Origin: Nitrospira sp. KM1 | GTDB lineage: Bacteria; Nitrospirota; Nitrospiria; Nitrospirales; Nitrospiraceae | Assembly: GCF_011405515.1 (NCBI RefSeq) | Contig: NZ_AP022671.1 | Location: forward strand, 1,178,001 to 1,242,000 | Direction: 5' to 3' | Length of the DNA: 64,000 nucleotides | Shown here: positions 1 to 64,000 of the stretch, one piece after another | Position numbering within the stretch: the first letter of the stretch is position 1 | Layout of the letters: every line of letters starts with the position of its first letter | The notes under the pieces: model-generated | What the model was told of the DNA's origin: nothing | The model's input: only the letters and a program-made list of their open reading frames with translations | Database searches by the model: none | Position numbers and translations under genes: made by a program

Positions 1-262
1 TCTGCATTGTGGGAACGATGAATTGAAACAGGCCCTCGGCGGACTCCCTCTCGAACTTATGGATAACCGAATAGCAGTCGTCCCGGGTGATTTCGCCCTG
101 CTGTGCACGATTGGAAAATGACGAATACAACTCGGTCACTGTCCAAGTCGGGATGATCGCCACCTTCCCTCGTTTGACCATGAGCTTATTCACGATGCGC
201 GTACCGCGTTCCATGCTGTAGCGCTTTACGAGAGCGGTCGAATCAAAATAGTAATAGGGCAT
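1..262 (-). CDS. PIN-domain ribonuclease toxin (VapC-like), 3' end outside window
   Basis: The visible 87 codons begin MPYYYFDSTALVKRY and carry the first acidic residue of a PIN nuclease (Asp7 in FDSTALVKRY), Glu19, and a later TELYSSF segment matching the second acidic position. PIN toxins of type II systems cleave RNA with a Mg-binding acidic cluster. The start at 262 lies 4 bases after the stop of the upstream small gene, with AGGGGAGG about 10 bases before it, so the pair is translationally linked as in toxin/antitoxin operons. The C-terminal acidic residues lie beyond the window. The PIN fold is seen; the toxin role is inferred from family and context. Confidence 0.8.
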   Translation of the reverse strand, partial: MPYYYFDSTALVKRYSMERGTRIVNKLMVKRGKVAIIPTWTVTELYSSFSNRAQQGEITRDDCYSVIHKFERESAEGLFQFIVPTMQ

Positions 263-266
263 ACGC

Positions 267-527
267 TCATATCCTCCCCTTGAGAATAACCGCCGCCAAC
301 GGACCGGACATTTTCGACAATCGGTCTTGAAGCTCATCGAGCGGCACTTCTTCATAGCCTTCCCGGCGAAGCTTGTCGGCAAGATTTCCGGTGTTGAACG
401 ATGTCGTATCGTCGCGCAATCGGTCGCCCAGTCGCCGTTTAGCAAGCCGGCTGGGTACGCGTTTCTGGGTCGCTGTCAGTCCACGGCCGCGGCTACGCGG
501 CGCCCGCCCGCCAATTGCTTTGCTCAT
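267..527 (-). CDS. Putative antitoxin of the PIN toxin
   Basis: An 86-aa, Arg/Lys-rich protein lies directly upstream of the PIN gene on the same strand and stops 4 bases before the toxin start. Its ATG is preceded by GGAGGAG at good spacing. The N-terminal 35 residues are strongly basic; the C-terminal half (EEVPLDELQDRLSKMSG) is acidic and probably helical. No ribbon-helix-helix or AbrB signature is obvious, so its class is not recognised. The antitoxin role rests on gene order, size and coupling only. Confidence 0.6.
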   Translation of the reverse strand: MSKAIGGRAPRSRGRGLTATQKRVPSRLAKRRLGDRLRDDTTSFNTGNLADKLRREGYEEVPLDELQDRLSKMSGPLAAVILKGRI

Positions 528-547
528 AGGTTCGTCTCTCCTCCATC

Positions 548-1684
548 TTAGTGAGTTGCACCTGGTTTCAACCCTTCACTTGGACACCCGGCGGGACGGA
601 TGGCCTGAGCCGGAAGCTCAGATTCTCCGTACACGTGAGCCGCGATCGCCCTTGCCACGTCGCTGGAGAATTCCTGTTGCATCACTCTCACAACCTTGGC
701 ATTCGCTTCGCGCTCTGATAAGTGTCCTTCCTTTCCTCCCTTGGAAATCGCCCCCACGACACGCTGCCCGTCGACATCCAGCACTTCGAAGTCGCTGCAC
801 CATCTGACATACACGAATTGGGGATCCCTCACATCGATAGGCCACACGCGGACGAGTCCGCGGACCAGGACGTCCACCGGATGATCAGCGGCGGAGGCGT
901 CGAGAATGGAACCCGAGCTCGCACGACCCATCACATGCAGCCCCTCCTTGATCAATCCTTCACTCAACGCTCGCTGCACCGGCTCAGCTTGATCCCCGGA
1001 AACCAAGACGCCGACGGCAAGATGCGCGTCAAGAAATTGATCGAGTTCCTGAGTCAATTCGTTGACTCGATAGGGAGGGGCAATGCCCTGTCCGCTCATC
1101 CGAATGACACGCAAATCGGTATTATATGTTTCGCGCAAGACGAGATTACGGATGGCCCTCCTCATTCCCCTGACTTTGACGAGCTTATCCGAGGCATGCC
1201 GTGACTCGGCGACATCATCCTGTATCGAATGGTCCAAGTCTGCTATCTTTTCCTTGAAGGCGGTCTCGGCCTGAGACCGCTGCATGACCGCGAGCGCATA
1301 GGACAATCCCTTTTTCGGGTCGAGCCAGCGATCGGCGATCCGAACGTTCTCCAGGACTTTATCCGTCGACACCTGAGTCAGGTTGTCGAGCGTCAATCTC
1401 CGCTCGTCACGCGCCCGACCACTCTGCTCGACAACCAGATAGGATTCCCAGTCCTTGGACTGAGCGGAAATTTCACTTTTGAAGATGCGTGCCAATGCCG
1501 CGTAGGCCTGATCCTCCGCTGCGTGCCGATTATCGGCCTGGCCCACTCCGACGAGATACTGAGAGGAGGGATACTCCGGGCTGGTTCCATCGATCCATGC
1601 CGGTTTGGACGGTCCTCCAAACGATGTACATCCTGTGATCAGCCAGCCGAAAACTCCCAGAGCGATGATGATCTGCCGCGTCAC
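548..1684 (-). CDS. LPP20-like outer-membrane lipoprotein
   Basis: A 378-aa protein beginning at a GTG whose last two bases form the stop of the upstream gene (GTGA overlap), which decides the start. Residues 1-20 are a lipoprotein signal (MTRQIIIALGVFGWLITGC) followed by a PAWIDG segment and a domain typical of LPP20-family lipoproteins (SSQYLVGVGQ, then AAEDQAYAALARIF). A second half of about 200 residues with mixed alpha/beta character is less recognisable. It is the last gene of a four-lipoprotein run that includes LpoB-like and COG3014-like members. Function is unknown; a role in envelope or peptidoglycan assembly is inferred from the neighbours. Confidence 0.75.
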   Translation of the reverse strand: MTRQIIIALGVFGWLITGCTSFGGPSKPAWIDGTSPEYPSSQYLVGVGQADNRHAAEDQAYAALARIFKSEISAQSKDWESYLVVEQSGRARDERRLTLDNLTQVSTDKVLENVRIADRWLDPKKGLSYALAVMQRSQAETAFKEKIADLDHSIQDDVAESRHASDKLVKVRGMRRAIRNLVLRETYNTDLRVIRMSGQGIAPPYRVNELTQELDQFLDAHLAVGVLVSGDQAEPVQRALSEGLIKEGLHVMGRASSGSILDASAADHPVDVLVRGLVRVWPIDVRDPQFVYVRWCSDFEVLDVDGQRVVGAISKGGKEGHLSEREANAKVVRVMQQEFSSDVARAIAAHVYGESELPAQAIRPAGCPSEGLKPGATH

Positions 1685-3162
1685 GGCAACACCCGTTGAA
1701 TGAGGAAACCCGTCTCTCCGGCTCCGAGAGAGATGGTGCGCCCTCCTGCTGCCTTGTTGCCGGCCAAGGCCCCACCCTGCACCTGATACGTACCGGGCGT
1801 TACCCATGTCCGTGCGATATGGATTTCATCAGGCAATGTCCGCCAACTGCGTTTGTCGGCTTCCTCCGACGCAACGGCATACCCTTTCGTCAATAAGCTC
1901 ACGATGAGACCGACCCATGGCCCGGCGTCTTTCCCGGCGGCCTGCTGAGCACCCCTTGTCGCTCCTTCCGCGAGACTGAACTTTACAGCTGCTCGCGCCA
2001 ACGCCTTTACGGTAATGCCCGGCATCCGTTCAGACAGCGCCTTCTCGGCCTGCGCCGTCACGCTCTCGGTCAGTTCGGCCCGCGCGGCAACCGGGGTTCC
2101 GGTGGTCGGGTTCAAGTACACCGCATCGCTGTGGAACGCCGTTTTCTGAATCACCAGACGCGGTAACGCGACTCGCACAACACGGCCGTTCAGACCATAC
2201 AGCGTGCTGTCAACCGCCCGGTTCTGACGTCCACTGGCCTGAGAAAATCCGCGATTCAGGAGAACCAGTTGCAACGCATCCAGGCTGATCGGCAAGTCCA
2301 GAAACAAATCTTCCTTGCGCGGCGCGCGGCCATTATAGCTGATCACAACAACTTGAGCGAGTTGCTGGTGCGCGCGAACCGATTGCCAGGTCACCTCTGG
2401 AAATTCGCGTTGGTAATCTGCGAGCTCTTGAGTGAGCTGCAATGCTTCAGCCGTGCGAAGAAGATCCCGCTGCAGTTGAACCGGCGCTGCCGTGCGTGAC
2501 CAACCTTTGGTCGCGTCGAAAATCTCGTAGGCCTTGCGATACGAGATAAACGCGTTATTGATGTCGCCGGTGCTTTCGTACAGAATGCCCGCCACATACC
2601 GTGCAGATGCGTCTTCGCGATAGGCCTCTTTATCCTTGATCCTGTCGGACAATAAATTCAGGCGGCGATCGATTTTCCGAGCCTCGACGAGGGCATCTTC
2701 CCACTGGCCCAACATCGCGTAGTTGATACCTCTCAACACATTGATCAGCACCTGTTCGTAGGGATCGCCCTCATAGGGCAATGAGGTATCGTTCGTCATG
2801 AAGGCGAGCGTTTCAGTCCGAACTTTACGCGTATAGAGGCGATCGATCTCGTCCTCGGCCTGTTCGAGCATCTGATTACTCTGCTGAAAATCACCGGCCA
2901 GCTGGAGCGTCATCCCGCGGTCCATCCCGTACAACACGCGGCTTTTCTCTCCATATTCTTTCTCCGCCTGCTGGATCGCGGCATCAGCACGCTTGAAGTC
3001 GTGTGCCATCAGACTGTTGTCGACAAGGAGGTATCGATCGACGGAAGGTCCGCAACCCGAGACGAGAACCGCGAGGGAGATGATGAACAACGGCCACGGT
3101 AAAACACGAAGGTCCCACCGTGGGGAATCTGAAGCGCCAAGGCGTAAGACCGGGAGGTTCAA
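1681..3162 (-). CDS. COG3014-like lipoprotein with TPR-like N-terminal half
   Basis: A 493-aa protein with a lipobox (LAVLVSGC) near residue 37. It is followed by helical repeats (AHDFKRADAAIQQAEKEYGE, then QLAGDFQQSNQMLEQAEDE) and a long domain containing RGINYAMLGQWEDALVEARK, features of the uncharacterised COG3014 family. No ATG precedes the lipobox in frame, and a TTG at 3162 is the best available start, 15 bases after the LpoB-like stop and without a clear Shine-Dalgarno site. The 4-base overlap with the next gene indicates coupled translation. In other bacteria this family is commonly found beside LpoB and LPP20 lipoproteins, as here. Confidence 0.75.
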   Translation of the reverse strand: MNLPVLRLGASDSPRWDLRVLPWPLFIISLAVLVSGCGPSVDRYLLVDNSLMAHDFKRADAAIQQAEKEYGEKSRVLYGMDRGMTLQLAGDFQQSNQMLEQAEDEIDRLYTRKVRTETLAFMTNDTSLPYEGDPYEQVLINVLRGINYAMLGQWEDALVEARKIDRRLNLLSDRIKDKEAYREDASARYVAGILYESTGDINNAFISYRKAYEIFDATKGWSRTAAPVQLQRDLLRTAEALQLTQELADYQREFPEVTWQSVRAHQQLAQVVVISYNGRAPRKEDLFLDLPISLDALQLVLLNRGFSQASGRQNRAVDSTLYGLNGRVVRVALPRLVIQKTAFHSDAVYLNPTTGTPVAARAELTESVTAQAEKALSERMPGITVKALARAAVKFSLAEGATRGAQQAAGKDAGPWVGLIVSLLTKGYAVASEEADKRSWRTLPDEIHIARTWVTPGTYQVQGGALAGNKAAGGRTISLGAGETGFLIQRVLP

Positions 3163-3177
3163 CGGACGAGGAGGAGT

Positions 3178-3807
3178 CTAAAAAACCGTGCGTTTCTTTT
3201 CAATGACTTTCTTGATCTTCTTCTGGCCGAACCAGACCTTCGCGTTGCTCTCCAGGTCAACCATCTGGAGATCGATCTGATAGAACATGGCGGTGGTCCC
3301 GTCGACTTCATCCGGTATGGTCGCAATCGCGCCCTTCATCATATAGTCGGCGCCAATCTCCTTGCCGGGCGCCTTCTGCGTATCTTCACGGGCATACATG
3401 GCCTGCTCTTTGCGCTCGCTCCTGACTTCCTCGCGCTCGTTCTTACCCGCGACGAACGTGACCTTCTGGGAGTTCGTGAGTTCACGTTCGAGATCCGTTA
3501 CGAACGTCTGCACATTGATGTGTTCGTGACTGCTGTTGACAACAGTCCCCACCACCACAACCGGAGGTCGGTGCTTCAATTGCGTGAAATTATTCAACCA
3601 GGAATATTCCAAGGCATCCTTGACCATCGACTCGGCCACCATGCGCGAATCGGTGTCGTTCCAACGCCCGCTCAAATCCGTGACCAGTCCGGAATCAACA
3701 CGCGTGACTCTCGTTTCGTGTCCGCATCCTCCGAGCATCAGCACGCCGATCGCACACATGGCCATTCCCATTCTGCGCACATAGGGTCGTACCATCACTT
3801 TCCTCAT
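3178..3807 (-). CDS. LpoB-like penicillin-binding-protein activator lipoprotein
   Basis: A 209-aa protein with a lipoprotein signal (GMAMCAIGVLMLGGC). Its body matches the LpoB/COG3417 pattern: SGRWNDTDSRMVAESMVKDAL, RPPVVVVGTVVNSSHEHINV, then a KEIGADYMMKGAIATIPDE segment. LpoB in enterics spans the periplasm to stimulate a bifunctional peptidoglycan synthase. Here the resemblance supports the fold, while the partner is unknown. Starts at 3807 (MRKV) and 3795 (MVRP, with AGGA 5 bases before) are both possible. The longer reading frame upstream overlaps the preceding gene and is unlikely to be used. Confidence 0.75.
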   Translation of the reverse strand: MRKVMVRPYVRRMGMAMCAIGVLMLGGCGHETRVTRVDSGLVTDLSGRWNDTDSRMVAESMVKDALEYSWLNNFTQLKHRPPVVVVGTVVNSSHEHINVQTFVTDLERELTNSQKVTFVAGKNEREEVRSERKEQAMYAREDTQKAPGKEIGADYMMKGAIATIPDEVDGTTAMFYQIDLQMVDLESNAKVWFGQKKIKKVIEKKRTVF

Positions 3808-3850
3808 GATTGTTGGGTGCACGGAGCCGGCGCGTGCCAGTGGTGTCCGT

Positions 3851-4417
3851 TTATTGTCGGTTGGAGCGCTTGTCTTCTTCCTTCTCGAGCCGCTCAAAGA
3901 GGCGATCGGCATTCTTCCGAACGAAATCCCGGACTTGCCCGTTCAGTTCCTTGGCCTGCTCGAGATTGTTCTTCATATCTTCGAGGTTCAATTTCGTCAG
4001 CACGTAGTAGGTGCCGGTCTTCTCATCTTTAAAGCGGTCGATCGAACGAACTCCGCTGAGACTGGTGGTGGTGATGGTTTTGATCGCTCGTTCGACATTC
4101 TGCTCTTCCGTGTTTCGCGAAAAGTCTCCGGCAGTAGTGGAAGCTGCATAGTCACGCATCAAGTAACCTGTATAGGTGTCGAATGTCTTCGCAATCTCTG
4201 CCCGGCCTCTGTTTTCGGCTGTGTCCCACGCCAACGGTTCATTTCGCACTCCGGTGACCGATCCCACTCCGTAAAACGCCTTCGTGTCCTTATCGTTGAA
4301 CGCTCCGGACCCCTGTTTCACCCACTTTGGAGGACCTCCGCAGGCGGTAAGCCCGACGATCAACATGAGTGCGACTCCGCTACCGGCCAATCGTAAGAGC
4401 CCCTGTGGCTGGTTCAT
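3851..4417 (-). CDS. LPP20-family lipoprotein
   Basis: A 188-aa protein with a clear lipoprotein signal (GVALMLIVGLTAC, Cys26) and an excellent AAGGAGG site 6 bases before the ATG, which marks it as the probable first gene of the four-lipoprotein run. The mature part has the LPP20 pattern: PPKWV, AFYGVGSVTGVRN, AENRGRAEIAKTFDTY, and a later DEKTGTYYVLTKLNLEDMK segment, ending in a charged helical tail. It is paralogous in architecture to the last gene of the run. The cellular role is unknown; outer-membrane anchoring is inferred from the lipobox. Confidence 0.8.
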   Translation of the reverse strand: MNQPQGLLRLAGSGVALMLIVGLTACGGPPKWVKQGSGAFNDKDTKAFYGVGSVTGVRNEPLAWDTAENRGRAEIAKTFDTYTGYLMRDYAASTTAGDFSRNTEEQNVERAIKTITTTSLSGVRSIDRFKDEKTGTYYVLTKLNLEDMKNNLEQAKELNGQVRDFVRKNADRLFERLEKEEDKRSNRQ

Positions 4418-4580
4418 CTGCGTCCTCCTTCGTGTAGTGGCGATCCTGGCTTGGTTGAGCGTCGTGGCGTGCCTCAGAATTCGAGAAAAACGACGAAATC
4501 ATGCTAACATGCACCTCCAATCGAGTCAACGAAACCGCGGCGCAACGTGTCATCTCGCAAGACCATGAAGGAGGGCTTCC

Positions 4581-4751
4581 GTGGCCGACGTACAAATAGA
4601 CGACGGTATCATCAAGATCCTCAACCTCGACATCCAAGACCCCAAGGCGGCGGCAGTATTGGCTGAATATCCCCAAGTTCGATGGGCCGAGATCACCAGA
4701 CGTGCCTTGAAAATCGGCCTGGGTTATCTGAAGGGAGGGGCAAAAGATTAG
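4581..4751 (+). CDS. Small hypothetical protein (56 aa)
   Basis: A short gene starting at GTG 4581 with AAGGAGGG five bases upstream. It encodes a 56-aa soluble protein beginning VADVQIDDGIIKILNLD, with an amphipathic C-terminal part (WAEITRRALKIGLGYLKGG). It is divergent from the lipoprotein cluster and converges on the caspase-like gene, the two stop codons overlapping by 4 bases. The near-perfect ribosome site and the position filling an otherwise empty gap argue for a real gene. No family is recognised. Confidence 0.55.
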   Translation: MADVQIDDGIIKILNLDIQDPKAAAVLAEYPQVRWAEITRRALKIGLGYLKGGAKD

Positions 4752-6145
4752 GGTTTGTCAGGAGGAGTTGGGGCATTCGATTGCGCGACCGCTTCTCGCG
4801 CGCGCGAATGAGTTCCCCCAAGTTCGAGATAGCGGGTAAAGGCCTCGACGGCCTTATGCTGATCATGCATGCTGTCGGCATACAGAAGACCGAGCGAAAA
4901 GTAGACATCGACATAGTTCGGATTCACCCGTAGCGCTTCCTGCATCGCCTGTTCGGCCTCCAAAAACTGTTCACGCTTCTGATAGATGAGTCCGAGTGTA
5001 TAGTGAGAATCGGCGTTCTTGGGCGCATACTGCACCGCCGCTTTCGCCGCGGATAAGGCATCGTCAAGGTCTGGAAGCACCTCCAACCGGACATAGCTCT
5101 TCAACACATAGGCATCTCCGAAGGTCGGATCGTAATCCAATGCCTTGTTCAGACGTTCCAGGGCCTCCTCCTGTCCTTTTCCAGTCTGAAGAAGCGAGAA
5201 CGCCTGTTCATATTGCATTTTTGCAGCCTGAAGTCGCTCAGCGGGAGTCTGCGGTTCTCCGCCCAGCCTGAATGCGGCCTTTCGGCCCTCGATGAGAACC
5301 GTATCTCCGTCTCCCTCGATCTGAGAGAACAACGGATGTTGACTTCCGTGAGATTGCTCTTGGATTTTGGTCGTCACGTATCGTCCCAGTTCGCTGGCCA
5401 TCAGCCAACCGTTCTTGTCCGAGTCCGCCCCTCCCGATAGGCCGGCAACGATGGTTTGCGCGAACAAACTCCGTTCGTTCGTCCGAGCGAGGCTCTCCCC
5501 TTTGTCTGCCGCAGCCAGGACCTGAACGGCACGCTTCTCCATGTCGTCTTCCGGAGCTAGCCGCCCTTCCAGCGAAAGCGGCTGAGCGGCGCTCACTTCC
5601 CACCCCCGCACCGCCGCGTCGAATACAAGCAACGTATGCTTGGAGGCAATGCGGCGGCTGAATTCCTTGATATTCTCGAACGTGATCGATTTGGCCACAT
5701 TTCCAACCTGTGCATCCCACGGCACCAGGTAGCCGATCTCAATCCCGGAAGAATCCTGCATGACGCCCGCATGTCCGATGTAATAGATCACCAAACGATC
5801 CTGCCGTCCGACCTTCCGAGGCAGAAAATCTGACAGCGTCTGCTGCAAGCGACGGAAGCTCGCATCTTTGTCGTACAGCTCGACCACATTATCGAATCCG
5901 AGTTGCCGCAGTGCGTTCGCCACCGACTTTCCGTCTTCGATCGCGCCGGAAATTTTGGGAGCCAGAAGATAATTCTCTATGCCGATCACAACCGCCCACG
6001 ATTTGTAGTAGAGGGCCTCGGGCTTTCCCAACTGCGCATGCCCAGCCTGCAGCTGAGCCAGAGTCAGGAAAATCACAATTGATAGGAAGGGGATGATGCG
6101 GGAGAAATGTGGAGCGCGTCGAAGCATAGCCAACATGGAGTGCAT
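4748..6145 (-). CDS. Secreted caspase-fold (C14-like) protein with TPR repeats, catalytic Cys missing
   Basis: A 465-aa protein with a signal peptide or N-terminal anchor (residues 15-37). A caspase-like domain begins at KSWAVVIGIENY (49-59), has the catalytic His region YYIGHAG (His125) and the segment where the nucleophile normally sits, LLVFDAAVRGW (172-182). The family pattern there is D-x-C-x-S/R-G, and the Cys position is Ala178. A Ca-loop-like DSDKNGWLMASEL (241-253) follows, as in many bacterial caspase homologues. Residues about 300-450 are TPR repeats. It is probably a non-proteolytic scaffold outside the cytoplasm. No clear Shine-Dalgarno precedes the ATG, so Met4 or Met7 could also be used. 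Confidence 0.8.
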   Translation of the reverse strand: MHSMLAMLRRAPHFSRIIPFLSIVIFLTLAQLQAGHAQLGKPEALYYKSWAVVIGIENYLLAPKISGAIEDGKSVANALRQLGFDNVVELYDKDASFRRLQQTLSDFLPRKVGRQDRLVIYYIGHAGVMQDSSGIEIGYLVPWDAQVGNVAKSITFENIKEFSRRIASKHTLLVFDAAVRGWEVSAAQPLSLEGRLAPEDDMEKRAVQVLAAADKGESLARTNERSLFAQTIVAGLSGGADSDKNGWLMASELGRYVTTKIQEQSHGSQHPLFSQIEGDGDTVLIEGRKAAFRLGGEPQTPAERLQAAKMQYEQAFSLLQTGKGQEEALERLNKALDYDPTFGDAYVLKSYVRLEVLPDLDDALSAAKAAVQYAPKNADSHYTLGLIYQKREQFLEAEQAMQEALRVNPNYVDVYFSLGLLYADSMHDQHKAVEAFTRYLELGGTHSRAREAVAQSNAPTPPDKP

Positions 6146-6222
6146 GAATCACTGGTGAGATTTCAGCCTACTCTGGCATTTGAACACCTGTCAAGAAACC
6201 AGGGGGGAAACGGTGCGACGGC

Positions 6223-6239
6223 TAACCGAGCCTCGGTTA
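6223..6239. promoter_or_regulatory. 17-bp perfect palindrome in the acsA/caspase-like divergent region
   Basis: The arms TAACCGAG and CTCGGTTA flank one central base. It lies 124 bases before the acsA start and 78 bases before the start of the divergent caspase-like gene, a typical place for an operator. A second smaller dyad, ACCGT-N4-ACGGT, lies at 6251-6264. No T-run follows either, so a terminator is less likely. The regulator is unknown. Confidence 0.4.
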
Positions 6240-6362
6240 TTGCATCATCGACCGTAATGACGGTATGTTGCAGCTCCTGCCCATTGCACCGGCGCACCGG
6301 CATGAGCCGCGAAGCCAGTCTTCTGGTCATCGTGCATCGAAGAACGAAGGAGTCCGTTCGTC

Positions 6363-8252
6363 ATGGCAGACAACATCGATACCCTCTTAAAGGAAAGCCG
6401 CGTCTACCGACCGACCGACAAGACGAAATCTGCCGCCCATATCAAAGATTACGAAAGTGACTACCGGAAATCGATCGCGGACCCGGAAGGATTCTGGAGC
6501 GGCATGGCCAAGGAACTGGAATGGTTTACGCCCTGGAAGACCGTCCTCGAGTGGAACTATCCCTGGGCGAAATGGTTTGTCGGTGCAACCTGCAACATTG
6601 CGTATAACTGCCTGGATCGCCATGTGCGAACCTGGCGCAGGAACAAAGTCGCGCTGATCTGGGTGGGAGAACAAGACGAAGAACGAGTGTTCACATACGC
6701 TGAGCTGTATCGACAGGTCAATCGTTGTGCCAACGCGCTGAAGAAGCTGGGCTTGAGAAAGGGCGACCGCGTCACCATTTATTTGCCGAAAATCCCCGAG
6801 CAGGTCATTGCCATGCTGGCTTGCGCCCGGCTGGGCATAATTCACAGCGTCGTGTACTCAGGATTCAGCGCCCCCGCCTTGGCCAGTCGAGTGAATGATG
6901 CCGAAGCCAGGCTCATCATTACCGCCGATGTCGGTTTCGACCGGGGCAAGGTCATCAACCTGAAATCGGTCGTCGACGACGCGATGAAAGCGTGCTCGAC
7001 GGTCGAACACGTGATTGTCGTGCGGCGCCAGCATGTCGATCCCCCGCCGGTCGGTTCCAAAGAGCTCGACTGGCACGCCTGGGTCAAGGACGAGAAACCT
7101 GTCTGCGACGCGGAACCGTTGGACTCCGAATCTCCCCTGTACATCCTCTACACCTCCGGCACCACCGGAAAGCCCAAAGGAGTCGTTCACGTCCATGGTG
7201 GATACATGGTGGGAACCTATGCGACGACGAAATATGTGTTCGATCTCAAAGACGAAGATGTCTATTTTTGCGTCGCGGATCCCGGCTGGGTCACCGGACA
7301 CAGCTATATCGTCTACGGGCCGCTGCTCAACGGCGCGACGATTCTCACCGCCGAAGGAAAACCGGACTATCCGAATCCCGGGCGCTGGTGGGATTTGATC
7401 GAGCGGTACGGGGTGTCGATCTTTTATACGACGCCCACCGCGATTCGTCTTCTCATGCGGTATGGCGAGGACTGGCCGAAGAAATATGACCTGTCGACTC
7501 TCCGCATTCTTGGCAGTGTCGGCGAGCCCATTAACCCTGAGGCCTGGGAGTGGTTCCATCGCGCGGCCGGCGGGGATAAACCCATCATGGACACGTGGTG
7601 GCAGACGGAAACGGGCGCGATTCTCATCACGCCGCTGCCGACCGTTCCACTGAAACCCGGCTCGGCCACACGACCGTTTTTCGGCATCGAAGCCGATGTG
7701 GTCGATCGCGAAGGCAAAAGCCTCCCGCCGAACGCCGGAGGGTTCGCGGTCATCAAGAAACCTTGGCCTTCGATGATGCGAACCATCTACAAGGATCCGG
7801 AGCGGTACAAGGCGTACTGGCAGACCATTCCGAACTGTTACACGGCCGGCGATGTGTGCCATAAGGATGCCGATGGATACATGTGGTTCATGGGCCGGGC
7901 CGACGACGTCATCAAGGTCGCAGGCAACCGTCTTGGGACCGCTGAGGTAGAAAGCGCTCTGGTGAGCCATCCCGCCGTGGCAGAAGCGGCGGTAATCGGG
8001 AAACCGCACAAGACCGTAGGAGAATCCATCAAGGCGTTTATCATTCTCAAGCAGGGCGAGCATGAGACTCCGGAGTTGATCCATTCGATCAAAGAACAGG
8101 TCAAACAGGAACTGGGGAAAATCGCTGTCCCGGCGGAAGTCGATATCGTGGCTTCGCTGCCGAAAACCCGATCGGGGAAAATCATGCGAAGGGTGCTCAA
8201 GGCCAAGGAACTCGGCCAGGACCCCGGCGACATTTCGACTATCGAAGAATAG
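6363..8252 (+). CDS. acsA: Acetyl-CoA synthetase (AMP-forming)
   Basis: A 629-aa protein that activates acetate with ATP and CoA to acetyl-CoA in the cytoplasm. It carries the phosphate-binding loop YTSGTTGKPKG at about residues 263-273, the WWQTETG motif near 413, the hinge/C-terminal GRADDVIKVAGNRLGTAEVE region, and the regulatory lysine motif PKTRSGKIMRR near 600-610, where Acs is known to be acetylated. Length is slightly short of the usual 650. ATG 6363 has AAGGAG about 10 bases upstream. It is transcribed alone with a possible operator upstream. Confidence 0.95.
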   Translation: MADNIDTLLKESRVYRPTDKTKSAAHIKDYESDYRKSIADPEGFWSGMAKELEWFTPWKTVLEWNYPWAKWFVGATCNIAYNCLDRHVRTWRRNKVALIWVGEQDEERVFTYAELYRQVNRCANALKKLGLRKGDRVTIYLPKIPEQVIAMLACARLGIIHSVVYSGFSAPALASRVNDAEARLIITADVGFDRGKVINLKSVVDDAMKACSTVEHVIVVRRQHVDPPPVGSKELDWHAWVKDEKPVCDAEPLDSESPLYILYTSGTTGKPKGVVHVHGGYMVGTYATTKYVFDLKDEDVYFCVADPGWVTGHSYIVYGPLLNGATILTAEGKPDYPNPGRWWDLIERYGVSIFYTTPTAIRLLMRYGEDWPKKYDLSTLRILGSVGEPINPEAWEWFHRAAGGDKPIMDTWWQTETGAILITPLPTVPLKPGSATRPFFGIEADVVDREGKSLPPNAGGFAVIKKPWPSMMRTIYKDPERYKAYWQTIPNCYTAGDVCHKDADGYMWFMGRADDVIKVAGNRLGTAEVESALVSHPAVAEAAVIGKPHKTVGESIKAFIILKQGEHETPELIHSIKEQVKQELGKIAVPAEVDIVASLPKTRSGKIMRRVLKAKELGQDPGDISTIEE

Positions 8253-8287
8253 CAACCATGCATCGGCATGCATCAGGAGGGAATCGT

Positions 8288-8758
8288 ATGAAACGGCAGC
8301 TCGGCATCACAGCGGCATCGATCAGCGCGGCGGTTTTCCTTTTGTGCGCCGGTTTGTCCTGGCCGGCATTGGGCGCCGAGAATGCGCCGCCGGCCAAAAA
8401 GAAAGCGAAGGCGCCGCCGGAAGCCAAGACGCCTCAATCCAAGTCGCAAAAGCCGGCCTATCAGACAGCCGAGCTGGCGGGAAAAGCCAAGGCCTGCTTC
8501 GGAGCAGCGCCCAAGATCGAAAAACTCGTACCGGACGAAGGGAAGGCCGGAGACAAGATCACCATCAAAGGATCACAATTCGGATCAGCCAACTGCTTGC
8601 GGGATGTTTCGTTCGGCCCCGGGCGTCCGGCCAAATTCACCATGCAGGATGAGAGGACGATCACGACGACTGTCCCGTCCGGCGGACGCAAAGGGATGGC
8701 CATTGTGAGCATCACCACTGCGTCTGGAGGAGACTCAAAGGCGTTCTTGCTGAAATGA
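8288..8758 (+). CDS. Secreted IPT/TIG-domain protein
   Basis: A 156-aa protein with a signal peptide (residues 1-31, ending SWPALGA), a Lys/Ala/Pro-rich linker, and one immunoglobulin-like IPT/TIG fold: KIEKLVPDEGKAGDKITIKGSQF, then TTTVPSGGRKGMAIVSITTASG. AGGAGG stands 7 bases before ATG 8288, so the start is firm. It follows acsA by 35 bases and may be cotranscribed. Such domains mediate binding or act as spacers on exported proteins. No partner is identifiable. Confidence 0.7.
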   Translation: MKRQLGITAASISAAVFLLCAGLSWPALGAENAPPAKKKAKAPPEAKTPQSKSQKPAYQTAELAGKAKACFGAAPKIEKLVPDEGKAGDKITIKGSQFGSANCLRDVSFGPGRPAKFTMQDERTITTTVPSGGRKGMAIVSITTASGGDSKAFLLK

Positions 8759-8803
8759 CAGCCGAGGGTGTCCTCCCGCGCTGCCCGAGCGGCCTGACCT
8801 GTT

Positions 8804-9025
8804 ATGAATGGAAAGCGAAAACCGGGGGAACCTATTTATCTTCGGCGGCATATGTTGGCCCTTACCATAGCCGTGGGCCTGCCGATCGTACTGCTACAAT
8901 TCTATAAAGCATTCGTCGGGCCAATCAGCTTTGGTATTCAGCTGGTGGTCGTGCTGATCATTTCTGTCCTAGCCGGGATCGTTCTCTATATTGCCTATCG
9001 CTCGTCGGCCAGAAATCAGCCATAA
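8804..9025 (+). CDS. Small two-helix membrane protein
   Basis: A 73-aa protein with two hydrophobic segments, about residues 16-35 (HMLALTIAVGLPIVLLQFY) and 43-64 (FGIQLVVVLIISVLAGIVLY), joined by a short loop, and a charged N-terminus. It lies 45 bases downstream of the TIG-domain gene in the same direction. The ribosome site is weak. No family recognised; cytoplasmic-membrane location follows from the helices. Confidence 0.5.
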   Translation: MNGKRKPGEPIYLRRHMLALTIAVGLPIVLLQFYKAFVGPISFGIQLVVVLIISVLAGIVLYIAYRSSARNQP

Positions 9026-9296
9026 AGACCCCTCTCAGCCATTCAGTACCCGGCGCAAGCCTCAACAGCTTCCTCCTCAAGGTCCCCGCGTCACCAACCG
9101 GTACGAACATCGCTCCGTCGATCGGCACGGGCACGACTAGTCGCCCTCACACTCCAGATGGCACGAAAGGCGACCTGGCAATCTCAATAGCTCGGCACCC
9201 GGCCGGTGGCAGGGACCGACGATATGGGTCGATGTGTCAGCGAACCAGGATCATCGAGGCAGCCCGAGCTTTACACCCGCCACATACGCGCGGCAA

Positions 9297-9950
9297 CTAG
9301 ATCAGGCCCCGTTTCTTGAGATATTCAGCATCGACTACCGGCGTCGGCTTCGAAAGAAGGCCTCGCCCCTGAAGCAGCCGCTCGACATATTTTCCGATCA
9401 GATCCGATTCCAGGTTGACGTGATCATGCACCTGCCTGAGCCCCAAGGTCGTGACTGCCGCTGTGTGCGGGATGATCGAGACTTGAAACGACCGGTCCGA
9501 CACACCATTGATCGTCAAGCTGATCCCGTCTACGGTAATCGATCCTTTCTCCACGCAGTACTTCAATATGTCCGACGGTGCCTCGATCACAAAAAGAACC
9601 GCATTGCCGTCCTGCTGTCGGCTTCGGATGAGTCCCACGCCCTCTACGTGCCCGGCCACCAGGTGACCGCCAATCCTCTGGTTCAGTTTCATGGCACGCT
9701 CTAGATTGACCGGCGCACCGGCCGTCAGGCTTCCAAGGGTCGTCACGGACAAGGTTTCGGGTGACGCCTCGACTCTGAAGTCACGATCTCCTCGATCGAC
9801 CACCGTCAGACAGATGCCGTTCACACTAACGCTATCGCCAACCGCCAGCTCATTCATGATGTGCGAGGCCAGGATCGTAATGGTGGTGCCGTTGAGCGTC
9901 CGGTTCAACACCGCAACGGCGCCCATTTCCTCGATGACTCCCGTAAACAT
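9297..9950 (-). CDS. ribE: Riboflavin synthase alpha subunit
   Basis: A 217-aa protein that dismutates two lumazine molecules to riboflavin. It shows the two internally repeated lumazine-binding barrels: MFTGVIEEMG...SVSVNGICLTVV...LGSLTAGAPVNLERAM, then GGHLVAGHVEGVG...GSITVDGISLTIN...HVNLESDLIGKYVERLL. ATG 9950 shares its A with the stop of the 38-aa upstream gene (TGATG), implying coupled translation. GAGGAAAG lies upstream. ribD is about 3.4 kb upstream in the same direction, separated by non-riboflavin genes. No FMN riboswitch was seen next to it. Confidence 0.93.
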   Translation of the reverse strand: MFTGVIEEMGAVAVLNRTLNGTTITILASHIMNELAVGDSVSVNGICLTVVDRGDRDFRVEASPETLSVTTLGSLTAGAPVNLERAMKLNQRIGGHLVAGHVEGVGLIRSRQQDGNAVLFVIEAPSDILKYCVEKGSITVDGISLTINGVSDRSFQVSIIPHTAAVTTLGLRQVHDHVNLESDLIGKYVERLLQGRGLLSKPTPVVDAEYLKKRGLI

Positions 9951-10066
9951 CAATCTTTCCTCGACATCACCTGTTTAACGACATAGACAAAAACCACGAT
10001 TAAGACGAGAACGCCAAGCGACGCGACAATTCCGATGACCGTGTCTCCTGCCGTAAACTCACGCAT
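9950..10066 (-). CDS. 38-aa single-helix membrane peptide coupled to ribE
   Basis: A 39-codon gene starting ATG 10066 with GGAG five bases upstream. The peptide begins MREFTAGDTVIGIVASLG, has one hydrophobic stretch (about residues 9-30) and a basic tail ending SRKD. The stop overlaps the ribE start by one base. A TATAAT hexamer lies at 10076-10081, close enough that a transcript from it would be nearly leaderless; that is speculative. The architecture of short N-terminus, one helix and basic tail resembles small membrane-complex subunits, but no family is recognised. Confidence 0.55.
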   Translation of the reverse strand: MREFTAGDTVIGIVASLGVLVLIVVFVYVVKQVMSRKD

Positions 10067-10095
10067 GACCGCTCCATTATATAGAAGCCGGCCCC

Positions 10096-11265
10096 CTATT
10101 GCCTCCTCATGGTAAGCCAGAAGCCGGCTGCTGCAGCCAATTGCACGCCGCCGATGACGGCGAAAGCGCTTCCATAACTCATGTTTGCGATCAGCAACCC
10201 GGCCAGAAGTGGCCCACTGGCATGGCCGATATCCATAATCGTTCCCTGCATGCCCATGCCGGCCCCCAGCGTCTTAAACTCCGAGCTATCGGCGACCAAT
10301 GCGGAGGACGAAGAAGACACAACCGCCTCGCCAAATCCAAACCCCGCCGAGAGGAGCAGCAGGACGGCGAATGTCGAGACGTGAGGCATGGATACAAACG
10401 TCACGGAGCAGATCACGAGCCCCATCACGATCAGCGGTTGACGGCCGACTCGATCAGACACGCGGCCCATGATCGGCTTGGAGAAAAATGATGTGATCGC
10501 CTGCACCGTAAAGAGCAATCCGACCTCTCCGGGATTCAGTCCGACTGAGAGGCCGTACAGCGGCAGGAATGCCATCAGCGCCCCATTGGCAATCATCTTG
10601 GCCGCATCGGTGGAGCTGGTAATCAATACCTTGCGATTTCGCAAGATGATGACGACGCCTTTCCACATGTCTGCTCCCACGGCAGCCAACCCTCTTTCTT
10701 TGACCGTCGGCACGGCCACATCGAGATGCAAGCTATAGAACAGGATCACGGCGATGCAGCCAAATATGCCCGCCGCGATGAAAGCGGTGGAAAATCCAGC
10801 GCCGTAGATGAGGTAGCCGCCGATGAAAGGACCGAGCAGCGATCCGGACTGCGTGCACGCCGTGTAGGTACCGAGCGCCGCTCCTCGCCGCTCACGATAG
10901 AGTTCCGCCACGGTTGCGAGCGCGCTCGGAGCAAACATCGCCGTAGCCAGACCATGAAAGAATCTGAGACCCGCCAATGTATTGAGGTCCGAGACAAACG
11001 GATAGATAAATGGCGGCAAGCCGAACGCCACGACGCCGATCCGCAAGAGGAATCGGCGGCCGTAGATGTCCGATAGCGCTCCCGACGGCAGCTTCAGCAA
11101 CACGCCCGTCAAGGTGGAAATGGACACAATGAGTCCGATTCGCTCGGGTCCGGCTCCAAGCGATTCGGCAAATAATGCGAGCACCGGCATCCGCACCATG
11201 TTGTAGCTGATGAAGCAGAATATGCCGACGGTGCAGATGAGCAGAAAACTTCGTGAAGAGGTCAT
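10096..11265 (-). CDS. MFS transporter (12-helix)
   Basis: A 389-aa major facilitator with about 12 hydrophobic segments. Motif A appears between helices 2 and 3 as GALSDIYGRR, and an antiporter-like segment appears in helix 5 (GPFIGGYLIYGAGF). The second half repeats the pattern (GRVSDRVGRQ). It probably exports a small molecule across the cytoplasmic membrane; the substrate is unknown. It overlaps the upstream 273-aa gene by 4 bases, so it belongs to the ppdK-to-ribE run. Riboflavin export is only a guess from location. Confidence 0.85.
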   Translation of the reverse strand: MTSSRSFLLICTVGIFCFISYNMVRMPVLALFAESLGAGPERIGLIVSISTLTGVLLKLPSGALSDIYGRRFLLRIGVVAFGLPPFIYPFVSDLNTLAGLRFFHGLATAMFAPSALATVAELYRERRGAALGTYTACTQSGSLLGPFIGGYLIYGAGFSTAFIAAGIFGCIAVILFYSLHLDVAVPTVKERGLAAVGADMWKGVVIILRNRKVLITSSTDAAKMIANGALMAFLPLYGLSVGLNPGEVGLLFTVQAITSFFSKPIMGRVSDRVGRQPLIVMGLVICSVTFVSMPHVSTFAVLLLLSAGFGFGEAVVSSSSSALVADSSEFKTLGAGMGMQGTIMDIGHASGPLLAGLLIANMSYGSAFAVIGGVQLAAAAGFWLTMRRQ

Positions 11266-12083
11266 CGCGAGATTGAATCGCCCAGACTGTCCATGCCGGA
11301 CGGTGCCGGCAAGCTCGTCAGAGCCCGCGTGAGAAACACGATATCTCCTTCAGGCAGCGGAGGCGGATCGGCCGCCTCACGGAGTACCCGTCCCGGATCC
11401 CGGCGCATTTCCAGTCCGAGGCGATTCACCGCCTCCACTCCCTTGCCCAGTTTCTTCGTCACGGTCCATCCGACAATGGGGCGAAGCATGGAGACGATGC
11501 CGGAAAGCAGCCGATCGTTCAAACGCGTGTACGAGACGAAGATCGTGTCCATGGCCTGGGTCCCACCGGAGCCCTTCACGGGCGTCGTTCTCAACAGCAC
11601 AACCGCCTTTCCCATGATATTCGGCAACAGCGTACTGTGATGCGTTCCTTCAAGATAGTAGATCCGCGATTCACGATCCCGATAGACAAGATGCACCAAT
11701 CCCTCGGTGCCCTCCCCGTCGTTCCCCCAGTACAGTCCGTCACCTCGCGTTTCTGCTTTATAAATTCCAAGATCGAGCCTATTGATCAATGCTGCGGCGG
11801 TTGGAGGATGATCCAAGAGGTATTGAAAGATACTTTCGGACATTGCCGTGCGAAACGGCCCGATACGGTTGGCTGTCGTATAGTCCTCAATAATCGGCTG
11901 CAGACGGCAGGTCCATTCCCGATCCAGTTTCTCTACTGGAAACGTGAGACCGACGTGCTGGGCTTTCAACACACAGGTATTTGACCAGGCCGGCAAAGGC
12001 AACCACATCAGCATTGTGGCAATAAGAGAGACCGCCCCAAGTGTTGTGAGCGGCAATCTGAATCCGACGATAACCAAACTCAT
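11262..12083 (-). CDS. Secreted protein of unknown function
   Basis: A 273-aa protein with an N-terminal signal (residues about 8-34, ending LPAWS) and a single mature domain containing FPVEKLDREWTCRLQPIIEDY, ALINRLDLGIYKAETRG, and GTHHSTLLPNIMGKAVVLLR. No family is recognised with confidence. It overlaps the esterase gene upstream and the MFS gene downstream by 4 bases each (ATGA arrangement), a strong sign that the three act together. An envelope location is inferred from the signal. Confidence 0.65.
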   Translation of the reverse strand: MSLVIVGFRLPLTTLGAVSLIATMLMWLPLPAWSNTCVLKAQHVGLTFPVEKLDREWTCRLQPIIEDYTTANRIGPFRTAMSESIFQYLLDHPPTAAALINRLDLGIYKAETRGDGLYWGNDGEGTEGLVHLVYRDRESRIYYLEGTHHSTLLPNIMGKAVVLLRTTPVKGSGGTQAMDTIFVSYTRLNDRLLSGIVSMLRPIVGWTVTKKLGKGVEAVNRLGLEMRRDPGRVLREAADPPPLPEGDIVFLTRALTSLPAPSGMDSLGDSISR

Positions 12084-13366
12084 GGCGTTGCAGCCTCCAC
12101 GACTATGGGGAGCTGAACGGAAAACAGCTGGCGCGGATCCTGTCTCAAGCGCGCCTGCCGAAGCAGTACGACGAGAGAAGGCACGACGGGGCCTTCATAG
12201 GCAATCCTCCCATTGGTCGTGACCCGCACCGGCTTGGAGAAATCGACGAGCTGATCGTTCAAGAAGAGACTGAACCGTTGCACCCGCTCGGCCGCAACCA
12301 CGATCGTATTATCTGTCCCCACGGTGGCTTCCAGCCTGGCATATTCGCGGTTCTTGATACGATCGTCCCGTTTATCGACGAGATTGTCGGAAAAGACGGC
12401 GATCGGATCCGTCGCTTCCACCCTGATCCAATTGAAAGGCTGAAACCCGCTGCCTTCGCGTACGACGGTCAGCGTCCCGGGTAACGGATCTCTTCTCCGG
12501 AGATTCAACCATGCCACCAGATCGGGCAATTCTTCCCGGGGGAAATAATGGCCTCCGGCCATCGGATGTTCCCTCGTATGCTCACGATAGACATGCGGAT
12601 AACCGAGCCTGGTCAGTTCGGCGGCAATCGAGCGGCTCAATTCGACCGGCATCACCTGATCCTTCGAACCATGAATCATATAGACAGGGGTATTGCGCAG
12701 ATTGGCCAGAAACGGCATCAGCACATGATCCAGACCGCCGGCCATGGGGGCCAATCCTGCAAACATCGGCGCATAGTGCATGCCGATCAGCCACGTGCCG
12801 ATAGCTCCGTTTGACATACCGGTCAGGAAAATACGATCCGGATCGATGTGATACCGGCTCTGCACGTTCCGAATTGTCGCCAAAACCAGTTCCTCGGCCC
12901 GTTTCGTGAACCATGCGCCGTCCGCATAGGTGGGACAAGCCAGCACATAGTCATCTCCCAACCTGGACTGCCAGCGTTCGAGATAGGCTTCGCCGGTAAA
13001 TCCTGCACCGTGCAGGCAGACGACCAATCCGTACCCTTTCGAAGGCTGATAGGTGAGAGGAACAGACAGCGAGAACCGGTAGGTGCGCCCCCGCACGACA
13101 ACCCCTTCGTCAGGCAGCGTGCCGATCGGTTGATTCGAATAGGAGCGCTCGGTCTGAATGACCCGTACGAGGCGTTCAATCGATGCGTCCGGGTGCCGTG
13201 TAATCTTCTCTAACAGGGACTCGGCCTCGGTGCCATCTCCGGTATCGAGGTAGCGAAACACGAGAGCGGCAAGACCGGAATCCGTTGGAGGTGCTTGCGC
13301 CCAGCCTATCGGACAGCTCCAAAGATCGGTCAAACACAGAACCGCACAGCATAGCCACGCCTTCAC
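12080..13366 (-). CDS. Secreted alpha/beta-hydrolase, PHB-depolymerase/feruloyl-esterase type
   Basis: A 428-aa protein with a signal peptide (to about residue 24, GWAQA). The hydrolase core has VVCLHGAGFTG (115-124, oxyanion region), the nucleophile elbow GMSNG (Ser185), the acid at HGSKDQ (Asp236) and a His in GGHYF (His273). Residues 30-75 form a small helical prefix, and about 290-428 a beta-rich extension. The family hydrolyses esters of polymers or aromatic acids; the substrate here is unknown. GTG 13366 overlaps the ribD stop and has GAAGGAG four bases before it. Confidence 0.8.
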   Translation of the reverse strand: MKAWLCCAVLCLTDLWSCPIGWAQAPPTDSGLAALVFRYLDTGDGTEAESLLEKITRHPDASIERLVRVIQTERSYSNQPIGTLPDEGVVVRGRTYRFSLSVPLTYQPSKGYGLVVCLHGAGFTGEAYLERWQSRLGDDYVLACPTYADGAWFTKRAEELVLATIRNVQSRYHIDPDRIFLTGMSNGAIGTWLIGMHYAPMFAGLAPMAGGLDHVLMPFLANLRNTPVYMIHGSKDQVMPVELSRSIAAELTRLGYPHVYREHTREHPMAGGHYFPREELPDLVAWLNLRRRDPLPGTLTVVREGSGFQPFNWIRVEATDPIAVFSDNLVDKRDDRIKNREYARLEATVGTDNTIVVAAERVQRFSLFLNDQLVDFSKPVRVTTNGRIAYEGPVVPSLVVLLRQARLRQDPRQLFSVQLPIVVEAATP

Positions 13367-14481
13367 AGATCTCCTTCGATCAGAATATCGGCGCCCACGG
13401 CGCGACAGCGGAACCGTCGAAGCCGGATCGCGTCGATCAGGCGAACGGGAGCTTTCCCTCCGATGACGCCCCTGGCGTCATCCCCACCCAAGAGCGCCGG
13501 CGCCACATACATCATGACGTGATCGACCAATTTCGCCCTCAGCATGGCGGCATTGAGTTCGCTTCCCCCTTCGATAAGCAACGAGGTGACTCCTCGGCGT
13601 CCGAGCTCGGCAAGCAATTTCGGGAGGAGCACGCGGCCTCCAGCCGCCGGGATCACAATCGTTTCGACCTTCTTGTTCCGCAAGGCCGACAATCGAGCCG
13701 CCGGAACCGACGCCGTCACAGCGACGAGCGTTCTGGCGCACCACTGATCTGAGAGTATCTTGGCACTCAGCGGTATGCGCCCTCTGCCGTCCACAACGAC
13801 CCGCAGCGGCTGGCGGCGATTCAACCGCATGAACCCGCGGCCCATCCGGGCCGTCAGGGAGGGATTATCGGCGATGACCGTGCCCGCGCCGACGAGTACC
13901 GCATCGACTTGTGAACGCAGACGATGCACCTCGCGGCGGGATTGCCGGCCGGTGATCCATCGTGACTCACCCGTGGACGTCGCGATCTGACCGTCGAGCG
14001 TCATACCGGCCTTCAACGTCACATGCGGACGCTTCGTCATCATCCAATGCCGATAGGTCCTATTCAATGCCTCCGCCTGCGCCCGTCCCACACCTGTCGT
14101 GATCGCCAACTTCGCCCGGCGGATCGCAGCCGTCCCACGGCCTTTCACCATGGGATTCGGGTCGGTCATGGCGATGACGACCCGCCGAATTCCCGCTCGT
14201 ATGATGTCGGGAACGCAGGGAGGCGTCCGTTTTTGAGTGTGACAGCACGGTTCCAACGTCACGTAGAGAGTGGCGCCCCGGGCGCGGATCCCCGCCTGCC
14301 GAATGGCGAGCACTTCGGCATGCGGACGGCCGGCCCGGTGATGATAGGCCTGCCCGACGATCCGGCCGCCTTTGACGACGAGAGCGCCGACCATTGGATT
14401 GGGGCTCGCCGTTCCCCGGCCCTTCTCCGCAAGGCGAAGAGCCAGGGTCATGTACGCGAGGTCCTGAGTGCGGGTGGTCAC
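13363..14481 (-). CDS. ribD: Bifunctional riboflavin deaminase/reductase RibD
   Basis: A 372-aa two-domain enzyme of riboflavin synthesis. The N-terminal zinc deaminase has HAE (His54/Glu56) and EPCCHTQKRTPPC (Cys79 or Cys80, and Cys89). The C-terminal reductase (about 150-372) has RPHVTLKAGMTLDGQIAT, RSQVDAVLVGAGTV and LLIEGGSELNAAML. The GTG start overlaps the ppdK stop (GTGA), and the stop overlaps the esterase start, so it is embedded in a coupled chain. An internal in-frame Met11 is the only nearby ATG. Confidence 0.95.
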   Translation of the reverse strand: MTTRTQDLAYMTLALRLAEKGRGTASPNPMVGALVVKGGRIVGQAYHHRAGRPHAEVLAIRQAGIRARGATLYVTLEPCCHTQKRTPPCVPDIIRAGIRRVVIAMTDPNPMVKGRGTAAIRRAKLAITTGVGRAQAEALNRTYRHWMMTKRPHVTLKAGMTLDGQIATSTGESRWITGRQSRREVHRLRSQVDAVLVGAGTVIADNPSLTARMGRGFMRLNRRQPLRVVVDGRGRIPLSAKILSDQWCARTLVAVTASVPAARLSALRNKKVETIVIPAAGGRVLLPKLLAELGRRGVTSLLIEGGSELNAAMLRAKLVDHVMMYVAPALLGGDDARGVIGGKAPVRLIDAIRLRRFRCRAVGADILIEGDL

Positions 14482-17279
14482 CGCTTCTTACGAGAGACCC
14501 GGACTTGGCGGCGTCCGGTTCGAGTGGGCGTCTGCGCCTTCGCGCGCGGAGGAGTGGCAGTCCGTGCCGACCGCTTCGCCTCGGCCTCTGCCAGCGCACC
14601 ATGAGCGGCAGCCAGCCGTGCGATCGCCACACGATAGGGCGAACAGCTGACATAGTCGAGCCCAAGCTGGTGGCAAAATTCGACCGAACTTGGATCGCCT
14701 CCATGTTCGCCGCAAATACCGAGTTTGATCCCGAACCGCGTCTTACGCCCGGCGGTGATGGCCTGTTTCATCAGCGAGCCGACGCCTTCACGGTCAAGAA
14801 CGGCAAACGGATCGGTTTCCATGATGCCGACGGTCTTGTAATAATCGATGAACTTGGCCGCATCATCGCGTGAAAAACCGAACGTCGTCTGCGTGAGATC
14901 GTTCGTGCCGAAGGAAAAAAACTCGGCTTCTTCGGCAATCCGGTCTGCTGTGACTGCGGCGCGCGGCAATTCGATCATCGTGCCGACGAGATAGGAGAGT
15001 TTCACGTTGTAGCGTTTCATCGTCTCCTGAGCCACTTCGCGCACGAGATCTTTTTGCGACTTCATTTCCGAGACCATCCCCACCAGCGGAATCATGATCT
15101 CGGGCACGATTTTCTTTCCTTCTTTCGCGAGTTCGCAGGCCGCTTCCATGATCGCCCGCGCCTGCATCCGTGTGATCTCGGGCATGGTGATGCCCAGTCG
15201 GCAGCCGCGAAGCCCCAGCATCGGATTGAATTCATGCAACTCCTCGACACGCGCGAGCAGTCTGCGTTTTTCTTCCAGCCTGGCGCCATCGCGGCCCGTC
15301 AATTCGAGCTGCGCAATCTCGACCATCAGCTCTTCGCGCTTGGGCAGGAACTCGTGGAGCGGCGGATCGAGCAATCGGATGGTGACCGGAAACCCTTCCA
15401 TTTCACGGTACAGGCCGATGAAATCTTGCTTCTGAAGCGGCAGGAGTTGATCCAGGGACTTCTCGCGTTCTTCCTTCGTCCTCGCCAGAATCATTTTCTG
15501 CATGATCGGGATTCGATCATCGGAGAAAAACATGTGTTCGGTTCGGCAGAGTCCGATACCTTCCGCGCCGAACCCTCTGGCAATCTTCGCCTGCTCCGGC
15601 ACATCGGCATTGGCCCGAACGCGGAGTCTGCGAATGTTGTCGGCCCAGGACAGGATCGTCGCAAACCGTTGGTATTTGTCCGATTGTTTTGGGTCCAGTT
15701 TCCCCTGGATGACCTGGATAATCTCCGATTCGACGACCGGAATATCCCCTTCGTACACGTTCCCGGTGGATCCGTTGACGGAGAGGAAATCGCCTTCACG
15801 GAACGTCTTGGCGCCGATCTTGACCGTCTGACTGTCGAGCACATCCACCGATTCACAGCCCGCAACGCACACCTTGCCCATCTGGCGTGCCACCACGGCC
15901 GCATGGGACGTCATGCCGCCTCGCGCCGTGAGAAATCCCGCCGCCGCATTCATCCCGTGAATATCATCGGGGCTCGTTTCCTGCCGGACCAGGACAACGC
16001 GGTTGCCGGAAGCTTTCATTTCGACCGCCCGATCCGGCGTCAGGGCGATCTTTCCCGCCGCCGCGCCAGGTCCGGCCGGCAGCCCCTTTCCGAGCGGATT
16101 GGCCTTGGACTCTTCTTTCGTATCGAATATCGGATAGAGATACTGGGCAAGCTGATCGGGGCCGATGCGCTGGACGGCTTCCTGTTTTGAAATCGCGCCT
16201 TCCTTCACCATATCGACGGCAATCTTCACCGCCGCAATCCCGGTCCGCTTGCCGACGCGGGTCTGCAGCATGTACAGCTTGCCTTCCTGGATGGTGAACT
16301 CCAGGTCGAGCATGTCGCGATAATGCTTTTCGAGCTTCTTATAGGTGTGCTCCAATTCTTTGTACGCGTCGGGAACGTTCTTCGCGAGGGCATTGACCGG
16401 CAGCGGAGTCCTGATCCCCGCCACGACGTCCTCGCCTTGGGCGTTCATGAGACATTCGCCGAAGAAGGCCTTATCACCCGAACTCGGACTGCGCGTGAAT
16501 GCGACCCCGGTACCGCTCGTTTCCCCCATGTTCCCGAAGACCATCGCGACCACATTGACCGCCGTGCCCCACGAATCCGGAATTCCATAGAGTCTCCGAT
16601 AGGTGATCGCCCGCGCGCCGAACCAAGAAGAAAATACCGCGTTGATCGCCATGCGCAGTTGATCGAGCGGTTCATCGGGGAAGTCCTTCTTCGTCTCTTC
16701 CTTGACCAGCGCCTTGAAGCTGGCAACGAGCTCGCGAAGATGCCGGGCGTCCAGATGCGTCTCGTGCGTGACGCCGACCTCTGTTTTTTTGTGTTTGAGA
16801 ATGGCTTCGAAATGCTCGCGCGGCACGCCCATGACGATGCTGCCGAACATGGAGACGAATCGGCGGTAACTGTCCTGGGCGAACCGATCGTTACGGGTCT
16901 TGGCGGCCAGCCCTTCGACGGTCTTGGTCGTAAGGCCGACGTTCAGGACCGTGTCCATCATGCCGGGCATCGATGCCCGTGCGCCGGAACGGACCGACAC
17001 CAAGAGCGGACGCTCAGGATTGCCGAACCCCATCCCCATCGACCGCTCGACGCGTTTGAGAGATTGCAACGCCGCGTCCCACATGCCTGAAGGATATTTC
17101 TTTCCAAGATTGTAGTATTCGACACAGGCTTCCGTCGAGATCGTGAAGCCGGGGGGGACCGAGATGCCCAGGTTCGTCATTTCGGCCAATCCCGCTCCCT
17201 TGCCGCCAAGCAGCTCCTTCATGTTGGAAGTACCCTCGGCCTTTCCATCGCCGAAATAGAACACATATTTCTTTGCCAC
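14478..17279 (-). CDS. ppdK: Pyruvate, phosphate dikinase
   Basis: A 933-aa enzyme that interconverts pyruvate, ATP and phosphate with PEP, AMP and pyrophosphate. The N-terminal nucleotide-binding domain starts VAKKYVFYFGDGKAEG. The phosphohistidine domain has GGMTSHAAVVARQMGKVCVAG (His in TSHAA). The C-terminal PEP/pyruvate barrel has GLCRTEHMFF, LGLRGCRLG, FSFGTNDLTQTTFG and the catalytic-loop Cys in LGICGEHGGDP. GTG 17279 with AGGAG nine bases upstream is preferred over the TTG at 17309. Nitrospira is known to use a reductive TCA cycle, for which PEP formation is needed. The chain into ribD is unusual. Confidence 0.95.
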   Translation of the reverse strand: MAKKYVFYFGDGKAEGTSNMKELLGGKGAGLAEMTNLGISVPPGFTISTEACVEYYNLGKKYPSGMWDAALQSLKRVERSMGMGFGNPERPLLVSVRSGARASMPGMMDTVLNVGLTTKTVEGLAAKTRNDRFAQDSYRRFVSMFGSIVMGVPREHFEAILKHKKTEVGVTHETHLDARHLRELVASFKALVKEETKKDFPDEPLDQLRMAINAVFSSWFGARAITYRRLYGIPDSWGTAVNVVAMVFGNMGETSGTGVAFTRSPSSGDKAFFGECLMNAQGEDVVAGIRTPLPVNALAKNVPDAYKELEHTYKKLEKHYRDMLDLEFTIQEGKLYMLQTRVGKRTGIAAVKIAVDMVKEGAISKQEAVQRIGPDQLAQYLYPIFDTKEESKANPLGKGLPAGPGAAAGKIALTPDRAVEMKASGNRVVLVRQETSPDDIHGMNAAAGFLTARGGMTSHAAVVARQMGKVCVAGCESVDVLDSQTVKIGAKTFREGDFLSVNGSTGNVYEGDIPVVESEIIQVIQGKLDPKQSDKYQRFATILSWADNIRRLRVRANADVPEQAKIARGFGAEGIGLCRTEHMFFSDDRIPIMQKMILARTKEEREKSLDQLLPLQKQDFIGLYREMEGFPVTIRLLDPPLHEFLPKREELMVEIAQLELTGRDGARLEEKRRLLARVEELHEFNPMLGLRGCRLGITMPEITRMQARAIMEAACELAKEGKKIVPEIMIPLVGMVSEMKSQKDLVREVAQETMKRYNVKLSYLVGTMIELPRAAVTADRIAEEAEFFSFGTNDLTQTTFGFSRDDAAKFIDYYKTVGIMETDPFAVLDREGVGSLMKQAITAGRKTRFGIKLGICGEHGGDPSSVEFCHQLGLDYVSCSPYRVAIARLAAAHGALAEAEAKRSARTATPPRAKAQTPTRTGRRQVRVSRKKR

Positions 17280-17318
17280 GCGTACTCTCTCCTTCCGCTC
17301 CACGGTCAATGAAGAAAT

Positions 17319-17816
17319 TTAGGAAATGCGGGATGCCACCGCGCTGAGGTGTAGCCGATAGCGAGCCACAAGATATCGCCTTGCCCACATGCCAGACAAG
17401 AGGACGGCCCCGACGAACAGGACGAGGCCCAACAGCCGGAAATCCGGACGGACGCCCTGATCGAAATAGTAGTGGCCGTCCGGTCCCTGCCGGACTCTAA
17501 TGTCCTTCGCGAGTTGATGCGGTTTGCCTGACGGATCGGCGAGATTGATCCATTCGGAGCAGAGACGCACCGGTTCAGCCGCGCCGGCGACCCGTTCCCA
17601 TGTCAGCCGAAGACACACGTCCTGTTTGGCGTTGAAAAGATCGGGAGCGGTGACAAGCTCATCCAGATTGACGCCGCTGACCCACACGCCGAACAACAAC
17701 ACCAGATTGCAAAACACGATCAGCCCGAGGGTCACGGCTATCGAGTACCGGCGGACTTGCTTGGACCGGCGGTCCTCTTCAAGAGCGGATCGAGTCGGAG
17801 CGAAGGAAGAGTCCAT
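17319..17816 (-). CDS. Two-helix membrane protein of unknown function
   Basis: A 165-aa protein with hydrophobic segments at about residues 25-48 (YSIAVTLGLIVFCNLVLLFG) and 127-148 (LGLVLFVGAVLLSGMW). They enclose an extracytoplasmic stretch of about 80 residues with two Cys (DVCLRLTWERV, VRLCSEWIN) that could form a disulfide. ATG 17816 has GAGGTG at suitable spacing. It sits between glyS (38 bases) and ppdK (39 bases). No family recognised. Confidence 0.6.
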   Translation of the reverse strand: MDSSFAPTRSALEEDRRSKQVRRYSIAVTLGLIVFCNLVLLFGVWVSGVNLDELVTAPDLFNAKQDVCLRLTWERVAGAAEPVRLCSEWINLADPSGKPHQLAKDIRVRQGPDGHYYFDQGVRPDFRLLGLVLFVGAVLLSGMWARRYLVARYRLHLSAVASRIS

Positions 17817-17854
17817 CACTCACCTCACTGCACACACCGAACGTCCACGAAACG

Positions 17855-20038
17855 CTAACTTCCTTGTACCACAATACGGGAAAAGTCCGCGAACGACTTG
17901 AACAATTCTTCAACGTCCTTGAGCAACGACAGCCGGTTGCTCCTGAGCTGCTGATCCTCTGCGTTCACCATCACTTCTGCAAAAAACGCGTCGATGCCAG
18001 GCTTGAGCCCAACAAGGCGATTGAGAGCCTGATCGTATTGCCTATTTTTCATATGAATTGGTAAGTCCACGGAGACTTTCAAAACCTGACTATGCAATTC
18101 CTGCTCAGATGAATCCACAAATAAACTTGGCTCGACCGGTTGCCGGGACCATTTTTCTTTCTCGACAATACGGGATGCACGCTTAAATCCAATCATCAGA
18201 GGATCGAATTCGGGTCTAGAAGACACCCTTTGCAAATCCTTCATTTTCTCAAGAATATCCAATAAATCGATTGGCCTTCGAGAATAAGCGTTGTCGCATA
18301 CTGCTGACATAACATCGTCGCGTTTCACGTACTTTATTCCAGCATAAAATTTGAACCGTTCAAAAATAAAACTCAGCGGACTATTTAGCAGTGATGGTTG
18401 AGAAGTAATACTTTCTCCTACGATTTCTTCAGCAGCACGGACAAGCTCAACCAAGTCTACTCTCAGATTTCCTTCGATTATTATGCGGACAATAGAAAGA
18501 GCATGACGTCTCAGTGCATAAGGATCCTCTGATCCGCGAGGAACAATTCCAGCGTGAAAAAAAGCAACGATCGTATCGAGCTTATCAGCAAGCGAGAGTG
18601 CCAGTCCCTCTAAAGTTTCTGGCAATTCCCCTTCCATACCACGGGGGAGATATTGATCCCTTATGGCTTTCCACACATTTTCTGACTCCCCATCATGCTT
18701 GGCATACTCTCCCCCCATAATTCCTTGCAGCTCAGGGAACTCTCCAACAACATTCGTGATTAAGTCCGCCTTGCACAACCTGGCCGCTCTGCGACACGGG
18801 ATAGTGAAATCAAACATCGACGGATCGTCATTAAATTTTGATACCACGTAAGTGACCAGCTTGCCTATGCGCTCTTGCTTCTCTGCCATCGTGCCTAGTT
18901 TTTGATGGAACGTCACTCCTCCAAGTTTCCTCGCCCGTTCTTCGAGGCTGGTCTTGCGGTCCTCGTCAAAAAAGAATTTTGCGTCCGCCAGTCTGGCCGC
19001 CAACACCCGCTCATTACCAGCCCGAATTACTGAGATATACTTCGGTTGATTGTTCACCACGGCAATAAAATGAGGGGCCAGTTTTTCTGTGTTCTTCTCC
19101 CGGACAGAGAAGAACCCTTGATGCTCCTTCATAGAAGTCATGAGAATTTCTGACGGTACAGCCAGATAGTCGGCCTTGAAGTTTCCCATTACTGCATGAG
19201 GCCATTCCGTTGTGAACACGGCTTGGTCGATTAGTGCCTCGTCCGGGTTTAAACTGACTCGACCCTGGGTACAGAGCTTATCAAGTTGGTCTTGTATAAT
19301 AACCCGGCGCCTGGCTGGATCGACCATCACACCTGCTCGTTTAAGACTCTTATTGTAACTGTCATAGTCACGCACAACGATCGATTTTCCGCCGCCCATG
19401 ACACGATGGCCAAATGTCCGATTGCTGGCCTTGACTCCCGCAATCTCTATCTTCTGTAGTAGCTTGCCGTCTAATAGGGCCACCAACCATCGAATAGGCC
19501 TGGCGAAGCGCATACCACCCTCGGTCCACTTCATCGCCTTAGGAAATGACAGTTCAGCGACAATTTGTGGCAGTATTTCGGGCAGGACTATTTCGGTCGA
19601 GCGTCCTGGCTTAACTGCATAGACATATTGGCCTTTTGGTGTTTGCCCGACTTGCAAACTCTCGACCTCCACGCCTTGGCCTTTAGCGAAACCAATTGCT
19701 GCTTTGGTCGGTAATCCAGCTTGATCGAAAGCTACGGACTTCGATGGCCCCTGAATATTGCTGGGATCCGTGAAAGTTGATAGGCGCTCAACAACCAATA
19801 CAAGCCGCCTTGGAGTTGCGTAGGTTTTGATAGAATCGTTGTCTTGAATCTTGTGAAAACTAAAAAAGAAAGCAGCCTGCTTTTCCAGCTCGGACAGCGC
19901 CGGCGCAATGAACTGATACGGCAATTCCTCGACCCCGATCTCAAGCAGCAACTCAGCCGTTCCTGACGACTGGCCCTCACGCTGAGCCATCTTCTTTTTC
20001 GACTTCTTGTTCGAGTTCATCTTCGACTTTTTGTTCAT
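17855..20038 (-). CDS. glyS: Glycyl-tRNA synthetase beta subunit
   Basis: A 727-aa beta chain of the alpha2-beta2 glycyl-tRNA synthetase. It begins after a Lys/Ser-rich leader ([16 protein letters not shown]) with the conserved [19 protein letters not shown], followed by [19 protein letters not shown], the [10 protein letters not shown] segment and a C-terminal anticodon-binding-like part. Its ATG overlaps the glyQ stop by 4 bases; Met17 (MAQREG) is a possible alternative. Base composition is unlike its neighbours: 45 G+C in the 120 bases 18301-18420 against 40 in the 60 bases 20581-20640 of glyQ. This suggests foreign or distinct ancestry for this subunit gene. Confidence 0.95.
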
Positions 20039-20973
20039 GACCGGCTTGCCACAGTTCCGGAGTTGGTTCTCGGCCGAGTCCGTCCGGCAGATTTCTCGCG
20101 CTCAATCAGCGGGTGTCCCATGGCCGCCCGTTCTTCGATGTAGCGCTCGGCGCAGCGCCTTGCCAATGCCCGCACGCGGGCGATATATCCGGTCCGTTCC
20201 GCCACGCTGATCGCGCCACGTGCATCCAGGAGATTGAAGGCGTGTGAAGATTTGATGCAGTAATCGTAGGCGGGCAACGTGAGTCGTCGATCGGACTGGT
20301 CGAGGAGCCGTTTGCATTCGGCCTCGCAGGCCTGAAAGGCATTCATCAACATATCCACGCCGGCTTCTTCGAAATTGTATCGTGAGAACTGCACTTCAGT
20401 CTCATGATGGATATCGCCGTACGTCGCCCAGTCGTTCCAGGCGAGGTCATAGACCTTGTTCACCTGTTGCAGATACATCGCGATACGTTCGGTGCCATAG
20501 GTGATCTCACCGGTGATGGGGGCCAATTCGATGCCCCCGATTTCCTGGAAATAGGTGAACTGCGTGATTTCCATGCCGTCGAGGCGCACTTCCCATCCCA
20601 GTCCCCAGGCACCAAGCGTCGGCGACTCCCAGTCATCCTGAATAAACCGAATGTCGTGCCGTTTCGGATCAATGCCCAGGGTCGCCAGGCTTTCGAGATA
20701 CATATCCTGGATATTGTCCGGAGCAGGCTTCAACACGACTTGATATTGATAGTAGTGCTGCATCCGGTTGGGATTTTCTCCGTACCGTCCGTCCGCGGGC
20801 CTCCGGCAGGCCTGCGGGTAGGCCGCCCGCCACGGTTCCGGGCCGAGCGATCGCAGAAATGTGGCGGGATGAAACGTTCCGGCACCCATCTCAAGATCAT
20901 AGGGTTGATGAATGACGCAGCCGCGGTCGGCCCAAAAACGGTTGAGGGTCAGGATGAGGTCCTGGAAGGTCAC
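20035..20973 (-). CDS. glyQ: Glycyl-tRNA synthetase alpha subunit
   Basis: A 312-aa catalytic subunit. It shows [95 protein letters not shown] and [15 protein letters not shown], all diagnostic. GTG 20973 (AGGTGG ten bases before) matches the family N-terminus better than the TTG at 21030. It is followed by glyS with a 4-base overlap, the normal order for this two-gene system. The C-terminal 25 residues are basic and nonconserved. Confidence 0.95.
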
Positions 20974-21234
20974 GATGCGATGTCCACCTTGATTTGGAAT
21001 TTTCAGCGTAGAACGTGGAAAAGGAACCAAAAATTAGCAGGAATTACTTGAGACTGTCAATAAACTTCCTCACAGATCAAGGAGTTGCACATCATCTCGC
21101 ATTTCATCCAAAGACCGGCCCCAGCTGCACTTAATAGCGGAATGGTGGAGCAATTCCCGTCTCTCGCTTGACGAATATCAAGGCCTCCTCTATTGTCCGC
21201 ATTCTTGATTAACTCACTTTCCTAATTACATTTC

Positions 21235-21666
21235 ATGAAGCTGTCGAAAAAAAGCGAGTATGGGCTGAGGGCCTTGCTCGAACTCACGACCGTACAAGGA
21301 AAATCGCTGCAGCGTCACGAAATTGCTTCTCGACAGCATATTCCTGTTGAATTTCTCGAACAAATCCTGCTGGCCCTGAAACGGGCCGGGCTGCTCTCCA
21401 GCCGCCGGGGTATGAACGGCGGATACCAGTTGATCAAATCGCCCGACGACATAACCCTCGGACAAGTCATCCGCATTCTCGACGGGCCGCTGGCGCCGAT
21501 CGGATGCGTGAGTAAGACGGCGTACCAGAAATGCTCGGACTGTCCCTACACCGACAAACCACAATGTCCGGTGCAGCGGGTGATGGGAACCGTTCGCGAT
21601 GCGATTGCCGACATTCTCGATAACTACTCGCTCAATGATTTCGCCGCCGGCCATCGACCCATCTGA
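21235..21666 (+). CDS. Rrf2-family transcriptional regulator
   Basis: A 143-aa regulator with an N-terminal winged helix (MKLSKKSEYGLRALLELT, then LLSSRRGMNGGYQL) and a cysteine cluster Cys91, Cys100, Cys103, Cys111. This resembles the Fe-S ligand loop of IscR/NsrR-type proteins, although the spacing differs from IscR. It probably senses iron-sulfur status, nitric oxide or redox. It stands upstream of transketolase and the Crp/Fnr-nirK group but is separated by about 160 bases from the next start. Its targets are unknown. Confidence 0.88.
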   Translation: MKLSKKSEYGLRALLELTTVQGKSLQRHEIASRQHIPVEFLEQILLALKRAGLLSSRRGMNGGYQLIKSPDDITLGQVIRILDGPLAPIGCVSKTAYQKCSDCPYTDKPQCPVQRVMGTVRDAIADILDNYSLNDFAAGHRPI

Positions 21667-21824
21667 CATGAATCATCTCGTTCTCATCCTCGCTACGTTC
21701 GTGCGCTCCTTCTTTCATTGACTCCCTCCCATCCGGTTTGTTAGCCTCGAATTTCGCCGTATCGCCATCGATGGCGGGAGTGCATGCTCAACGGCAACCT
21801 TGTTCAAGCCCGAAAGGAGTTCCG

Positions 21825-23690
21825 ATGGCCAGCCCAGCGACTTCACCAGCAATGCTTACCGAGCTGCACAATAAGGCCACGCACCTGCGGATCGAGAGCG
21901 TGAAGGCGACCAGTGAAGCCGGCAGTGGCCATCCGTCAAGCTGCTGTTCCGCCGCCGACATCGTCGCCGTCCTCTTCTTTTCCGTCATGCGATATGACCC
22001 GAAAAATCCCAAGACCCCGAACAGCGATCGATTCGTTCTTTCCAAAGGTCACGCCGCCCCGCTTCTCTATGCCGCATGGGCTGAGGCCGGCTTGTTCCCC
22101 AAAAGCGAATTGCTCAAGCTCCGCACGCTGCATTCGGACCTGGAGGGGCATCCGACTCCCCGTCTGTCTTTTGTCGATATGGCGACCGGCTCTCTGGGGC
22201 AAGGATTGCCCGTTGGAATCGGCATCGCGCTCAACGCCAAATACGTCGATGCGCTCGATCACCGAACCTACGTGCTGATGGGCGACGGAGAATCCGTCGA
22301 GGGATCCGTCTGGGAGGCGGCCGATCTCGCCCGCCAACACAAACTCGACAATCTCTGCGCGATCATCGACGTGAACCGGCTCGGACAGAGCGACCCGACC
22401 ATGTTGCAGCACGACATGGCCATGTATCAGGCACGATGGTCCGGATTCGGATGGCATGCGATCGTCGTCGATGGTCACGACATCTCCGCATTGGTGGCCG
22501 CCTTTGACGAGGCTTCCCGCACCAAGGGCAAACCCACGATCCTCCTGGCCAAAACCTATAAGGGCAAAGGCATTTCGTTTATCGAAGATCATCCAAATTG
22601 GCATGGCAAGCCGATTCCCAAAGGGGAAGACACGCAGAAGGCGCTCGCGGAACTCAACGGACAATTGAAGCCCAACGGCACGCCGGTTTCGATCGCAAAA
22701 CCGTCCGCACCGGCCCCGCATCCGACTGCCGCCACGGCGCTGCCTCCTCCGCCATACAAGATCGGCGAAGCGGCGGCCACTCGGGAAGCGTTTGGGATCG
22801 CGCTCGAAGCTCTCGGAGGCGCCAATCCCTCCGTCGTTGCCCTCGACGCCGACGTCAAGAATTCGACCTACACCGACAAATTCGGCAAGAAATTCCCGAA
22901 CCGGTTCTTCGAGAATTTCATCGCCGAACAGAACATGCTCGGTGCGGCCGCCGGCCTCGCCGCCTGCGGAAAGATTCCGTTCGTCGCCACCTTTGCGGCC
23001 TTTTTCTCCCGGGCCTACGATTTCGTCCGCATGGCGGCGATCAGCCAATCCAACATCAAGCTCGTGGGGACGCACGTCGGGGTGAGTATCGGAGAAGACG
23101 GCCCGTCTCAGATGGGGCTGGAAGACATCGCCATGATGGCCGCCCAGCCTGGAGTGACCGTCTTGTACCCCTCCGACGGCACCTGCACGTATCGGCTGGT
23201 CGAATTGGCCGCGCAGCATAAAGGCATGGTGTACATTCGAGCCGGACGTCCGAAATCTCCGGTCCTCTACGGCGCCCAGGAATCTTTTCAGATCGGCGGA
23301 TCAAAAGTCCTCAGGCAGAGCGCGTCGGACGCCCTGACGATCGTAGGAGCCGGCGTAACGTTGTTCGAGGCCTTGAAGGCGTACGACCAATTGAAGGCGG
23401 CCGGCATCATGGTGCGCGTGATTGATCTGTATAGCATCGTGCCGATCGACCAGACCACGCTGCTGGATAGCGCCAGGGCGACGCACGGGCGGTTGCTCAC
23501 CGTGGAAGACCATTACGCCCACGGTGGATTGGGTGATGCGGTCTTGAGCGCCGTCGGACCGGAAGGCATCAAAGTCCATAAGCTCGCGGTCCGTTCGATT
23601 CCACACAGCGGAAAACCGGAAGAGCTGGTCAACCACTTTGGCATCGGAGCGGGATCCATTGTCGAAGCGGCAAAACAAATCATCAAGTAA
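21825..23690 (+). CDS. tkt: Transketolase
   Basis: A 621-aa thiamine-diphosphate enzyme that transfers two-carbon units between sugar phosphates. The N-terminal TPP site shows GHPSSCCSAADIVAVLF, FVLSKGHAAPLLYAAWAEAG, and GDGESVEGSVWEAADLARQ ending in DNL. The pyrimidine domain has FIAEQNMLGAAAGLAACG and VSIGEDGPSQMGLEDIAMM. The C-terminal domain ends with VRSIPHSGKPEEL. The length matches the shorter, vertebrate-like transketolase form rather than the 660-aa enterobacterial one. ATG 21825 has AAGGAG five bases before it, which decides against the upstream in-frame start at 21738. Confidence 0.95.
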   Translation: MASPATSPAMLTELHNKATHLRIESVKATSEAGSGHPSSCCSAADIVAVLFFSVMRYDPKNPKTPNSDRFVLSKGHAAPLLYAAWAEAGLFPKSELLKLRTLHSDLEGHPTPRLSFVDMATGSLGQGLPVGIGIALNAKYVDALDHRTYVLMGDGESVEGSVWEAADLARQHKLDNLCAIIDVNRLGQSDPTMLQHDMAMYQARWSGFGWHAIVVDGHDISALVAAFDEASRTKGKPTILLAKTYKGKGISFIEDHPNWHGKPIPKGEDTQKALAELNGQLKPNGTPVSIAKPSAPAPHPTAATALPPPPYKIGEAAATREAFGIALEALGGANPSVVALDADVKNSTYTDKFGKKFPNRFFENFIAEQNMLGAAAGLAACGKIPFVATFAAFFSRAYDFVRMAAISQSNIKLVGTHVGVSIGEDGPSQMGLEDIAMMAAQPGVTVLYPSDGTCTYRLVELAAQHKGMVYIRAGRPKSPVLYGAQESFQIGGSKVLRQSASDALTIVGAGVTLFEALKAYDQLKAAGIMVRVIDLYSIVPIDQTTLLDSARATHGRLLTVEDHYAHGGLGDAVLSAVGPEGIKVHKLAVRSIPHSGKPEELVNHFGIGAGSIVEAAKQIIK

Positions 23691-24387
23691 CCAGTCGATC
23701 ACGGCCCCCACCCACGGACTGTCTCACATTCCTCTCCTGAATATTTTGTCCGGATCGGATCGCCAGCGGATGCTCAAGGAATTGAGCGAAACGCACTACG
23801 GAAAGAATGACTTCATCTTCCGCGAGGGCGATCCGACCGAATACTTCCACATCGTCAAGGAAGGAACCGTGAAGTGTGTCAAGTCTTCGTCCGAAGGCCG
23901 TGAATGTACGTTGAAGATGCTCATGCCGGGAGATCTCTTCTGTTGCGATGCGGCCGCATTCGACGGAGGACGCCATCCAGGCACCGCCAGACCCATGGGG
24001 AATGTGAGCGTCCTTCGCATGAAGAAGAAATCCTATTTCGACATGTTGCGGCGCAATCCCGATGCGGCGATGGAAGTGATCAAGTATTTGGGAACTCGTC
24101 TGCACGAAGCCCAGGAAAAAGCCAAGGTGTTGGCGCTCGATCGAGCCGATCAGCGTCTTGCCGCACTCCTCGTGGATTTCGGCCTCCGCAGCGGGGTCAA
24201 GGACCCGCTCGGGGTTCGCCTGACGGTCCGCCTCACCCGTGAGGATATGGCCAACATGGTCGGCACCACCACGGAAACCGCCATACGCATTATGGGACGT
24301 TTCAAACGAGACCGCCTGGTCTCCGGCACCGCGAACCGCTTGGTGATCCGCGATATCGAGCGGCTCAAATCCCTCGTTTCGACCTGA
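23659..24387 (+). CDS. Crp/Fnr-family transcriptional regulator
   Basis: A 242-aa regulator with a cyclic-nucleotide-binding-like beta roll (FIFREGDPTEYFHIVKEGTVKCV, then LMPGDLFCCDAAAFDGG), a dimer helix, and a C-terminal HTH (LTREDMANMVGTTTETAIRIMGRFKRDRLV) whose E-T-x-x-R recognition helix resembles FNR-type readers of TTGA-like half sites. No N-terminal Fe-S cysteine cluster is present. The start is uncertain: no ATG precedes the sensor domain, and TTG 23659 (GGAG nine bases before) overlaps the tkt end by 32 bases. Location directly before nirK suggests it controls that gene. Confidence 0.88.
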   Translation: MSKRQNKSSSNQSITAPTHGLSHIPLLNILSGSDRQRMLKELSETHYGKNDFIFREGDPTEYFHIVKEGTVKCVKSSSEGRECTLKMLMPGDLFCCDAAAFDGGRHPGTARPMGNVSVLRMKKKSYFDMLRRNPDAAMEVIKYLGTRLHEAQEKAKVLALDRADQRLAALLVDFGLRSGVKDPLGVRLTVRLTREDMANMVGTTTETAIRIMGRFKRDRLVSGTANRLVIRDIERLKSLVST

Positions 24388-24433
24388 ATTCGCTGATAAT
24401 CGTCATTTCCGCTCGATTTCACGGCGCGGACTC

Positions 24434-24459
24434 AAAAACATGACCGGTGTCATGTTTTT
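24434..24459. promoter_or_regulatory. Perfect inverted repeat between the Crp/Fnr gene and nirK
   Basis: The arms AAAAACATGAC and GTCATGTTTTT flank CGGT. The inner ATGAC-N4-GTCAT has exactly the 5-N4-5 layout of Crp/Fnr-type boxes. It ends 76 bases before the nirK start, so it could be an operator for the adjacent regulator. The T-run also allows it to act as a bidirectional terminator after the regulator gene. Both uses are possible. Confidence 0.6.
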
Positions 24460-24535
24460 ATCGGCCCGCGTCCGATATCCTCCTACCCCGGATACAGGAC
24501 ACCCACGCTCTCACATGTGAAGGAGGATTGCGCCG

Positions 24536-25525
24536 ATGGATACAATACGCACGACCCGCCGAAGACGATTCGCCGCGGGACTTTGGATTCTCACGTTTGG
24601 ATGTCTTGCCGCCATGCCGGCGCCGGCCTCCTCCAAGACGCACGACGTGTCCATGACGGCGGTCGAAACCGACGTCGTCGTCGAAGGTTCCGGAGAAAAA
24701 TACGCGGCGTGGACCTTCAACGGCACCATGCCGGGGCCGGTCGTCCGCGTGACCGAGGGAGACACGATCAAGTTCACCCTGACGAATCCGGCGACCAACA
24801 AATATCCGCATGCGATGGATTTCCATGCAGCCGAGATTGATTTCCTCAAGAACTATCGGGCGATCAACGCCGGTGAAACGATCACCTATACCTTCGTCGC
24901 CAAAAAGCCGGGTGTCTTTTTCTATCATTGCGGCGCACCGCCGATGATCCAGCACATTGCCCGCGGCATGTTCGGTGCGATTATCGTCGATCCCAAGAAT
25001 CCCAAAGCCTGGCCGAAAGCGGACCGGGAATACGTGCTCGTTCAATCGGAGCTATTCAAAAATCCCGACGACGTGCAAGCCATGTTCGATCGAAAGTTCG
25101 ACCACGTCATTTTCAACGGCGGCGTTTTTAAGTATCACCCGTTCGTCACCGGAGGAGGCAAACTGGACGCCAAACCGGGCGAGCGAGTACGGATTTACTT
25201 CGTCAACGCGGGTCCGAATGAATTTTCGGCTTTCCATCCCATCGGTGAAATTTGGGATCAGGTGTATGAAAGCGGCAATCCTCAAAATAAGCTGACGGGC
25301 GTGCAGACCTACGTCGTCGGACCCGGCGGCGCCGCAACCTTCGATGTCATCACGGAATCGGCGGGAGCGTATCCGCTGGTGACCCATTCGTTGACCGGCG
25401 CATTGCGTGGCGGCATCGCCGTACTCGTGGCCTCGCCGGATGCCAAACCGGCCCCGCTGATGCCCATGGTTCCATGGAAGGTTGCCACGCCACAGACTGA
25501 GATCACACCGGTTCCGGTACCATAG
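24536..25525 (+). CDS. nirK: Copper-containing nitrite reductase (NO-forming)
   Basis: A 329-aa two-cupredoxin protein with a twin-arginine-like leader (RRRRFAAGLWILTF). Copper ligands follow the NirK pattern: His92 and the Asp95/His97 pair in HAMDFH, His131-Cys132 in FYHCGAPP, His140 and Met145 in QHIARGM, the catalytic-pocket His234 in AFHPIGE, and His284 in VTHSL. It should reduce nitrite to nitric oxide in the periplasm; NirK is a known abundant enzyme of Nitrospira. AAGGAGG lies nine bases before the ATG. A strong hairpin closes the transcript. Confidence 0.93.
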   Translation: MDTIRTTRRRRFAAGLWILTFGCLAAMPAPASSKTHDVSMTAVETDVVVEGSGEKYAAWTFNGTMPGPVVRVTEGDTIKFTLTNPATNKYPHAMDFHAAEIDFLKNYRAINAGETITYTFVAKKPGVFFYHCGAPPMIQHIARGMFGAIIVDPKNPKAWPKADREYVLVQSELFKNPDDVQAMFDRKFDHVIFNGGVFKYHPFVTGGGKLDAKPGERVRIYFVNAGPNEFSAFHPIGEIWDQVYESGNPQNKLTGVQTYVVGPGGAATFDVITESAGAYPLVTHSLTGALRGGIAVLVASPDAKPAPLMPMVPWKVATPQTEITPVPVP

Positions 25526-25534
25526 CCGCACATC

Positions 25535-25568
25535 GGGAGGTCCTTCTCCGTAATAAGAAGGACCTCCC
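25535..25568 (+). terminator. Hairpin terminator after nirK
   Basis: A 13-bp perfect stem (GGGAGGTCCTTCT and its complement) around an 8-base loop begins 10 bases after the nirK stop. Only ATTT follows, so the U-tract is weak, but the stem is strong. It should end the nirK message or protect its 3' end. Confidence 0.7.
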
Positions 25569-25600
25569 ATTTCCATCATGAATCGTAGCGGCGGCATCTC

Positions 25601-25960
25601 ATGAATCGACGATCACCAACCCGTTTGGCAGCTCTGGTGCTTGTCTCCATCATCTGTCCGGCTCAGCACTCCGTCTCGGCCGGATCACTCGAGCGTGTCA
25701 CGGTCCAACTCGATGGTCCTTCGTGCCTTCCCAGGCACGACATCATCTCCGCACTCTCGACGCTGCCGGGCATTCACCTGACGGATATTTCGGTCCCCGA
25801 TCACCTGCTCATCGACATCGATCCGAGTCTGCTCGACCGGCATCAGGCGCTCGCGAACATTACCGGCGCGATCGGCTCGCCCGGATGCAGAATCCAACCG
25901 ATGCAGTCGTGCATTTCCGCCTCATTTGCCGCGTCCGTTCGGCCGGCCACAAAAGAATGA
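25601..25960 (+). CDS. Secreted HMA-like small protein
   Basis: A 119-aa protein with a signal peptide (about residues 1-27). The mature part has the rhythm of a heavy-metal-associated domain: VQLDGPSCLPRHDIISALSTLPGIHLTDISV, then LIDIDPSLLDRHQALANITGAIGSPGCRI. Only one Cys (Cys42) is present where the GMxCxxC metal loop would be, with Cys96 and Cys104 further on. It may be a periplasmic metal carrier related to the neighbouring copper enzyme, or an HMA fold that has lost classical metal binding. The resemblance is by eye. Confidence 0.5.
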   Translation: MNRRSPTRLAALVLVSIICPAQHSVSAGSLERVTVQLDGPSCLPRHDIISALSTLPGIHLTDISVPDHLLIDIDPSLLDRHQALANITGAIGSPGCRIQPMQSCISASFAASVRPATKE

Positions 25961-26302
25961 TCGCCGGCTGTATCGAAGCGGCCGATAGGCCCAACGGTCC
26001 TAGGTCTTTCGGTCAGCCGCATCGCGACATATCGCGAACCTTGCACGCCATCCCGGGAACGGGAATTTTCCCCATAACCGCCGACCGATCGATTGGAATG
26101 ACACGTAGGTAATTGTTTGAGCGTATCTGCACGTGCCGCTCACCACATTTTTCACACAGCCGGTGAGAAATCTCTCATTCACAACGTTCGCCATCACAGT
26201 TCGACTCTCTTGACTGCACGCTTGTCCCTGGCATCACTGTTGCTGTGTGGATACGGACCGTGAAGGATGTGTGCCAAGCCTTGCACCGATTGGAGCCACA
26301 CG
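25961..26302. other. Intergenic region before the nitrite/formate channel gene
   Basis: No gene could be supported in these 342 bases. The most visible element is TGAGA-AATC-TCTCA at 26164-26177, a 5-N4-5 dyad with the layout of Crp/Fnr boxes, 125 bases before the channel start. A TTGACT at 26210-26215 could be a -35 box but has no good -10 partner. A CCCGGGAACGGGAA stretch near 26055 is a weak dyad. Confidence 0.3.
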
Positions 26303-27169
26303 ATGGACTATGTGAAACCTCATGACGTCGTCACGGAAATGGTGAGCGCCGGAGCGTTGAAGCTGGACGTACCGGTCCGACACCTCTTGATACGCGGAGC
26401 GCTTGCCGGAGCCTATTTGGGTGTCGCCACCAGCATGGCCGTGACCGCCGCGGTTGAAACCGGCAGCTGGCTGGTGGGTTCTCTGCTGTTCCCGTTCGGG
26501 CTCTGTCTCGCCATCCTCTTGAAGACTGAAATCATTACCGGCAGTTTTGCCCTGCTGCCTTGTGCCGCCGTGGACGGCAAACCCAATGCGTCCATCGGCC
26601 GGGTACTCAAGAATTGGGGATGGGTCTTTCTCGGCAATCTCCTCGGCAGCACAGCCTATGCAATTTTGCTGGCCATCGTACTGACCACGGGGGGCGACGC
26701 CGCGATATCGACCACGGGCGCCAAATTGGTCACGATCGCCGAAGCCAAGACCACGTACTACGCGTCTCATGAATCAGCCGGGCTGGTGACCGTGTTTACG
26801 AAGGGAATGCTGTGCAACTGGATGGTCGGTCTCGCCGTGGTCTTCGCCTTCGCGACGACGTCGCTGACCGGAAAAATCGTCGCGATCTGGGGACCTACGC
26901 TCATGTTCTTTTCCCAAGGATTCGAACACGCGGTCGTGAACATGTTTGTCATTCCTGTCGGAATGTTGCTGGGAGCGCACGTCACGCTGTCTGATTGGTG
27001 GCTCTGGAACCAAATCCCGGTCACGCTGGGCAATTTGGTCGGGGGCATGCTGTTCACGGGCCTGGCCATTTACATCACCCATCGGCCGGCGTCTGCGGAT
27101 GCGCCGGCGCCGGCTGATCGATCGCACAGCGTAGCGGATGAGCATCCCCGATATTCCCCGACCTATTGA
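26303..27169 (+). CDS. Formate/nitrite transporter family channel (FocA/NirC type)
   Basis: A 288-aa membrane protein with six hydrophobic segments and the family signatures KTEIITGSFALLPCAA (after helix 2), GWVFLGNLLGS and GMLCNWMVGLAVVFAFA, the latter matching the conserved CNxxVxLAV region. Members form pentamers passing formate, nitrite or related anions. In this context, 0.8 kb from nirK, nitrite is the likely substrate, an inference. ATG 26303 follows GGAG by seven bases. The C-terminal 25 residues are a Pro/Ala-rich cytoplasmic tail. Confidence 0.9.
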   Translation: MDYVKPHDVVTEMVSAGALKLDVPVRHLLIRGALAGAYLGVATSMAVTAAVETGSWLVGSLLFPFGLCLAILLKTEIITGSFALLPCAAVDGKPNASIGRVLKNWGWVFLGNLLGSTAYAILLAIVLTTGGDAAISTTGAKLVTIAEAKTTYYASHESAGLVTVFTKGMLCNWMVGLAVVFAFATTSLTGKIVAIWGPTLMFFSQGFEHAVVNMFVIPVGMLLGAHVTLSDWWLWNQIPVTLGNLVGGMLFTGLAIYITHRPASADAPAPADRSHSVADEHPRYSPTY

Positions 27170-27190
27170 GGAGCATGGACAACGGATCTC

Positions 27191-28783
27191 ATGGCAGAGA
27201 TTGAACACCCGCGGCTTCAAGGATGGCACTTCGTTCTTCTGAACATCATCCTGGGTCTGGCACACATGCTCGTCCTCTTCAATGCCGGCAGCTACGTCGC
27301 ACTCCTGCCTCATGCAGCGGGCGACCTGGGCGGTGTGCTCCCGAGCTTCGGAACATGGGCGCAGACCGACTTCTTGATTGCGCTGGCTCTCGCGTTTCCT
27401 CTGGCGCGATGGTGTGCGTCGAGATTTGGTGAAAGGCGGGTCTTCACGGTTGCCTTCATCGTGTACGCGGCCGCCTCCGCCCTCTGCGTCATCGGTGGCG
27501 GCATCGCGACATTCGTTCCGGCCCGCATCCTGCTCGGTCTTGCGGGGGGCGTGACCTTACCCTTGGGGCAGACGCTCCTGCTCGAAGAATATCCCGATCG
27601 GCTCAAGTCCGTGGGCTTGTCGATCTGGGGTCTCTTCACGCTGATGCCGTTTACATTGGGATTGGCCACGGGAGGCTGGCTCGCCGATACCTGGTCGTGG
27701 CGCGCGCTGTTCATCCTCAACATTCCGTTGGCCCTGTTGGTCGCCGCGTCGACAGCCGCGCTGCTCCACGGGAGGGCCGTCGAAATCCGCCGCGAGCGAT
27801 TCGATCTGGCGGGCTTTCTCCTGCTCGCGGTGATCTTCGGAGGCCTGCAAACCATGTTGAACGAGGGAAACGACGTCGATTGGTTCGATGATCCGGTTCT
27901 TCGGATCGTGCTCGTGATCGTGGCCCTCGCCATCCCCGCCTGGATTATCTGGGAACTGGGCGAACCCCGGCCGGCTGTCGATATCCGTCTGTTCGGCCGG
28001 CGCAATTTCTTCGTCGGACTCGGATGCCTCGGCATCGGCTTCCTCGCCGTTCAGGGCCTGTCGGCTCTGTTCGTCGTTCAACTGCAGACGCTGATGGGAT
28101 ATTCGTCAACCCTCGCCGGACTGGTCTTCCTTCCGATGATGCTCCTCGGCATTCCGGTCATCGCCGTCATGCATGAACTGGCGAAACACGTGGACGTTCG
28201 GCTGTTGGCCTGCCTCAACGCGCTGGGGTTTGCCGCAACTTTCTACTGGATCGGCCTGTACGACGATCCTCAATCGTACGATCATTTCTTCTGGCCGATG
28301 GTCCTCGAAGGGGTGTTTCTGGGATCGTTCTTCACACCCCTCACCGTGCTTACCTTGCATGGATTGACCGGCGAACGGATCATGCGCGCCGCCGAAGCCG
28401 CAAATCTGTTTCGCATCGCCGCCGGCGCACTGGGTATCACGTGGCAGGGCATCATCGTGTTTCGGCGGAAACCGTTCCATCAGCTTCAGCTCAGCGATCA
28501 TTTCGGTGGACGGATGTCCGCCTCCTACGATCCTCTTCAGCAGATCACCCTCAAATTTCAGGAGGCAGGATTCGATCCGGCCGTGATCCCGTACAAATTG
28601 CAGCTCCTCGTGAAGCAACAGGCGGGAATTCTGGCCTTGAACGATGCGTTTTTCGTTTCAAGCTTTCTCTGCATGGGCCTCGCCGTGGCCGTCTGGTTCG
28701 CCCAATCCACGCGCGTCCCGACCCGGTCGCCGGTCCGGGCCGTCAAGGAACTTCGCGCCGAAGAACTGATGGAGCAGCCGTGA
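27191..28783 (+). CDS. DHA2-type MFS efflux permease (EmrB-like)
   Basis: A 530-aa permease with about 14 hydrophobic segments in the EmrB/QacA arrangement, including AFPLARWCASRFGERRVF after helix 2 and LLGLAGGVTLPLGQTLLL in helix 4. In tripartite pumps this protein uses the proton gradient to drive drugs or metabolites through an adaptor and an outer-membrane channel. Both partners follow immediately: the outer-membrane gene starts inside its stop (GTGA overlap), and the adaptor comes next. It starts 21 bases after the anion-channel gene, so all four may be cotranscribed. Confidence 0.9.
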   Translation: MAEIEHPRLQGWHFVLLNIILGLAHMLVLFNAGSYVALLPHAAGDLGGVLPSFGTWAQTDFLIALALAFPLARWCASRFGERRVFTVAFIVYAAASALCVIGGGIATFVPARILLGLAGGVTLPLGQTLLLEEYPDRLKSVGLSIWGLFTLMPFTLGLATGGWLADTWSWRALFILNIPLALLVAASTAALLHGRAVEIRRERFDLAGFLLLAVIFGGLQTMLNEGNDVDWFDDPVLRIVLVIVALAIPAWIIWELGEPRPAVDIRLFGRRNFFVGLGCLGIGFLAVQGLSALFVVQLQTLMGYSSTLAGLVFLPMMLLGIPVIAVMHELAKHVDVRLLACLNALGFAATFYWIGLYDDPQSYDHFFWPMVLEGVFLGSFFTPLTVLTLHGLTGERIMRAAEAANLFRIAAGALGITWQGIIVFRRKPFHQLQLSDHFGGRMSASYDPLQQITLKFQEAGFDPAVIPYKLQLLVKQQAGILALNDAFFVSSFLCMGLAVAVWFAQSTRVPTRSPVRAVKELRAEELMEQP

Positions 28784-30276
28784 CACAGAGGGCACGTCAC
28801 TTGATTGGGGTCATGCAGGCTGGAATGCTCTTGGTCCTGGCCGGTTGTGCATGGATTCCCAAAGGCGATCCGCCGGCCGTCTATATCGAATCGCCGGAGC
28901 TGAGGGAAACGATCGAGGAAGTCACCAGCCGGCTGCACAAATGGCCGGACGACCGATGGTGGGAACAGTTTCAGAATCCGGAGCTCAATGCCCTGATGGA
29001 GTCGGCATTACGCGACAACCCCGGTCTCAAGGTGGCGTCGGCCCGCCTCAAGGAAGCCATGGGATTGGTGCGGGTGGAGGGAGCGCGCCTATTGCCGTTT
29101 CTCGAGGCAGATGCATCGCTCACGTACGAGCGCATTTCCCAGCACGGAGTGTTTGCGGCGTTGAATCCGGAGGTCGCAGGCGCGCGCATTCTGCTCGGCG
29201 TGATCAATCCCCTCAGCTTCCGTTACGAATTCGATTTCTGGGGAAAGAATCGTGCGACATTGGAAGCGGCGTTGGGACAGGCGGCCGCCGAGGAGGCCGA
29301 AACCGCGGAAGTGAAGTTGCGGCTGACCACCGGCATCGCCCGCGCGTATTTCCGGGGACAGGCCCTGCATCGCCAGTTGGAGCTGGTCAGAGCCATTGTC
29401 GCGATCCGCCGGCAGCTTCGCCGACTCGCCGAAACCCGGTTCCGTCTCGGATTGGATAACGACCTGGCGGTCAAGCAATCCATTGCCGACTACGAAACGG
29501 CCGTGAAACGTGAGGCCGGAGTTCGCGACCAGCTCGCCGTTCAACGGCATCTCCTCGCCAGGTTGGCAGGCAAAGGTCCCGACGATACCGCCGGCCTGTT
29601 CAGCCGGGCGACCGTCATACCCCGCCATGTGCCGGTCCCGGAGCACCTGTCGATGGGACTGTTGATTCACCGGCCGGACCTGGCCTCGGCGCTGTATCGG
29701 GCGGATTCCGCAGCCCGTCTGGTCAAGGTGGCCAAGACGCAGTTCTATCCCACGATCGATTTGACCGCCTTCGTCGGGTTCAACGCCTTGACCCTGACGA
29801 AGGGCGCCGACAAGCTCGCCAACTTTCTCTTTTCTGGTCAAAGTTTTTCCTACGGGTTCGCGCCCGGCCTCCGATTGCCCTGGTTCGAAGGCGGACGGTT
29901 GCGCGGAGAACTGGCCGTCCACCGGGCGGAATATGATTCCGCGGTCGAGCTGTACAACGATACGCTGCTTGGCGCGCTGCGGGAAGTCGCGGACAGCTTG
30001 AGCGCATGGCAATCCACTCGTGAAATGCTGGAATCGCACGAGCGCCTGGTCGCCGCGGTGGGTGAAGACCTGCGCCTGGCGAAGGTGCGCCTGGTCTCGG
30101 GGCTGGACGACGACCGCGAGGTCTTGCGCCACCGGTACCCGCTGCTTGAACAGGAATACGCGTTACGGGCGTTGGAAGGCGATCAACTCGTCGCCGCCGT
30201 CGATCTGATCGAAGCGCTGGGCGGTGGATACCATAACGCGGATATCGAGAAACGACCGTCTCAGGGAGCGAATTGA
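28780..30276 (+). CDS. NodT-family outer-membrane efflux lipoprotein (TolC-like)
   Basis: A 498-aa outer-membrane channel of the TolC superfamily. A lipoprotein signal ends LVLAGC with Cys23. The repeated helical regions begin RWWEQFQNPELNALMESALRDNPGLKVASARLKEA and recur near LLIHRPDLASALYRADSAARLVKVAKTQFYPTIDLTAF, the typical NodT repeat. GTG 28780 overlaps the permease stop. It should form the trimeric exit duct for the EmrB/EmrA pair on either side. Confidence 0.9.
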   Translation: MTQRARHLIGVMQAGMLLVLAGCAWIPKGDPPAVYIESPELRETIEEVTSRLHKWPDDRWWEQFQNPELNALMESALRDNPGLKVASARLKEAMGLVRVEGARLLPFLEADASLTYERISQHGVFAALNPEVAGARILLGVINPLSFRYEFDFWGKNRATLEAALGQAAAEEAETAEVKLRLTTGIARAYFRGQALHRQLELVRAIVAIRRQLRRLAETRFRLGLDNDLAVKQSIADYETAVKREAGVRDQLAVQRHLLARLAGKGPDDTAGLFSRATVIPRHVPVPEHLSMGLLIHRPDLASALYRADSAARLVKVAKTQFYPTIDLTAFVGFNALTLTKGADKLANFLFSGQSFSYGFAPGLRLPWFEGGRLRGELAVHRAEYDSAVELYNDTLLGALREVADSLSAWQSTREMLESHERLVAAVGEDLRLAKVRLVSGLDDDREVLRHRYPLLEQEYALRALEGDQLVAAVDLIEALGGGYHNADIEKRPSQGAN

Positions 30277-30280
30277 ATCG

Positions 30281-31774
30281 ATGAACACGGTCGATCCCCC
30301 CTCTCCCCACCTCAACGAAGAGGCTGTCCACCGGCAACGGACCGGCCGGTTGCTGTGCGTGGCGGTGCTGGCCGCCATTGCGCTGGCTGTATATGCCACC
30401 TACTGGTGGACGTATTCGCGATACTGGGTGGAGACCGACAACGCGTATGTGACGGGCAACCTGGTTCCCGTGGCGGCCCAGGCCACAGGCATCGTGACGC
30501 AGGTGCTCTTCGAAGAGACACAATTCGTCAATCGCGGAGACGTCATGTTGCGCCTTGACGAACACGAAGCCTATGCCGCCTTGGGGAGGGCACGGGGGCG
30601 CCTCGGTGATACAGTGCGCCGGATCAACGCGCTGTTCTTCACCCAGCGCCAACTGGCCGAGAAACTGTCCGCACGCCGGGCGAGACTGGCAGTCGTGAGC
30701 CATGACGTGACACGGTACCGCCAGGCCTCTCCGAGCGGGGCGGTCTCGAAACAGATTCTGCAAAATGCGCTCGATCAGCTGGAAGGACTCCGGGCGGAGG
30801 TCCGCGAAACGCAGGCCGAGTATGACGCGCTGGATGCGCAGATCGGCGGGACGACCGTCATGGACCATCCGGCCGTCGAACTGGCGAAACATGAGTTTAT
30901 CGAAGCGCACCTGGAATATGCGCGCCAGCAGATCCGTGCTCCCGTATCGGGCTACATCGCCAAACGCAAGGCGCAGGTGGGAGACCGCGTGAAGCCCGGC
31001 ACGAATCTCATGACGATCGTCCCGCTGGATCACTTGTGGGTGGAGGCCAACCTGCGTGAAACGGAGATGGGCGACATCCGTCCCGGGCAGCCGGCGGAGG
31101 TCCGCGTCGATCTCTACGGAGGGAAACACACCTTTCATGGAACCGTCGAGGGCCTCGTTCCCGGCACGGGCAGCCCGTTCGCGCTGCTTCCGCCGGACAA
31201 TTCGACGGGGAACTTCATCCATATCACCGAACGGGTTCCGGTGCGCATCGCGTTGCCGGCGGACGAGATCCGCGAATATCCGATCAGGCCGGGCCTGTCC
31301 ACCGTCACCAAGATTCATGTCAGCGAATCAGGCCAATCCGTCTGGTCGTCACTGGCCAAGGCCGATACGGACGAATACCAAACAGACGTCTATGGAGACG
31401 AATTGACGAGCGCCGAATCTCTGGCCAAGACCGTGATCGCCGGGAATGTGCGACGCACCGATCAAGACATCGAGTTGGCTCAGAATCTTTCCGGCTATCC
31501 CTCTCCCCGGACCAGCCATCGAAGCCCATCGACGCTTTCGGATCTCGATCGGCCGAACGACGATCTCACCAGCGGTCCGGCCAGACGGCAACATGAGCCG
31601 CTGCCGGAATTCTATGTTCCGCCGAGAAGTCCCGATCTCGGCTCGACATTCTTTCCCCTCGCTCCTGCCGCGGGACCAAACTCCAAGTTGGGACCTGCGA
31701 CAGGGCCACCGCTACCCTCACGATCGCCTACCGACTCCCGGTTCACACCGGGATCCGACCATAGAATGCGCTGA
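30281..31774 (+). CDS. HlyD/EmrA-type membrane fusion protein with long C-terminal extension
   Basis: A 497-aa adaptor. Residues 23-45 are the membrane anchor, followed by the lipoyl-like halves (TDNAYVTGNLVPVAAQATGIV; IRAPVSGYIAKRKAQVGDRVKPG) that bracket a helical hairpin, then the beta-barrel region (LWVEANLRETEMGDIRPGQPAEV). EmrA proteins are usually about 390 aa. Here about 100 extra residues, rich in Pro/Ser/Thr and lacking obvious structure, follow residue 390. The gene starts 4 bases after the outer-membrane component stop. Confidence 0.9.
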   Translation: MNTVDPPSPHLNEEAVHRQRTGRLLCVAVLAAIALAVYATYWWTYSRYWVETDNAYVTGNLVPVAAQATGIVTQVLFEETQFVNRGDVMLRLDEHEAYAALGRARGRLGDTVRRINALFFTQRQLAEKLSARRARLAVVSHDVTRYRQASPSGAVSKQILQNALDQLEGLRAEVRETQAEYDALDAQIGGTTVMDHPAVELAKHEFIEAHLEYARQQIRAPVSGYIAKRKAQVGDRVKPGTNLMTIVPLDHLWVEANLRETEMGDIRPGQPAEVRVDLYGGKHTFHGTVEGLVPGTGSPFALLPPDNSTGNFIHITERVPVRIALPADEIREYPIRPGLSTVTKIHVSESGQSVWSSLAKADTDEYQTDVYGDELTSAESLAKTVIAGNVRRTDQDIELAQNLSGYPSPRTSHRSPSTLSDLDRPNDDLTSGPARRQHEPLPEFYVPPRSPDLGSTFFPLAPAAGPNSKLGPATGPPLPSRSPTDSRFTPGSDHRMR

Positions 31775-31859
31775 CTGACACCGGCAGATCACCATCGGCC
31801 AACGTCATTCGTCGATTAGGAAATGTTGAATCGACCGCCTACTTATAATCGTCCGGCAA

Positions 31860-32177
31860 CTATGGATTCGGCGCGACGAACACCAGGACTTTGAGACGCT
31901 GGCCGGTGTGATTTTTCACGCCGTGTTCTTCGCCGGCAGGAGCCATCGTTCCCTGCCACTGTCGCAGAACCTGTTTCTCATTGCCGACCTGAAATGTACC
32001 TTCTCCCTCCAACACGAGATACACCTTATCCTGTTCGCCATGGATATGGCCCTTCTGCTCCTGACCCGCTTCGAAGCAGTAGACGTCGCAGAAAAAGCGC
32101 GGCGTTTCAAATATATTGTTTTTCTTCATCTTGTCATGACTAAACTGCTGATAATCCGAAAGGCTTATGACTTTCAT
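31860..32177 (-). CDS. Cupin-fold protein
   Basis: A 105-aa single-domain cupin. Motif 1 is GHIHGEQDKVYLVLEGEGTFQVG (metal-type His, His and Glu-like positions) and motif 2 is APAGEEHGVKNHTGQRLKVLVF. Such small cupins bind a metal and may be isomerases, dioxygenases or sensors; the substrate is unknown. ATG 32177 has AAGGAG four bases upstream, better than the upstream in-frame start. It converges with the efflux operon and diverges from the TPR gene. Confidence 0.82.
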   Translation of the reverse strand: MKVISLSDYQQFSHDKMKKNNIFETPRFFCDVYCFEAGQEQKGHIHGEQDKVYLVLEGEGTFQVGNEKQVLRQWQGTMAPAGEEHGVKNHTGQRLKVLVFVAPNP

Positions 32178-32320
32178 ACAACTCCTTCTGTGATACATTC
32201 TTCGGTGTCCTGCCGATCAATACGGTCCGCAGTATAAACAGAACACCACAGGAAAATCAGGATCTACCGGATCATACTTTGACCGCCCACGGGCGTTTCA
32301 GATACTCTGATTTCACCAGC

Positions 32321-34033
32321 ATGAACCGCTCGGAACGCCGCCGCCAGGATGCGCAACTCGGTAAAGGGCGAATCACCGGACCGTCCGGCGCCGAGTCATG
32401 GCTTCACCAAGGGCGTGCCCATCAACAGGCGGGGCGATTCGTCGAAGCCGAGCAGGCCTATCTGCAGGCTCTTGAACTGGCCCCCCGGCATGCCGAGGCC
32501 TTTCACCTGCTCGGACTCATCGCATATCGTCTCAATCGTTTGGATGACGCAATCAGCTATCTTGTGCGGGCCATCGAGTATGGGCCGTCGGCCCCGGTCT
32601 ATCGGTTCAACCTCGGCATCCTGCTTCAGAAGGCGGGCCGGCTTGAAGAGGCCGTGACCACCTACAAAAAGGCTGTTGAGTTAAATGGCAAATACGGCGA
32701 CGCCTATATCAATCTCGGCAACGCGCTCCGTGACTCCGGACAATTGCAACAGGCAGTCCGTGCCTATCGGCAGGCCTTGGCGATCAATCCCTCGCATGCC
32801 GATACTCATAACAATCTCGGCGTGGCGTTGAAGGAGAGCGGCGACCTTGAGGAGGCTCTGACATGCTACCGGCGTGCGATTGAATTGAAACCTGTGCACT
32901 TGGAGGCCATGAACAACCTGGGACTCGCTCTCATGGAGACCGGCACACTCCGAGAGGCCATTGCGTCCTTTCAGCAAGCCCTTGCCATCCAGCCAGACTA
33001 TCAGAAGGCACTCTATAATCTCGGCGTGGCGTGGTCATGGGCCGGTGACGAGAACAAGGCCGTGAATTGCCTGACTCGGGTCGCCCGATCCAGACACGAT
33101 CATGGGAAGCCGATGACAGACTCTTCGGTGTTCCGCTCTCGCATTAAACATGACCGCGAACAGATCGACTACCTTCTGCATCAGCACAAGTTGGGCGATG
33201 AACAGCGTCCTTACCTCACCGCACTGGCAGAGTGTCAACGGCGACTGGAGCAAGACTCCTCTCCCGGCAACCGCGTCCGGATGACTGCCGCCGACCTCTC
33301 AGGCCTCGCTCCATCGTTCAATCGGATGCTGTTCCATCACCCCCCGGACCGCGTGTCTCACGGAGCTATCAACCGGACGCTTGACGCCCATGCCGTAGAA
33401 GAACGCTATCACCAAGCCCACCCGGGAGTGACTTTTATCGACGACCTGTTGAACGCAGAAGCCTTGGAGGCGCTCCGGCGGTTTTGCTGGGAAGCGACGA
33501 TCTGGAAGAAGGATTACGAAAACGGCTACTGCGGCGCGTTTCTCGGGGATGGATTCGCCTCGCCGCTGCTCTTTCAAATCGCGGAAGAGCTTCGGTTGAA
33601 ATTTCCCGGCATCTTCGGTGCGCACCGCCTGACCCAGGCATGGGCGTTCAAACAGGACAGCGCGCGCCGGGGATTGAACATTCACGCCGACGCCGCAGCC
33701 GTGAACGTCAATTTCTGGATCACGCCGGACGAAGCCAATCTGAACAAGGAGACGGGCGGCCTGGTCGTCTATGATAAGGAAGCGCCGCGGGAGTGGAACT
33801 TCAAAGACTACAACAGCGAGCAGAGCAAACCGAAAATCATGGGCTGGCTGAACGGCGTGGGGGCTCGTGCGATCAGGATACCCTATCGGGCCAACCGCGC
33901 GGTCGTCTTCAACTCAGATCTCTTCCACGAAAGCGACGACATTTCGTTCAGAGACGAGTATCTGTCGCGCCGCATCAACATTACTCTGCTGTACGGGTAT
34001 CGCCTCAGAGACCAACCGCTGCCGCGAACCTGA
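32321..34033 (+). CDS. TPR protein fused to a 2OG-Fe(II)-oxygenase-like domain
   Basis: A 570-aa cytoplasmic-looking protein. Residues about 25-265 hold at least six TPR units (GRFVEAEQAYLQALELAPRH, GRLEEAVTTYKKAVELNGKY and so on). The C-terminal half has a jelly-roll oxygenase pattern: NIHADAAAVNVNFW (His455, Asp457), GGLVVYD, the distal ligand in SDLFHES (His536) and RRINIT (Arg near 550 for 2-oxoglutarate). Such enzymes hydroxylate protein side chains or small molecules. The start is not fixed: ATG 32321 and TTG 32279 both lack a clear ribosome site. Confidence 0.72.
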   Translation: MNRSERRRQDAQLGKGRITGPSGAESWLHQGRAHQQAGRFVEAEQAYLQALELAPRHAEAFHLLGLIAYRLNRLDDAISYLVRAIEYGPSAPVYRFNLGILLQKAGRLEEAVTTYKKAVELNGKYGDAYINLGNALRDSGQLQQAVRAYRQALAINPSHADTHNNLGVALKESGDLEEALTCYRRAIELKPVHLEAMNNLGLALMETGTLREAIASFQQALAIQPDYQKALYNLGVAWSWAGDENKAVNCLTRVARSRHDHGKPMTDSSVFRSRIKHDREQIDYLLHQHKLGDEQRPYLTALAECQRRLEQDSSPGNRVRMTAADLSGLAPSFNRMLFHHPPDRVSHGAINRTLDAHAVEERYHQAHPGVTFIDDLLNAEALEALRRFCWEATIWKKDYENGYCGAFLGDGFASPLLFQIAEELRLKFPGIFGAHRLTQAWAFKQDSARRGLNIHADAAAVNVNFWITPDEANLNKETGGLVVYDKEAPREWNFKDYNSEQSKPKIMGWLNGVGARAIRIPYRANRAVVFNSDLFHESDDISFRDEYLSRRINITLLYGYRLRDQPLPRT

Positions 34034-34074
34034 CGATGGGCACCGGTGGAGCGGGACGAGCGCCCGGGGCGTGC

Positions 34075-34431
34075 TCACGCTGCCGTGGAGGTATCACCAT
34101 GTTGCCCGTGTTGATACGGATGGAGCTCCAGCTGGGTCACGGTGTGCTGCAACCTCGCCCATTCATCCGGCGCCATCGTCACGAACTCGAGCCCGAATTG
34201 CTGTGTGCGACTCCAGCGGACGATTCCCTCCTGCACGACAAGAGGCGGATCGTCGTCGAAAACTTGAATGCGCAGCTCCAGCGAGGTCCCCGGACGAACT
34301 TCGATGCGACTCTCGACGCGGCATCCACGGAGGGACAGATCCATAAGGTTGCCGTCACCCCCCACGACGTTCAGGGACGTAAATGAACTGCGGAACCTGA
34401 CCGGAAATCGTTGAGTTTTCCGTTGCTCCAT
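34075..34431 (-). CDS. PilZ-domain protein
   Basis: A 118-aa protein with the two c-di-GMP motifs of PilZ: an arginine motif near the start (MEQRKTQRFPVRF, RxxxR) and DLSLRGC in place of D/NxSxxG. Further beta strands follow (GIVRWSRTQQFGLEFVTM). It should be a small c-di-GMP effector acting on motility, surface polymer or secretion. ATG 34431 has AGAGG six bases upstream. A repeat element begins 34 bases upstream of the start, so its promoter may lie in or beyond that element. Confidence 0.82.
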   Translation of the reverse strand: MEQRKTQRFPVRFRSSFTSLNVVGGDGNLMDLSLRGCRVESRIEVRPGTSLELRIQVFDDDPPLVVQEGIVRWSRTQQFGLEFVTMAPDEWARLQHTVTQLELHPYQHGQHGDTSTAA

Positions 34432-34464
34432 CTTGATCCTCTCAGCGGTGACGCTTCTCAATAT

Positions 34465-34590
34465 GCAGAGCGTTCAAAAAGGCTGTTCAGCGAGGCCGCA
34501 GCGAGCGAAGGGGCGAGGCGTACTTTGTTCCGTACGTTGAGCCTCTGAGCGATGCGAGAACAAAGCTGACGGCCTTTTTCAACGCTCTGC
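34465..34590. repeat. 126-bp repeat element with terminal inverted repeats (MITE/REP-like), copy 1
   Basis: The left end GCAGAGCGTTCAAAAAGGC and right end GCCTTTTTCAACGCTCTGC are complementary with one mismatch, and the pairing continues inward to CAGC/GCTG. The interior shows GAGGC-GTAC...GTAC...GCCTC dyads and a GATGCGAGAAC block. A related copy is at 47011-47272. It touches the last base of the rtcB stop codon. No coding capacity. It could be a non-autonomous mobile element or a strong bidirectional terminator. Confidence 0.7.
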
Positions 34591-36041
34591 TAGCCCTTTA
34601 TATTGCCGATCGGTCTCAGTTCCGCCACTTTTTTTGTGATTCCTGCCCGCTCGACCGTCTCAACCACTTCGGAAATATTCTTATACGCACACCCAGCCTC
34701 CTCGGCGAGCCCCGACATCGAGATCGCCTTGACCAGGATCCCCCGGCGCTTCATCTGCTGTTGAAGCTGATCACCTCGTACCATTTTTTTCGCTTGAGCC
34801 CGCGACATGATCCTGCCGGCACCGTGCATGGTTGACCCAAACGTCTCGGCCACGGCCTGGTCCGTACCCACGAGGAGGTACGAACCGGTTTCCATCGATC
34901 CGCCACAGATGACCGGTTGACCGGTCTCACGAAACGCGTCCGCCAGCTCCGGGTGACCGGGGCCGAACGCGCGCGTCGCCCCCTTTCGATGGACCAGCAA
35001 CTCCCCTTCCGCATAGCGTTCGACCTTGGCGATGTTATGCGCCACGTCGTAGACCAGCTCCATCCCCAGTTCCTCCCCGGATAGACCAAAGACCTCCGTG
35101 AACGCGTTGCGAACCTGATGCGTGATCACCTGGCGGTTCGCGAAGGCCGTATTCGCCGCGCAATTCATGGCGGAAAAATAGTCACGGCCTTCCGGCGAAT
35201 GAAAGGGCGCGCAGGCGAGCTGCGGGTCCTTGACGGTGATCCCATGCCGTCGCATCGCCTTCTCAAACATCTTTAGATAGTCCGAGGCCACTTGATGCCC
35301 GAACCCTCGCGAGCCACAATGCACCATGACGACGATCTGCTCGTGGCCACTGACTCCCAGTGCGGCGGCCGTCGCGGGATCGAACACGCCATCGTTCGAA
35401 ACGACTTGAATTTCCAGATAGTGATTGCCCGACCCCAACGTTCCGAGTTGATTGATCCCGCGTCCTACGGCGCGATCGGTCACGGTGGACGGATCCGCAC
35501 CGTCGATCGCCCCGCCTTCCTCGATTCGAGCGAGATCGCCGTGCCAGCCATAGCCCTGCTCGACACACCACCGCGCGCCGCCGACCATGACGGCATCGGA
35601 TGCTTTGCGATCCAGCCGCACGAAACCCCCGGCCCCCACCCCGGCCGGAACGTTCCGGAACAGCGTATCGAGCAATCGCTCCAAGCGAGGCTGCACATCG
35701 CCTAACGTCAGATCCGTCCGGATCAGACGCATCCCGCAATTGACATCGTAGCCTACGCCGCCGGGTGAGATGACACCGGAATGCACATCGAAAGCCGCCA
35801 CCCCGCCGATCGGAAACCCATACCCCCAATGTCCGTCCGGCATACAAAGCGCATGGCGGACGATGCCGGGCATGCAGGCGACGTTGGTCACTTGGTCGAA
35901 TACTCCGCGGTCCATCGATTGGAGAATATTCCGGGACGCATAAATTCGCGCCGGAACCAGCATGCCGGGTTTTTCCGATGGAGGAATCTCCCAGATCTGA
36001 TCGCTGATCCGGTTCACCTGCATGTCCGTCTGTAAGTTCAT
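34590..36041 (-). CDS. rtcB: RNA-splicing ligase RtcB
   Basis: A 483-aa GTP-dependent RNA ligase that joins 2',3'-cyclic-phosphate or 3'-phosphate ends to 5'-OH ends. It shows CMPDGHWGYGFPIGGVAAFD, GGVGYDVNCGMR (Asp99, Cys102 metal ligands), HCGSRGFGHQV, YDVAHNIAKVE and MHGAGRIMSR with the guanylylated His406, ending in RPIGNIKG. ATG 36041 gives the family N-terminus; an upstream GTG at 36092 is unlikely. Its usual activator archease is encoded 13 kb away beyond an accessory island. Confidence 0.95.
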   Translation of the reverse strand: MNLQTDMQVNRISDQIWEIPPSEKPGMLVPARIYASRNILQSMDRGVFDQVTNVACMPGIVRHALCMPDGHWGYGFPIGGVAAFDVHSGVISPGGVGYDVNCGMRLIRTDLTLGDVQPRLERLLDTLFRNVPAGVGAGGFVRLDRKASDAVMVGGARWCVEQGYGWHGDLARIEEGGAIDGADPSTVTDRAVGRGINQLGTLGSGNHYLEIQVVSNDGVFDPATAAALGVSGHEQIVVMVHCGSRGFGHQVASDYLKMFEKAMRRHGITVKDPQLACAPFHSPEGRDYFSAMNCAANTAFANRQVITHQVRNAFTEVFGLSGEELGMELVYDVAHNIAKVERYAEGELLVHRKGATRAFGPGHPELADAFRETGQPVICGGSMETGSYLLVGTDQAVAETFGSTMHGAGRIMSRAQAKKMVRGDQLQQQMKRRGILVKAISMSGLAEEAGCAYKNISEVVETVERAGITKKVAELRPIGNIKG

Positions 36042-36253
36042 GTCGTTCGATCCCTGCCTCTCTCGACACGCGTTGATCTTTTCACCGTCCACTGCAACGC
36101 ACTGTTTGTTTCAAGCAAGAAACTTTCAGGCATTGTAGCAGCCGGAAGCCCCTGTCGCATCTCGACGCGTCAGGCAGAGAAGCACGACGATCAGCACGGC
36201 CGCGTGAAGACCTGTCTCGCGTTATCTGCCGATAATCTCACTCCGTGCCATGC
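36042..36253. other. Intergenic region upstream of rtcB
   Basis: No gene is supported here. The stretch is the shared upstream region of rtcB (minus) and the secreted-protein run (plus). CAGGGATCG near 36049-36057 read on the minus strand may serve as the rtcB ribosome site. No convincing sigma54 or sigma70 pair was found by eye. Confidence 0.3.
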
Positions 36254-36367
36254 CCTAATCACAGAGCGGTGCGCGAGCCGCAACCGACTCGAAGGCTCCA
36301 GCGATAAAATGCATGCATTTTCCCCGTTGCCCCTGGCGGACACGCCAGGTTGCAAGGCGTGATTAGG
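36254..36367 (+). ncRNA. Candidate structured RNA leader (unclassified)
   Basis: A closing pair CCTAATCAC (36254-36262) with GTGATTAGG (36359-36367) encloses several local helices: GCGG/CCGC (36266-36281), GAGCC/GGCTC (36275-36279 with 36294-36298, an alternative to the former), the palindrome AAAATGCATGCATTTT (36306-36321), and CCTGGCG-GACA-CGCCAGG (36332-36349). It ends about 27 bases before the ribosome site of the first gene of the surface-protein run. The layout suggests a multi-helix leader or riboswitch-like element. It does not match the cobalamin, c-di-GMP-I, fluoride or SAM consensus by eye. A small repeat element is an alternative. Confidence 0.35.
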
Positions 36368-36405
36368 AAAACTATATACGACACGTCATACGCTTGGAGG
36401 TTTCG

Positions 36406-36624
36406 ATGAGCCATCGTCATGCGCCGCTGTGGTTTCCCGCCATGCTTCCCCTGGTCGCGTGCGCCATCTTGCTCGGAATGGTTGATACGGCGCCGGCACG
36501 GACGATCGGCGCACGGGCGCCCGTGACGGAATCGGGAAACGAGGTTCAGCTCTCGCAGTTGTCGCAAGACGATCAAGCACAGGTCGCCGTGGCGTTTGAC
36601 GCCACGCTGGCGAACGCCAATTAA
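36406..36624 (+). CDS. Small secreted protein (72 aa) with LSQDDQ motif
   Basis: A 72-aa protein with a signal peptide (about residues 1-31, ending DTAPA) and a short mature part, TIGARAPVTESGNEVQLSQLSQDDQAQVAVAFDATLANAN. TTGGAGG lies five bases before the ATG. The LSQDDQAQVA segment recurs as LSYDDQVKVA at the C-terminus of the 481-aa protein two genes downstream, suggesting a shared docking or processing signal. First gene of a four-gene secreted run ending in the RHS protein. No family recognised. Confidence 0.6.
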   Translation: MSHRHAPLWFPAMLPLVACAILLGMVDTAPARTIGARAPVTESGNEVQLSQLSQDDQAQVAVAFDATLANAN

Positions 36625-36628
36625 CCGG

Positions 36629-37666
36629 ATGCGAATGACCATGCCGATATGGCGCACGATCGTAGGCGGGGTTGTCTTCCTGCTCTTTCTCTTGATGGGA
36701 CCGAGCGCCGGCTCCGCCGACCAAGCGCAGTACTATTACGATGAGCTGGGACGATTGATCGGCGTCGTAAACGACCAGGGAGACGCGGCGGTCTACAACT
36801 ACGACGCCGTCGGTAATCTACTAGCCATTCAGCGGTTCACGTCGAGTGGCGGGGGTGTGGGCCTCTTCCTCATTGCGCCGGGTAGCTCGATCGTGAATAC
36901 GAACGTCGAAATCCGAGGGTTCGGATTCACGGTTCCGCCGTCCAGCAATCAAGTCCAGTTCAATGGCGTCACGGCCGCCGTGGTGTCCGGCAGCGGTGGG
37001 TCGCTCTTTGTCACCGTCCCGCCCGGTGCCACGACTGGACCGGTGACGGTGACCAACGCCAACGGCACTGCGGCGAGCCCGAGCGCGTTCACCGTGCTCG
37101 TGCCGCCGATCATCACCGGCGTGGAGCCTGTGCGGGTGGCGCAAGGGGTGACGACGCGAGGGACCATCGAGGGCTTCAATCTCAAAACGGCCTCTGCGGT
37201 GCAATTCACACAAGCCGGGCTCACGGCCACGATTCTTGCCGGGGCCACCGACGACACGTTGCCGATTACTATGACGATTGCGGCCAGCGTCCCTCCGGGG
37301 ACGTATCCATTTTCGGTCACGACCCCGGGCGGCACCGCTCAGAGCGGAGCAATCACGATCGAGATACGACCCGGGGCGCCGGCCTTTACCGTCACGAGCG
37401 TGCTGACGGTCAAGATGCCGGTCATCGCTACTGTGCCCGCAACCACTGCACCGACAGGTCCATCGGCATCAACGAGCGCTGCCGCGACGGTGCAGATGCT
37501 GCTTAATACAACTGTGCCCGCGACCAGTGCACCCACTGGAGCCTCGGCGTCAACGAGCGCTGCCGCGACGGTGCAGATGCCGCTCGATACAACTGTGCCC
37601 GCGACCAGTGCACCCACTGGAGCCTCAGCGTCGGTGAGTGCGGTGAACAGTATCGAGATGCCATGA
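36629..37666 (+). CDS. Secreted mini-YD-repeat/IPT-TIG protein with C-terminal repeats
   Basis: A 345-aa exported protein. A signal segment is followed by one YD-repeat pair (YYYDELGRLIGVV, YNYDAVGNLLAIQRF), two IPT/TIG-like domains (VQFNGVTAAVVSGSGG...VPPGATTGPVTVTNANGTA, then IITGVEPVRVAQG...), and three near-identical 27-residue Thr/Ala/Pro/Ser-rich repeats (TVPATSAPTGASAS...). The TIG sequence is very close to that of the RHS protein downstream. The start (36629, 36635 or 36641) is uncertain, as no strong ribosome site is present. It is probably a surface-exposed accessory of the RHS protein. Confidence 0.65.
   Translation: MRMTMPIWRTIVGGVVFLLFLLMGPSAGSADQAQYYYDELGRLIGVVNDQGDAAVYNYDAVGNLLAIQRFTSSGGGVGLFLIAPGSSIVNTNVEIRGFGFTVPPSSNQVQFNGVTAAVVSGSGGSLFVTVPPGATTGPVTVTNANGTAASPSAFTVLVPPIITGVEPVRVAQGVTTRGTIEGFNLKTASAVQFTQAGLTATILAGATDDTLPITMTIAASVPPGTYPFSVTTPGGTAQSGAITIEIRPGAPAFTVTSVLTVKMPVIATVPATTAPTGPSASTSAAATVQMLLNTTVPATSAPTGASASTSAAATVQMPLDTTVPATSAPTGASASVSAVNSIEMP
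37430..37663 (+). repeat. Three 81-bp tandem repeats within a coding sequence
   Basis: Units begin at 37430, 37511 and 37592 (period 81 bases, 27 codons), each opening ACTGTGCCCGC. Units 2 and 3 are nearly identical for their first 45 bases, and the third diverges at its end. They encode the low-complexity C-terminus of the TIG protein and could change in number by slippage or recombination without breaking the frame. Confidence 0.85.
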
Positions 37667-37698
37667 GGCAATGAACAGATAATTTAAGGGAGTTCATC

Positions 37699-39144
37699 AT
37701 GCACAAACGTGGTCTACAGACCGGTTTCATCGGACTCAGTGTGGCACTGAGTCTTTGTGTCGCCACGCCAGGCTTCGCGCAGACCTTCAATAGCGGCAGC
37801 AATGGCAGCTTGGGGGCCTTCACGCCCGCGGTCAATACAGCAGTGACCTTACCGCCCGATGGGATTCTTAACTACACCACGGTGAACATTCCGGCAGGTG
37901 TCACCGTTACGTTTGTGCCGAATGCCGCGAACACGCCGGTCACAATGCTTGCAACCGGTGACGTCGTCATTGCCGGCGTGCTGAACCTGAACGGTGTCAG
38001 CGGGATGTTACAGGACTTTACCCCATCGGCGCCGCCCGTCAATCCTGGGGGCTCAGGGGGGCCGGGAGGGTTTCGGGGCGGCCAAAGCGGTATGAAGGGC
38101 CTGACCAACAATGCGGCATCCGGTGGTCAGGGTCCCGGCGGTGGCAATCCCGGCGTCGATGGAACGACCGTACAGGGAGGAACCTACGGCGCACCGGCGA
38201 CATTCGTTTCGCTTATTCCACTCTTTGGTGGCTCCGGCGGAGGTGGGACGAACGGAGGAATCGGTGGAAGTCCTCCCGGTCCCTTTACCGGCGGTTCCGG
38301 CGGTGGCGGCGGCGGAGCGATCGTGCTCTCGTCCACGACCAAGATCACGGTCACAGGCTCCATTACGGCGAACGGCGGTGGTCAAAATTTTTGCGCTCCG
38401 AGCGCTCTCGGAAATGGAAGTGGTGGGGCCGTTCGTCTCGTGGCTCCGGAGGTGGCGGTACCGGGAACAATTCAAGCGGTAGGCGTCCCAAGCTGCACTC
38501 CAAGCAATCCCGGACGCATCCGCATTGAAACGGTGGTACCCGGTCCCATCGCCCCGACGAATCCGACGGCGTCCATCGTCAATGTCCTCGGTCCCATCAC
38601 CGCAAACAGCGTTCCTGCACTGATCAATCTTCCCACGCTCACCATCACGTCAGTCGGTGGAGTGGCACCGCCGCCGACCCCTGGCGGCTCCTACACGACC
38701 GCTGACGTGATCTTGCCGGGGACCGCGACCAATCCTGTGCCAGTGACTCTCACGGCGACGAATACGCCGGTGCCGACGTCCTATACCGTCAAGATGATTC
38801 CGCAGTTCGCCGCGCCTGTATCGACGACGGTGAACAGCAGCGGCTCCTTCGCGATGTCGACCGCCACGGCCAACGTCACCTTCCCTAACGGGCGGATCAG
38901 CGCGCTCCAGGTCTTCGCCGGCTTTACACTGACGGCGGCACTTGCGCCGATCATCGACGGGGAGCCGGCTGAGCAGGTCTTGATCGCGGCGGGCTTCGGT
39001 GAGTCCTCATCGCTCACGCTCGTGACCAAGTCGGGGAAAGAAATCCCGGTCTCGCGGTTGTCGTACGACGATCAGGTGAAAGTGGCCGCCGCTCTTCACG
39101 AGCTTCAGGCTCGGACGCAGGGATCGAAGGAGGCGGCGAGGTGA
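37699..39144 (+). CDS. Secreted glycine-rich protein with C-terminal LSYDDQ motif
   Basis: A 481-aa protein with a signal peptide (about 1-28, ending PGFAQ). A beta-rich start (GVTVTFVPNAANTPVTMLATGDVVIAGVLNLNG) leads to a long Gly-rich stretch (residues about 115-215, GGSGGGGTNGGIGG type), beta-solenoid-like segments, and a C-terminal region with GKEIPVSRLSYDDQVKVAAAL. AAGGGAG precedes the ATG. Its stop overlaps the GTG of the RHS gene. It may be a secreted surface filament or carrier for the RHS protein; no named family is recognised. Confidence 0.65.
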   Translation: MHKRGLQTGFIGLSVALSLCVATPGFAQTFNSGSNGSLGAFTPAVNTAVTLPPDGILNYTTVNIPAGVTVTFVPNAANTPVTMLATGDVVIAGVLNLNGVSGMLQDFTPSAPPVNPGGSGGPGGFRGGQSGMKGLTNNAASGGQGPGGGNPGVDGTTVQGGTYGAPATFVSLIPLFGGSGGGGTNGGIGGSPPGPFTGGSGGGGGGAIVLSSTTKITVTGSITANGGGQNFCAPSALGNGSGGAVRLVAPEVAVPGTIQAVGVPSCTPSNPGRIRIETVVPGPIAPTNPTASIVNVLGPITANSVPALINLPTLTITSVGGVAPPPTPGGSYTTADVILPGTATNPVPVTLTATNTPVPTSYTVKMIPQFAAPVSTTVNSSGSFAMSTATANVTFPNGRISALQVFAGFTLTAALAPIIDGEPAEQVLIAAGFGESSSLTLVTKSGKEIPVSRLSYDDQVKVAAALHELQARTQGSKEAAR

Positions 39145-42100
39145 CGAGACGGTACGCATCGGGCGGCCTCCTGATCGGCCTGCTGGCCGTACTCGCGGCC
39201 AGCCCCGTGGCCCAGGCACAAACCGGCACCGACTTCTTTCTGCATGGCACCGGACCCGATAACAACCCGCCGACCCTGTTTCTGAATACGACTGCGCCGG
39301 CGGCGGCCGCCGCGAAGTTCCGCGATTCAGCCGGGGTGAACTTCAACGGCGGCAACCTGTGGAAGGATATCGGGACCTGGCCGGCAGCGTCATCCCTGAC
39401 GACCGGCACGCTTACCGCCCTCAGTGATCTCCATGTCTGGCTGGGTTTGAAGAACAGCGACGATCAAGGCACGCAATTCGATCTCCGGGCTGAGGTGCTC
39501 AAGAACGGCGCTGTGATCGCGACGGGCCTCACCCGCTGCATCACCGGGATTGTGCGCAATGCCAACCAAGCCAAGGAAGCTATCGTGGCCTTCGGCTCCG
39601 TGCCCTCCATCCCGTTCGACGGCACGACGGATCAGCTCGCGATCAAGATCTCCACCCGCATCGGAACGAACCCCAACGACACCAAGTGCCCCGGCCACAA
39701 CAACGCCGTCGGCCTGCGGCTGTATTTCGATGCCGCGAATCGCCAAGCCCGGTTCGACGCGACGTTCGTGACGCAACAAACGCCGACCATCACGAACTTT
39801 ACGCCCACGGAAGGCCCTGCCGGGACCTCTGTCACGATCACGGGAACCAATTTCGACCCGGTGCCGGCCAACAACACCGTGAAGTTTAATGGCGTCACAG
39901 CCGCTGTGACGGCTGCCTCTGCCATCAGCCTCACTGCCACCGTGCCGGTTGGGGCGACGACCGGCCCCATCACCGTCACGACGGCAGCCGGCACAGCCAC
40001 CAGCGCCACGAACTTCACCGTGCTCGCGGCACCGGCCATCACCGGGTTTTCGCCAGCGACGGGCCGCGCAGGCGTCACGGTGACCGTTACCGGCACGAAC
40101 TTCGTGAACGTCCAATCCGTCACGTTCAACGGCATTCCCGCGACGAGCGTGATCGTCCAGAATGCCACGACGCTCGCGGCCGTCGTCCCGCCCGCCGCAA
40201 CGACCGGCCCGCTGGCGGTCGCTACGGCCGGCGGAGTTGCGACCTCGACCGGACATTTCGTCGTGATTCCCACGCAGGACATGCAGCTGAGCGTGCTCCC
40301 TGCCACGATTACGATCCCATCATCCGGCGAGGCCTCATTCGCCGTTGCGCTCGCCGGCAGCGGCGGATTTACCAACGTGGCGACCCTGGCCGCGACGGGT
40401 CTGCCCGGCGGGATGACGGCGTCGTTCCGCAACGCCACGCTGACCGCGGGACAGAGTACGAGACTGACCGTCACGACAAACGGCGCCGTTCCTGCCGGCC
40501 CGATCTCGCTGACCGTGACGGCGACGGGGCTGGTGAACGGTGTGTCGACGACACGCTCGGTGCCGGTTACCGCCCAGGTGCTGGCTTCGGGCGTCACCAT
40601 GCTCGTGGGATTGGTGCTGGATGAAGACGATCAACCGGTCAAAGGCGCGCTCGTCACGCTGGGCGCGATGCAGGCCAGCACCGACGACGGCGGCAACTTT
40701 GCGATGCAGAACCCGCCGGTGGGCGCCGAGCAACTGCTGCTCATCGATGGAGGACCGGCTTCCACGCCGCAGCACAGTCTGCCGGTGATTCCCTACAAAG
40801 TGACCATCGTCGCCGGACAGGCCAACGTGCTCAGCTTCGTTCCGCACCTGCATTTTCAAAAGACCACCGGCCTGGTGGATATTTCCAACAGCGGCGTCGA
40901 ACGCCTCGTGACCGATCCCGAGCTGCCCGGTTTCCAGATGACGATTCCCGCCGGCGCCGTCATTACCGGTTGGGATCACCAGGAGAATACGCAGGTTTCC
41001 GTCCGGCAGGTGCCGTTGGATCGCACGCCTATCCCTCCGCTGCCTGGAGACCGGGTCGGAGTCAGCAGCTATATGGACTACTTCGACAAACCGGGGGGCG
41101 GCACGCCGTCCGAACCGATTCCGATCACCTTTCCCAACGATCTCGGGGCGCCGCCCGGCACACAGGTGGAGCTGTGGTATTACGATGAGGCGCCGGACGG
41201 CTCGCGGCCCAACCAGATGGCGCAGTACGGCACCGGCACCGTGTCCGCCAACGGCAGCCAGATCGTACCGGACATCGATCCCGCCACCGGGAAGCCCTTC
41301 GGCCAGCCGCGATTCTGTTGCGGGTCCGTGATGCCCGCGTGGTTACGGACGCTGCTGGATTTTGTGTCAGGGCTCGTCGGCGGCCCGGCGGTGGCGGCGG
41401 GAGGCGAAGGAGAAGCGGGGGGCGATCCCGTCGACCTCGGCACAGGAATCTTCGTGCTCAAGAAGACGGACCTGGTGCTACCGGGACGATTGCCGGTGAC
41501 GATCACGCGCACCTACCGGACATTGGGGACGAATCTGGGTCCGTTTGGCCTCGGCACCAGCCATACTTACGACGTCATCCTGCGGCAGGACGGAGACCTG
41601 CGGCGGCTGTTGTTGCCCGGCGGCGCCCGGGTGGCCTTTCCCAAGCAACCCGACGGGACGTTCCGCAATCTGACGGACCCGGCCTATCGCGGCGCGGTAC
41701 TCACGGAAGGCGGCGGCGGGCACAGTCTCCGATTCAAGGATGGCGCGGTCTGGGCCTTCGGCCCGCCCTCCTTCAACGTGTCGTTCCTCATCGCCCAAGC
41801 CGACCGCAACGGCAACCAGCTCACCTTCACTCGCACGGGCTCCACCGGTACGCTCACCACGATCACCGACGCCGTGGGCCGGCAGGTCCAATTCACCTAT
41901 ATAAACGATCGCGTCACGGAGATCCTCGATCCCCTCGGCCGCCGAGTGACCTATGCCTATGACAACAGCGGCCGCCTCGCCACGGTCATGGATCCCGAAG
42001 GCGGCGTCACCCGCTACACCTACGACACGCAGGGCCGCATGCTTACGTTGACCGATGCGCGGGGCCTCACGTTCCTGACGAACGAGTACGACGGCGCGGG

Positions 42101-44534
42101 CCGGGTGAGCCGGCAGACCCAAGCGGACGGCGGCCTCTGGCAATTCGCTTACCAGACGAACAGCGGAGTCATCACGCAAACCACCGTCACGGATCCTCGG
42201 GGACATGTCACGACCGGCCGGTTTAACGGTCAGGGCTATACGCTGGAACGCACCGACGGCCAGGGGCAAGCGACCCGGTCGCTCCGTGACGTGGCGACCA
42301 ACCAGGTCCTCGCCACGACCGATCCGCTTGGCCGCACGACCCAATTCGAGTACGATGCGGCGGGGAACGTGACGAAAATTGTGGATCCCGCGCTGCATGA
42401 GACCCGCTTCACGTACGACGCGCAGTTTAATCGCGTGACGACGATCACGGATGCGTTGAACCACGTCACGGAATTCACCTACGACCCGGCCAACGGGAAC
42501 CTCCTCACGGTGAAAGACCCGCTGAACCATGTCACGACGATCACGTACAATGCGTTTGGCCAGCCGCTGACGGTCACCGATCCGCTGACTCACCAGACGA
42601 CGTTTGCCTACGATGCCAATGGCAATCTCATCACCACGACGGATCCCCTGGGGAACGCCACGCAGCGGGCCTACGATGCGGTGAGTCGATTGACCAACCT
42701 CACTGACCCCCGGCAACTCCAGACCCAATTCCGGTACGATGGGTTGAATCGGGTGACCGAGATCGCGGACGCGCGGCAGGGGATCACTAGATTTGGTTAT
42801 GATCCGAACGGAAACTTACTGTCGGTCCAAGACGCGAAGCTCCAGCCGACGACGTATACCTATGATTCCATGGATCGGCTGGGGACGAGAACAGATGCGC
42901 TGGATCGGAGCGAGAGTTATCACTATGATCCAGCCGGGAATCTGACACAGTTCACCGACCGCAAGAGCCAACCCGCGACCTTTACCTACGACGCGCTCGA
43001 CCGAAGAACGCGGGCGGACTATGCGGACAGCTCCTTCACGACATTCACATATGATGCTGTCGGGCGGCTGACCCGGGCGACAGATTCCGTTTCTGGAGCG
43101 ATCGACTTCTTCTATGACAACTTGGACCGGCTGATCCTCGAAGTCACCCCGCTAGGTGCGGTTGCCTATGCGTACGATGCGATCGGTCGGCGAACCACTA
43201 TGACGGTGGCCGGTCAGGCGCCGGTCACCTATCAGTACGATGCGGCGAGTCGATTGACCCAGGTGGTGCAGGGTTCGTTGATTGTGGGAATTGGATACGA
43301 TGCGGCAGGACGAAGAACCAGTTTGACGTATTCAAACGGCACGAGCACGGCGTACACGTATGACAATGCCAGCCGCCTCACGCACATCCTGCACCAAGGG
43401 CCAAGTGTGACGACTATTGAAGAGCTGACCTATACCTATGATGCGGCCGGAAACCGCACTTCACTGACACGCGCGAATAGCACCGCATCGCTCTTGCCGG
43501 CCGCCGTCGCCTCGGCCACCTACGACGCGGCGAATCAGCAAACAGCGTTTGCCGGGACCACACACACGTTCGATGCCAACGGGAACCTGACGAACGATGG
43601 GACGAACACCTACACCTGGGATGCCCGGAATCGGCTGATTGGGCTCAGCGGGGGGGCGACTGCCAGCTTTAGCTATGATCCTCTTGGCAGGAGGTTTAGT
43701 AAGACACTCGGCGGTGTGACGACGCAATTTGTCTATGATGGAAACGATATCGCGCAGGAACTTCAGAGTGGAGTGTCCGTGGCAGCGTACCTGCGATCAT
43801 TGAACATCGATGAGCCGTTTATCCGGCAAACAGGAAGCGGCAATGAGCATTATCACGCAGATGTGTTGGGCAGCAGTCTGGCATTGAGCGATGCACAGGG
43901 TGCCTCATCGACAACGTATACCTACGAGCCATTTGGCAAGACAACGGTGACAGGGACAAGTGTAAATATGTTCCAATTCACGGGCAGAGAAAACGATGAG
44001 ACCGGGCTCTATTATTACAGGGCGAGGTACTACTCTCCAAGGTTCCAACGTTTTACAAGAGAAGATCCCATACGGCTCCGTGGGAAGCAACTAAACATAT
44101 ACGCCTATGTGAAAAATAATCCTATTGTCCTCAAGGATCCTACCGGCTTAACAGCCTGTGCGTGTGGTGAAATAGCAACAGTGATCACTCGTGTTGGCCC
44201 TCTTGGTGCCCTAATAGGAAATCATCTAGCTGATGAAGCTCGAACTCTTGCGGCCAGCATGGCAGGAAGCGGACAGGTTCCTCATAATAACCAATTTGAT
44301 GCTTTTAGGCATTGCTATTGGTCTTGCCGAATGACTCAAGTGATGACCCCAGATGCAGCTGCGATTATCGGTGACATCCATGAGGAGTGTGACTCGGTGC
44401 AACTCCCGCAAGAGTACAACATGGATTCGTATAACAATATGGTAGGAAGAACTTTTGGCATGCCAGGCACTGATTGTAGAAGCGCATGCACTGGAGCAAT
44501 GCAAGGAGGAGTGCTTCAAACCTTTCCTTACTAG
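39141..44534 (+). CDS. RHS/YD-repeat polymorphic toxin-like secreted protein
   Basis: A 1797-aa protein. In order: Sec signal peptide (about 1-27); a beta domain; two IPT/TIG domains (about 212-385); an Ig-like and a carboxypeptidase-regulatory-like part (about 390-560); a DUF6531-type entry segment (DPVDLGTGIFVLKKTDLVLPG near 760); about 700 residues of YD repeats; the conserved core end (GLYYYRARYYSP near 1622, to DPTGL near 1667); and a 130-residue variable tip containing FDAFRHCYWSCRMTQ, GDIHEECD and MDSYNNMVGR. GTG 39141 overlaps the upstream stop and has AGGAGG before it. The repeats form a shell around the tip. The tip is AT-richer (23 G+C in the 60 bases 44281-44340) than the core. 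Toxin activity is inferred. Confidence 0.85.
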   Translation: MTRRYASGGLLIGLLAVLAASPVAQAQTGTDFFLHGTGPDNNPPTLFLNTTAPAAAAAKFRDSAGVNFNGGNLWKDIGTWPAASSLTTGTLTALSDLHVWLGLKNSDDQGTQFDLRAEVLKNGAVIATGLTRCITGIVRNANQAKEAIVAFGSVPSIPFDGTTDQLAIKISTRIGTNPNDTKCPGHNNAVGLRLYFDAANRQARFDATFVTQQTPTITNFTPTEGPAGTSVTITGTNFDPVPANNTVKFNGVTAAVTAASAISLTATVPVGATTGPITVTTAAGTATSATNFTVLAAPAITGFSPATGRAGVTVTVTGTNFVNVQSVTFNGIPATSVIVQNATTLAAVVPPAATTGPLAVATAGGVATSTGHFVVIPTQDMQLSVLPATITIPSSGEASFAVALAGSGGFTNVATLAATGLPGGMTASFRNATLTAGQSTRLTVTTNGAVPAGPISLTVTATGLVNGVSTTRSVPVTAQVLASGVTMLVGLVLDEDDQPVKGALVTLGAMQASTDDGGNFAMQNPPVGAEQLLLIDGGPASTPQHSLPVIPYKVTIVAGQANVLSFVPHLHFQKTTGLVDISNSGVERLVTDPELPGFQMTIPAGAVITGWDHQENTQVSVRQVPLDRTPIPPLPGDRVGVSSYMDYFDKPGGGTPSEPIPITFPNDLGAPPGTQVELWYYDEAPDGSRPNQMAQYGTGTVSANGSQIVPDIDPATGKPFGQPRFCCGSVMPAWLRTLLDFVSGLVGGPAVAAGGEGEAGGDPVDLGTGIFVLKKTDLVLPGRLPVTITRTYRTLGTNLGPFGLGTSHTYDVILRQDGDLRRLLLPGGARVAFPKQPDGTFRNLTDPAYRGAVLTEGGGGHSLRFKDGAVWAFGPPSFNVSFLIAQADRNGNQLTFTRTGSTGTLTTITDAVGRQVQFTYINDRVTEILDPLGRRVTYAYDNSGRLATVMDPEGGVTRYTYDTQGRMLTLTDARGLTFLTNEYDGAGRVSRQTQADGGLWQFAYQTNSGVITQTTVTDPRGHVTTGRFNGQGYTLERTDGQGQATRSLRDVATNQVLATTDPLGRTTQFEYDAAGNVTKIVDPALHETRFTYDAQFNRVTTITDALNHVTEFTYDPANGNLLTVKDPLNHVTTITYNAFGQPLTVTDPLTHQTTFAYDANGNLITTTDPLGNATQRAYDAVSRLTNLTDPRQLQTQFRYDGLNRVTEIADARQGITRFGYDPNGNLLSVQDAKLQPTTYTYDSMDRLGTRTDALDRSESYHYDPAGNLTQFTDRKSQPATFTYDALDRRTRADYADSSFTTFTYDAVGRLTRATDSVSGAIDFFYDNLDRLILEVTPLGAVAYAYDAIGRRTTMTVAGQAPVTYQYDAASRLTQVVQGSLIVGIGYDAAGRRTSLTYSNGTSTAYTYDNASRLTHILHQGPSVTTIEELTYTYDAAGNRTSLTRANSTASLLPAAVASATYDAANQQTAFAGTTHTFDANGNLTNDGTNTYTWDARNRLIGLSGGATASFSYDPLGRRFSKTLGGVTTQFVYDGNDIAQELQSGVSVAAYLRSLNIDEPFIRQTGSGNEHYHADVLGSSLALSDAQGASSTTYTYEPFGKTTVTGTSVNMFQFTGRENDETGLYYYRARYYSPRFQRFTREDPIRLRGKQLNIYAYVKNNPIVLKDPTGLTACACGEIATVITRVGPLGALIGNHLADEARTLAASMAGSGQVPHNNQFDAFRHCYWSCRMTQVMTPDAAAIIGDIHEECDSVQLPQEYNMDSYNNMVGRTFGMPGTDCRSACTGAMQGGVLQTFPY

Positions 44535-44587
44535 GTGCGTATGATTTTTGTGGTTCAGAAATAACCGACTGATTGTTTGAGATTCAA

Positions 44588-44974
44588 ATGAAAAGAAGCA
44601 GCATCATTGCTGTAGTTTTGATTGGGCTGGGTCTCGTTATTGTTGGCGTTGACACATTTTATGTCAAGGTATTCTGTGGCGTGGAAATCACAATTAACAA
44701 TCAAGGGACTAAGGAGATCACGAATCTTGTCATCGCGATCAGGAATGCTAGCGAAAAAATTCTAAAATTGGGCCCCGGGGAGTCTACTTCATTTGCACTA
44801 CAACCGACGACAGAAACCCATATAACGTTTACTTTTTCTGACTCAGCTGGCCGGGTACATGAGTCGCAGGGTGTATATTTGGACAGGCATCTGGCCGGAA
44901 ATGTTCGTATTGAGATCAAAGATGATGCTGGAGTTGCATGGGCCGAATTGATCAAGACATGCCTTATTGATTAA
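44588..44974 (+). CDS. Candidate immunity protein for the first RHS tip
   Basis: A 128-aa protein with an N-terminal membrane segment (SSIIAVVLIGLGLVIVGVDTF) and a beta-sandwich-like outer domain (VEITINNQGTKEITNLVIAIRN, THITFTFSDSAGRVHESQG). It starts 53 bases after the RHS stop and shares its low GC content. Small genes directly after an RHS toxin tip are usually its immunity gene. No family match is recognised and there is no strong ribosome site, so the role is positional inference. A periplasmic target for the toxin would fit a membrane-anchored immunity protein. Confidence 0.55.
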   Translation: MKRSSIIAVVLIGLGLVIVGVDTFYVKVFCGVEITINNQGTKEITNLVIAIRNASEKILKLGPGESTSFALQPTTETHITFTFSDSAGRVHESQGVYLDRHLAGNVRIEIKDDAGVAWAELIKTCLID

Positions 44975-45014
44975 GTGAAAGAAGATATGTCCCGTCCGAC
45001 TGTCTGGCGAGCAT

Positions 45015-46565
45015 TTGTCTGTCCCGTCCGTTTGGACGAGAGCGGACTATGCGGACAGCTCCTTCACGACATTCACGTACGACGCAGTGGGCCGATTGAC
45101 CAGAGCGACGGACAGCATCAGCGGCGCCATCGATTTCTTCTATGACAATCTGGATCGGCTTGTTTTGGAACTCTCTCCGCAGGGTGCGGTGGCCTATGAG
45201 TACGATGCCATTGGAAGACGAATCACGATGACGGTGGCCGGTCAGGCGCCGGTGATGTATCAGTACGATGCCGCGTCACGGTTGACGCAAGTGGCGCAGG
45301 GTTCGTTGAGCATTGGGATTGGCTATGACGCCGCAGGCCGGCGGACCACCCTCACCTACCCCAACGGCACGAGCACCAGTTACACGTATGACAATGCCTC
45401 ACGGCTCTTGACCATCACGCACAACGGACCAGCCGGTGTAATTGAAAGCCTGACGTACACCTACGATGCCGCGGGCAATCGCACGAGCTTGACCAGAGCG
45501 AATGGTGCTGCGTCGGTGCTGCCTGCATCGGTGACTTCAGCCACCTACGACGCGGCGAATCAGCAAACAGCGTTTGCCGGGACCACACACACGTTCGATG
45601 CCAACGGGAACCTGACGAACGATGGGACGAACACCTACACCTGGGATGCCAGAAATAGGTTAATCGGGATTAGTGGAGGAGCCACCGCGAACTTTGTCTA
45701 CGATCCGCTGGGGCGACGGGAGAGCAAAACGATTGGGGGCACGACCACGCAGTTTGTCTATGACGGCAATGACATTGCGCAGGAGATCCAAGGCGGTACG
45801 GTAGCAGCGGCCTACCTGCGATCCTTAAATATCGATGAGCCGTTTATCCGGCAAACCGGAGTAGCGCACGAGTATTACCATGCGGATGCGTTGGGCAGCA
45901 GTCTTGTACTGAGTAATGCAGCTGGTGGGTCAGTAACGACGTATGCATATGAGCCTTTTGGTAAGACGACGGTGGCGGGGACAAATGCAAATACGCTTCA
46001 ATTCACCGGGCGAGAAAATGACGGGACAGGTTTGTACTATTATCGTGCCCGCTATTACAGTCCACTGCTTCCTCGCTTCACAAATGAAGACTCTCTTGAT
46101 CTAAGCGAGATCATCCTTCTGGCCCAAGGAGATCAAACAGAAGTGCCAGATCCAGAGTTTATAGCTCTCTTGCGCTCAACGGTTCTTGCTAATCCATTAT
46201 TAGGCAACAGATATTCATATGCGCTGAGCAATCCGGTGAATTTCAGTGACCCCACAGGAGAAATTATCCCACAGTTGATTGGATGCACTCTTGGAGCAGG
46301 GATCAGTGTTGGCGTCGATGTTTTCTCTGGACGGAAGATCAATCTGCTTGATGCAAGTCTCGGATGTGCGTTAGGTGCCTTTGGAGGGTTCGGTTATGGT
46401 AAGGCATTCAAATTTGGTCTGCACGATCCCCACCATTATTTCCCACTATTTGGCAGGAATCTGTCTCACTTCCAGGTGAACTGGTGGCAGAAAGGAGTGA
46501 GTGGCAGTGGTAACGCATTTCGCATCCCAATACCTCCATCAATTTATAAGATCTTCAAACCATAG
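45015..46565 (+). pseudogene. Displaced RHS core fragment with a second C-terminal tip (orphan rhs-CT module)
   Basis: An open frame of about 516 codons homologous to residues from about 1290 onward of the intact RHS protein (both contain ADYADSSFTTFTYDAVGRLTRATDS), ending in its own core (GLYYYRARYYSPLL, then NPVNFSDPTG) and a different tip of about 100 residues (GLHDPHHYFPLFGRNL, WWQKGVSGSGNAFRIPIPP). It has no signal peptide, TIG or DUF6531 part, and only a TTG without ribosome site at the start. It is therefore a silent cassette that could swap tips with the upstream gene by recombination in the shared core. Confidence 0.8.
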
Positions 46566-46572
46566 GGCGGCC

Positions 46573-46911
46573 ATGGAATTAAGATTTCATACAGACATGT
46601 CAGGAGTACTGGACTTGGTTCATGATCGGTGGTTTGAGCTAGCACAGGTCAAGTTCGACCGGCAAAAAGGAGAGGTAACTGTTCCTCTTGGCGAAAAACG
46701 TAAAGGGCCTTTCGCTGACAAAATCCTAAAGATTACTGGCGTGTCAAATATCACCATAATGGACGATGCAAAGATTGGAATATATGATCTTTGCGACCTG
46801 ATACCCGATTATTCGTCGTCCTCTATTCGAATTACATCTGGCTTTCCCATAGAAATCATCCTTGAGATCAAACAGAAGGGCTCCATACGCGTTCTGACAG
46901 CTCACGAATAG
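46573..46911 (+). CDS. Candidate immunity protein for the second RHS tip
   Basis: A 112-aa soluble protein starting MELRFHTDMSGVLDLVHDRWFELAQVKF, seven bases after the orphan RHS stop. It shows alternating strands and helices (KILKITGVSNITIMDDAKIGIYDLCDL) and low GC content like the tip before it. Position immediately after a toxin-like tip suggests it neutralises that tip. No family is recognised. Its ATG has only GGGCGG upstream. Confidence 0.55.
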   Translation: MELRFHTDMSGVLDLVHDRWFELAQVKFDRQKGEVTVPLGEKRKGPFADKILKITGVSNITIMDDAKIGIYDLCDLIPDYSSSSIRITSGFPIEIILEIKQKGSIRVLTAHE

Positions 46912-47010
46912 ATTGTTCTCCTTATGTCGTACCTGCCTGATTCTCATCGCAAGATCCAACAAGTTAACCAAGTCTCTTCACAAAACAAAATATAGAGTCC
47001 GACTTTTCCA

Positions 47011-47272
47011 GGATGGTCAAATGGTTGTTCAGCGAGTCCGCAACGAGGTCCGCGACGCGAAGGATAATGAGCGTCGAGTTTGCGAACGAGCGTGAGTCGT
47101 TGAGCGCCCAGTGCCTTCGGTACGAGGAGGTACACACCAAGCTTCGCTTGAACTGCTCGCTTCGATTCGATCAAATGCGAGCGGAGAGGAGAGGTGCTTT
47201 GCCTCTAGTTAAGGTGGTAGGTCGAGGGCCTGAATGATGCGAGAACGTAGTTGGAGACCGGTTTCACCATCC
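47011..47272. repeat. Diverged copy 2 of the inverted-repeat element
   Basis: The ends GGATGGTCAAA and TTTCACCATCC are complementary apart from one base. Inside, GTTCAGCGAG-CCGCA-CGAG and a GATGCGAGAAC block match the copy at 34465-34590. It is about twice as long and decayed, with extra sequence in the middle. It separates the second immunity candidate from an RHS remnant. Confidence 0.55.
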
Positions 47273-47284
47273 GGGTCGTGGGAA

Positions 47285-47494
47285 AACGCGCAGGCGGGCT
47301 ATACCATCACCGGCGGGACCGTGACCGCCACGACGGTGGTCGATCCCCGTGGAAATGTCACGACCACCCGCTTCAACAACCGCGGCTATCCCCTGACGAC
47401 GAGCGACGCAGTGGGGCAAGCCGGCACCACCGTCCGCAACACGGCGAATCAAGCTGCCAGTTCAACCGATGCCTTGGACCGCACGACCCAATGC
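47285..47494 (+). pseudogene. RHS repeat remnant
   Basis: The frame reads NAQAGYTITGGTVTATTVVDPRG, then NVTTTRFNNRGYPLTTSDAVG and STDALDRTTQ. It is homologous to the segment around 42150-42345 of the intact RHS gene (TVTDPRGHVTTGRFNGQGYTLERTDGQG...TTDPLGRTTQ). It has no start, no core end and no tip, and is cut off by the transposase unit. It is debris from another RHS copy. Confidence 0.75.
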
Positions 47495-47503
47495 ACGCCT
47501 AAG

Positions 47504-48403
47504 GGGTCAGGTCTTGCAATCATACATTTCCCCTGGTATGGTCTCGCCCCATGGCACGGCCCTTACGCATCGAATACCCTGGGGCGGTCTATCATGTGAC
47601 CAATCGCGGGAATGCGCGGCACAATATTGTGGCAAACGACCGCGATCGTGCACAATTCCTGACGCTCCTTGCGCATGTCATTGGCCGATTTGGGTGGCTG
47701 TGTCACGCATACTGTCTCATGGACAATCACTATCATCTCCTGCTGGAAACGCCACGGCCCAATCTGTCACGCGGCATGCGTCAACTCAACGGCCGCTATA
47801 CCCAAGCGTACAACCGTCGACACCAACGGGTCGGGCATCTCTTCCAAGGCCGGTTCACGGCGATTCTTGTGGAGAAGGACGCGCATCTCCTGGAGCTGTG
47901 TCGGTATGTGGTCCTCAATCCAGTTCGCGCCAAGATGGTGACGCATCCGCGCCTCTGGACCTGGAGTAGTTATCGCGGGACCGCTGGAGAGACGGCTGGC
48001 CCGGTATGGCTCACGATGGACTGGGTGTGGGGACAATTTGGCTCGCGCCTGCGGGAGGCACAACTCCATTATCGGCAGTTTGTCGCCGAAGGCCGAGGGG
48101 GACCGCGCCCCTGGGACCATGTGCAAGGGCAAATCTATCTGGGCTCCGAAGCGTTCATTGAGCAACATCAACCCAATCGCGTGATTCAGGAGATCCCTCG
48201 ACGCCAGACACACGCGAAACGGCCACCATTGCATGCCGTGTTTCAGCGCCGAGGCCGAGAGACGCAGTTGATCGCTGTCGCCTATCGGCAGTACGGTTAT
48301 CGGTTGCATGAGATCGCCACGCATCTTGGCGTGCACTATGCCACGGTGAGTCGGCGACTCAAGCAGGCAGAGCAGGCCCATGTATGATTGCAAGACCTGA
48401 CCC
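47504..48403 (+). mobile_element. REP-type/IS200-like single-gene transposon with 24-bp inverted ends
   Basis: The left end at 47504-47527 (GGGTCAGGTCTTGCAATCAT...) and right end at 48380-48403 are perfect 24-base inverted repeats. The transposase stop codon lies within the right end. The unit of 900 bases sits directly after the RHS remnant. No target duplication is apparent, as expected for HUH elements. It looks intact. Confidence 0.85.
47551..48387 (+). CDS. REP-associated tyrosine (Y1, HUH) transposase
   Basis: A 278-aa protein of the Y1 transposase family: RIEYPGAVYHVTNRGNARHNI, the HUH motif MDNHYHLLLE (His60, His62), the helix with the candidate nucleophile in GRYTQAYNRRH (Tyr83 or Tyr87), and GHLFQGRFTAILVEKDAHLLELCRYVVLNPVRA. 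A C-terminal HTH (YGYRLHEIATHLGVHYATVSRRLK) resembles that of the longer RAYT subgroup. It cuts and joins single strands at hairpins; the inverted ends just outside the gene are the likely substrate. Confidence 0.93.
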   Translation: MARPLRIEYPGAVYHVTNRGNARHNIVANDRDRAQFLTLLAHVIGRFGWLCHAYCLMDNHYHLLLETPRPNLSRGMRQLNGRYTQAYNRRHQRVGHLFQGRFTAILVEKDAHLLELCRYVVLNPVRAKMVTHPRLWTWSSYRGTAGETAGPVWLTMDWVWGQFGSRLREAQLHYRQFVAEGRGGPRPWDHVQGQIYLGSEAFIEQHQPNRVIQEIPRRQTHAKRPPLHAVFQRRGRETQLIAVAYRQYGYRLHEIATHLGVHYATVSRRLKQAEQAHV

Positions 48404-48535
48404 TATCCGGATGTATGACCCTAATCCGGACCCCTACATCGGACACCTCCTCGGAGAATCCTGTCCCCAGTCAAAGGTGTCTGTCAAATCCGGGCCACCT
48501 CAACCTGACCCTAATCCGGATGCCTAATCCGGATG
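48402..48535. repeat. Scattered CCTAATCCGGATG repeats
   Basis: Four related copies: CCTATCCGGATG at 48402-48413, CCCTAATCCGGA at 48419-48430, CCCTAATCCGGATG at 48509-48522 and CCTAATCCGGATG at 48523-48535, the last two in direct tandem. They lie between the transposon end and the truncated PIN gene and may mark insertion or deletion scars. Confidence 0.7.
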
Positions 48536-48699
48536 TTCCCGATCTCGTATAGAAAGCGCGCCAGCGAAGAGTTCCATCATCACGACGGCGCTCACGAATT
48601 TCACGGTGCCTGGCTGGAAGGCTGGAACACGATGTCTTGGTGGTCGCCGGCGTTCGGCCAATCAATATACAGGTTTGTATCCAGGACGAGGCGACGCAT
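48524..48699 (-). pseudogene. Decayed PIN toxin gene (frameshifted and truncated)
   Basis: It starts ATG 48699, one base after the antitoxin stop, and reads MRRLVLDTNLYIDWPNAG with the PIN Asp (LDTNLYIDW), but stops at 48601. A second frame continues the homology from 48610 (GTVKFVSAVVMMELFAGAL, the PIN Glu segment) to a stop at 48524 in the CCTAATCCGGATG repeats. The C-terminal half of a PIN domain is absent. It is therefore an inactive toxin remnant. Confidence 0.75.
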
Positions 48700-48700
48700 C

Positions 48701-48898
48701 TCAGCGAAAGATTTTTCGAATCTGCGTGCGCCCCTTGGTACGCTTCAAGGCCTTGTCCAGCTCAGTTTCATCGACGACAAGGGTCAGCGCTCGCTCAATC
48801 GCTTCGGCCTCCGTTTTGACACCGAGAACAGATTTCGCGCGATCGAGCTTGCTTTGATCAAGCTGGAAATGCTTGTGCCGCAACATGGTGATGCCCAT
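48701..48898 (-). CDS. Orphan VapB-like antitoxin
   Basis: A 65-aa protein, MGITMLRHKHFQLDQSKLDRAKSVLGVKTEAEAIERALTLVVDETELDKALKR, with the ribbon-helix-helix pattern (short strand, then two helices around TEAEAIERAL). GAGGAGG precedes ATG 48898. Such proteins bind their own promoter and a PIN toxin. The toxin gene that follows is frameshifted and truncated, leaving this as an orphan repressor. It lies 95 bases downstream of the archease gene, also on the minus strand. Confidence 0.72.
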   Translation of the reverse strand: MGITMLRHKHFQLDQSKLDRAKSVLGVKTEAEAIERALTLVVDETELDKALKRTKGRTQIRKIFR

Positions 48899-48992
48899 AA
48901 CCGTTCCTCCTCTTGTCTTTTCGGGTGTACACGGTGCTAACAATCATGAACATTATCTATCAAGATGGCGGATGAAACGGTGTTAGGCCTCC

Positions 48993-49427
48993 TTACACAT
49001 CCAGCACCACCCTCGCCTGCCATCGTTCTGCCTCCTGATTCACTTCATAGAGGTGCTTGGTGACGCCTTTCACATCGTTTCTCAACTCCTGCGCCGCCCG
49101 ATTCACCGGCGCTCCGATCAACCTGGCGTTCAACGTCCAATGCCCCGCTTCGCTCGTCACGGTCAGCGGCGCATCATGGAAGACCACACCTTCCGCATCC
49201 TTCCAATAGACGATGTCCGAGAGCCAGTCGAAGAGCAGCGCTGACAAGTCGGATTCGCTCCGGTGAATCTCGCGCTGCCATACGGCGCCGATCGTACCGG
49301 GATCAGCCAGCGTCTCGATCAATGCCCGTGTCGCCCCAGAAAACAACTCCTCGACTGTATTTCCCTGCGCCTCGAAGGCGATATCCGCCACCGCAATGTC
49401 GTCGAGGAAACGAAAGGACCACGTCAT
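48993..49427 (-). CDS. Archease, cofactor of RtcB
   Basis: A 144-aa protein matching the archease family: MTWSFRFLDDIAVADIAFEAQGNTVEELFSGATRAL, SDLSALLFDWLSDIVYWKDAEGVVF, DVKGVTKHLYEV and the C-terminal WQARVVLDV. Archease speeds guanylylation of RtcB through an acidic metal site near the N-terminus and C-terminus. The usual LDHTADxG at the start reads LDDIAVADIA here, retaining Asp but not His. Met 49427 gives the family length; a longer start at 49508 (AGGG seven bases before) is possible. It is not adjacent to rtcB. Confidence 0.85.
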   Translation of the reverse strand: MTWSFRFLDDIAVADIAFEAQGNTVEELFSGATRALIETLADPGTIGAVWQREIHRSESDLSALLFDWLSDIVYWKDAEGVVFHDAPLTVTSEAGHWTLNARLIGAPVNRAAQELRNDVKGVTKHLYEVNQEAERWQARVVLDV

Positions 49428-49682
49428 GGTCTGGTTAAAATGATCCGAGAACGACTGGAACTTCGATGCGCGGACACGATTGTAGCAGGCCGCACACACC
49501 GGGCGCATCTGTGAACCCTACGATGGCAACGCGAGCCCGGCATCGGGTCGCAGAAGCCCGGTTCGTATGTTTTACTGTAAATGTGACGCGGATTGTTTTC
49601 AGCATGGGGCGTGGCACGTTCATGATTATCAATCGAGCACGCCGAAGACCAACGAGTGAATCTGTCCGAGAGAGGTTTCTCA

Positions 49683-51248
49683 GTGAAACGAAGATGGTGG
49701 CTTCTCCTCGTCCTGACAGCGGGGCTCTTCGTTATTGCAACCATTGCGCTCTTCTATATCGACGAACCGTTGCGCGTTTATGCCGAACGGCAGTTCAACC
49801 AGAACGTCGACGGCTACACCCTTTCGATCGGAAGATTGCGATTTCATCCCATCGGACTATCGGTGGACTTCGAAGAGTCCACATTGATTCAGAATGACCA
49901 CCCCGAACCGCCCGTGGCGACGATTCCCAGGTGGCACGCCAGTATTCACTGGCAAGCGATTTTGAACGGCCGGCTGGTCAGCGATCACTATATCGACCGG
50001 CCCGTCCTGCGGATCACGCAAACGCAAGCGGCGAAGGAAGCGAAGGACGACAAGGGCTTGGCCGAGCGTGGGTGGCAGCAAGCCATCCTGTCCGTTTATC
50101 CCCTGAAGATCGACGTATTTCAACTCCATGAAGCGGACCTGACCTATGCGGATAATCCCAAGTCGAAGCCGTTGCATCTCAGTCGGTTGAATGTGACGGC
50201 GGAAAATATCCGCAACGTGCGTTCCCGGGAGCGAACATACCCCTCCACTGTTCATGTGGACGGAGAAGTATTCGATTCGGGGAACCTGGTCGTCGACGGG
50301 TCCGCAGATTTTCTGTCGGAGCCGCACTTCGGCGCCGATGTCGACGTCTCTCTGCAATCAATCCATCTGGACGACGTCGTTCCCCTCACGGGACGGTTCA
50401 ATGTGCAGCTGCGCAAGGGGACGGTTTCCGGCAAAGGCCATTTGGAATATTCCCCGCACATCAAGCAAGCGCGGGTACTGGATCTCGAACTGGAGGGAGT
50501 GCGCGTGGACTATGTTCACGCGAGAAGCACGGCCCGCTCGGAGCTGCACGTTGCGGAGAAGACCGTCGAAACCGCCAAGCGGTTGAACAATCATCCCGAA
50601 TGGCTGATCCGCTTGGACCGGGCCGTGCTGAGAAACAGCGAGATGGGATTCGTGAATCAAGCCGTGGACCCCGCCTACCGAGTTTTTCTCTCCGAAGTTG
50701 ACCTGAATCTGGAAAACTTCAGCAACCAATTTTCGGAAGGCACGGCCCATCTCCAACTTACCGGAAAATTCATGGGCACGGGGCAAACCGAGGCCCATGC
50801 GACGTTCCGTCCGGAAACCCATTCGCCGGATTTCGAGATTCAGGTCAAGATGGTGAAGACCAAAATGCGGTCGATGAATGATTTATTGAGATCCTACAGC
50901 AACTTTGATGTGGCTGATGGGTTCTTCTCCTTCTTTTCGGAATTGAAAGTCAAGGATGGCACGATCGCAGGCTACGTCAAGCCCCTATTCAAGGATGTCA
51001 GCGTCTATGATCCGGACCAGGACAAGGACAAGTCCCTTCTCCAGAAGCTCTACGAGGCGGTGGTGGGAGGCACATTGGAGTTGCTTGCCAATCGGGATAG
51101 AAAGGAAGTGGCAACTCAAGCCGACGTGTCCGGAAAGATACAGAGACCGGAGACCAGCACGCTTCAGGTGGTCCTGAAGCTCATTCAAAATGCATTCTTC
51201 AAAGCGATTCTGCCGGGATTCGAGCAGGAAGCGAAGCGGGCCGGATGA
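49683..51248 (+). CDS. DUF748/AsmA-like envelope protein
   Basis: A 521-aa protein with an N-terminal membrane anchor (VKRRWWLLLVLTAGLFVIATIALFYI) and an extended beta-rich body typical of DUF748: IGRLRFHPIGLSVDFEESTLIQ, HLSRLNVTAENIRNV, LKVKDGTIAGYVKPLFKDVSVYD, and a C-terminal IQNAFFKAILPGF. Such proteins resemble AsmA bridges that carry lipids between membranes. GTG 49683 has AGAGAGG seven bases before it; an upstream GTG at 49656 is less well placed. It is divergent from archease. Confidence 0.82.
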   Translation: MKRRWWLLLVLTAGLFVIATIALFYIDEPLRVYAERQFNQNVDGYTLSIGRLRFHPIGLSVDFEESTLIQNDHPEPPVATIPRWHASIHWQAILNGRLVSDHYIDRPVLRITQTQAAKEAKDDKGLAERGWQQAILSVYPLKIDVFQLHEADLTYADNPKSKPLHLSRLNVTAENIRNVRSRERTYPSTVHVDGEVFDSGNLVVDGSADFLSEPHFGADVDVSLQSIHLDDVVPLTGRFNVQLRKGTVSGKGHLEYSPHIKQARVLDLELEGVRVDYVHARSTARSELHVAEKTVETAKRLNNHPEWLIRLDRAVLRNSEMGFVNQAVDPAYRVFLSEVDLNLENFSNQFSEGTAHLQLTGKFMGTGQTEAHATFRPETHSPDFEIQVKMVKTKMRSMNDLLRSYSNFDVADGFFSFFSELKVKDGTIAGYVKPLFKDVSVYDPDQDKDKSLLQKLYEAVVGGTLELLANRDRKEVATQADVSGKIQRPETSTLQVVLKLIQNAFFKAILPGFEQEAKRAG

Positions 51249-51261
51249 CGGAGACGGGCAG

Positions 51262-52404
51262 CTAGCCGAGTTCGAGCACCTTTGGAAAATCCGTCAAGTT
51301 GCGGCACCCGTCGGCGGTAACCAGCACCATATCTTCGATGCGGACCGCCCCCAGTCCCGGATAGTACAGGCCGGGCTCCACGGTCACGACATGCCCCTCC
51401 TGCAACAGCGATCCGGTCCGGCTGATGCGCGGAGCTTCGTGAATGTCCAATCCCACGCCATGACCGGTGCCGTGAAAATAGCCTTGCATGCGGCCGTTGA
51501 CGAGGCCGGTCTTGTATCCGGCTTTTTCGAATCGATCGCAGATGCCGCGATGGATTTTCATGCCATCCGCGCCGTCTTTGATTTTCTCGATCGCTTCCTC
51601 CTGCGCGTCCTTGACGATGTGAAACAATTTGACCAGTTCCGGGCTTGGAGTGCCGCGGACGACGGTGCGTGACATATCGGCAAAATAGCGCGTCGTCGCG
51701 GAGCGCGGAAACACATCGAAAATGATGCTGCGGTGAGCGGGAAGCGGGCCGCTCCCTTCATTGTGCGGATCGCAGGCCTGCTCACCGCCGGCCACAATCG
51801 TATGCTGAGCCACGCAATCGGCTTCCATCAGCTTCACGTTGATGAGTTTCTTGATACGCTCGGACGTCAGGACCCCGCCGTCGAACCACAGATGACCGTC
51901 CTTGATGTCGGAGCGGCGCACGACCTCGTGCGCCGCAGCCACGGACTGCTCCGTCGCTCGTTGCGCCGCTTCGATGTGGCGGACCTCTTCACTCGTCTTG
52001 ATCACGCGTTGCTCATAGAATGGATCGGGCTTGGCATGCAGATGGTAGCCCAGCTCTTGCAACCGGGACGCATGGCTGAATGGAAAATTCGCGGGCAGCA
52101 ACAAGTGTTTAATCTTTGCCTCTCGCAGGACCACATGAACGATGTCGATGCTCCCGGGCGAGGCGACACCCTGGTCCCTGGCCCGGCGTTCGATCTCCGA
52201 ATATGAGAGCACCCGATCGACGGAGGACTGGCTCTTGGCCCGGTCCATCTCCAAGTCGTTCATGACGAGTATCCGTTCGCCCTTGATTTCGAGATAGATG
52301 AAAGGATCGGGAGCGATGAACTTGGTGGCGTAATAGAGATTCGAATCCTGCTCGCTGGCGGCGATGAATACGGTGGCTTTATGGGATTGCGGCGATCGCG
52401 ACAT
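51262..52404 (-). CDS. M24-family Xaa-Pro aminopeptidase
   Basis: A 380-aa peptidase. A creatinase-like N-terminal domain (to about 135) precedes the pita-bread fold with all five metal ligands visible: Asp230 (IIFDVFP), Asp243 (FADMSRTV), His315 (GTGHGVGLDIHE), Glu343 (TVEPGLYY) and Glu357 (RIEDMV). It should remove N-terminal residues before proline or act as a related dipeptidase in the cytoplasm. The region between the first two Asp residues is longer than the usual GxxxxGYxSD. It converges with the DUF748 gene. Confidence 0.9.
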   Translation of the reverse strand: MSRSPQSHKATVFIAASEQDSNLYYATKFIAPDPFIYLEIKGERILVMNDLEMDRAKSQSSVDRVLSYSEIERRARDQGVASPGSIDIVHVVLREAKIKHLLLPANFPFSHASRLQELGYHLHAKPDPFYEQRVIKTSEEVRHIEAAQRATEQSVAAAHEVVRRSDIKDGHLWFDGGVLTSERIKKLINVKLMEADCVAQHTIVAGGEQACDPHNEGSGPLPAHRSIIFDVFPRSATTRYFADMSRTVVRGTPSPELVKLFHIVKDAQEEAIEKIKDGADGMKIHRGICDRFEKAGYKTGLVNGRMQGYFHGTGHGVGLDIHEAPRISRTGSLLQEGHVVTVEPGLYYPGLGAVRIEDMVLVTADGCRNLTDFPKVLELG

Positions 52405-52592
52405 GGTACGGCGTCTGTGTTCCTTCTCCAGCGGAATCTAGCATGGGGCCGGGGGTCGGTCAAGAATCCGGGCCGGTCCAAGAATCGGTCGATTCTTCAA
52501 GAACTCCATCGTGCCGGGAAAGGCGCGCGGCAATGAAATCCGATGTCGGGCAAAGCGAAACGAGCGCCCGCTCGGAGCCGTACCGGACCCGG

Positions 52593-55500
52593 TTACGGAG
52601 CGGGGATGGCGTCTTTGGAGACGCCCTTGTTGTCATCCGGCGTGACGAGATCGATCGGCAGCATCACCGTGTTCTTGAGCAGATCGACGGCAAGCTGCCC
52701 CAGTCCCGTCAACCCCGTCGCAAATGATTTCATCGGCAAATACGTCACGTCGGGATCTTCGACGGCTCCCTTCACGGAAAACATGGCAGTCGCAAAACCT
52801 GAACGCTCGCCGGCAAAGAGCCGTCCGAAAAGCGGAATCGTCTTGAGAAACTGCGAATACGACCCGAACGGACTGACCGCCCAGATCATCTCGAGCTGGT
52901 CCGTCGGCAAATCATAATTGCCCGCGGCGGTGATTTTGACGATCGGACTGTCGATGATCAGATTCTCGGTTTCGACCAGGCCGTTGCGCATATTCAATGT
53001 CGAGGTGATCTTGTTGTAGGGCAGTCCTTCTTTTTCCAGATCGACTTTACCCTGCAGAACGGCCGGCAGGTTCAGGAGACTGATGATCTTCCATGTCGCA
53101 CGTTGCTTGGATTTGAAGATATGACCGTGTTCCAGCAGAAGGTCCGCCCGGCCATTGAGTGAGGGAAGGACTCCGTGCGGATTGCGGCCGTGCCCGCGCG
53201 CGGTGGCATTGATCCGCAATTCACCGGTGATTCCGCTTCCCGCCTTGGAACCGAGCAGCTTCAGCATGTCTTCCACCGGAATGCCGGTCGCCCGCACTGA
53301 AATTTCCGCTTCAGCCGGCTCCAGGCGAGGCAGTTGGACGACAACCCGGCCCGCGACGTCTCCATTGGTCGATTGCCCGGCAATCCGATCGACGTCCAGC
53401 ACACCGTCTTGAATGGTGATGCGGGCCGACAATCCTCCAAATTTGAGATGCTTATAGTGACCGCGGCTGATGGCGGCCGTGGCCCCGACTTTGCTCGTCG
53501 CAGCCAAAAATTCGAGGAATTCGCGAATGGGGGACCGCTCCCCTTTGGGGATGAGCAAATCGAGATCCATTTGATTGGATTCGATCTTCGCCGTGATGGC
53601 AGGCTTGGTCGCCCAGTTCCGGATCATCGCCTCGAGCGCCACGTCGCTGTCGAGAATCCGAAACGAGAGCCGTTTGAGTTCGGCCGCATCCCGCGCGAGC
53701 TGCAGACGGACATACAGATCCTGGATCGGCCCATCCGCTCCTTTTGCGTTCATCAGCCCGTGGCTGAGCGCCAGCCATCCGGCCGTCTTCCATGTCCGCC
53801 AATCCCGATCGCGGCCTTTGATATCGAGCGATAGTTCGACATTTCCGGCTTCGAATCCCCCCTTGACCACCCACTCGGGCACGCTGGAGAGTGAGATCGT
53901 ACCGGTCGCCAGGGCCGCGTCGATGGAGAATCGTTCTCCCACCTGAATCTTGCCTTTGATGGGCAACCGAAGCGGGGGCATGTCGAACTGGACCCGCGTG
54001 AACGTGACAGCGGATTTCGACGTCACGTCCCCCTCGAACTCAATTGCGGCCGGAGCCCCGGTCGGCTTTTCCAGAATTCCCGTCCACAGAACCCGCGATT
54101 CCTTGAGCGCCACTTCGCCTCTGAAATGCGGAGCGGACGTCCGGCCTGACAGGTCGACCCCGACGATCGCCTTGCCTTCCAGCATCCCCTTGGGAACGGT
54201 CTGTGCGGGCAAGAGTTGAACCATATGCGCCACATCGCCGTTCACTCGCACAGACAAGTCCCGAAACGCACTGACTTCTCCGCCCGTCATCCCGCCCTGC
54301 ACTTGCACGGCCAAGTCTCCGAGATAGCCGATCACCTGATCGAACTGCGTTTCCCCCTCCGACAGCACGAACCGGCCCTGCAGTTCGGTCAACCGTTCAG
54401 GCAACAATTTGTTATTCAGGCTCACGTGCTGCGCGGTAATTTCTCCTCCGGCAAACGTAATTCCGCCTTCCTGATTCAACGGGCCGACCATCCGAAAGGT
54501 CGGCCGTGCCATTCCCTGCACATCCGTCGACGATCCCAACACCTGCGAAAGTTGAGCCGATTTCACGGTGGTTGAAAGAAATTGCAACAGGTCCGATGCC
54601 GTCATCGTGCCTGCGATTTCCATTTCGAGCCAGGGACCGGCTTCCAGGAAGGACACCAAGGCCCTGCTCTCGTTCATCTGAATCGTCCCATACAGCCCGC
54701 TCAAATTATTCACTCGAATGCGCCCGGCTTCCACCTGCACGACCGCGGCAAGATTCTTGGCCTGCGTGTGGCTGTCACCGATCAAGGCCTGCCCGTCCTT
54801 GACGCGAAACTCCCCGGTCACCGACAGCTGCGGACCTTCGGCATAAGAGCCCGTGACCGTCGCCGACACGACTTCCACCTTGCCGTCGATCTTCCGATCC
54901 TTCATGACGCCGGGCAGCTGCGGATGAAACCACTGCGGCGGAACCTTCTCCAGAAGCTCGCTCAGCTGCACGGACGAGGATGCAAACGTAACCGCAAACG
55001 TCGGTTGTGCAGTCAGCAAGCCGGACAGATTCGCGCCGCCCGTGACCGCCAGCGGGCCAAGGCGCCCGGTAAGCTCCGACAGCACGACGTCGTATCCGGC
55101 GACCCCGGGGATGATTCGAATGCCGCTTCGGACGTTGATCACGCCGGTCACGAGTTCCGGAACCGGCCTCGGGCCGAAGAAATCCGCGACGTCACGCAGG
55201 CCCAGGCCGGACGCTTCGACATTCCCGTCGAATTGCAACAGGAGGGACGGCTTGGTCGGATCCGCCTCGGCCAGCCGCTGCTGATCGGCCCGCCGCAGGA
55301 CGCCGGCCAGCGACATGGACGACGGCCCCTGCTCACCCGAATGATTCGCGGCGACGTGCACGTCGGCCAGCGCTCGCTCGGCATGAATGACGAATGACGC
55401 CTCCACGGATTCAAGCTTGGTGGCCCGCACGCCGTCCGGCCTGGCCTCATCGATCACATGGACGGTGCCGTGGACCAATGTCGCTTCCTTGATTCTGAAA

Positions 55501-55937
55501 ATTCTGGTCAGAAACTGAAGGGCCTCTGCGTCGTTGCTCGGAACCGGATTGGGACGGTCCAGGACGTTCCAATGGCCGTGACGATCGCGCCTGAGCGTCA
55601 GCGTCGGTTCCTCGATCAGCAGTCGTTTTCCCACGACCTGTTTACGGAGCAGCGGAAGCAGCCGCAGAACCATTTCCAATTTCTTCGCGGACAGCAAAAT
55701 CTGGTCGGAATTCTTTTCGTGAATGGCGACCTGTGTCAGCTCGAGGCGGATTTTGGGAAACAGCACCAGCTTGATCCGATGCACATCGATCTTGCGACCG
55801 ACACTCTGCTCGAGCTGTTTAAGGAAAAAACTCTTGAGGTAGTCGTCGCCGGTTAACGAAGGGGATAAGACAAGAAACGCGCCGCCGCCGATGAGGACGA
55901 GGACGATAAGAAACACCACCACACGGGTTAAGGACAC
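52593..55937 (-). CDS. Large AsmA-family envelope protein
   Basis: A 1114-aa protein with a single N-terminal helix (VVVFLIVLVLIGGGAFLVL) and a long repetitive beta body. The AsmA N-terminal pattern (SVGRKIDVHRIKLVLFPKIRLELTQVAIHEK) is followed by many strand-turn units (GTIQMNESRALVSFLEAGPWLEMEIAGTMTASD). The C-terminal AsmA region (NGRADLLLEHGHIFKS, ITSTLNMRNGLVETENLIIDSPIVKITAAGNYDL) precedes a final PLFGRLFAGERSGFATAMFSVKG. It probably spans the periplasm as a lipid conduit. The start is GTG 55937 with GGAG nearby. A 188-base gap separates it from the peptidase gene downstream. Confidence 0.85.
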   Translation of the reverse strand: MSLTRVVVFLIVLVLIGGGAFLVLSPSLTGDDYLKSFFLKQLEQSVGRKIDVHRIKLVLFPKIRLELTQVAIHEKNSDQILLSAKKLEMVLRLLPLLRKQVVGKRLLIEEPTLTLRRDRHGHWNVLDRPNPVPSNDAEALQFLTRIFRIKEATLVHGTVHVIDEARPDGVRATKLESVEASFVIHAERALADVHVAANHSGEQGPSSMSLAGVLRRADQQRLAEADPTKPSLLLQFDGNVEASGLGLRDVADFFGPRPVPELVTGVINVRSGIRIIPGVAGYDVVLSELTGRLGPLAVTGGANLSGLLTAQPTFAVTFASSSVQLSELLEKVPPQWFHPQLPGVMKDRKIDGKVEVVSATVTGSYAEGPQLSVTGEFRVKDGQALIGDSHTQAKNLAAVVQVEAGRIRVNNLSGLYGTIQMNESRALVSFLEAGPWLEMEIAGTMTASDLLQFLSTTVKSAQLSQVLGSSTDVQGMARPTFRMVGPLNQEGGITFAGGEITAQHVSLNNKLLPERLTELQGRFVLSEGETQFDQVIGYLGDLAVQVQGGMTGGEVSAFRDLSVRVNGDVAHMVQLLPAQTVPKGMLEGKAIVGVDLSGRTSAPHFRGEVALKESRVLWTGILEKPTGAPAAIEFEGDVTSKSAVTFTRVQFDMPPLRLPIKGKIQVGERFSIDAALATGTISLSSVPEWVVKGGFEAGNVELSLDIKGRDRDWRTWKTAGWLALSHGLMNAKGADGPIQDLYVRLQLARDAAELKRLSFRILDSDVALEAMIRNWATKPAITAKIESNQMDLDLLIPKGERSPIREFLEFLAATSKVGATAAISRGHYKHLKFGGLSARITIQDGVLDVDRIAGQSTNGDVAGRVVVQLPRLEPAEAEISVRATGIPVEDMLKLLGSKAGSGITGELRINATARGHGRNPHGVLPSLNGRADLLLEHGHIFKSKQRATWKIISLLNLPAVLQGKVDLEKEGLPYNKITSTLNMRNGLVETENLIIDSPIVKITAAGNYDLPTDQLEMIWAVSPFGSYSQFLKTIPLFGRLFAGERSGFATAMFSVKGAVEDPDVTYLPMKSFATGLTGLGQLAVDLLKNTVMLPIDLVTPDDNKGVSKDAIPAP

Positions 55938-56119
55938 TCCATTTCTCCACGGCCATCAGATGCAGGCAAGTGTGATCATCTTACCGGATCAAATGGCCGA
56001 AATCTACAAGCCCGCGTCCCCACAGGGTTTTTTGGTTTCTTTCTCATGGGATTCTTAATGAGGATGGGATTTCAACCCGGTATAATCCGCCACGCTCATC
56101 CGATGTCCGAAGCACTGAC

Positions 56120-57445
56120 GTGACGGCGCAACCTTCTACCGTGAGTTCCGTTCGCTGGCTGATCCTGGGGCTGCTATTCCTCACCAGCGTGGTCACATAC
56201 ATCGACCGCGTGAACATCTCCGTCACCGCCAGGCAGATGATGCCTGCATTCGGGTTGACCGACCAGCAGATGGGCTGGGTCTTTTCGGCCTTTGTCGCCG
56301 GGTACGCATTGTTTCAGCTTCCCGGAGGCTGGCTGGCCGACCGGTATGGGCCGCGAAAAATCCTGACCGGCGCGCTCCTCTGGTGGTCGTTCTGTTCCGC
56401 CTTCACAGCCATTGCCGCGGTTTCTCCGCTGGCAGAGTGGGTGGGGCTCCTGGGGGCCCTTGTCGCCGCGCGCTTTGCGCTCGGCGTCGGAGAGGCAGTG
56501 GCCCTCCCCTGTTTCAATCGCACCGTGGCGAATTGGATGCCGGCAGACGCGCGGGGGATCGGCATCGGCATCGCGATAGGAGGGATCGGCCTTGGATCGG
56601 CCGTCACGCCCCCGGTCGCCGCCTGGGTCATGGTGAACTGGAGATGGCAAACCGTTTTCTATCTCTCCGCTCTGATCGGCCTGCTCATGGCTGCTCTCTG
56701 GTGGTCGCTGGCGCGCGATAGTCCCCATCTCCATCCCTGGGTGAAGAACGAAGCGGCGGCGCGTCCACGCACCGTCCGAGTTCCGTCCACGGCGCATTGG
56801 AAAATACTCTTGGGCAACAGGACTGTCTGGTGGCTGGTCCTCAGCTATACCTGCCTCGGCTATGTCGCCTACCTGTATCTGTCGTGGTTTTATCTTTACC
56901 TCGTGAACGTCCGGGGTTTTGGAGTTCTGCAGGGAGGGATGTTCGCGTCGGCTCCCTTTCTCGCCATCTTGGTCGGGTGTCCGGCAGGTGGATGGGCGAC
57001 GGACCGGTTGGCCGAGAAATATGGAATCACGATCGGCCGCGCGATCGCCGGAGCCTCAGGCATGGCGTCGGCAGGCTTGGCTATCACCTTGGGAGCCTAC
57101 GCCGACTCGCCATTTCTGGCGATCGGCAGCCTGTCGGTGGGAGCCGGCTGCTTATATTTTTCCGTCGGCGCCTATTGGGCCTCGACGACGGACCTTTCCA
57201 AGGACCATGCAGGGACGTTGTCGGGACTCATGAACACCGGTGCCAATCTCGGAGGCGTCATCTCGCCGACCGTGACGCCATGGATAGCAGGGACATGGGG
57301 ATGGCCTGCATCACTGGCGACTGCCGGCGCGGTCGCCCTCCTGGGCGCCGCATTGTGGAGCCGGATCAAGCCGGGAGATCCGCTTTTCGCCAGAGATGGC
57401 GTGGCCGACACCTCGAACAAACCGCAGCCATCCATCCGAGAATAG
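56120..57445 (+). CDS. MFS transporter, anion:cation symporter type
   Basis: A 441-aa permease with 12 predicted helices. The first helix region, LTSVVTYIDRVNISVTARQM, and motif A, GWLADRYGPRKIL, are typical of the organic anion/phthalate-type ACS subfamily, which takes up sugar acids, sialic acid or other organic anions with protons or sodium. The substrate is not deducible. The start is GTG 56120 without a strong ribosome site. It is divergent from the large AsmA gene and followed 61 bases later by the cyclophilin gene. Confidence 0.87.
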   Translation: MTAQPSTVSSVRWLILGLLFLTSVVTYIDRVNISVTARQMMPAFGLTDQQMGWVFSAFVAGYALFQLPGGWLADRYGPRKILTGALLWWSFCSAFTAIAAVSPLAEWVGLLGALVAARFALGVGEAVALPCFNRTVANWMPADARGIGIGIAIGGIGLGSAVTPPVAAWVMVNWRWQTVFYLSALIGLLMAALWWSLARDSPHLHPWVKNEAAARPRTVRVPSTAHWKILLGNRTVWWLVLSYTCLGYVAYLYLSWFYLYLVNVRGFGVLQGGMFASAPFLAILVGCPAGGWATDRLAEKYGITIGRAIAGASGMASAGLAITLGAYADSPFLAIGSLSVGAGCLYFSVGAYWASTTDLSKDHAGTLSGLMNTGANLGGVISPTVTPWIAGTWGWPASLATAGAVALLGAALWSRIKPGDPLFARDGVADTSNKPQPSIRE

Positions 57446-57506
57446 ATCCTCGGAACCGGCCGGCCCTCTTGCCGCCGGAGCATCGCCCCTGTTAGATTTC
57501 CAGGCC

Positions 57507-58028
57507 ATGGCGATGGAATTTCAGAAAGTAGACCCTCGTGTCACGATCTCTACGAAGTTCGGCGAGATCAAAATCCGCTTCTATCCGGATGCCGCGCCGC
57601 GCCACGTCGAGAACTTTCTGAATCTCGTGAAACTCGGTTTTTACGACGGGACGACGTTTCATCGGGTCGTGCCCGGATTCATCATCCAGGGGGGAGATCC
57701 GATGAGCAAGAATCCGGACCGTTCGCTGCATGGAACCGGCAGTCCCGGATACTTTCTCACGCCGGAGACAAGCGACCGGCCTCATAAACGCGGCGCTGTC
57801 GGCATGGCCAAGGTACCGCGCGAAAGCAACAGCACCCGCGACTTCAACGACAACGGTTCGCAGTTTTTTATCAGCGTCAACGACAACAGCGGGCTGGACC
57901 GAACCTATACGGTCTTCGGCGAGGTCTTTCGCGGGCTGGATGTGGTGGATAAAATCGTGGCACTGCCCCGTGACGAGCGCGACAATCCACTGGACTCGAT
58001 CATGATGAAGCTGACGGTCAAGGAGTGA
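57507..58028 (+). CDS. Cyclophilin-type peptidyl-prolyl cis-trans isomerase
   Basis: A 173-aa cyclophilin without signal peptide. It shows GEIKIRFYPDAAPRHVENFLNLVKLGFYDGTTFHRVVPGFIIQGGDPM, NDNGSQFFISVNDNSGLD and YTVFGEVFRGLDVVDKIV, with the catalytic Arg in FHRV. It catalyses proline isomerisation during folding, here in the cytoplasm. ATG 57507 or 57513 may be used; the longer in-frame extension overlaps the MFS gene and is not conserved. Its 3' end overlaps the convergent gene by 11 bases. Confidence 0.93.
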   Translation: MAMEFQKVDPRVTISTKFGEIKIRFYPDAAPRHVENFLNLVKLGFYDGTTFHRVVPGFIIQGGDPMSKNPDRSLHGTGSPGYFLTPETSDRPHKRGAVGMAKVPRESNSTRDFNDNGSQFFISVNDNSGLDRTYTVFGEVFRGLDVVDKIVALPRDERDNPLDSIMMKLTVKE

Positions 58029-58506
58029 CCGTCGGAAGCGAACGGTTGGATTCCGTCGAACGTACTTCGCGCAATTCCGGCACTTTGATCGCTGCGCGGG
58101 CCGCCGCATGCGCTTTGAGAGCGGGGTTGAGCAACATACCGGGATCGGCGTGCACGCCGATTTCCTCAACTCGACCGCAATATCGAATGACGTCATCGAG
58201 TGACGCGCGCCCTGCGGCGTCTTCCACCGCCTGCTTGAGGGTTGCGGCATAGCGGCTCGCCTCTTGGCAATGATGCACGATGGCTTTTGCGTCTCCCATG
58301 CCGCCGTGCGCCACCATTTCTTCGACGTTCTTCATCAGCGCCTCCCGCTGCTCCTTCACGTCGACCGCCGCTGAATCGGCAGCCGCTGCGTGATGACAGA
58401 CCGCCATTGACGACATCGCAACCATGGCAGCGGCAGGTAGAATCAGATAGACCGGATCCTTCCTACGCCCAGCGCCGAATTCCGCCTGACTGAACCTCCT
58501 GAACAT
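58018..58506 (-). CDS. Secreted His/Cys-containing helical protein, possible small metal-binding type
   Basis: A 162-aa protein with an export signal (VYLILPAAAMVAMSSMAVCHHAAAA) and a helical mature part containing NVEEMVAHGGMGDAKAIVHHCQEASRYAATLKQAV and VIRYCGRVEEIGVHAD. The AHGGxGDAKAIVHH pattern recalls small periplasmic metal-binding proteins such as SmbP, but only by eye. It is the last gene of the multicopper-oxidase run, 3 bases after the preceding stop. Its end overlaps the cyclophilin gene on the other strand. Confidence 0.55.
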   Translation of the reverse strand: MFRRFSQAEFGAGRRKDPVYLILPAAAMVAMSSMAVCHHAAAADSAAVDVKEQREALMKNVEEMVAHGGMGDAKAIVHHCQEASRYAATLKQAVEDAAGRASLDDVIRYCGRVEEIGVHADPGMLLNPALKAHAAARAAIKVPELREVRSTESNRSLPTVTP

Positions 58507-58509
58507 TTC

Positions 58510-59019
58510 CTAATATCGACCTTTCAGGGCGAGCGGAACGGACGTGAGCTCGCGATAGAGCCGATGGAATGCCTCGGTTGTCAACTCGGGATCTTGCAGA
58601 CTCGCCAATGCCGATGCCTCGATGGGATATTCGACTGTGTCATCGAAATTCGACGATGCAATCGTGACGAAGCGCGGAGGGAACAGCCGTTCGGGCAACA
58701 GTATGTTAATGCCGAGATTGTATTTCAGCGCCAGGCGGATGACTTCACGCGCTCGGTCGGCCGGTACATCGCGCCCCAAACCGATGTTTTGCGGCGGCTG
58801 GCCGCGCTTGACAAATTGAAAATGCGCATTGTGGAAACCAGCCTGCGCGAACTCTTCCTTAAGCGCTGCGGTCGAATGCCGGTACTGATTGGCCAACACG
58901 ACCTCGATACGGCTGACCCCGGAAACCGGTACGTCATTGGCAAGAACTCCCGCCGCGATCGTTATAACGGTCGCGGCGGCGACCGTCACCATCATCCGCA
59001 AATAGAACGTGCGTGTCAT
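58510..59019 (-). CDS. Secreted protein of unknown function
   Basis: A 169-aa protein with a signal peptide (residues about 1-28, VTVAAATVITIAAGVLA) and a compact mature domain: SRIEVVLANQYRHSTAALKEEFAQAGFHNAHFQFVKRGQPPQNIGLGRDVPADRAREVIRLALKYNLGINILLPE. ATG 59019 overlaps the upstream stop and has GGAG seven bases before it. No family is recognised. Its tight placement in the copper-type operon suggests a periplasmic accessory role. Confidence 0.6.
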   Translation of the reverse strand: MTRTFYLRMMVTVAAATVITIAAGVLANDVPVSGVSRIEVVLANQYRHSTAALKEEFAQAGFHNAHFQFVKRGQPPQNIGLGRDVPADRAREVIRLALKYNLGINILLPERLFPPRFVTIASSNFDDTVEYPIEASALASLQDPELTTEAFHRLYRELTSVPLALKGRY

Positions 59020-59807
59020 CACTTGTCTCCAAACGCAAAGCGAACCGGGGTCGACGCACCGGCAGTAATCGTCACGTCCTGAGTCTTTTCACCCAAGGTC
59101 GGATGCCAGGCGTGGATTCGATAGCTTCCGGCCGGCAGGTCCGCAATCGTGAACGTGCCTGCCATATCGGTGATTGCATAATACGGATTATCCACGGCCA
59201 GCCCGTGCCCCTGCATGTAGGGATGAAACCCGCATTGCATGATCACGCCGTGTCGATTCCCGGTAAAATGGATCAGATCGCTGGTGCCGGACCGAGTCAG
59301 CGCAGGGCGGTGGAACATGATGAACACGTGCTCGTTGTCCCGCTCGTAGATCTGTAGATCGTGCGCGACCGAATCCAAATTCGTCACGGTCAGCGGATGC
59401 CCGTCTCTCATCACGGATACCGCCGGGACGAACTGGCAGATATTGGCTTCCAGTTTCGTTTCCTTCAGTTCGAACGGCTTGCCTTTCTGAACACCCTCGA
59501 TCGTGACGATGACGTCCTTGAGTCCCTGCCGGTCACCGACCAGCACGGAACGCAGCTGCCGGTACCCCGAGCCGTCCGAGAGTGCTCCGCAATAGACCCG
59601 ATCGGCATAGCGGCGCAACTCAAACGAGGATGGAGCCGGCAGCACCCCAATAAATTGGACCGTTCCCTTCACGGTCCCTCCGTTCGACACGGTCGTTTCT
59701 TCATATGCCGATGCCGTGACGGCTGTCAGGCCTAGCAGGCACGCCATCATGGCTGCCTGCAGGCGAGTGAATCTCCGTTCATGCCACAATGCCAATTTCC
59801 ATTCCAT
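59019..59807 (-). CDS. Secreted carboxypeptidase-regulatory/cupredoxin-like protein
   Basis: A 262-aa protein with a signal peptide (to about residue 34, TAVTASA). A beta sandwich begins NGGTVKGTVQFIGVLPAPSSFELRRYADRVYCGAL and has a cupredoxin-like middle (LTVTNLDSVAHDLQIYERDNEHVFIMFHRPAL). It ends GVIMQCGFHPYMQGHGLAVDNPYYAITDMAGTFTIADLPAGSYRIHAWHPTLG, which joins a Cys/His/Met-rich metal-like site to a regulatory-like fold. It directly follows the giant multicopper oxidase (61 bases) and probably works with it in the periplasm. Confidence 0.7.
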   Translation of the reverse strand: MEWKLALWHERRFTRLQAAMMACLLGLTAVTASAYEETTVSNGGTVKGTVQFIGVLPAPSSFELRRYADRVYCGALSDGSGYRQLRSVLVGDRQGLKDVIVTIEGVQKGKPFELKETKLEANICQFVPAVSVMRDGHPLTVTNLDSVAHDLQIYERDNEHVFIMFHRPALTRSGTSDLIHFTGNRHGVIMQCGFHPYMQGHGLAVDNPYYAITDMAGTFTIADLPAGSYRIHAWHPTLGEKTQDVTITAGASTPVRFAFGDK

Positions 59808-59868
59808 AAGAGACCCTGCTGAGTATGGCAGGCAGCGTCTTTTCAGAAAGACGCTGCCTGCTCCATGG

Positions 59869-62800
59869 TTATTTCGAACCGAATGAGGTGGTCGACACGA
59901 CCGCTCCTCCCTCGTCCGCATGCTTGACCGGCGGAACCTGAGGCGTCAACGGAAGAATCCGTTGATCCTCGACCGGCAGGACCTTGAAGAGGCCCCACTG
60001 CCCGGCGTTGGCGAATGCCGGCCGCTGATTTTTCCACAAATAGTCGCCCACGATCTTGTTCGGTCCGCCTGCACCGCCCGTCAAATAGGCGTTGATGATT
60101 TCCGATCCGCCGAACTCCATGGTGCTGACTTGATCAGCGCCCTGCATATAGGGCTCGTGCGGCCATTCGTGCCCATCGACGGTAAACAGCTGGACCTGTT
60201 CGCTGAACGCGCCCAACACGTGAATCGAGACCGGATCACCGACATGCGCCTGCAGCAACGGCGTCGTTGGTGTCTCGCCGGCCTTGACGCAGGCGAAGAT
60301 TTCAGGAATTTCGCATCCTTTTTCCATGCGCCAGGCCGTCGGCTCCGAACGGTAGTTCACCGCTGTGATGCCGGCCACCTGTTGGATGTAGGGCATGAAG
60401 CTGACGCCCACGATGTTGTCCTCGTCTTGGAACATCAGCGAGAAATCCCTGTAGTTGGCCCGATTCTCATTTCCCGGAAGCGTACGATCAACCAGCACGT
60501 CCGCCCGCCAGCTGCTCTTCATCGTGATGTCGTCGCTCGTGATCGGATCGCGATAGCGCGATCCTTTGGGTCCGACGATCACCGACCCGAACAGTCCGTT
60601 GCGCGGATTTTCGACCACATTCCCCCAATCCTGGACGAGTGCAGCTAATTCGCCGTATTCCGGATGGGCGTAAAACGTGTAGGTCTTCTTCTCGCCCGGT
60701 CCGATCGTCTGATCACCCGGATTGTTTCCGACGTTGGCGCCGAACGAATCTTTTGGATCGAACGCCATCATATCGATGTGGAACCCGGCCCGTTCCTTGG
60801 CCATCTCGTTCTTGAGATTGACCTTCATGCAATCGCCGACGTTCACGTGCAACGTCAACGGGCTCGGTCGCAACTCTCCCGACTTGACCCGGCCGCGATC
60901 GCCGTCCAGGACGTACATCTTGCCCTGTTCGTTGCCGAAAACCATCTTTCGCTCGAGATCGACTTCCATGACACCCGGCGCGCCCTCGTGATACCGGATG
61001 TTCTGATCGACCGCCGACACGTTGAACGTCTTCACGGGCGCATCCGCCGGACAGACCGACGGTGCCGACTTTTGAATCTGCTCGCGGCTCGGCAGCGGCT
61101 TCAGATCGCCCTGCAGTTCGTCGAACACGCGGAAGATCCCCCAGCTGCCTTCGGCAAAATGCGACGCCCGGCCGCTGTAATACAGGTAGTCGCCCGCTTG
61201 TTTCTGCGGACCGCCTGCCGCCGGGATGGCTGGATCGTACCGTTCACCGATGGCCAGATGGATCGTGCTGCGCGGCATCGCCGTCGTGCCGTACCGCTCC
61301 ATCGGGAACCAGTGGCCGGTCACGTGCCAGGTGTGCACCTCGTTCGCCGAGCCGACGAGCGCGCGCACCAGAATCGGATCGCCCAGATATGCCCGCAACA
61401 GCGGCGTCCCCGGGTCACCGTGAATGCCGGACACAAAGAGCTTGGACGGATCGGCATTGTTCATGAGGCGCACGCTCAGCGGCTCCACCCGCATGCTGTA
61501 GCCGCTGCCGGTCGTCGCCTCTCCGCCGTTCAAGAACCACATGGCCGATTTATTGATGCGCTCCGGGAATTGATGGGAGGGTGGTCCGTCCACCGTCACC
61601 GCGCCCATCCGCGCCTGTGGATTGTCGGTCATGATCAATTCCGCACTCCGGGCATTGCTGTCCATGATGTGCATCATGACTTCACGGAAGCTTCCGCGAA
61701 TATGTGCGGAGACCGGCTCCAGCGTATGGATGTCCGCGATAGGACCGCTGCGGATTTCCTTACCCGTCACCGGATCATGATAGGTCGACCGCGGCGGTTC
61801 GGTAATAAAGGCCGAGAAGAGCCCGTGTCCCCAGGTATCGGTCCCGAACACGTGATCGTGCCAGTAGACGGTTCCGAAATCCGAATCCACATACCATCGC
61901 TCGCGGATGAACTCGACACTGGTGATGTCGTTCTTTTTGTGCGTGTACTTCAGCGGCGCGTCAAAGGTAATCGTGTTGCCCTTGATCTCCTTGATACGCG
62001 CGACTTCGAAATACTTCGGATCATCCATCCCGATTCCCAACTCGGTATTGGGATGGTATTTCGACGGATTTTTCACCGTGATGCTGCGGGTGCCGGCCTT
62101 CGTATCGGCCAGAATGACCGTGTTGCCGGGCAACGGCATCCCTTTATCTGGTTGTGGATCTTCCAGCATGGTGAACGCCCGCAGCGACATATCGTACGAG
62201 AAACCGATCGTCGGACCGTCGGACGCGCTGGTATCGAACTGGAAGAAGTGGGGATGGAGGTTGATCTTGTTCGCCCATCCCGTCCGTGCATCATCGGGAA
62301 TTTCGTTTTTGAAGATGATGTCGACGCAATCGTACACGTTGCCGCGGATCACCAGCGGCACCTGCTTCTTCGGATTCTTCCTGACTTCATCCTCTTCTTC
62401 GTGCAGGACGAAAATCATGCCGATCGGATCCACGATGGCGGCGGATTTCGCCGTTGCGGGCTTCAAGGTAATCGGCAGCGTAATCGAATGGATGGTGTAG
62501 AACTTCCGAGGAGAATTCTCGGGGCAGAGACTCCACGGCCCCTGCTCGCCCGGCTTGGCCTGCTCCGTGCTGCGCGTCCCGTCCTCGCGGACCCGGAACG
62601 GCTCCAGCCACGGCGCGCCGCCGTGATTGGGCGCGAACGGCGGCCGTTTGCCCAGGTGCGGGCGGAGCCATGGGAACGCCAGCTTGCCTGTCTGAGGATC
62701 AAAGGTGATGGCCGGACGCTCGTTCGGCGTCGGTGAGGCATAGTCCGCCCACTTGTGCGGAGTCTCCGGCTCGTTCATTGCCATCGTACCATCCCATTTC

Positions 62801-64000
62801 CAGTTCACGACCGTCGCATCATGCGCCTTCGCCTGCTTCACTTGATCTTCTGTTTTTCCTGGAAGACCCTGGGGAGGCAACATGTATTCGACCCAATTCT
62901 TGATCGACACCTTCACCGGATTGGACTTCCAATCCGTCTTGTCCTTGGTGATCTCATACTTTTTCCCGCCATACCAATCGACGGTGGTCCCGACCAACTT
63001 GTCTGAGCTGACGGCAAGCTTGATCTTGCCCTTGCGATCAGGCAGCTCCGCCAGCGGCTTCATGACATCGGTCTGGAACCCGGGCGATTGCAGTGTGTTG
63101 TAGACACGCCAGAATCCCCACATGCCGGTGACATAGTGCTGCGGAATGTGGCAATGGAAAACGAACTCCCCGGCGAGCGCCTGAAGACCTCCCGACCCGC
63201 CTTCGGTCACCTCATCGTAGATCTCCGATGGACCGATCGATTGGACGTCGAGGCGATCCGACGTATCGCTGATCGGCGGGAATTTCACCGGACCGTTCTT
63301 TGACAGTGTCGGATCGAGCTTGCTCGTTCCCGGCTGTCTGGCCCATCGAATCGAGCCTCCGTGCAGGTGATGCGAGTGGACGATTTCCGATCCACCGATC
63401 ATACGGAACTTGGCCGGATCGCCGAGGTAAGAACGCGGAATCGTCGTGGCCGGATCGCCAAAGGTGTAGGAACCGTAGCCCTGAGATTCATCGGCAAAAC
63501 CGACGAGATGAGCCTGCAGTTCCAGCCGAGTTCCATGCGGCTCGCTCCGATAATTCAACAGGCGGGCGGCAGGACGATAGGTATCAGTGTGAGGATCGCG
63601 TTGCGGCAGCATATCGCCACGGCGGTCCAACAGGCGGAAGGTTTCGTCACCGGCTTCATGGTAGAAGATCACGAACTCTCGGAAATCCGAGCCGTTCCCC
63701 ACGTCGATCATCGCCTCCCACCCGCTCTTCATTTCTTCTGCCGTGAACGGGCTCAAGAACCTTGAACCACGTGGCTCAATCACAATGGATCCCAGCATGC
63801 CCAACGAATATTGCTCTCTGGTGGCATGGCTGTGAAACGCCCGCCCGCCTTCCTGGAGGTCGATCGGGACATACCATTCGAACTCGCCGGTCTTTCCGGA
63901 AGCCACGAGCGCATCGGGGTTGTTGGCCGTCGCAGGTTTCCCCGTGCTCGCGACCAGCATCTGCGAACCGTTGACGATCATGTTGGTGGGCTCTTCCGCA
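59869..64000 (-). CDS. Giant multi-cupredoxin multicopper oxidase, 5' end outside window
   Basis: At least 1376 residues are visible, and the frame is open to the window edge (EEPTNMIVNGSQ), so the N-terminus and any signal lie beyond. Several cupredoxin domains are seen. Copper-type motifs include FHSHATREQYSLGML, IVHSHHLHGGSIRW, VFHCHIPQHYVTGMWG (His-Cys-His...His...Met type 1 site), HPHFFQFD, VYWHDHVFGTDTWGHG and VHTWHVTGHWFP, then more degenerate domains toward the C-terminus. It is far longer than laccases (about 500 aa). It is probably a periplasmic or surface oxidase, or a multi-domain nitrite-reductase-like protein; the substrate is unknown. Confidence 0.85.
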   Translation of the reverse strand, partial: AEEPTNMIVNGSQMLVASTGKPATANNPDALVASGKTGEFEWYVPIDLQEGGRAFHSHATREQYSLGMLGSIVIEPRGSRFLSPFTAEEMKSGWEAMIDVGNGSDFREFVIFYHEAGDETFRLLDRRGDMLPQRDPHTDTYRPAARLLNYRSEPHGTRLELQAHLVGFADESQGYGSYTFGDPATTIPRSYLGDPAKFRMIGGSEIVHSHHLHGGSIRWARQPGTSKLDPTLSKNGPVKFPPISDTSDRLDVQSIGPSEIYDEVTEGGSGGLQALAGEFVFHCHIPQHYVTGMWGFWRVYNTLQSPGFQTDVMKPLAELPDRKGKIKLAVSSDKLVGTTVDWYGGKKYEITKDKTDWKSNPVKVSIKNWVEYMLPPQGLPGKTEDQVKQAKAHDATVVNWKWDGTMAMNEPETPHKWADYASPTPNERPAITFDPQTGKLAFPWLRPHLGKRPPFAPNHGGAPWLEPFRVREDGTRSTEQAKPGEQGPWSLCPENSPRKFYTIHSITLPITLKPATAKSAAIVDPIGMIFVLHEEEDEVRKNPKKQVPLVIRGNVYDCVDIIFKNEIPDDARTGWANKINLHPHFFQFDTSASDGPTIGFSYDMSLRAFTMLEDPQPDKGMPLPGNTVILADTKAGTRSITVKNPSKYHPNTELGIGMDDPKYFEVARIKEIKGNTITFDAPLKYTHKKNDITSVEFIRERWYVDSDFGTVYWHDHVFGTDTWGHGLFSAFITEPPRSTYHDPVTGKEIRSGPIADIHTLEPVSAHIRGSFREVMMHIMDSNARSAELIMTDNPQARMGAVTVDGPPSHQFPERINKSAMWFLNGGEATTGSGYSMRVEPLSVRLMNNADPSKLFVSGIHGDPGTPLLRAYLGDPILVRALVGSANEVHTWHVTGHWFPMERYGTTAMPRSTIHLAIGERYDPAIPAAGGPQKQAGDYLYYSGRASHFAEGSWGIFRVFDELQGDLKPLPSREQIQKSAPSVCPADAPVKTFNVSAVDQNIRYHEGAPGVMEVDLERKMVFGNEQGKMYVLDGDRGRVKSGELRPSPLTLHVNVGDCMKVNLKNEMAKERAGFHIDMMAFDPKDSFGANVGNNPGDQTIGPGEKKTYTFYAHPEYGELAALVQDWGNVVENPRNGLFGSVIVGPKGSRYRDPITSDDITMKSSWRADVLVDRTLPGNENRANYRDFSLMFQDEDNIVGVSFMPYIQQVAGITAVNYRSEPTAWRMEKGCEIPEIFACVKAGETPTTPLLQAHVGDPVSIHVLGAFSEQVQLFTVDGHEWPHEPYMQGADQVSTMEFGGSEIINAYLTGGAGGPNKIVGDYLWKNQRPAFANAGQWGLFKVLPVEDQRILPLTPQVPPVKHADEGGAVVSTTSFGSK

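Follow-up and report, generated by a model that had tools for sequence, protein, structure and literature searches.

The region analysed, referred to here as the window, comprises 64,000 nucleotides (bases 1178001–1242000) of the single-contig 4.5-Mb genome of Nitrospira sp. KM1. Genes for a transketolase, a Crp/Fnr-family regulator, a nirK-type copper nitrite reductase, a small secreted protein, a formate/nitrite-type transporter and an efflux transporter follow one another in that order, with a palindrome between the regulator gene and nirK (Table 1). The annotated TTG start of the regulator gene corresponds to the longest reading of the frame and overlaps the 3' end of the transketolase gene (23638–23690); because of this overlap, and because two relatives carry a TAG inside the frame near the annotated start, the true start probably lies downstream of the TTG. 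The nirK product has TIGR02376 as its best family, yet scores under the curated cut-off (199 versus 296 bits). The inverted repeat directly after nirK is a possible end of the nirK transcript. The small secreted protein encoded directly 3' of nirK (25601–25960) has no match in Pfam or NCBIfam; short open reading frames of similar look also follow nirK in relatives (L014, L017), and the protein is possibly a NirK accessory protein.

Table 1. Features of the regulator–nirK region, with positions counted from the first base of the window.
Feature	Position	Strand	Basis
Transketolase	21738–23690		
Crp/Fnr-family regulator gene	23638–24387	+	PF00027 and PF13545; nirK-adjacent orthologues across family
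Palindrome, 11-bp arms, 4-base centre	24434–24459	.	Sequence, shuffle test
Operator AACATGAy-N4-rTCATGTT	24437–24456	.	82/82 regulator-linked loci, column conservation, co-occurrence
nirK promoter −10 element TATCCT	24476–24481	+	TAnnnT at this spacing in 82/82 loci
Predicted nirK transcription start	24488	+	Inferred, 7 bases after −10
nirK ribosome-binding site AAGGAGG	24520–24526	+	Sequence
nirK-type copper nitrite reductase	24536–25525	+	Cu-oxidase domains; kept downstream of operator
13-bp inverted repeat directly after nirK	25535–25568	+	Inverted-repeat search

The palindrome reads AAAAACATGAC-CGGT-GTCATGTTTTT, with arms that are 100% complementary over 11 bp and a core, ATGAC-CGGT-GTCAT, at 24440–24453. 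The initial annotation had described a perfect 5-N4-5 palindrome, ATGAC-N4-GTCAT, as the core of an 11-base-arm repeat and had placed it between the Crp/Fnr gene and nirK; both statements are confirmed, the site falling between the stop of the regulator frame (24387) and the nirK ATG (24536). The window has three places with perfect repeats of at least 11-base arms and loops of 3 to 8 bases (here, at 25535–25568 and at 59828–59861), whereas 20 dinucleotide shuffles gave an average of 0.05 per window. The repeat at 59828–59861 is a strong one, its perfect 15-bp arms enclosing a loop of 4 bases; another strong inverted repeat, at 58950–58979, is a 30-bp palindrome that is nearly perfect.

The 5-N4-5 core alone is common, being matched exactly 10 times across the 4.5 Mb, and when two mismatches are allowed it occurs 32 times in the window versus 28.7 times by chance, which is no excess. 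Two-mismatch sites in the genus, among those read in context, lie mostly within reading frames. The extended 20-base site AACATGAYNNNNRTCATGTT has two exact matches in the genome. The core was rejected as a regulon marker, since just two of its ten sites have the extended arms; these two precede nirK and a ferredoxin-thioredoxin reductase gene.

Orthologues of the regulator, defined at E below 1e-60, are present in 83 of the 175 genomes of the family. They provide 82 readable downstream regions, one genome giving two, and one gene fragment and one contig-split regulator having been omitted. The palindrome is found downstream of crp in all 82 regions, a count that, like the other locus and genome counts given here, comes from related genomes and does not represent independent trials. 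The operator, AACATGAy-N4-rTCATGTT, consists of CATGA half-sites in TGA-N6-TCA geometry and is matched exactly in 53 loci, with one mismatch in 15, two in 12, three in one and four in one. Its A6/TCA core (in CATGA-N6-TCATG) is nearly invariant over the 82 loci, the four centre bases vary, and changes in the outer arms are often symmetric, with AATATGA..TCATATT seen at 10 loci. The gene close behind the operator is nirK in 77 of the 82 loci, and in the genome with the contig-split regulator (G123) nirK is likewise preceded by an exact match. Separately, in G011 and G070, and probably in G008, crp and the operator precede a cytochrome c gene and not nirK (L129:2074-3665, L070, L072), the call in G008 being made from sequence likeness only; these genes hint at a common electron-transfer theme among targets.

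The arrangement extends to a sister family of the same order, where one locus (L244:1229-3068) combines a regulator with 53% identity, the operator, the hexamer TATACT and, at 38% identity, a relative of NirK. A phylum-wide scan gave many extra matches in other families, partly AT-rich, and of the 10 regions read from it L244 is the only one with the crp-operator-nirK module. An intergenic site in the same phylum, ATGACCTCTGTCATGTT in L250 (about base 2218, minus strand), stands at the operator spacing from a TATAAT, with no crp or nirK close by, and may be a related Crp-type site.

Promoter geometry is conserved together with the operator. A TAnnnT hexamer starts 19 bases (56 loci) or 20 bases (26 loci) after the 20-base site in all 82 loci, and in 76 of them it has the form TATnnT; apart from a single occurrence at offset 35, TATnnT was otherwise confined to the first 5 of the 44 bases scanned. 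No −35 element is recognisable over these loci, the best hexamer at 16–18 bp spacing agreeing with TTGACA at an average of 2.1 of 6 positions. The possibility that the palindrome is a functionless chance inverted repeat, or a simple A/T-flanked palindrome, draws on the frequency of the 5-N4-5 core, but perfect 11-bp arms seldom arise by chance, and conservation at a fixed distance to the −10 element in 82 loci excludes it for practical purposes.

With the start placed 7 bases after the −10 element (~24488), the operator centre would fall at about −41.5. Crp occupies this position at class II promoters (PMC5957442), and in all 82 loci the site overlaps the place of the −35 element at a fixed distance from the −10 element, as in a class II layout. 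Alternatively, the regulator might bind the site as a repressor, with a signal relieving repression of nirK. Operators that overlap a promoter can repress, also at −41.5, Crp/Fnr proteins act in both ways, and the evidence leaves the sign of regulation unfixed. Nevertheless, a centre at −41.5 combined with a −10 element that has no −35 is the classical layout for class II activation, and a promoter of this kind would be weak unaided, so that repression appears improbable.

The operator and the regulator also co-occur. The pattern of operator, 19–20 bases and TATnnT is present in 71 of the 175 genomes, all 71 of which carry the regulator, and in none of the 92 genomes that lack it; a reversed control pattern gave no match among the 175. 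The remaining 12 of the 83 regulator-bearing genomes miss the strict pattern through degenerate sites or −10 elements. Exact motif matches in regulator-less genomes G068, G124, G134 and G151 were rejected as other inverted repeats or as sites with the −10 element not at the right distance. The nirK gene itself is more widespread (147 of the 175 genomes). In 20 nirK loci read from regulator-less genomes (L140–L159) the upstream regions differ, the operator is found in none, the best candidates having 4–7 mismatches, and no convincing crp gene lies upstream of nirK. A few of these promoters have a clear −35 element (TTGACA-17-TATACT in L144, TTGACT in L140–L143), suggesting regulator-independent nirK expression in these lineages. 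A general gain of −35 elements in regulator-less nirK promoters was considered and rejected, the effect being weak over all 20 loci (p 0.04).

Sites unlinked to a regulator gene provide a further comparison. In one genus a second nirK copy is found elsewhere; ten loci of this nirK2 were read, and nine of them have the operator and TATCCT ahead of the gene, the operator being degenerate in two. None of the nine loci has a crp gene alongside, their hairpins are weak (−3.9 to −5.4 kcal/mol), and six of the nine sites have no run of four T. About 50 bp upstream of the nirK2 sites an unrelated, co-oriented gene ends, so that location by itself would be no argument against a terminator. The second exact operator of the KM1 genome lies outside the window, at C1:1928022-1928041 (L039, L137:2023-2042), and precedes the gene for the beta chain of a ferredoxin-thioredoxin reductase (PF02943). 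It has the same spacing to a TATCTT and is followed by two T only, and the upstream reading frame is divergent; an operator before the ferredoxin-thioredoxin reductase gene was not seen in other genomes of the genus.

These observations bear on the alternative that the palindrome is an intrinsic terminator of crp, formed by the stem CATGAC/GTCATG and a T-run, in which case the regulator would bind it only secondarily or not at all. In the KM1 genome the segment 24420–24475 forms a good hairpin (z −4.3), five T follow CATG and the palindrome is located 47 bp past the crp stop; at least four T directly follow TCAT(G/A) in 57 of the 82 linked loci. However, the T-run lies inside the arm, where it is paired with an A-run, and the palindrome was not called in a terminator scan. 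Among linked loci the T-run ranges in length from 0 to 7 and hairpins are as weak as −1.6 kcal/mol, while the nirK2 copies retain the operator and the −10 spacing with the weak hairpins and missing T-runs just described, and the site ahead of the ferredoxin-thioredoxin reductase gene has its two T and divergent upstream frame. A −10 element at fixed distance is, moreover, nothing that a terminator needs. Because T-run and hairpin strength vary while promoter geometry is kept, termination is not the conserved function, and this alternative is very improbable, although the palindrome may have a weak terminator effect in this genome. The second use as a terminator offered in the initial annotation is thus not upheld as the conserved function. 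Its proposal of a binding site for the adjacent regulator is strongly supported at the level of sequence comparison: the site is conserved, keeps its spacing, co-occurs with the regulator and is present at the unlinked nirK copies.

The regulator belongs to the Crp/Fnr superfamily, with an N-terminal cNMP-binding-like domain (PF00027) and a C-terminal Crp-type HTH domain (PF13545) both above cut-off. Its structure model, of moderate quality (pLDDT 76, pTM 0.48), matches Crp-family proteins, and its named relatives are nearly all from Nitrospira or Nitrospirota. Three other Crp-type HTH proteins are encoded in this genome, and the adjacent regulator is for this reason assigned to the site through linkage and co-occurrence. 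The recognition helix, in which Glu213 and Arg217 are invariant, retains the Glu and Arg responsible for reading GA across the Crp/Fnr superfamily; where CRP has Arg180, the orthologues carry Thr or Val, in one case Pro. Rodionov et al. linked half-site base 3 to CRP position 180 and base 6 to position 181 (PMC1274295). Retention of Glu181 with loss of Arg180 thus fits a half-site that keeps GA and has A instead of G at base 3.

In the sensor domain Cys80, Cys102, Cys103, His71 and His113 are invariant and Cys90 is nearly so (window 23848–23976). The N-terminal cysteine cluster of FNR type is absent, no cysteine occurring before residue 80. Sequence alignments to cAMP-binding relatives indicate that the Glu and Arg of the cAMP cassette are also absent: GDLFCCDAAAFDGGRHPGTA replaces the GE...RSA-type cassette, and the Cys-Cys pair stands where these relatives have the Gly-Glu type cassette. 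Cys102 aligns with a cysteine of CooA, the best sequence match among solved structures, and we take this cysteine to correspond to Cys75 of the R. rubrum protein. R. rubrum CooA Cys75 binds ferric heme (PMC6955866). CooA, a heme CO sensor of the Crp/Fnr family, shares this cysteine but differs in having a Cys-x-His motif in place of Cys102-Cys103-Asp104, an inserted segment and another operator; membership in CooA was rejected, as the heme-ligand histidine two residues past the conserved cysteine is missing from the regulator. From these residues, a role of the regulator as a metal or heme sensor is at most conceivable.

The nirK promoter resembles class II Crp/Fnr promoters of the E. coli CRP and FNR type in its two-fold symmetric TGA-N6-TCA site and in its centre at about −41.5 (counted from the inferred start), TATnnT −10 element and lack of a good −35. 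The half-site is CATGA here, compared with TGTGA for CRP and TTGAT for FNR, and A/T-rich outer arms stretch the symmetry to 11 bp, unlike the E. coli sites. Among the FNR, CRP, DNR, NnrR and HcpR consensus sites the operator is closest to the Geobacter/Desulfuromonas type of HcpR, TTGACnnnnGTCAA (PMC1274295), and differs from all five. HcpR is likewise a Crp/Fnr regulator of nitrogen-oxide genes, and its site has the same GAC-N4-GTC centre, but half-site base 3 is T instead of A and the targets are hcp and frdX instead of nirK. DNR and NnrR, likewise Crp/Fnr regulators, control nirK or nirS in denitrifiers from sites with different half-sites (CTTGATnnnnATCAAG and ctTTGcgnnnncgCAAag, respectively; PMC1274295). 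An NnrR/DNR operator (TTGcg-N4-cgCAA or TTGAT-N4-ATCAA) was rejected for this locus, where the consensus is ACATGAy-N4-rTCATGT.

Beach et al. (2021) applied NnrR motifs of other bacteria to a Nitrospira MAG to predict a regulon (PMC8510549), motifs that the operator found here does not fit. An Fnr-type gene beside nirK in four Nitrospira genomes, with a suggested control of nirK, was reported by Camejo et al. (2017); the available text of that study gives the adjacency without an operator, consensus, promoter geometry or further targets (PMC5596200). No description of this operator was found among the open-access PMC papers searched. The crp-nirK adjacency was therefore already known, the operator appears to be new, and the mechanism is ordinary for the Crp/Fnr superfamily.

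Taken as a whole, and judged from sequence comparison, the palindrome is most probably (about 0.88) the operator of the Crp/Fnr regulator encoded upstream, serving class II activation of nirK. The binding-site part of this reading is well supported; physical binding, activation of nirK and the transcription start are what we infer from it. A regulator dimer would bind AACATGAy-N4-rTCATGTT with each subunit reading one CATGA half-site, a consensus that can now take the place of the "unknown specificity" given to the regulator in the initial annotation. The bound dimer, centred ~41.5 bp before the nirK start and covering the place of the −35 element, would activate RNA polymerase in class II fashion at a promoter with a TATnnT −10 element and no recognisable −35. 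As its signal, a redox, gas or nitrogen-oxide cue perceived through the conserved Cys and His residues is plausible. A broader and rather doubtful proposal is that the regulator represents a Nitrospirales-wide Crp/Fnr subfamily with its own CATGA-N6-TCATG code, using a metal or heme site of Cys80, Cys102, Cys103, His71 and His113 to sense NO or redox state, and forming with its operator a dedicated nirK module gained or lost as a unit.

What nirK does in nitrite-oxidizing bacteria has yet to be resolved (PMC6606698). With operator, promoter and regulator defined, the control of nirK becomes testable in vitro and in heterologous hosts, and the distribution of operator and regulator shows which lineages have dropped this control. 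The consensus obtained here can replace borrowed NnrR or FNR motifs in transcriptome work on Nitrospira, and the operator provides a precise handle on an enzyme of unexplained role in nitrifying bacteria.
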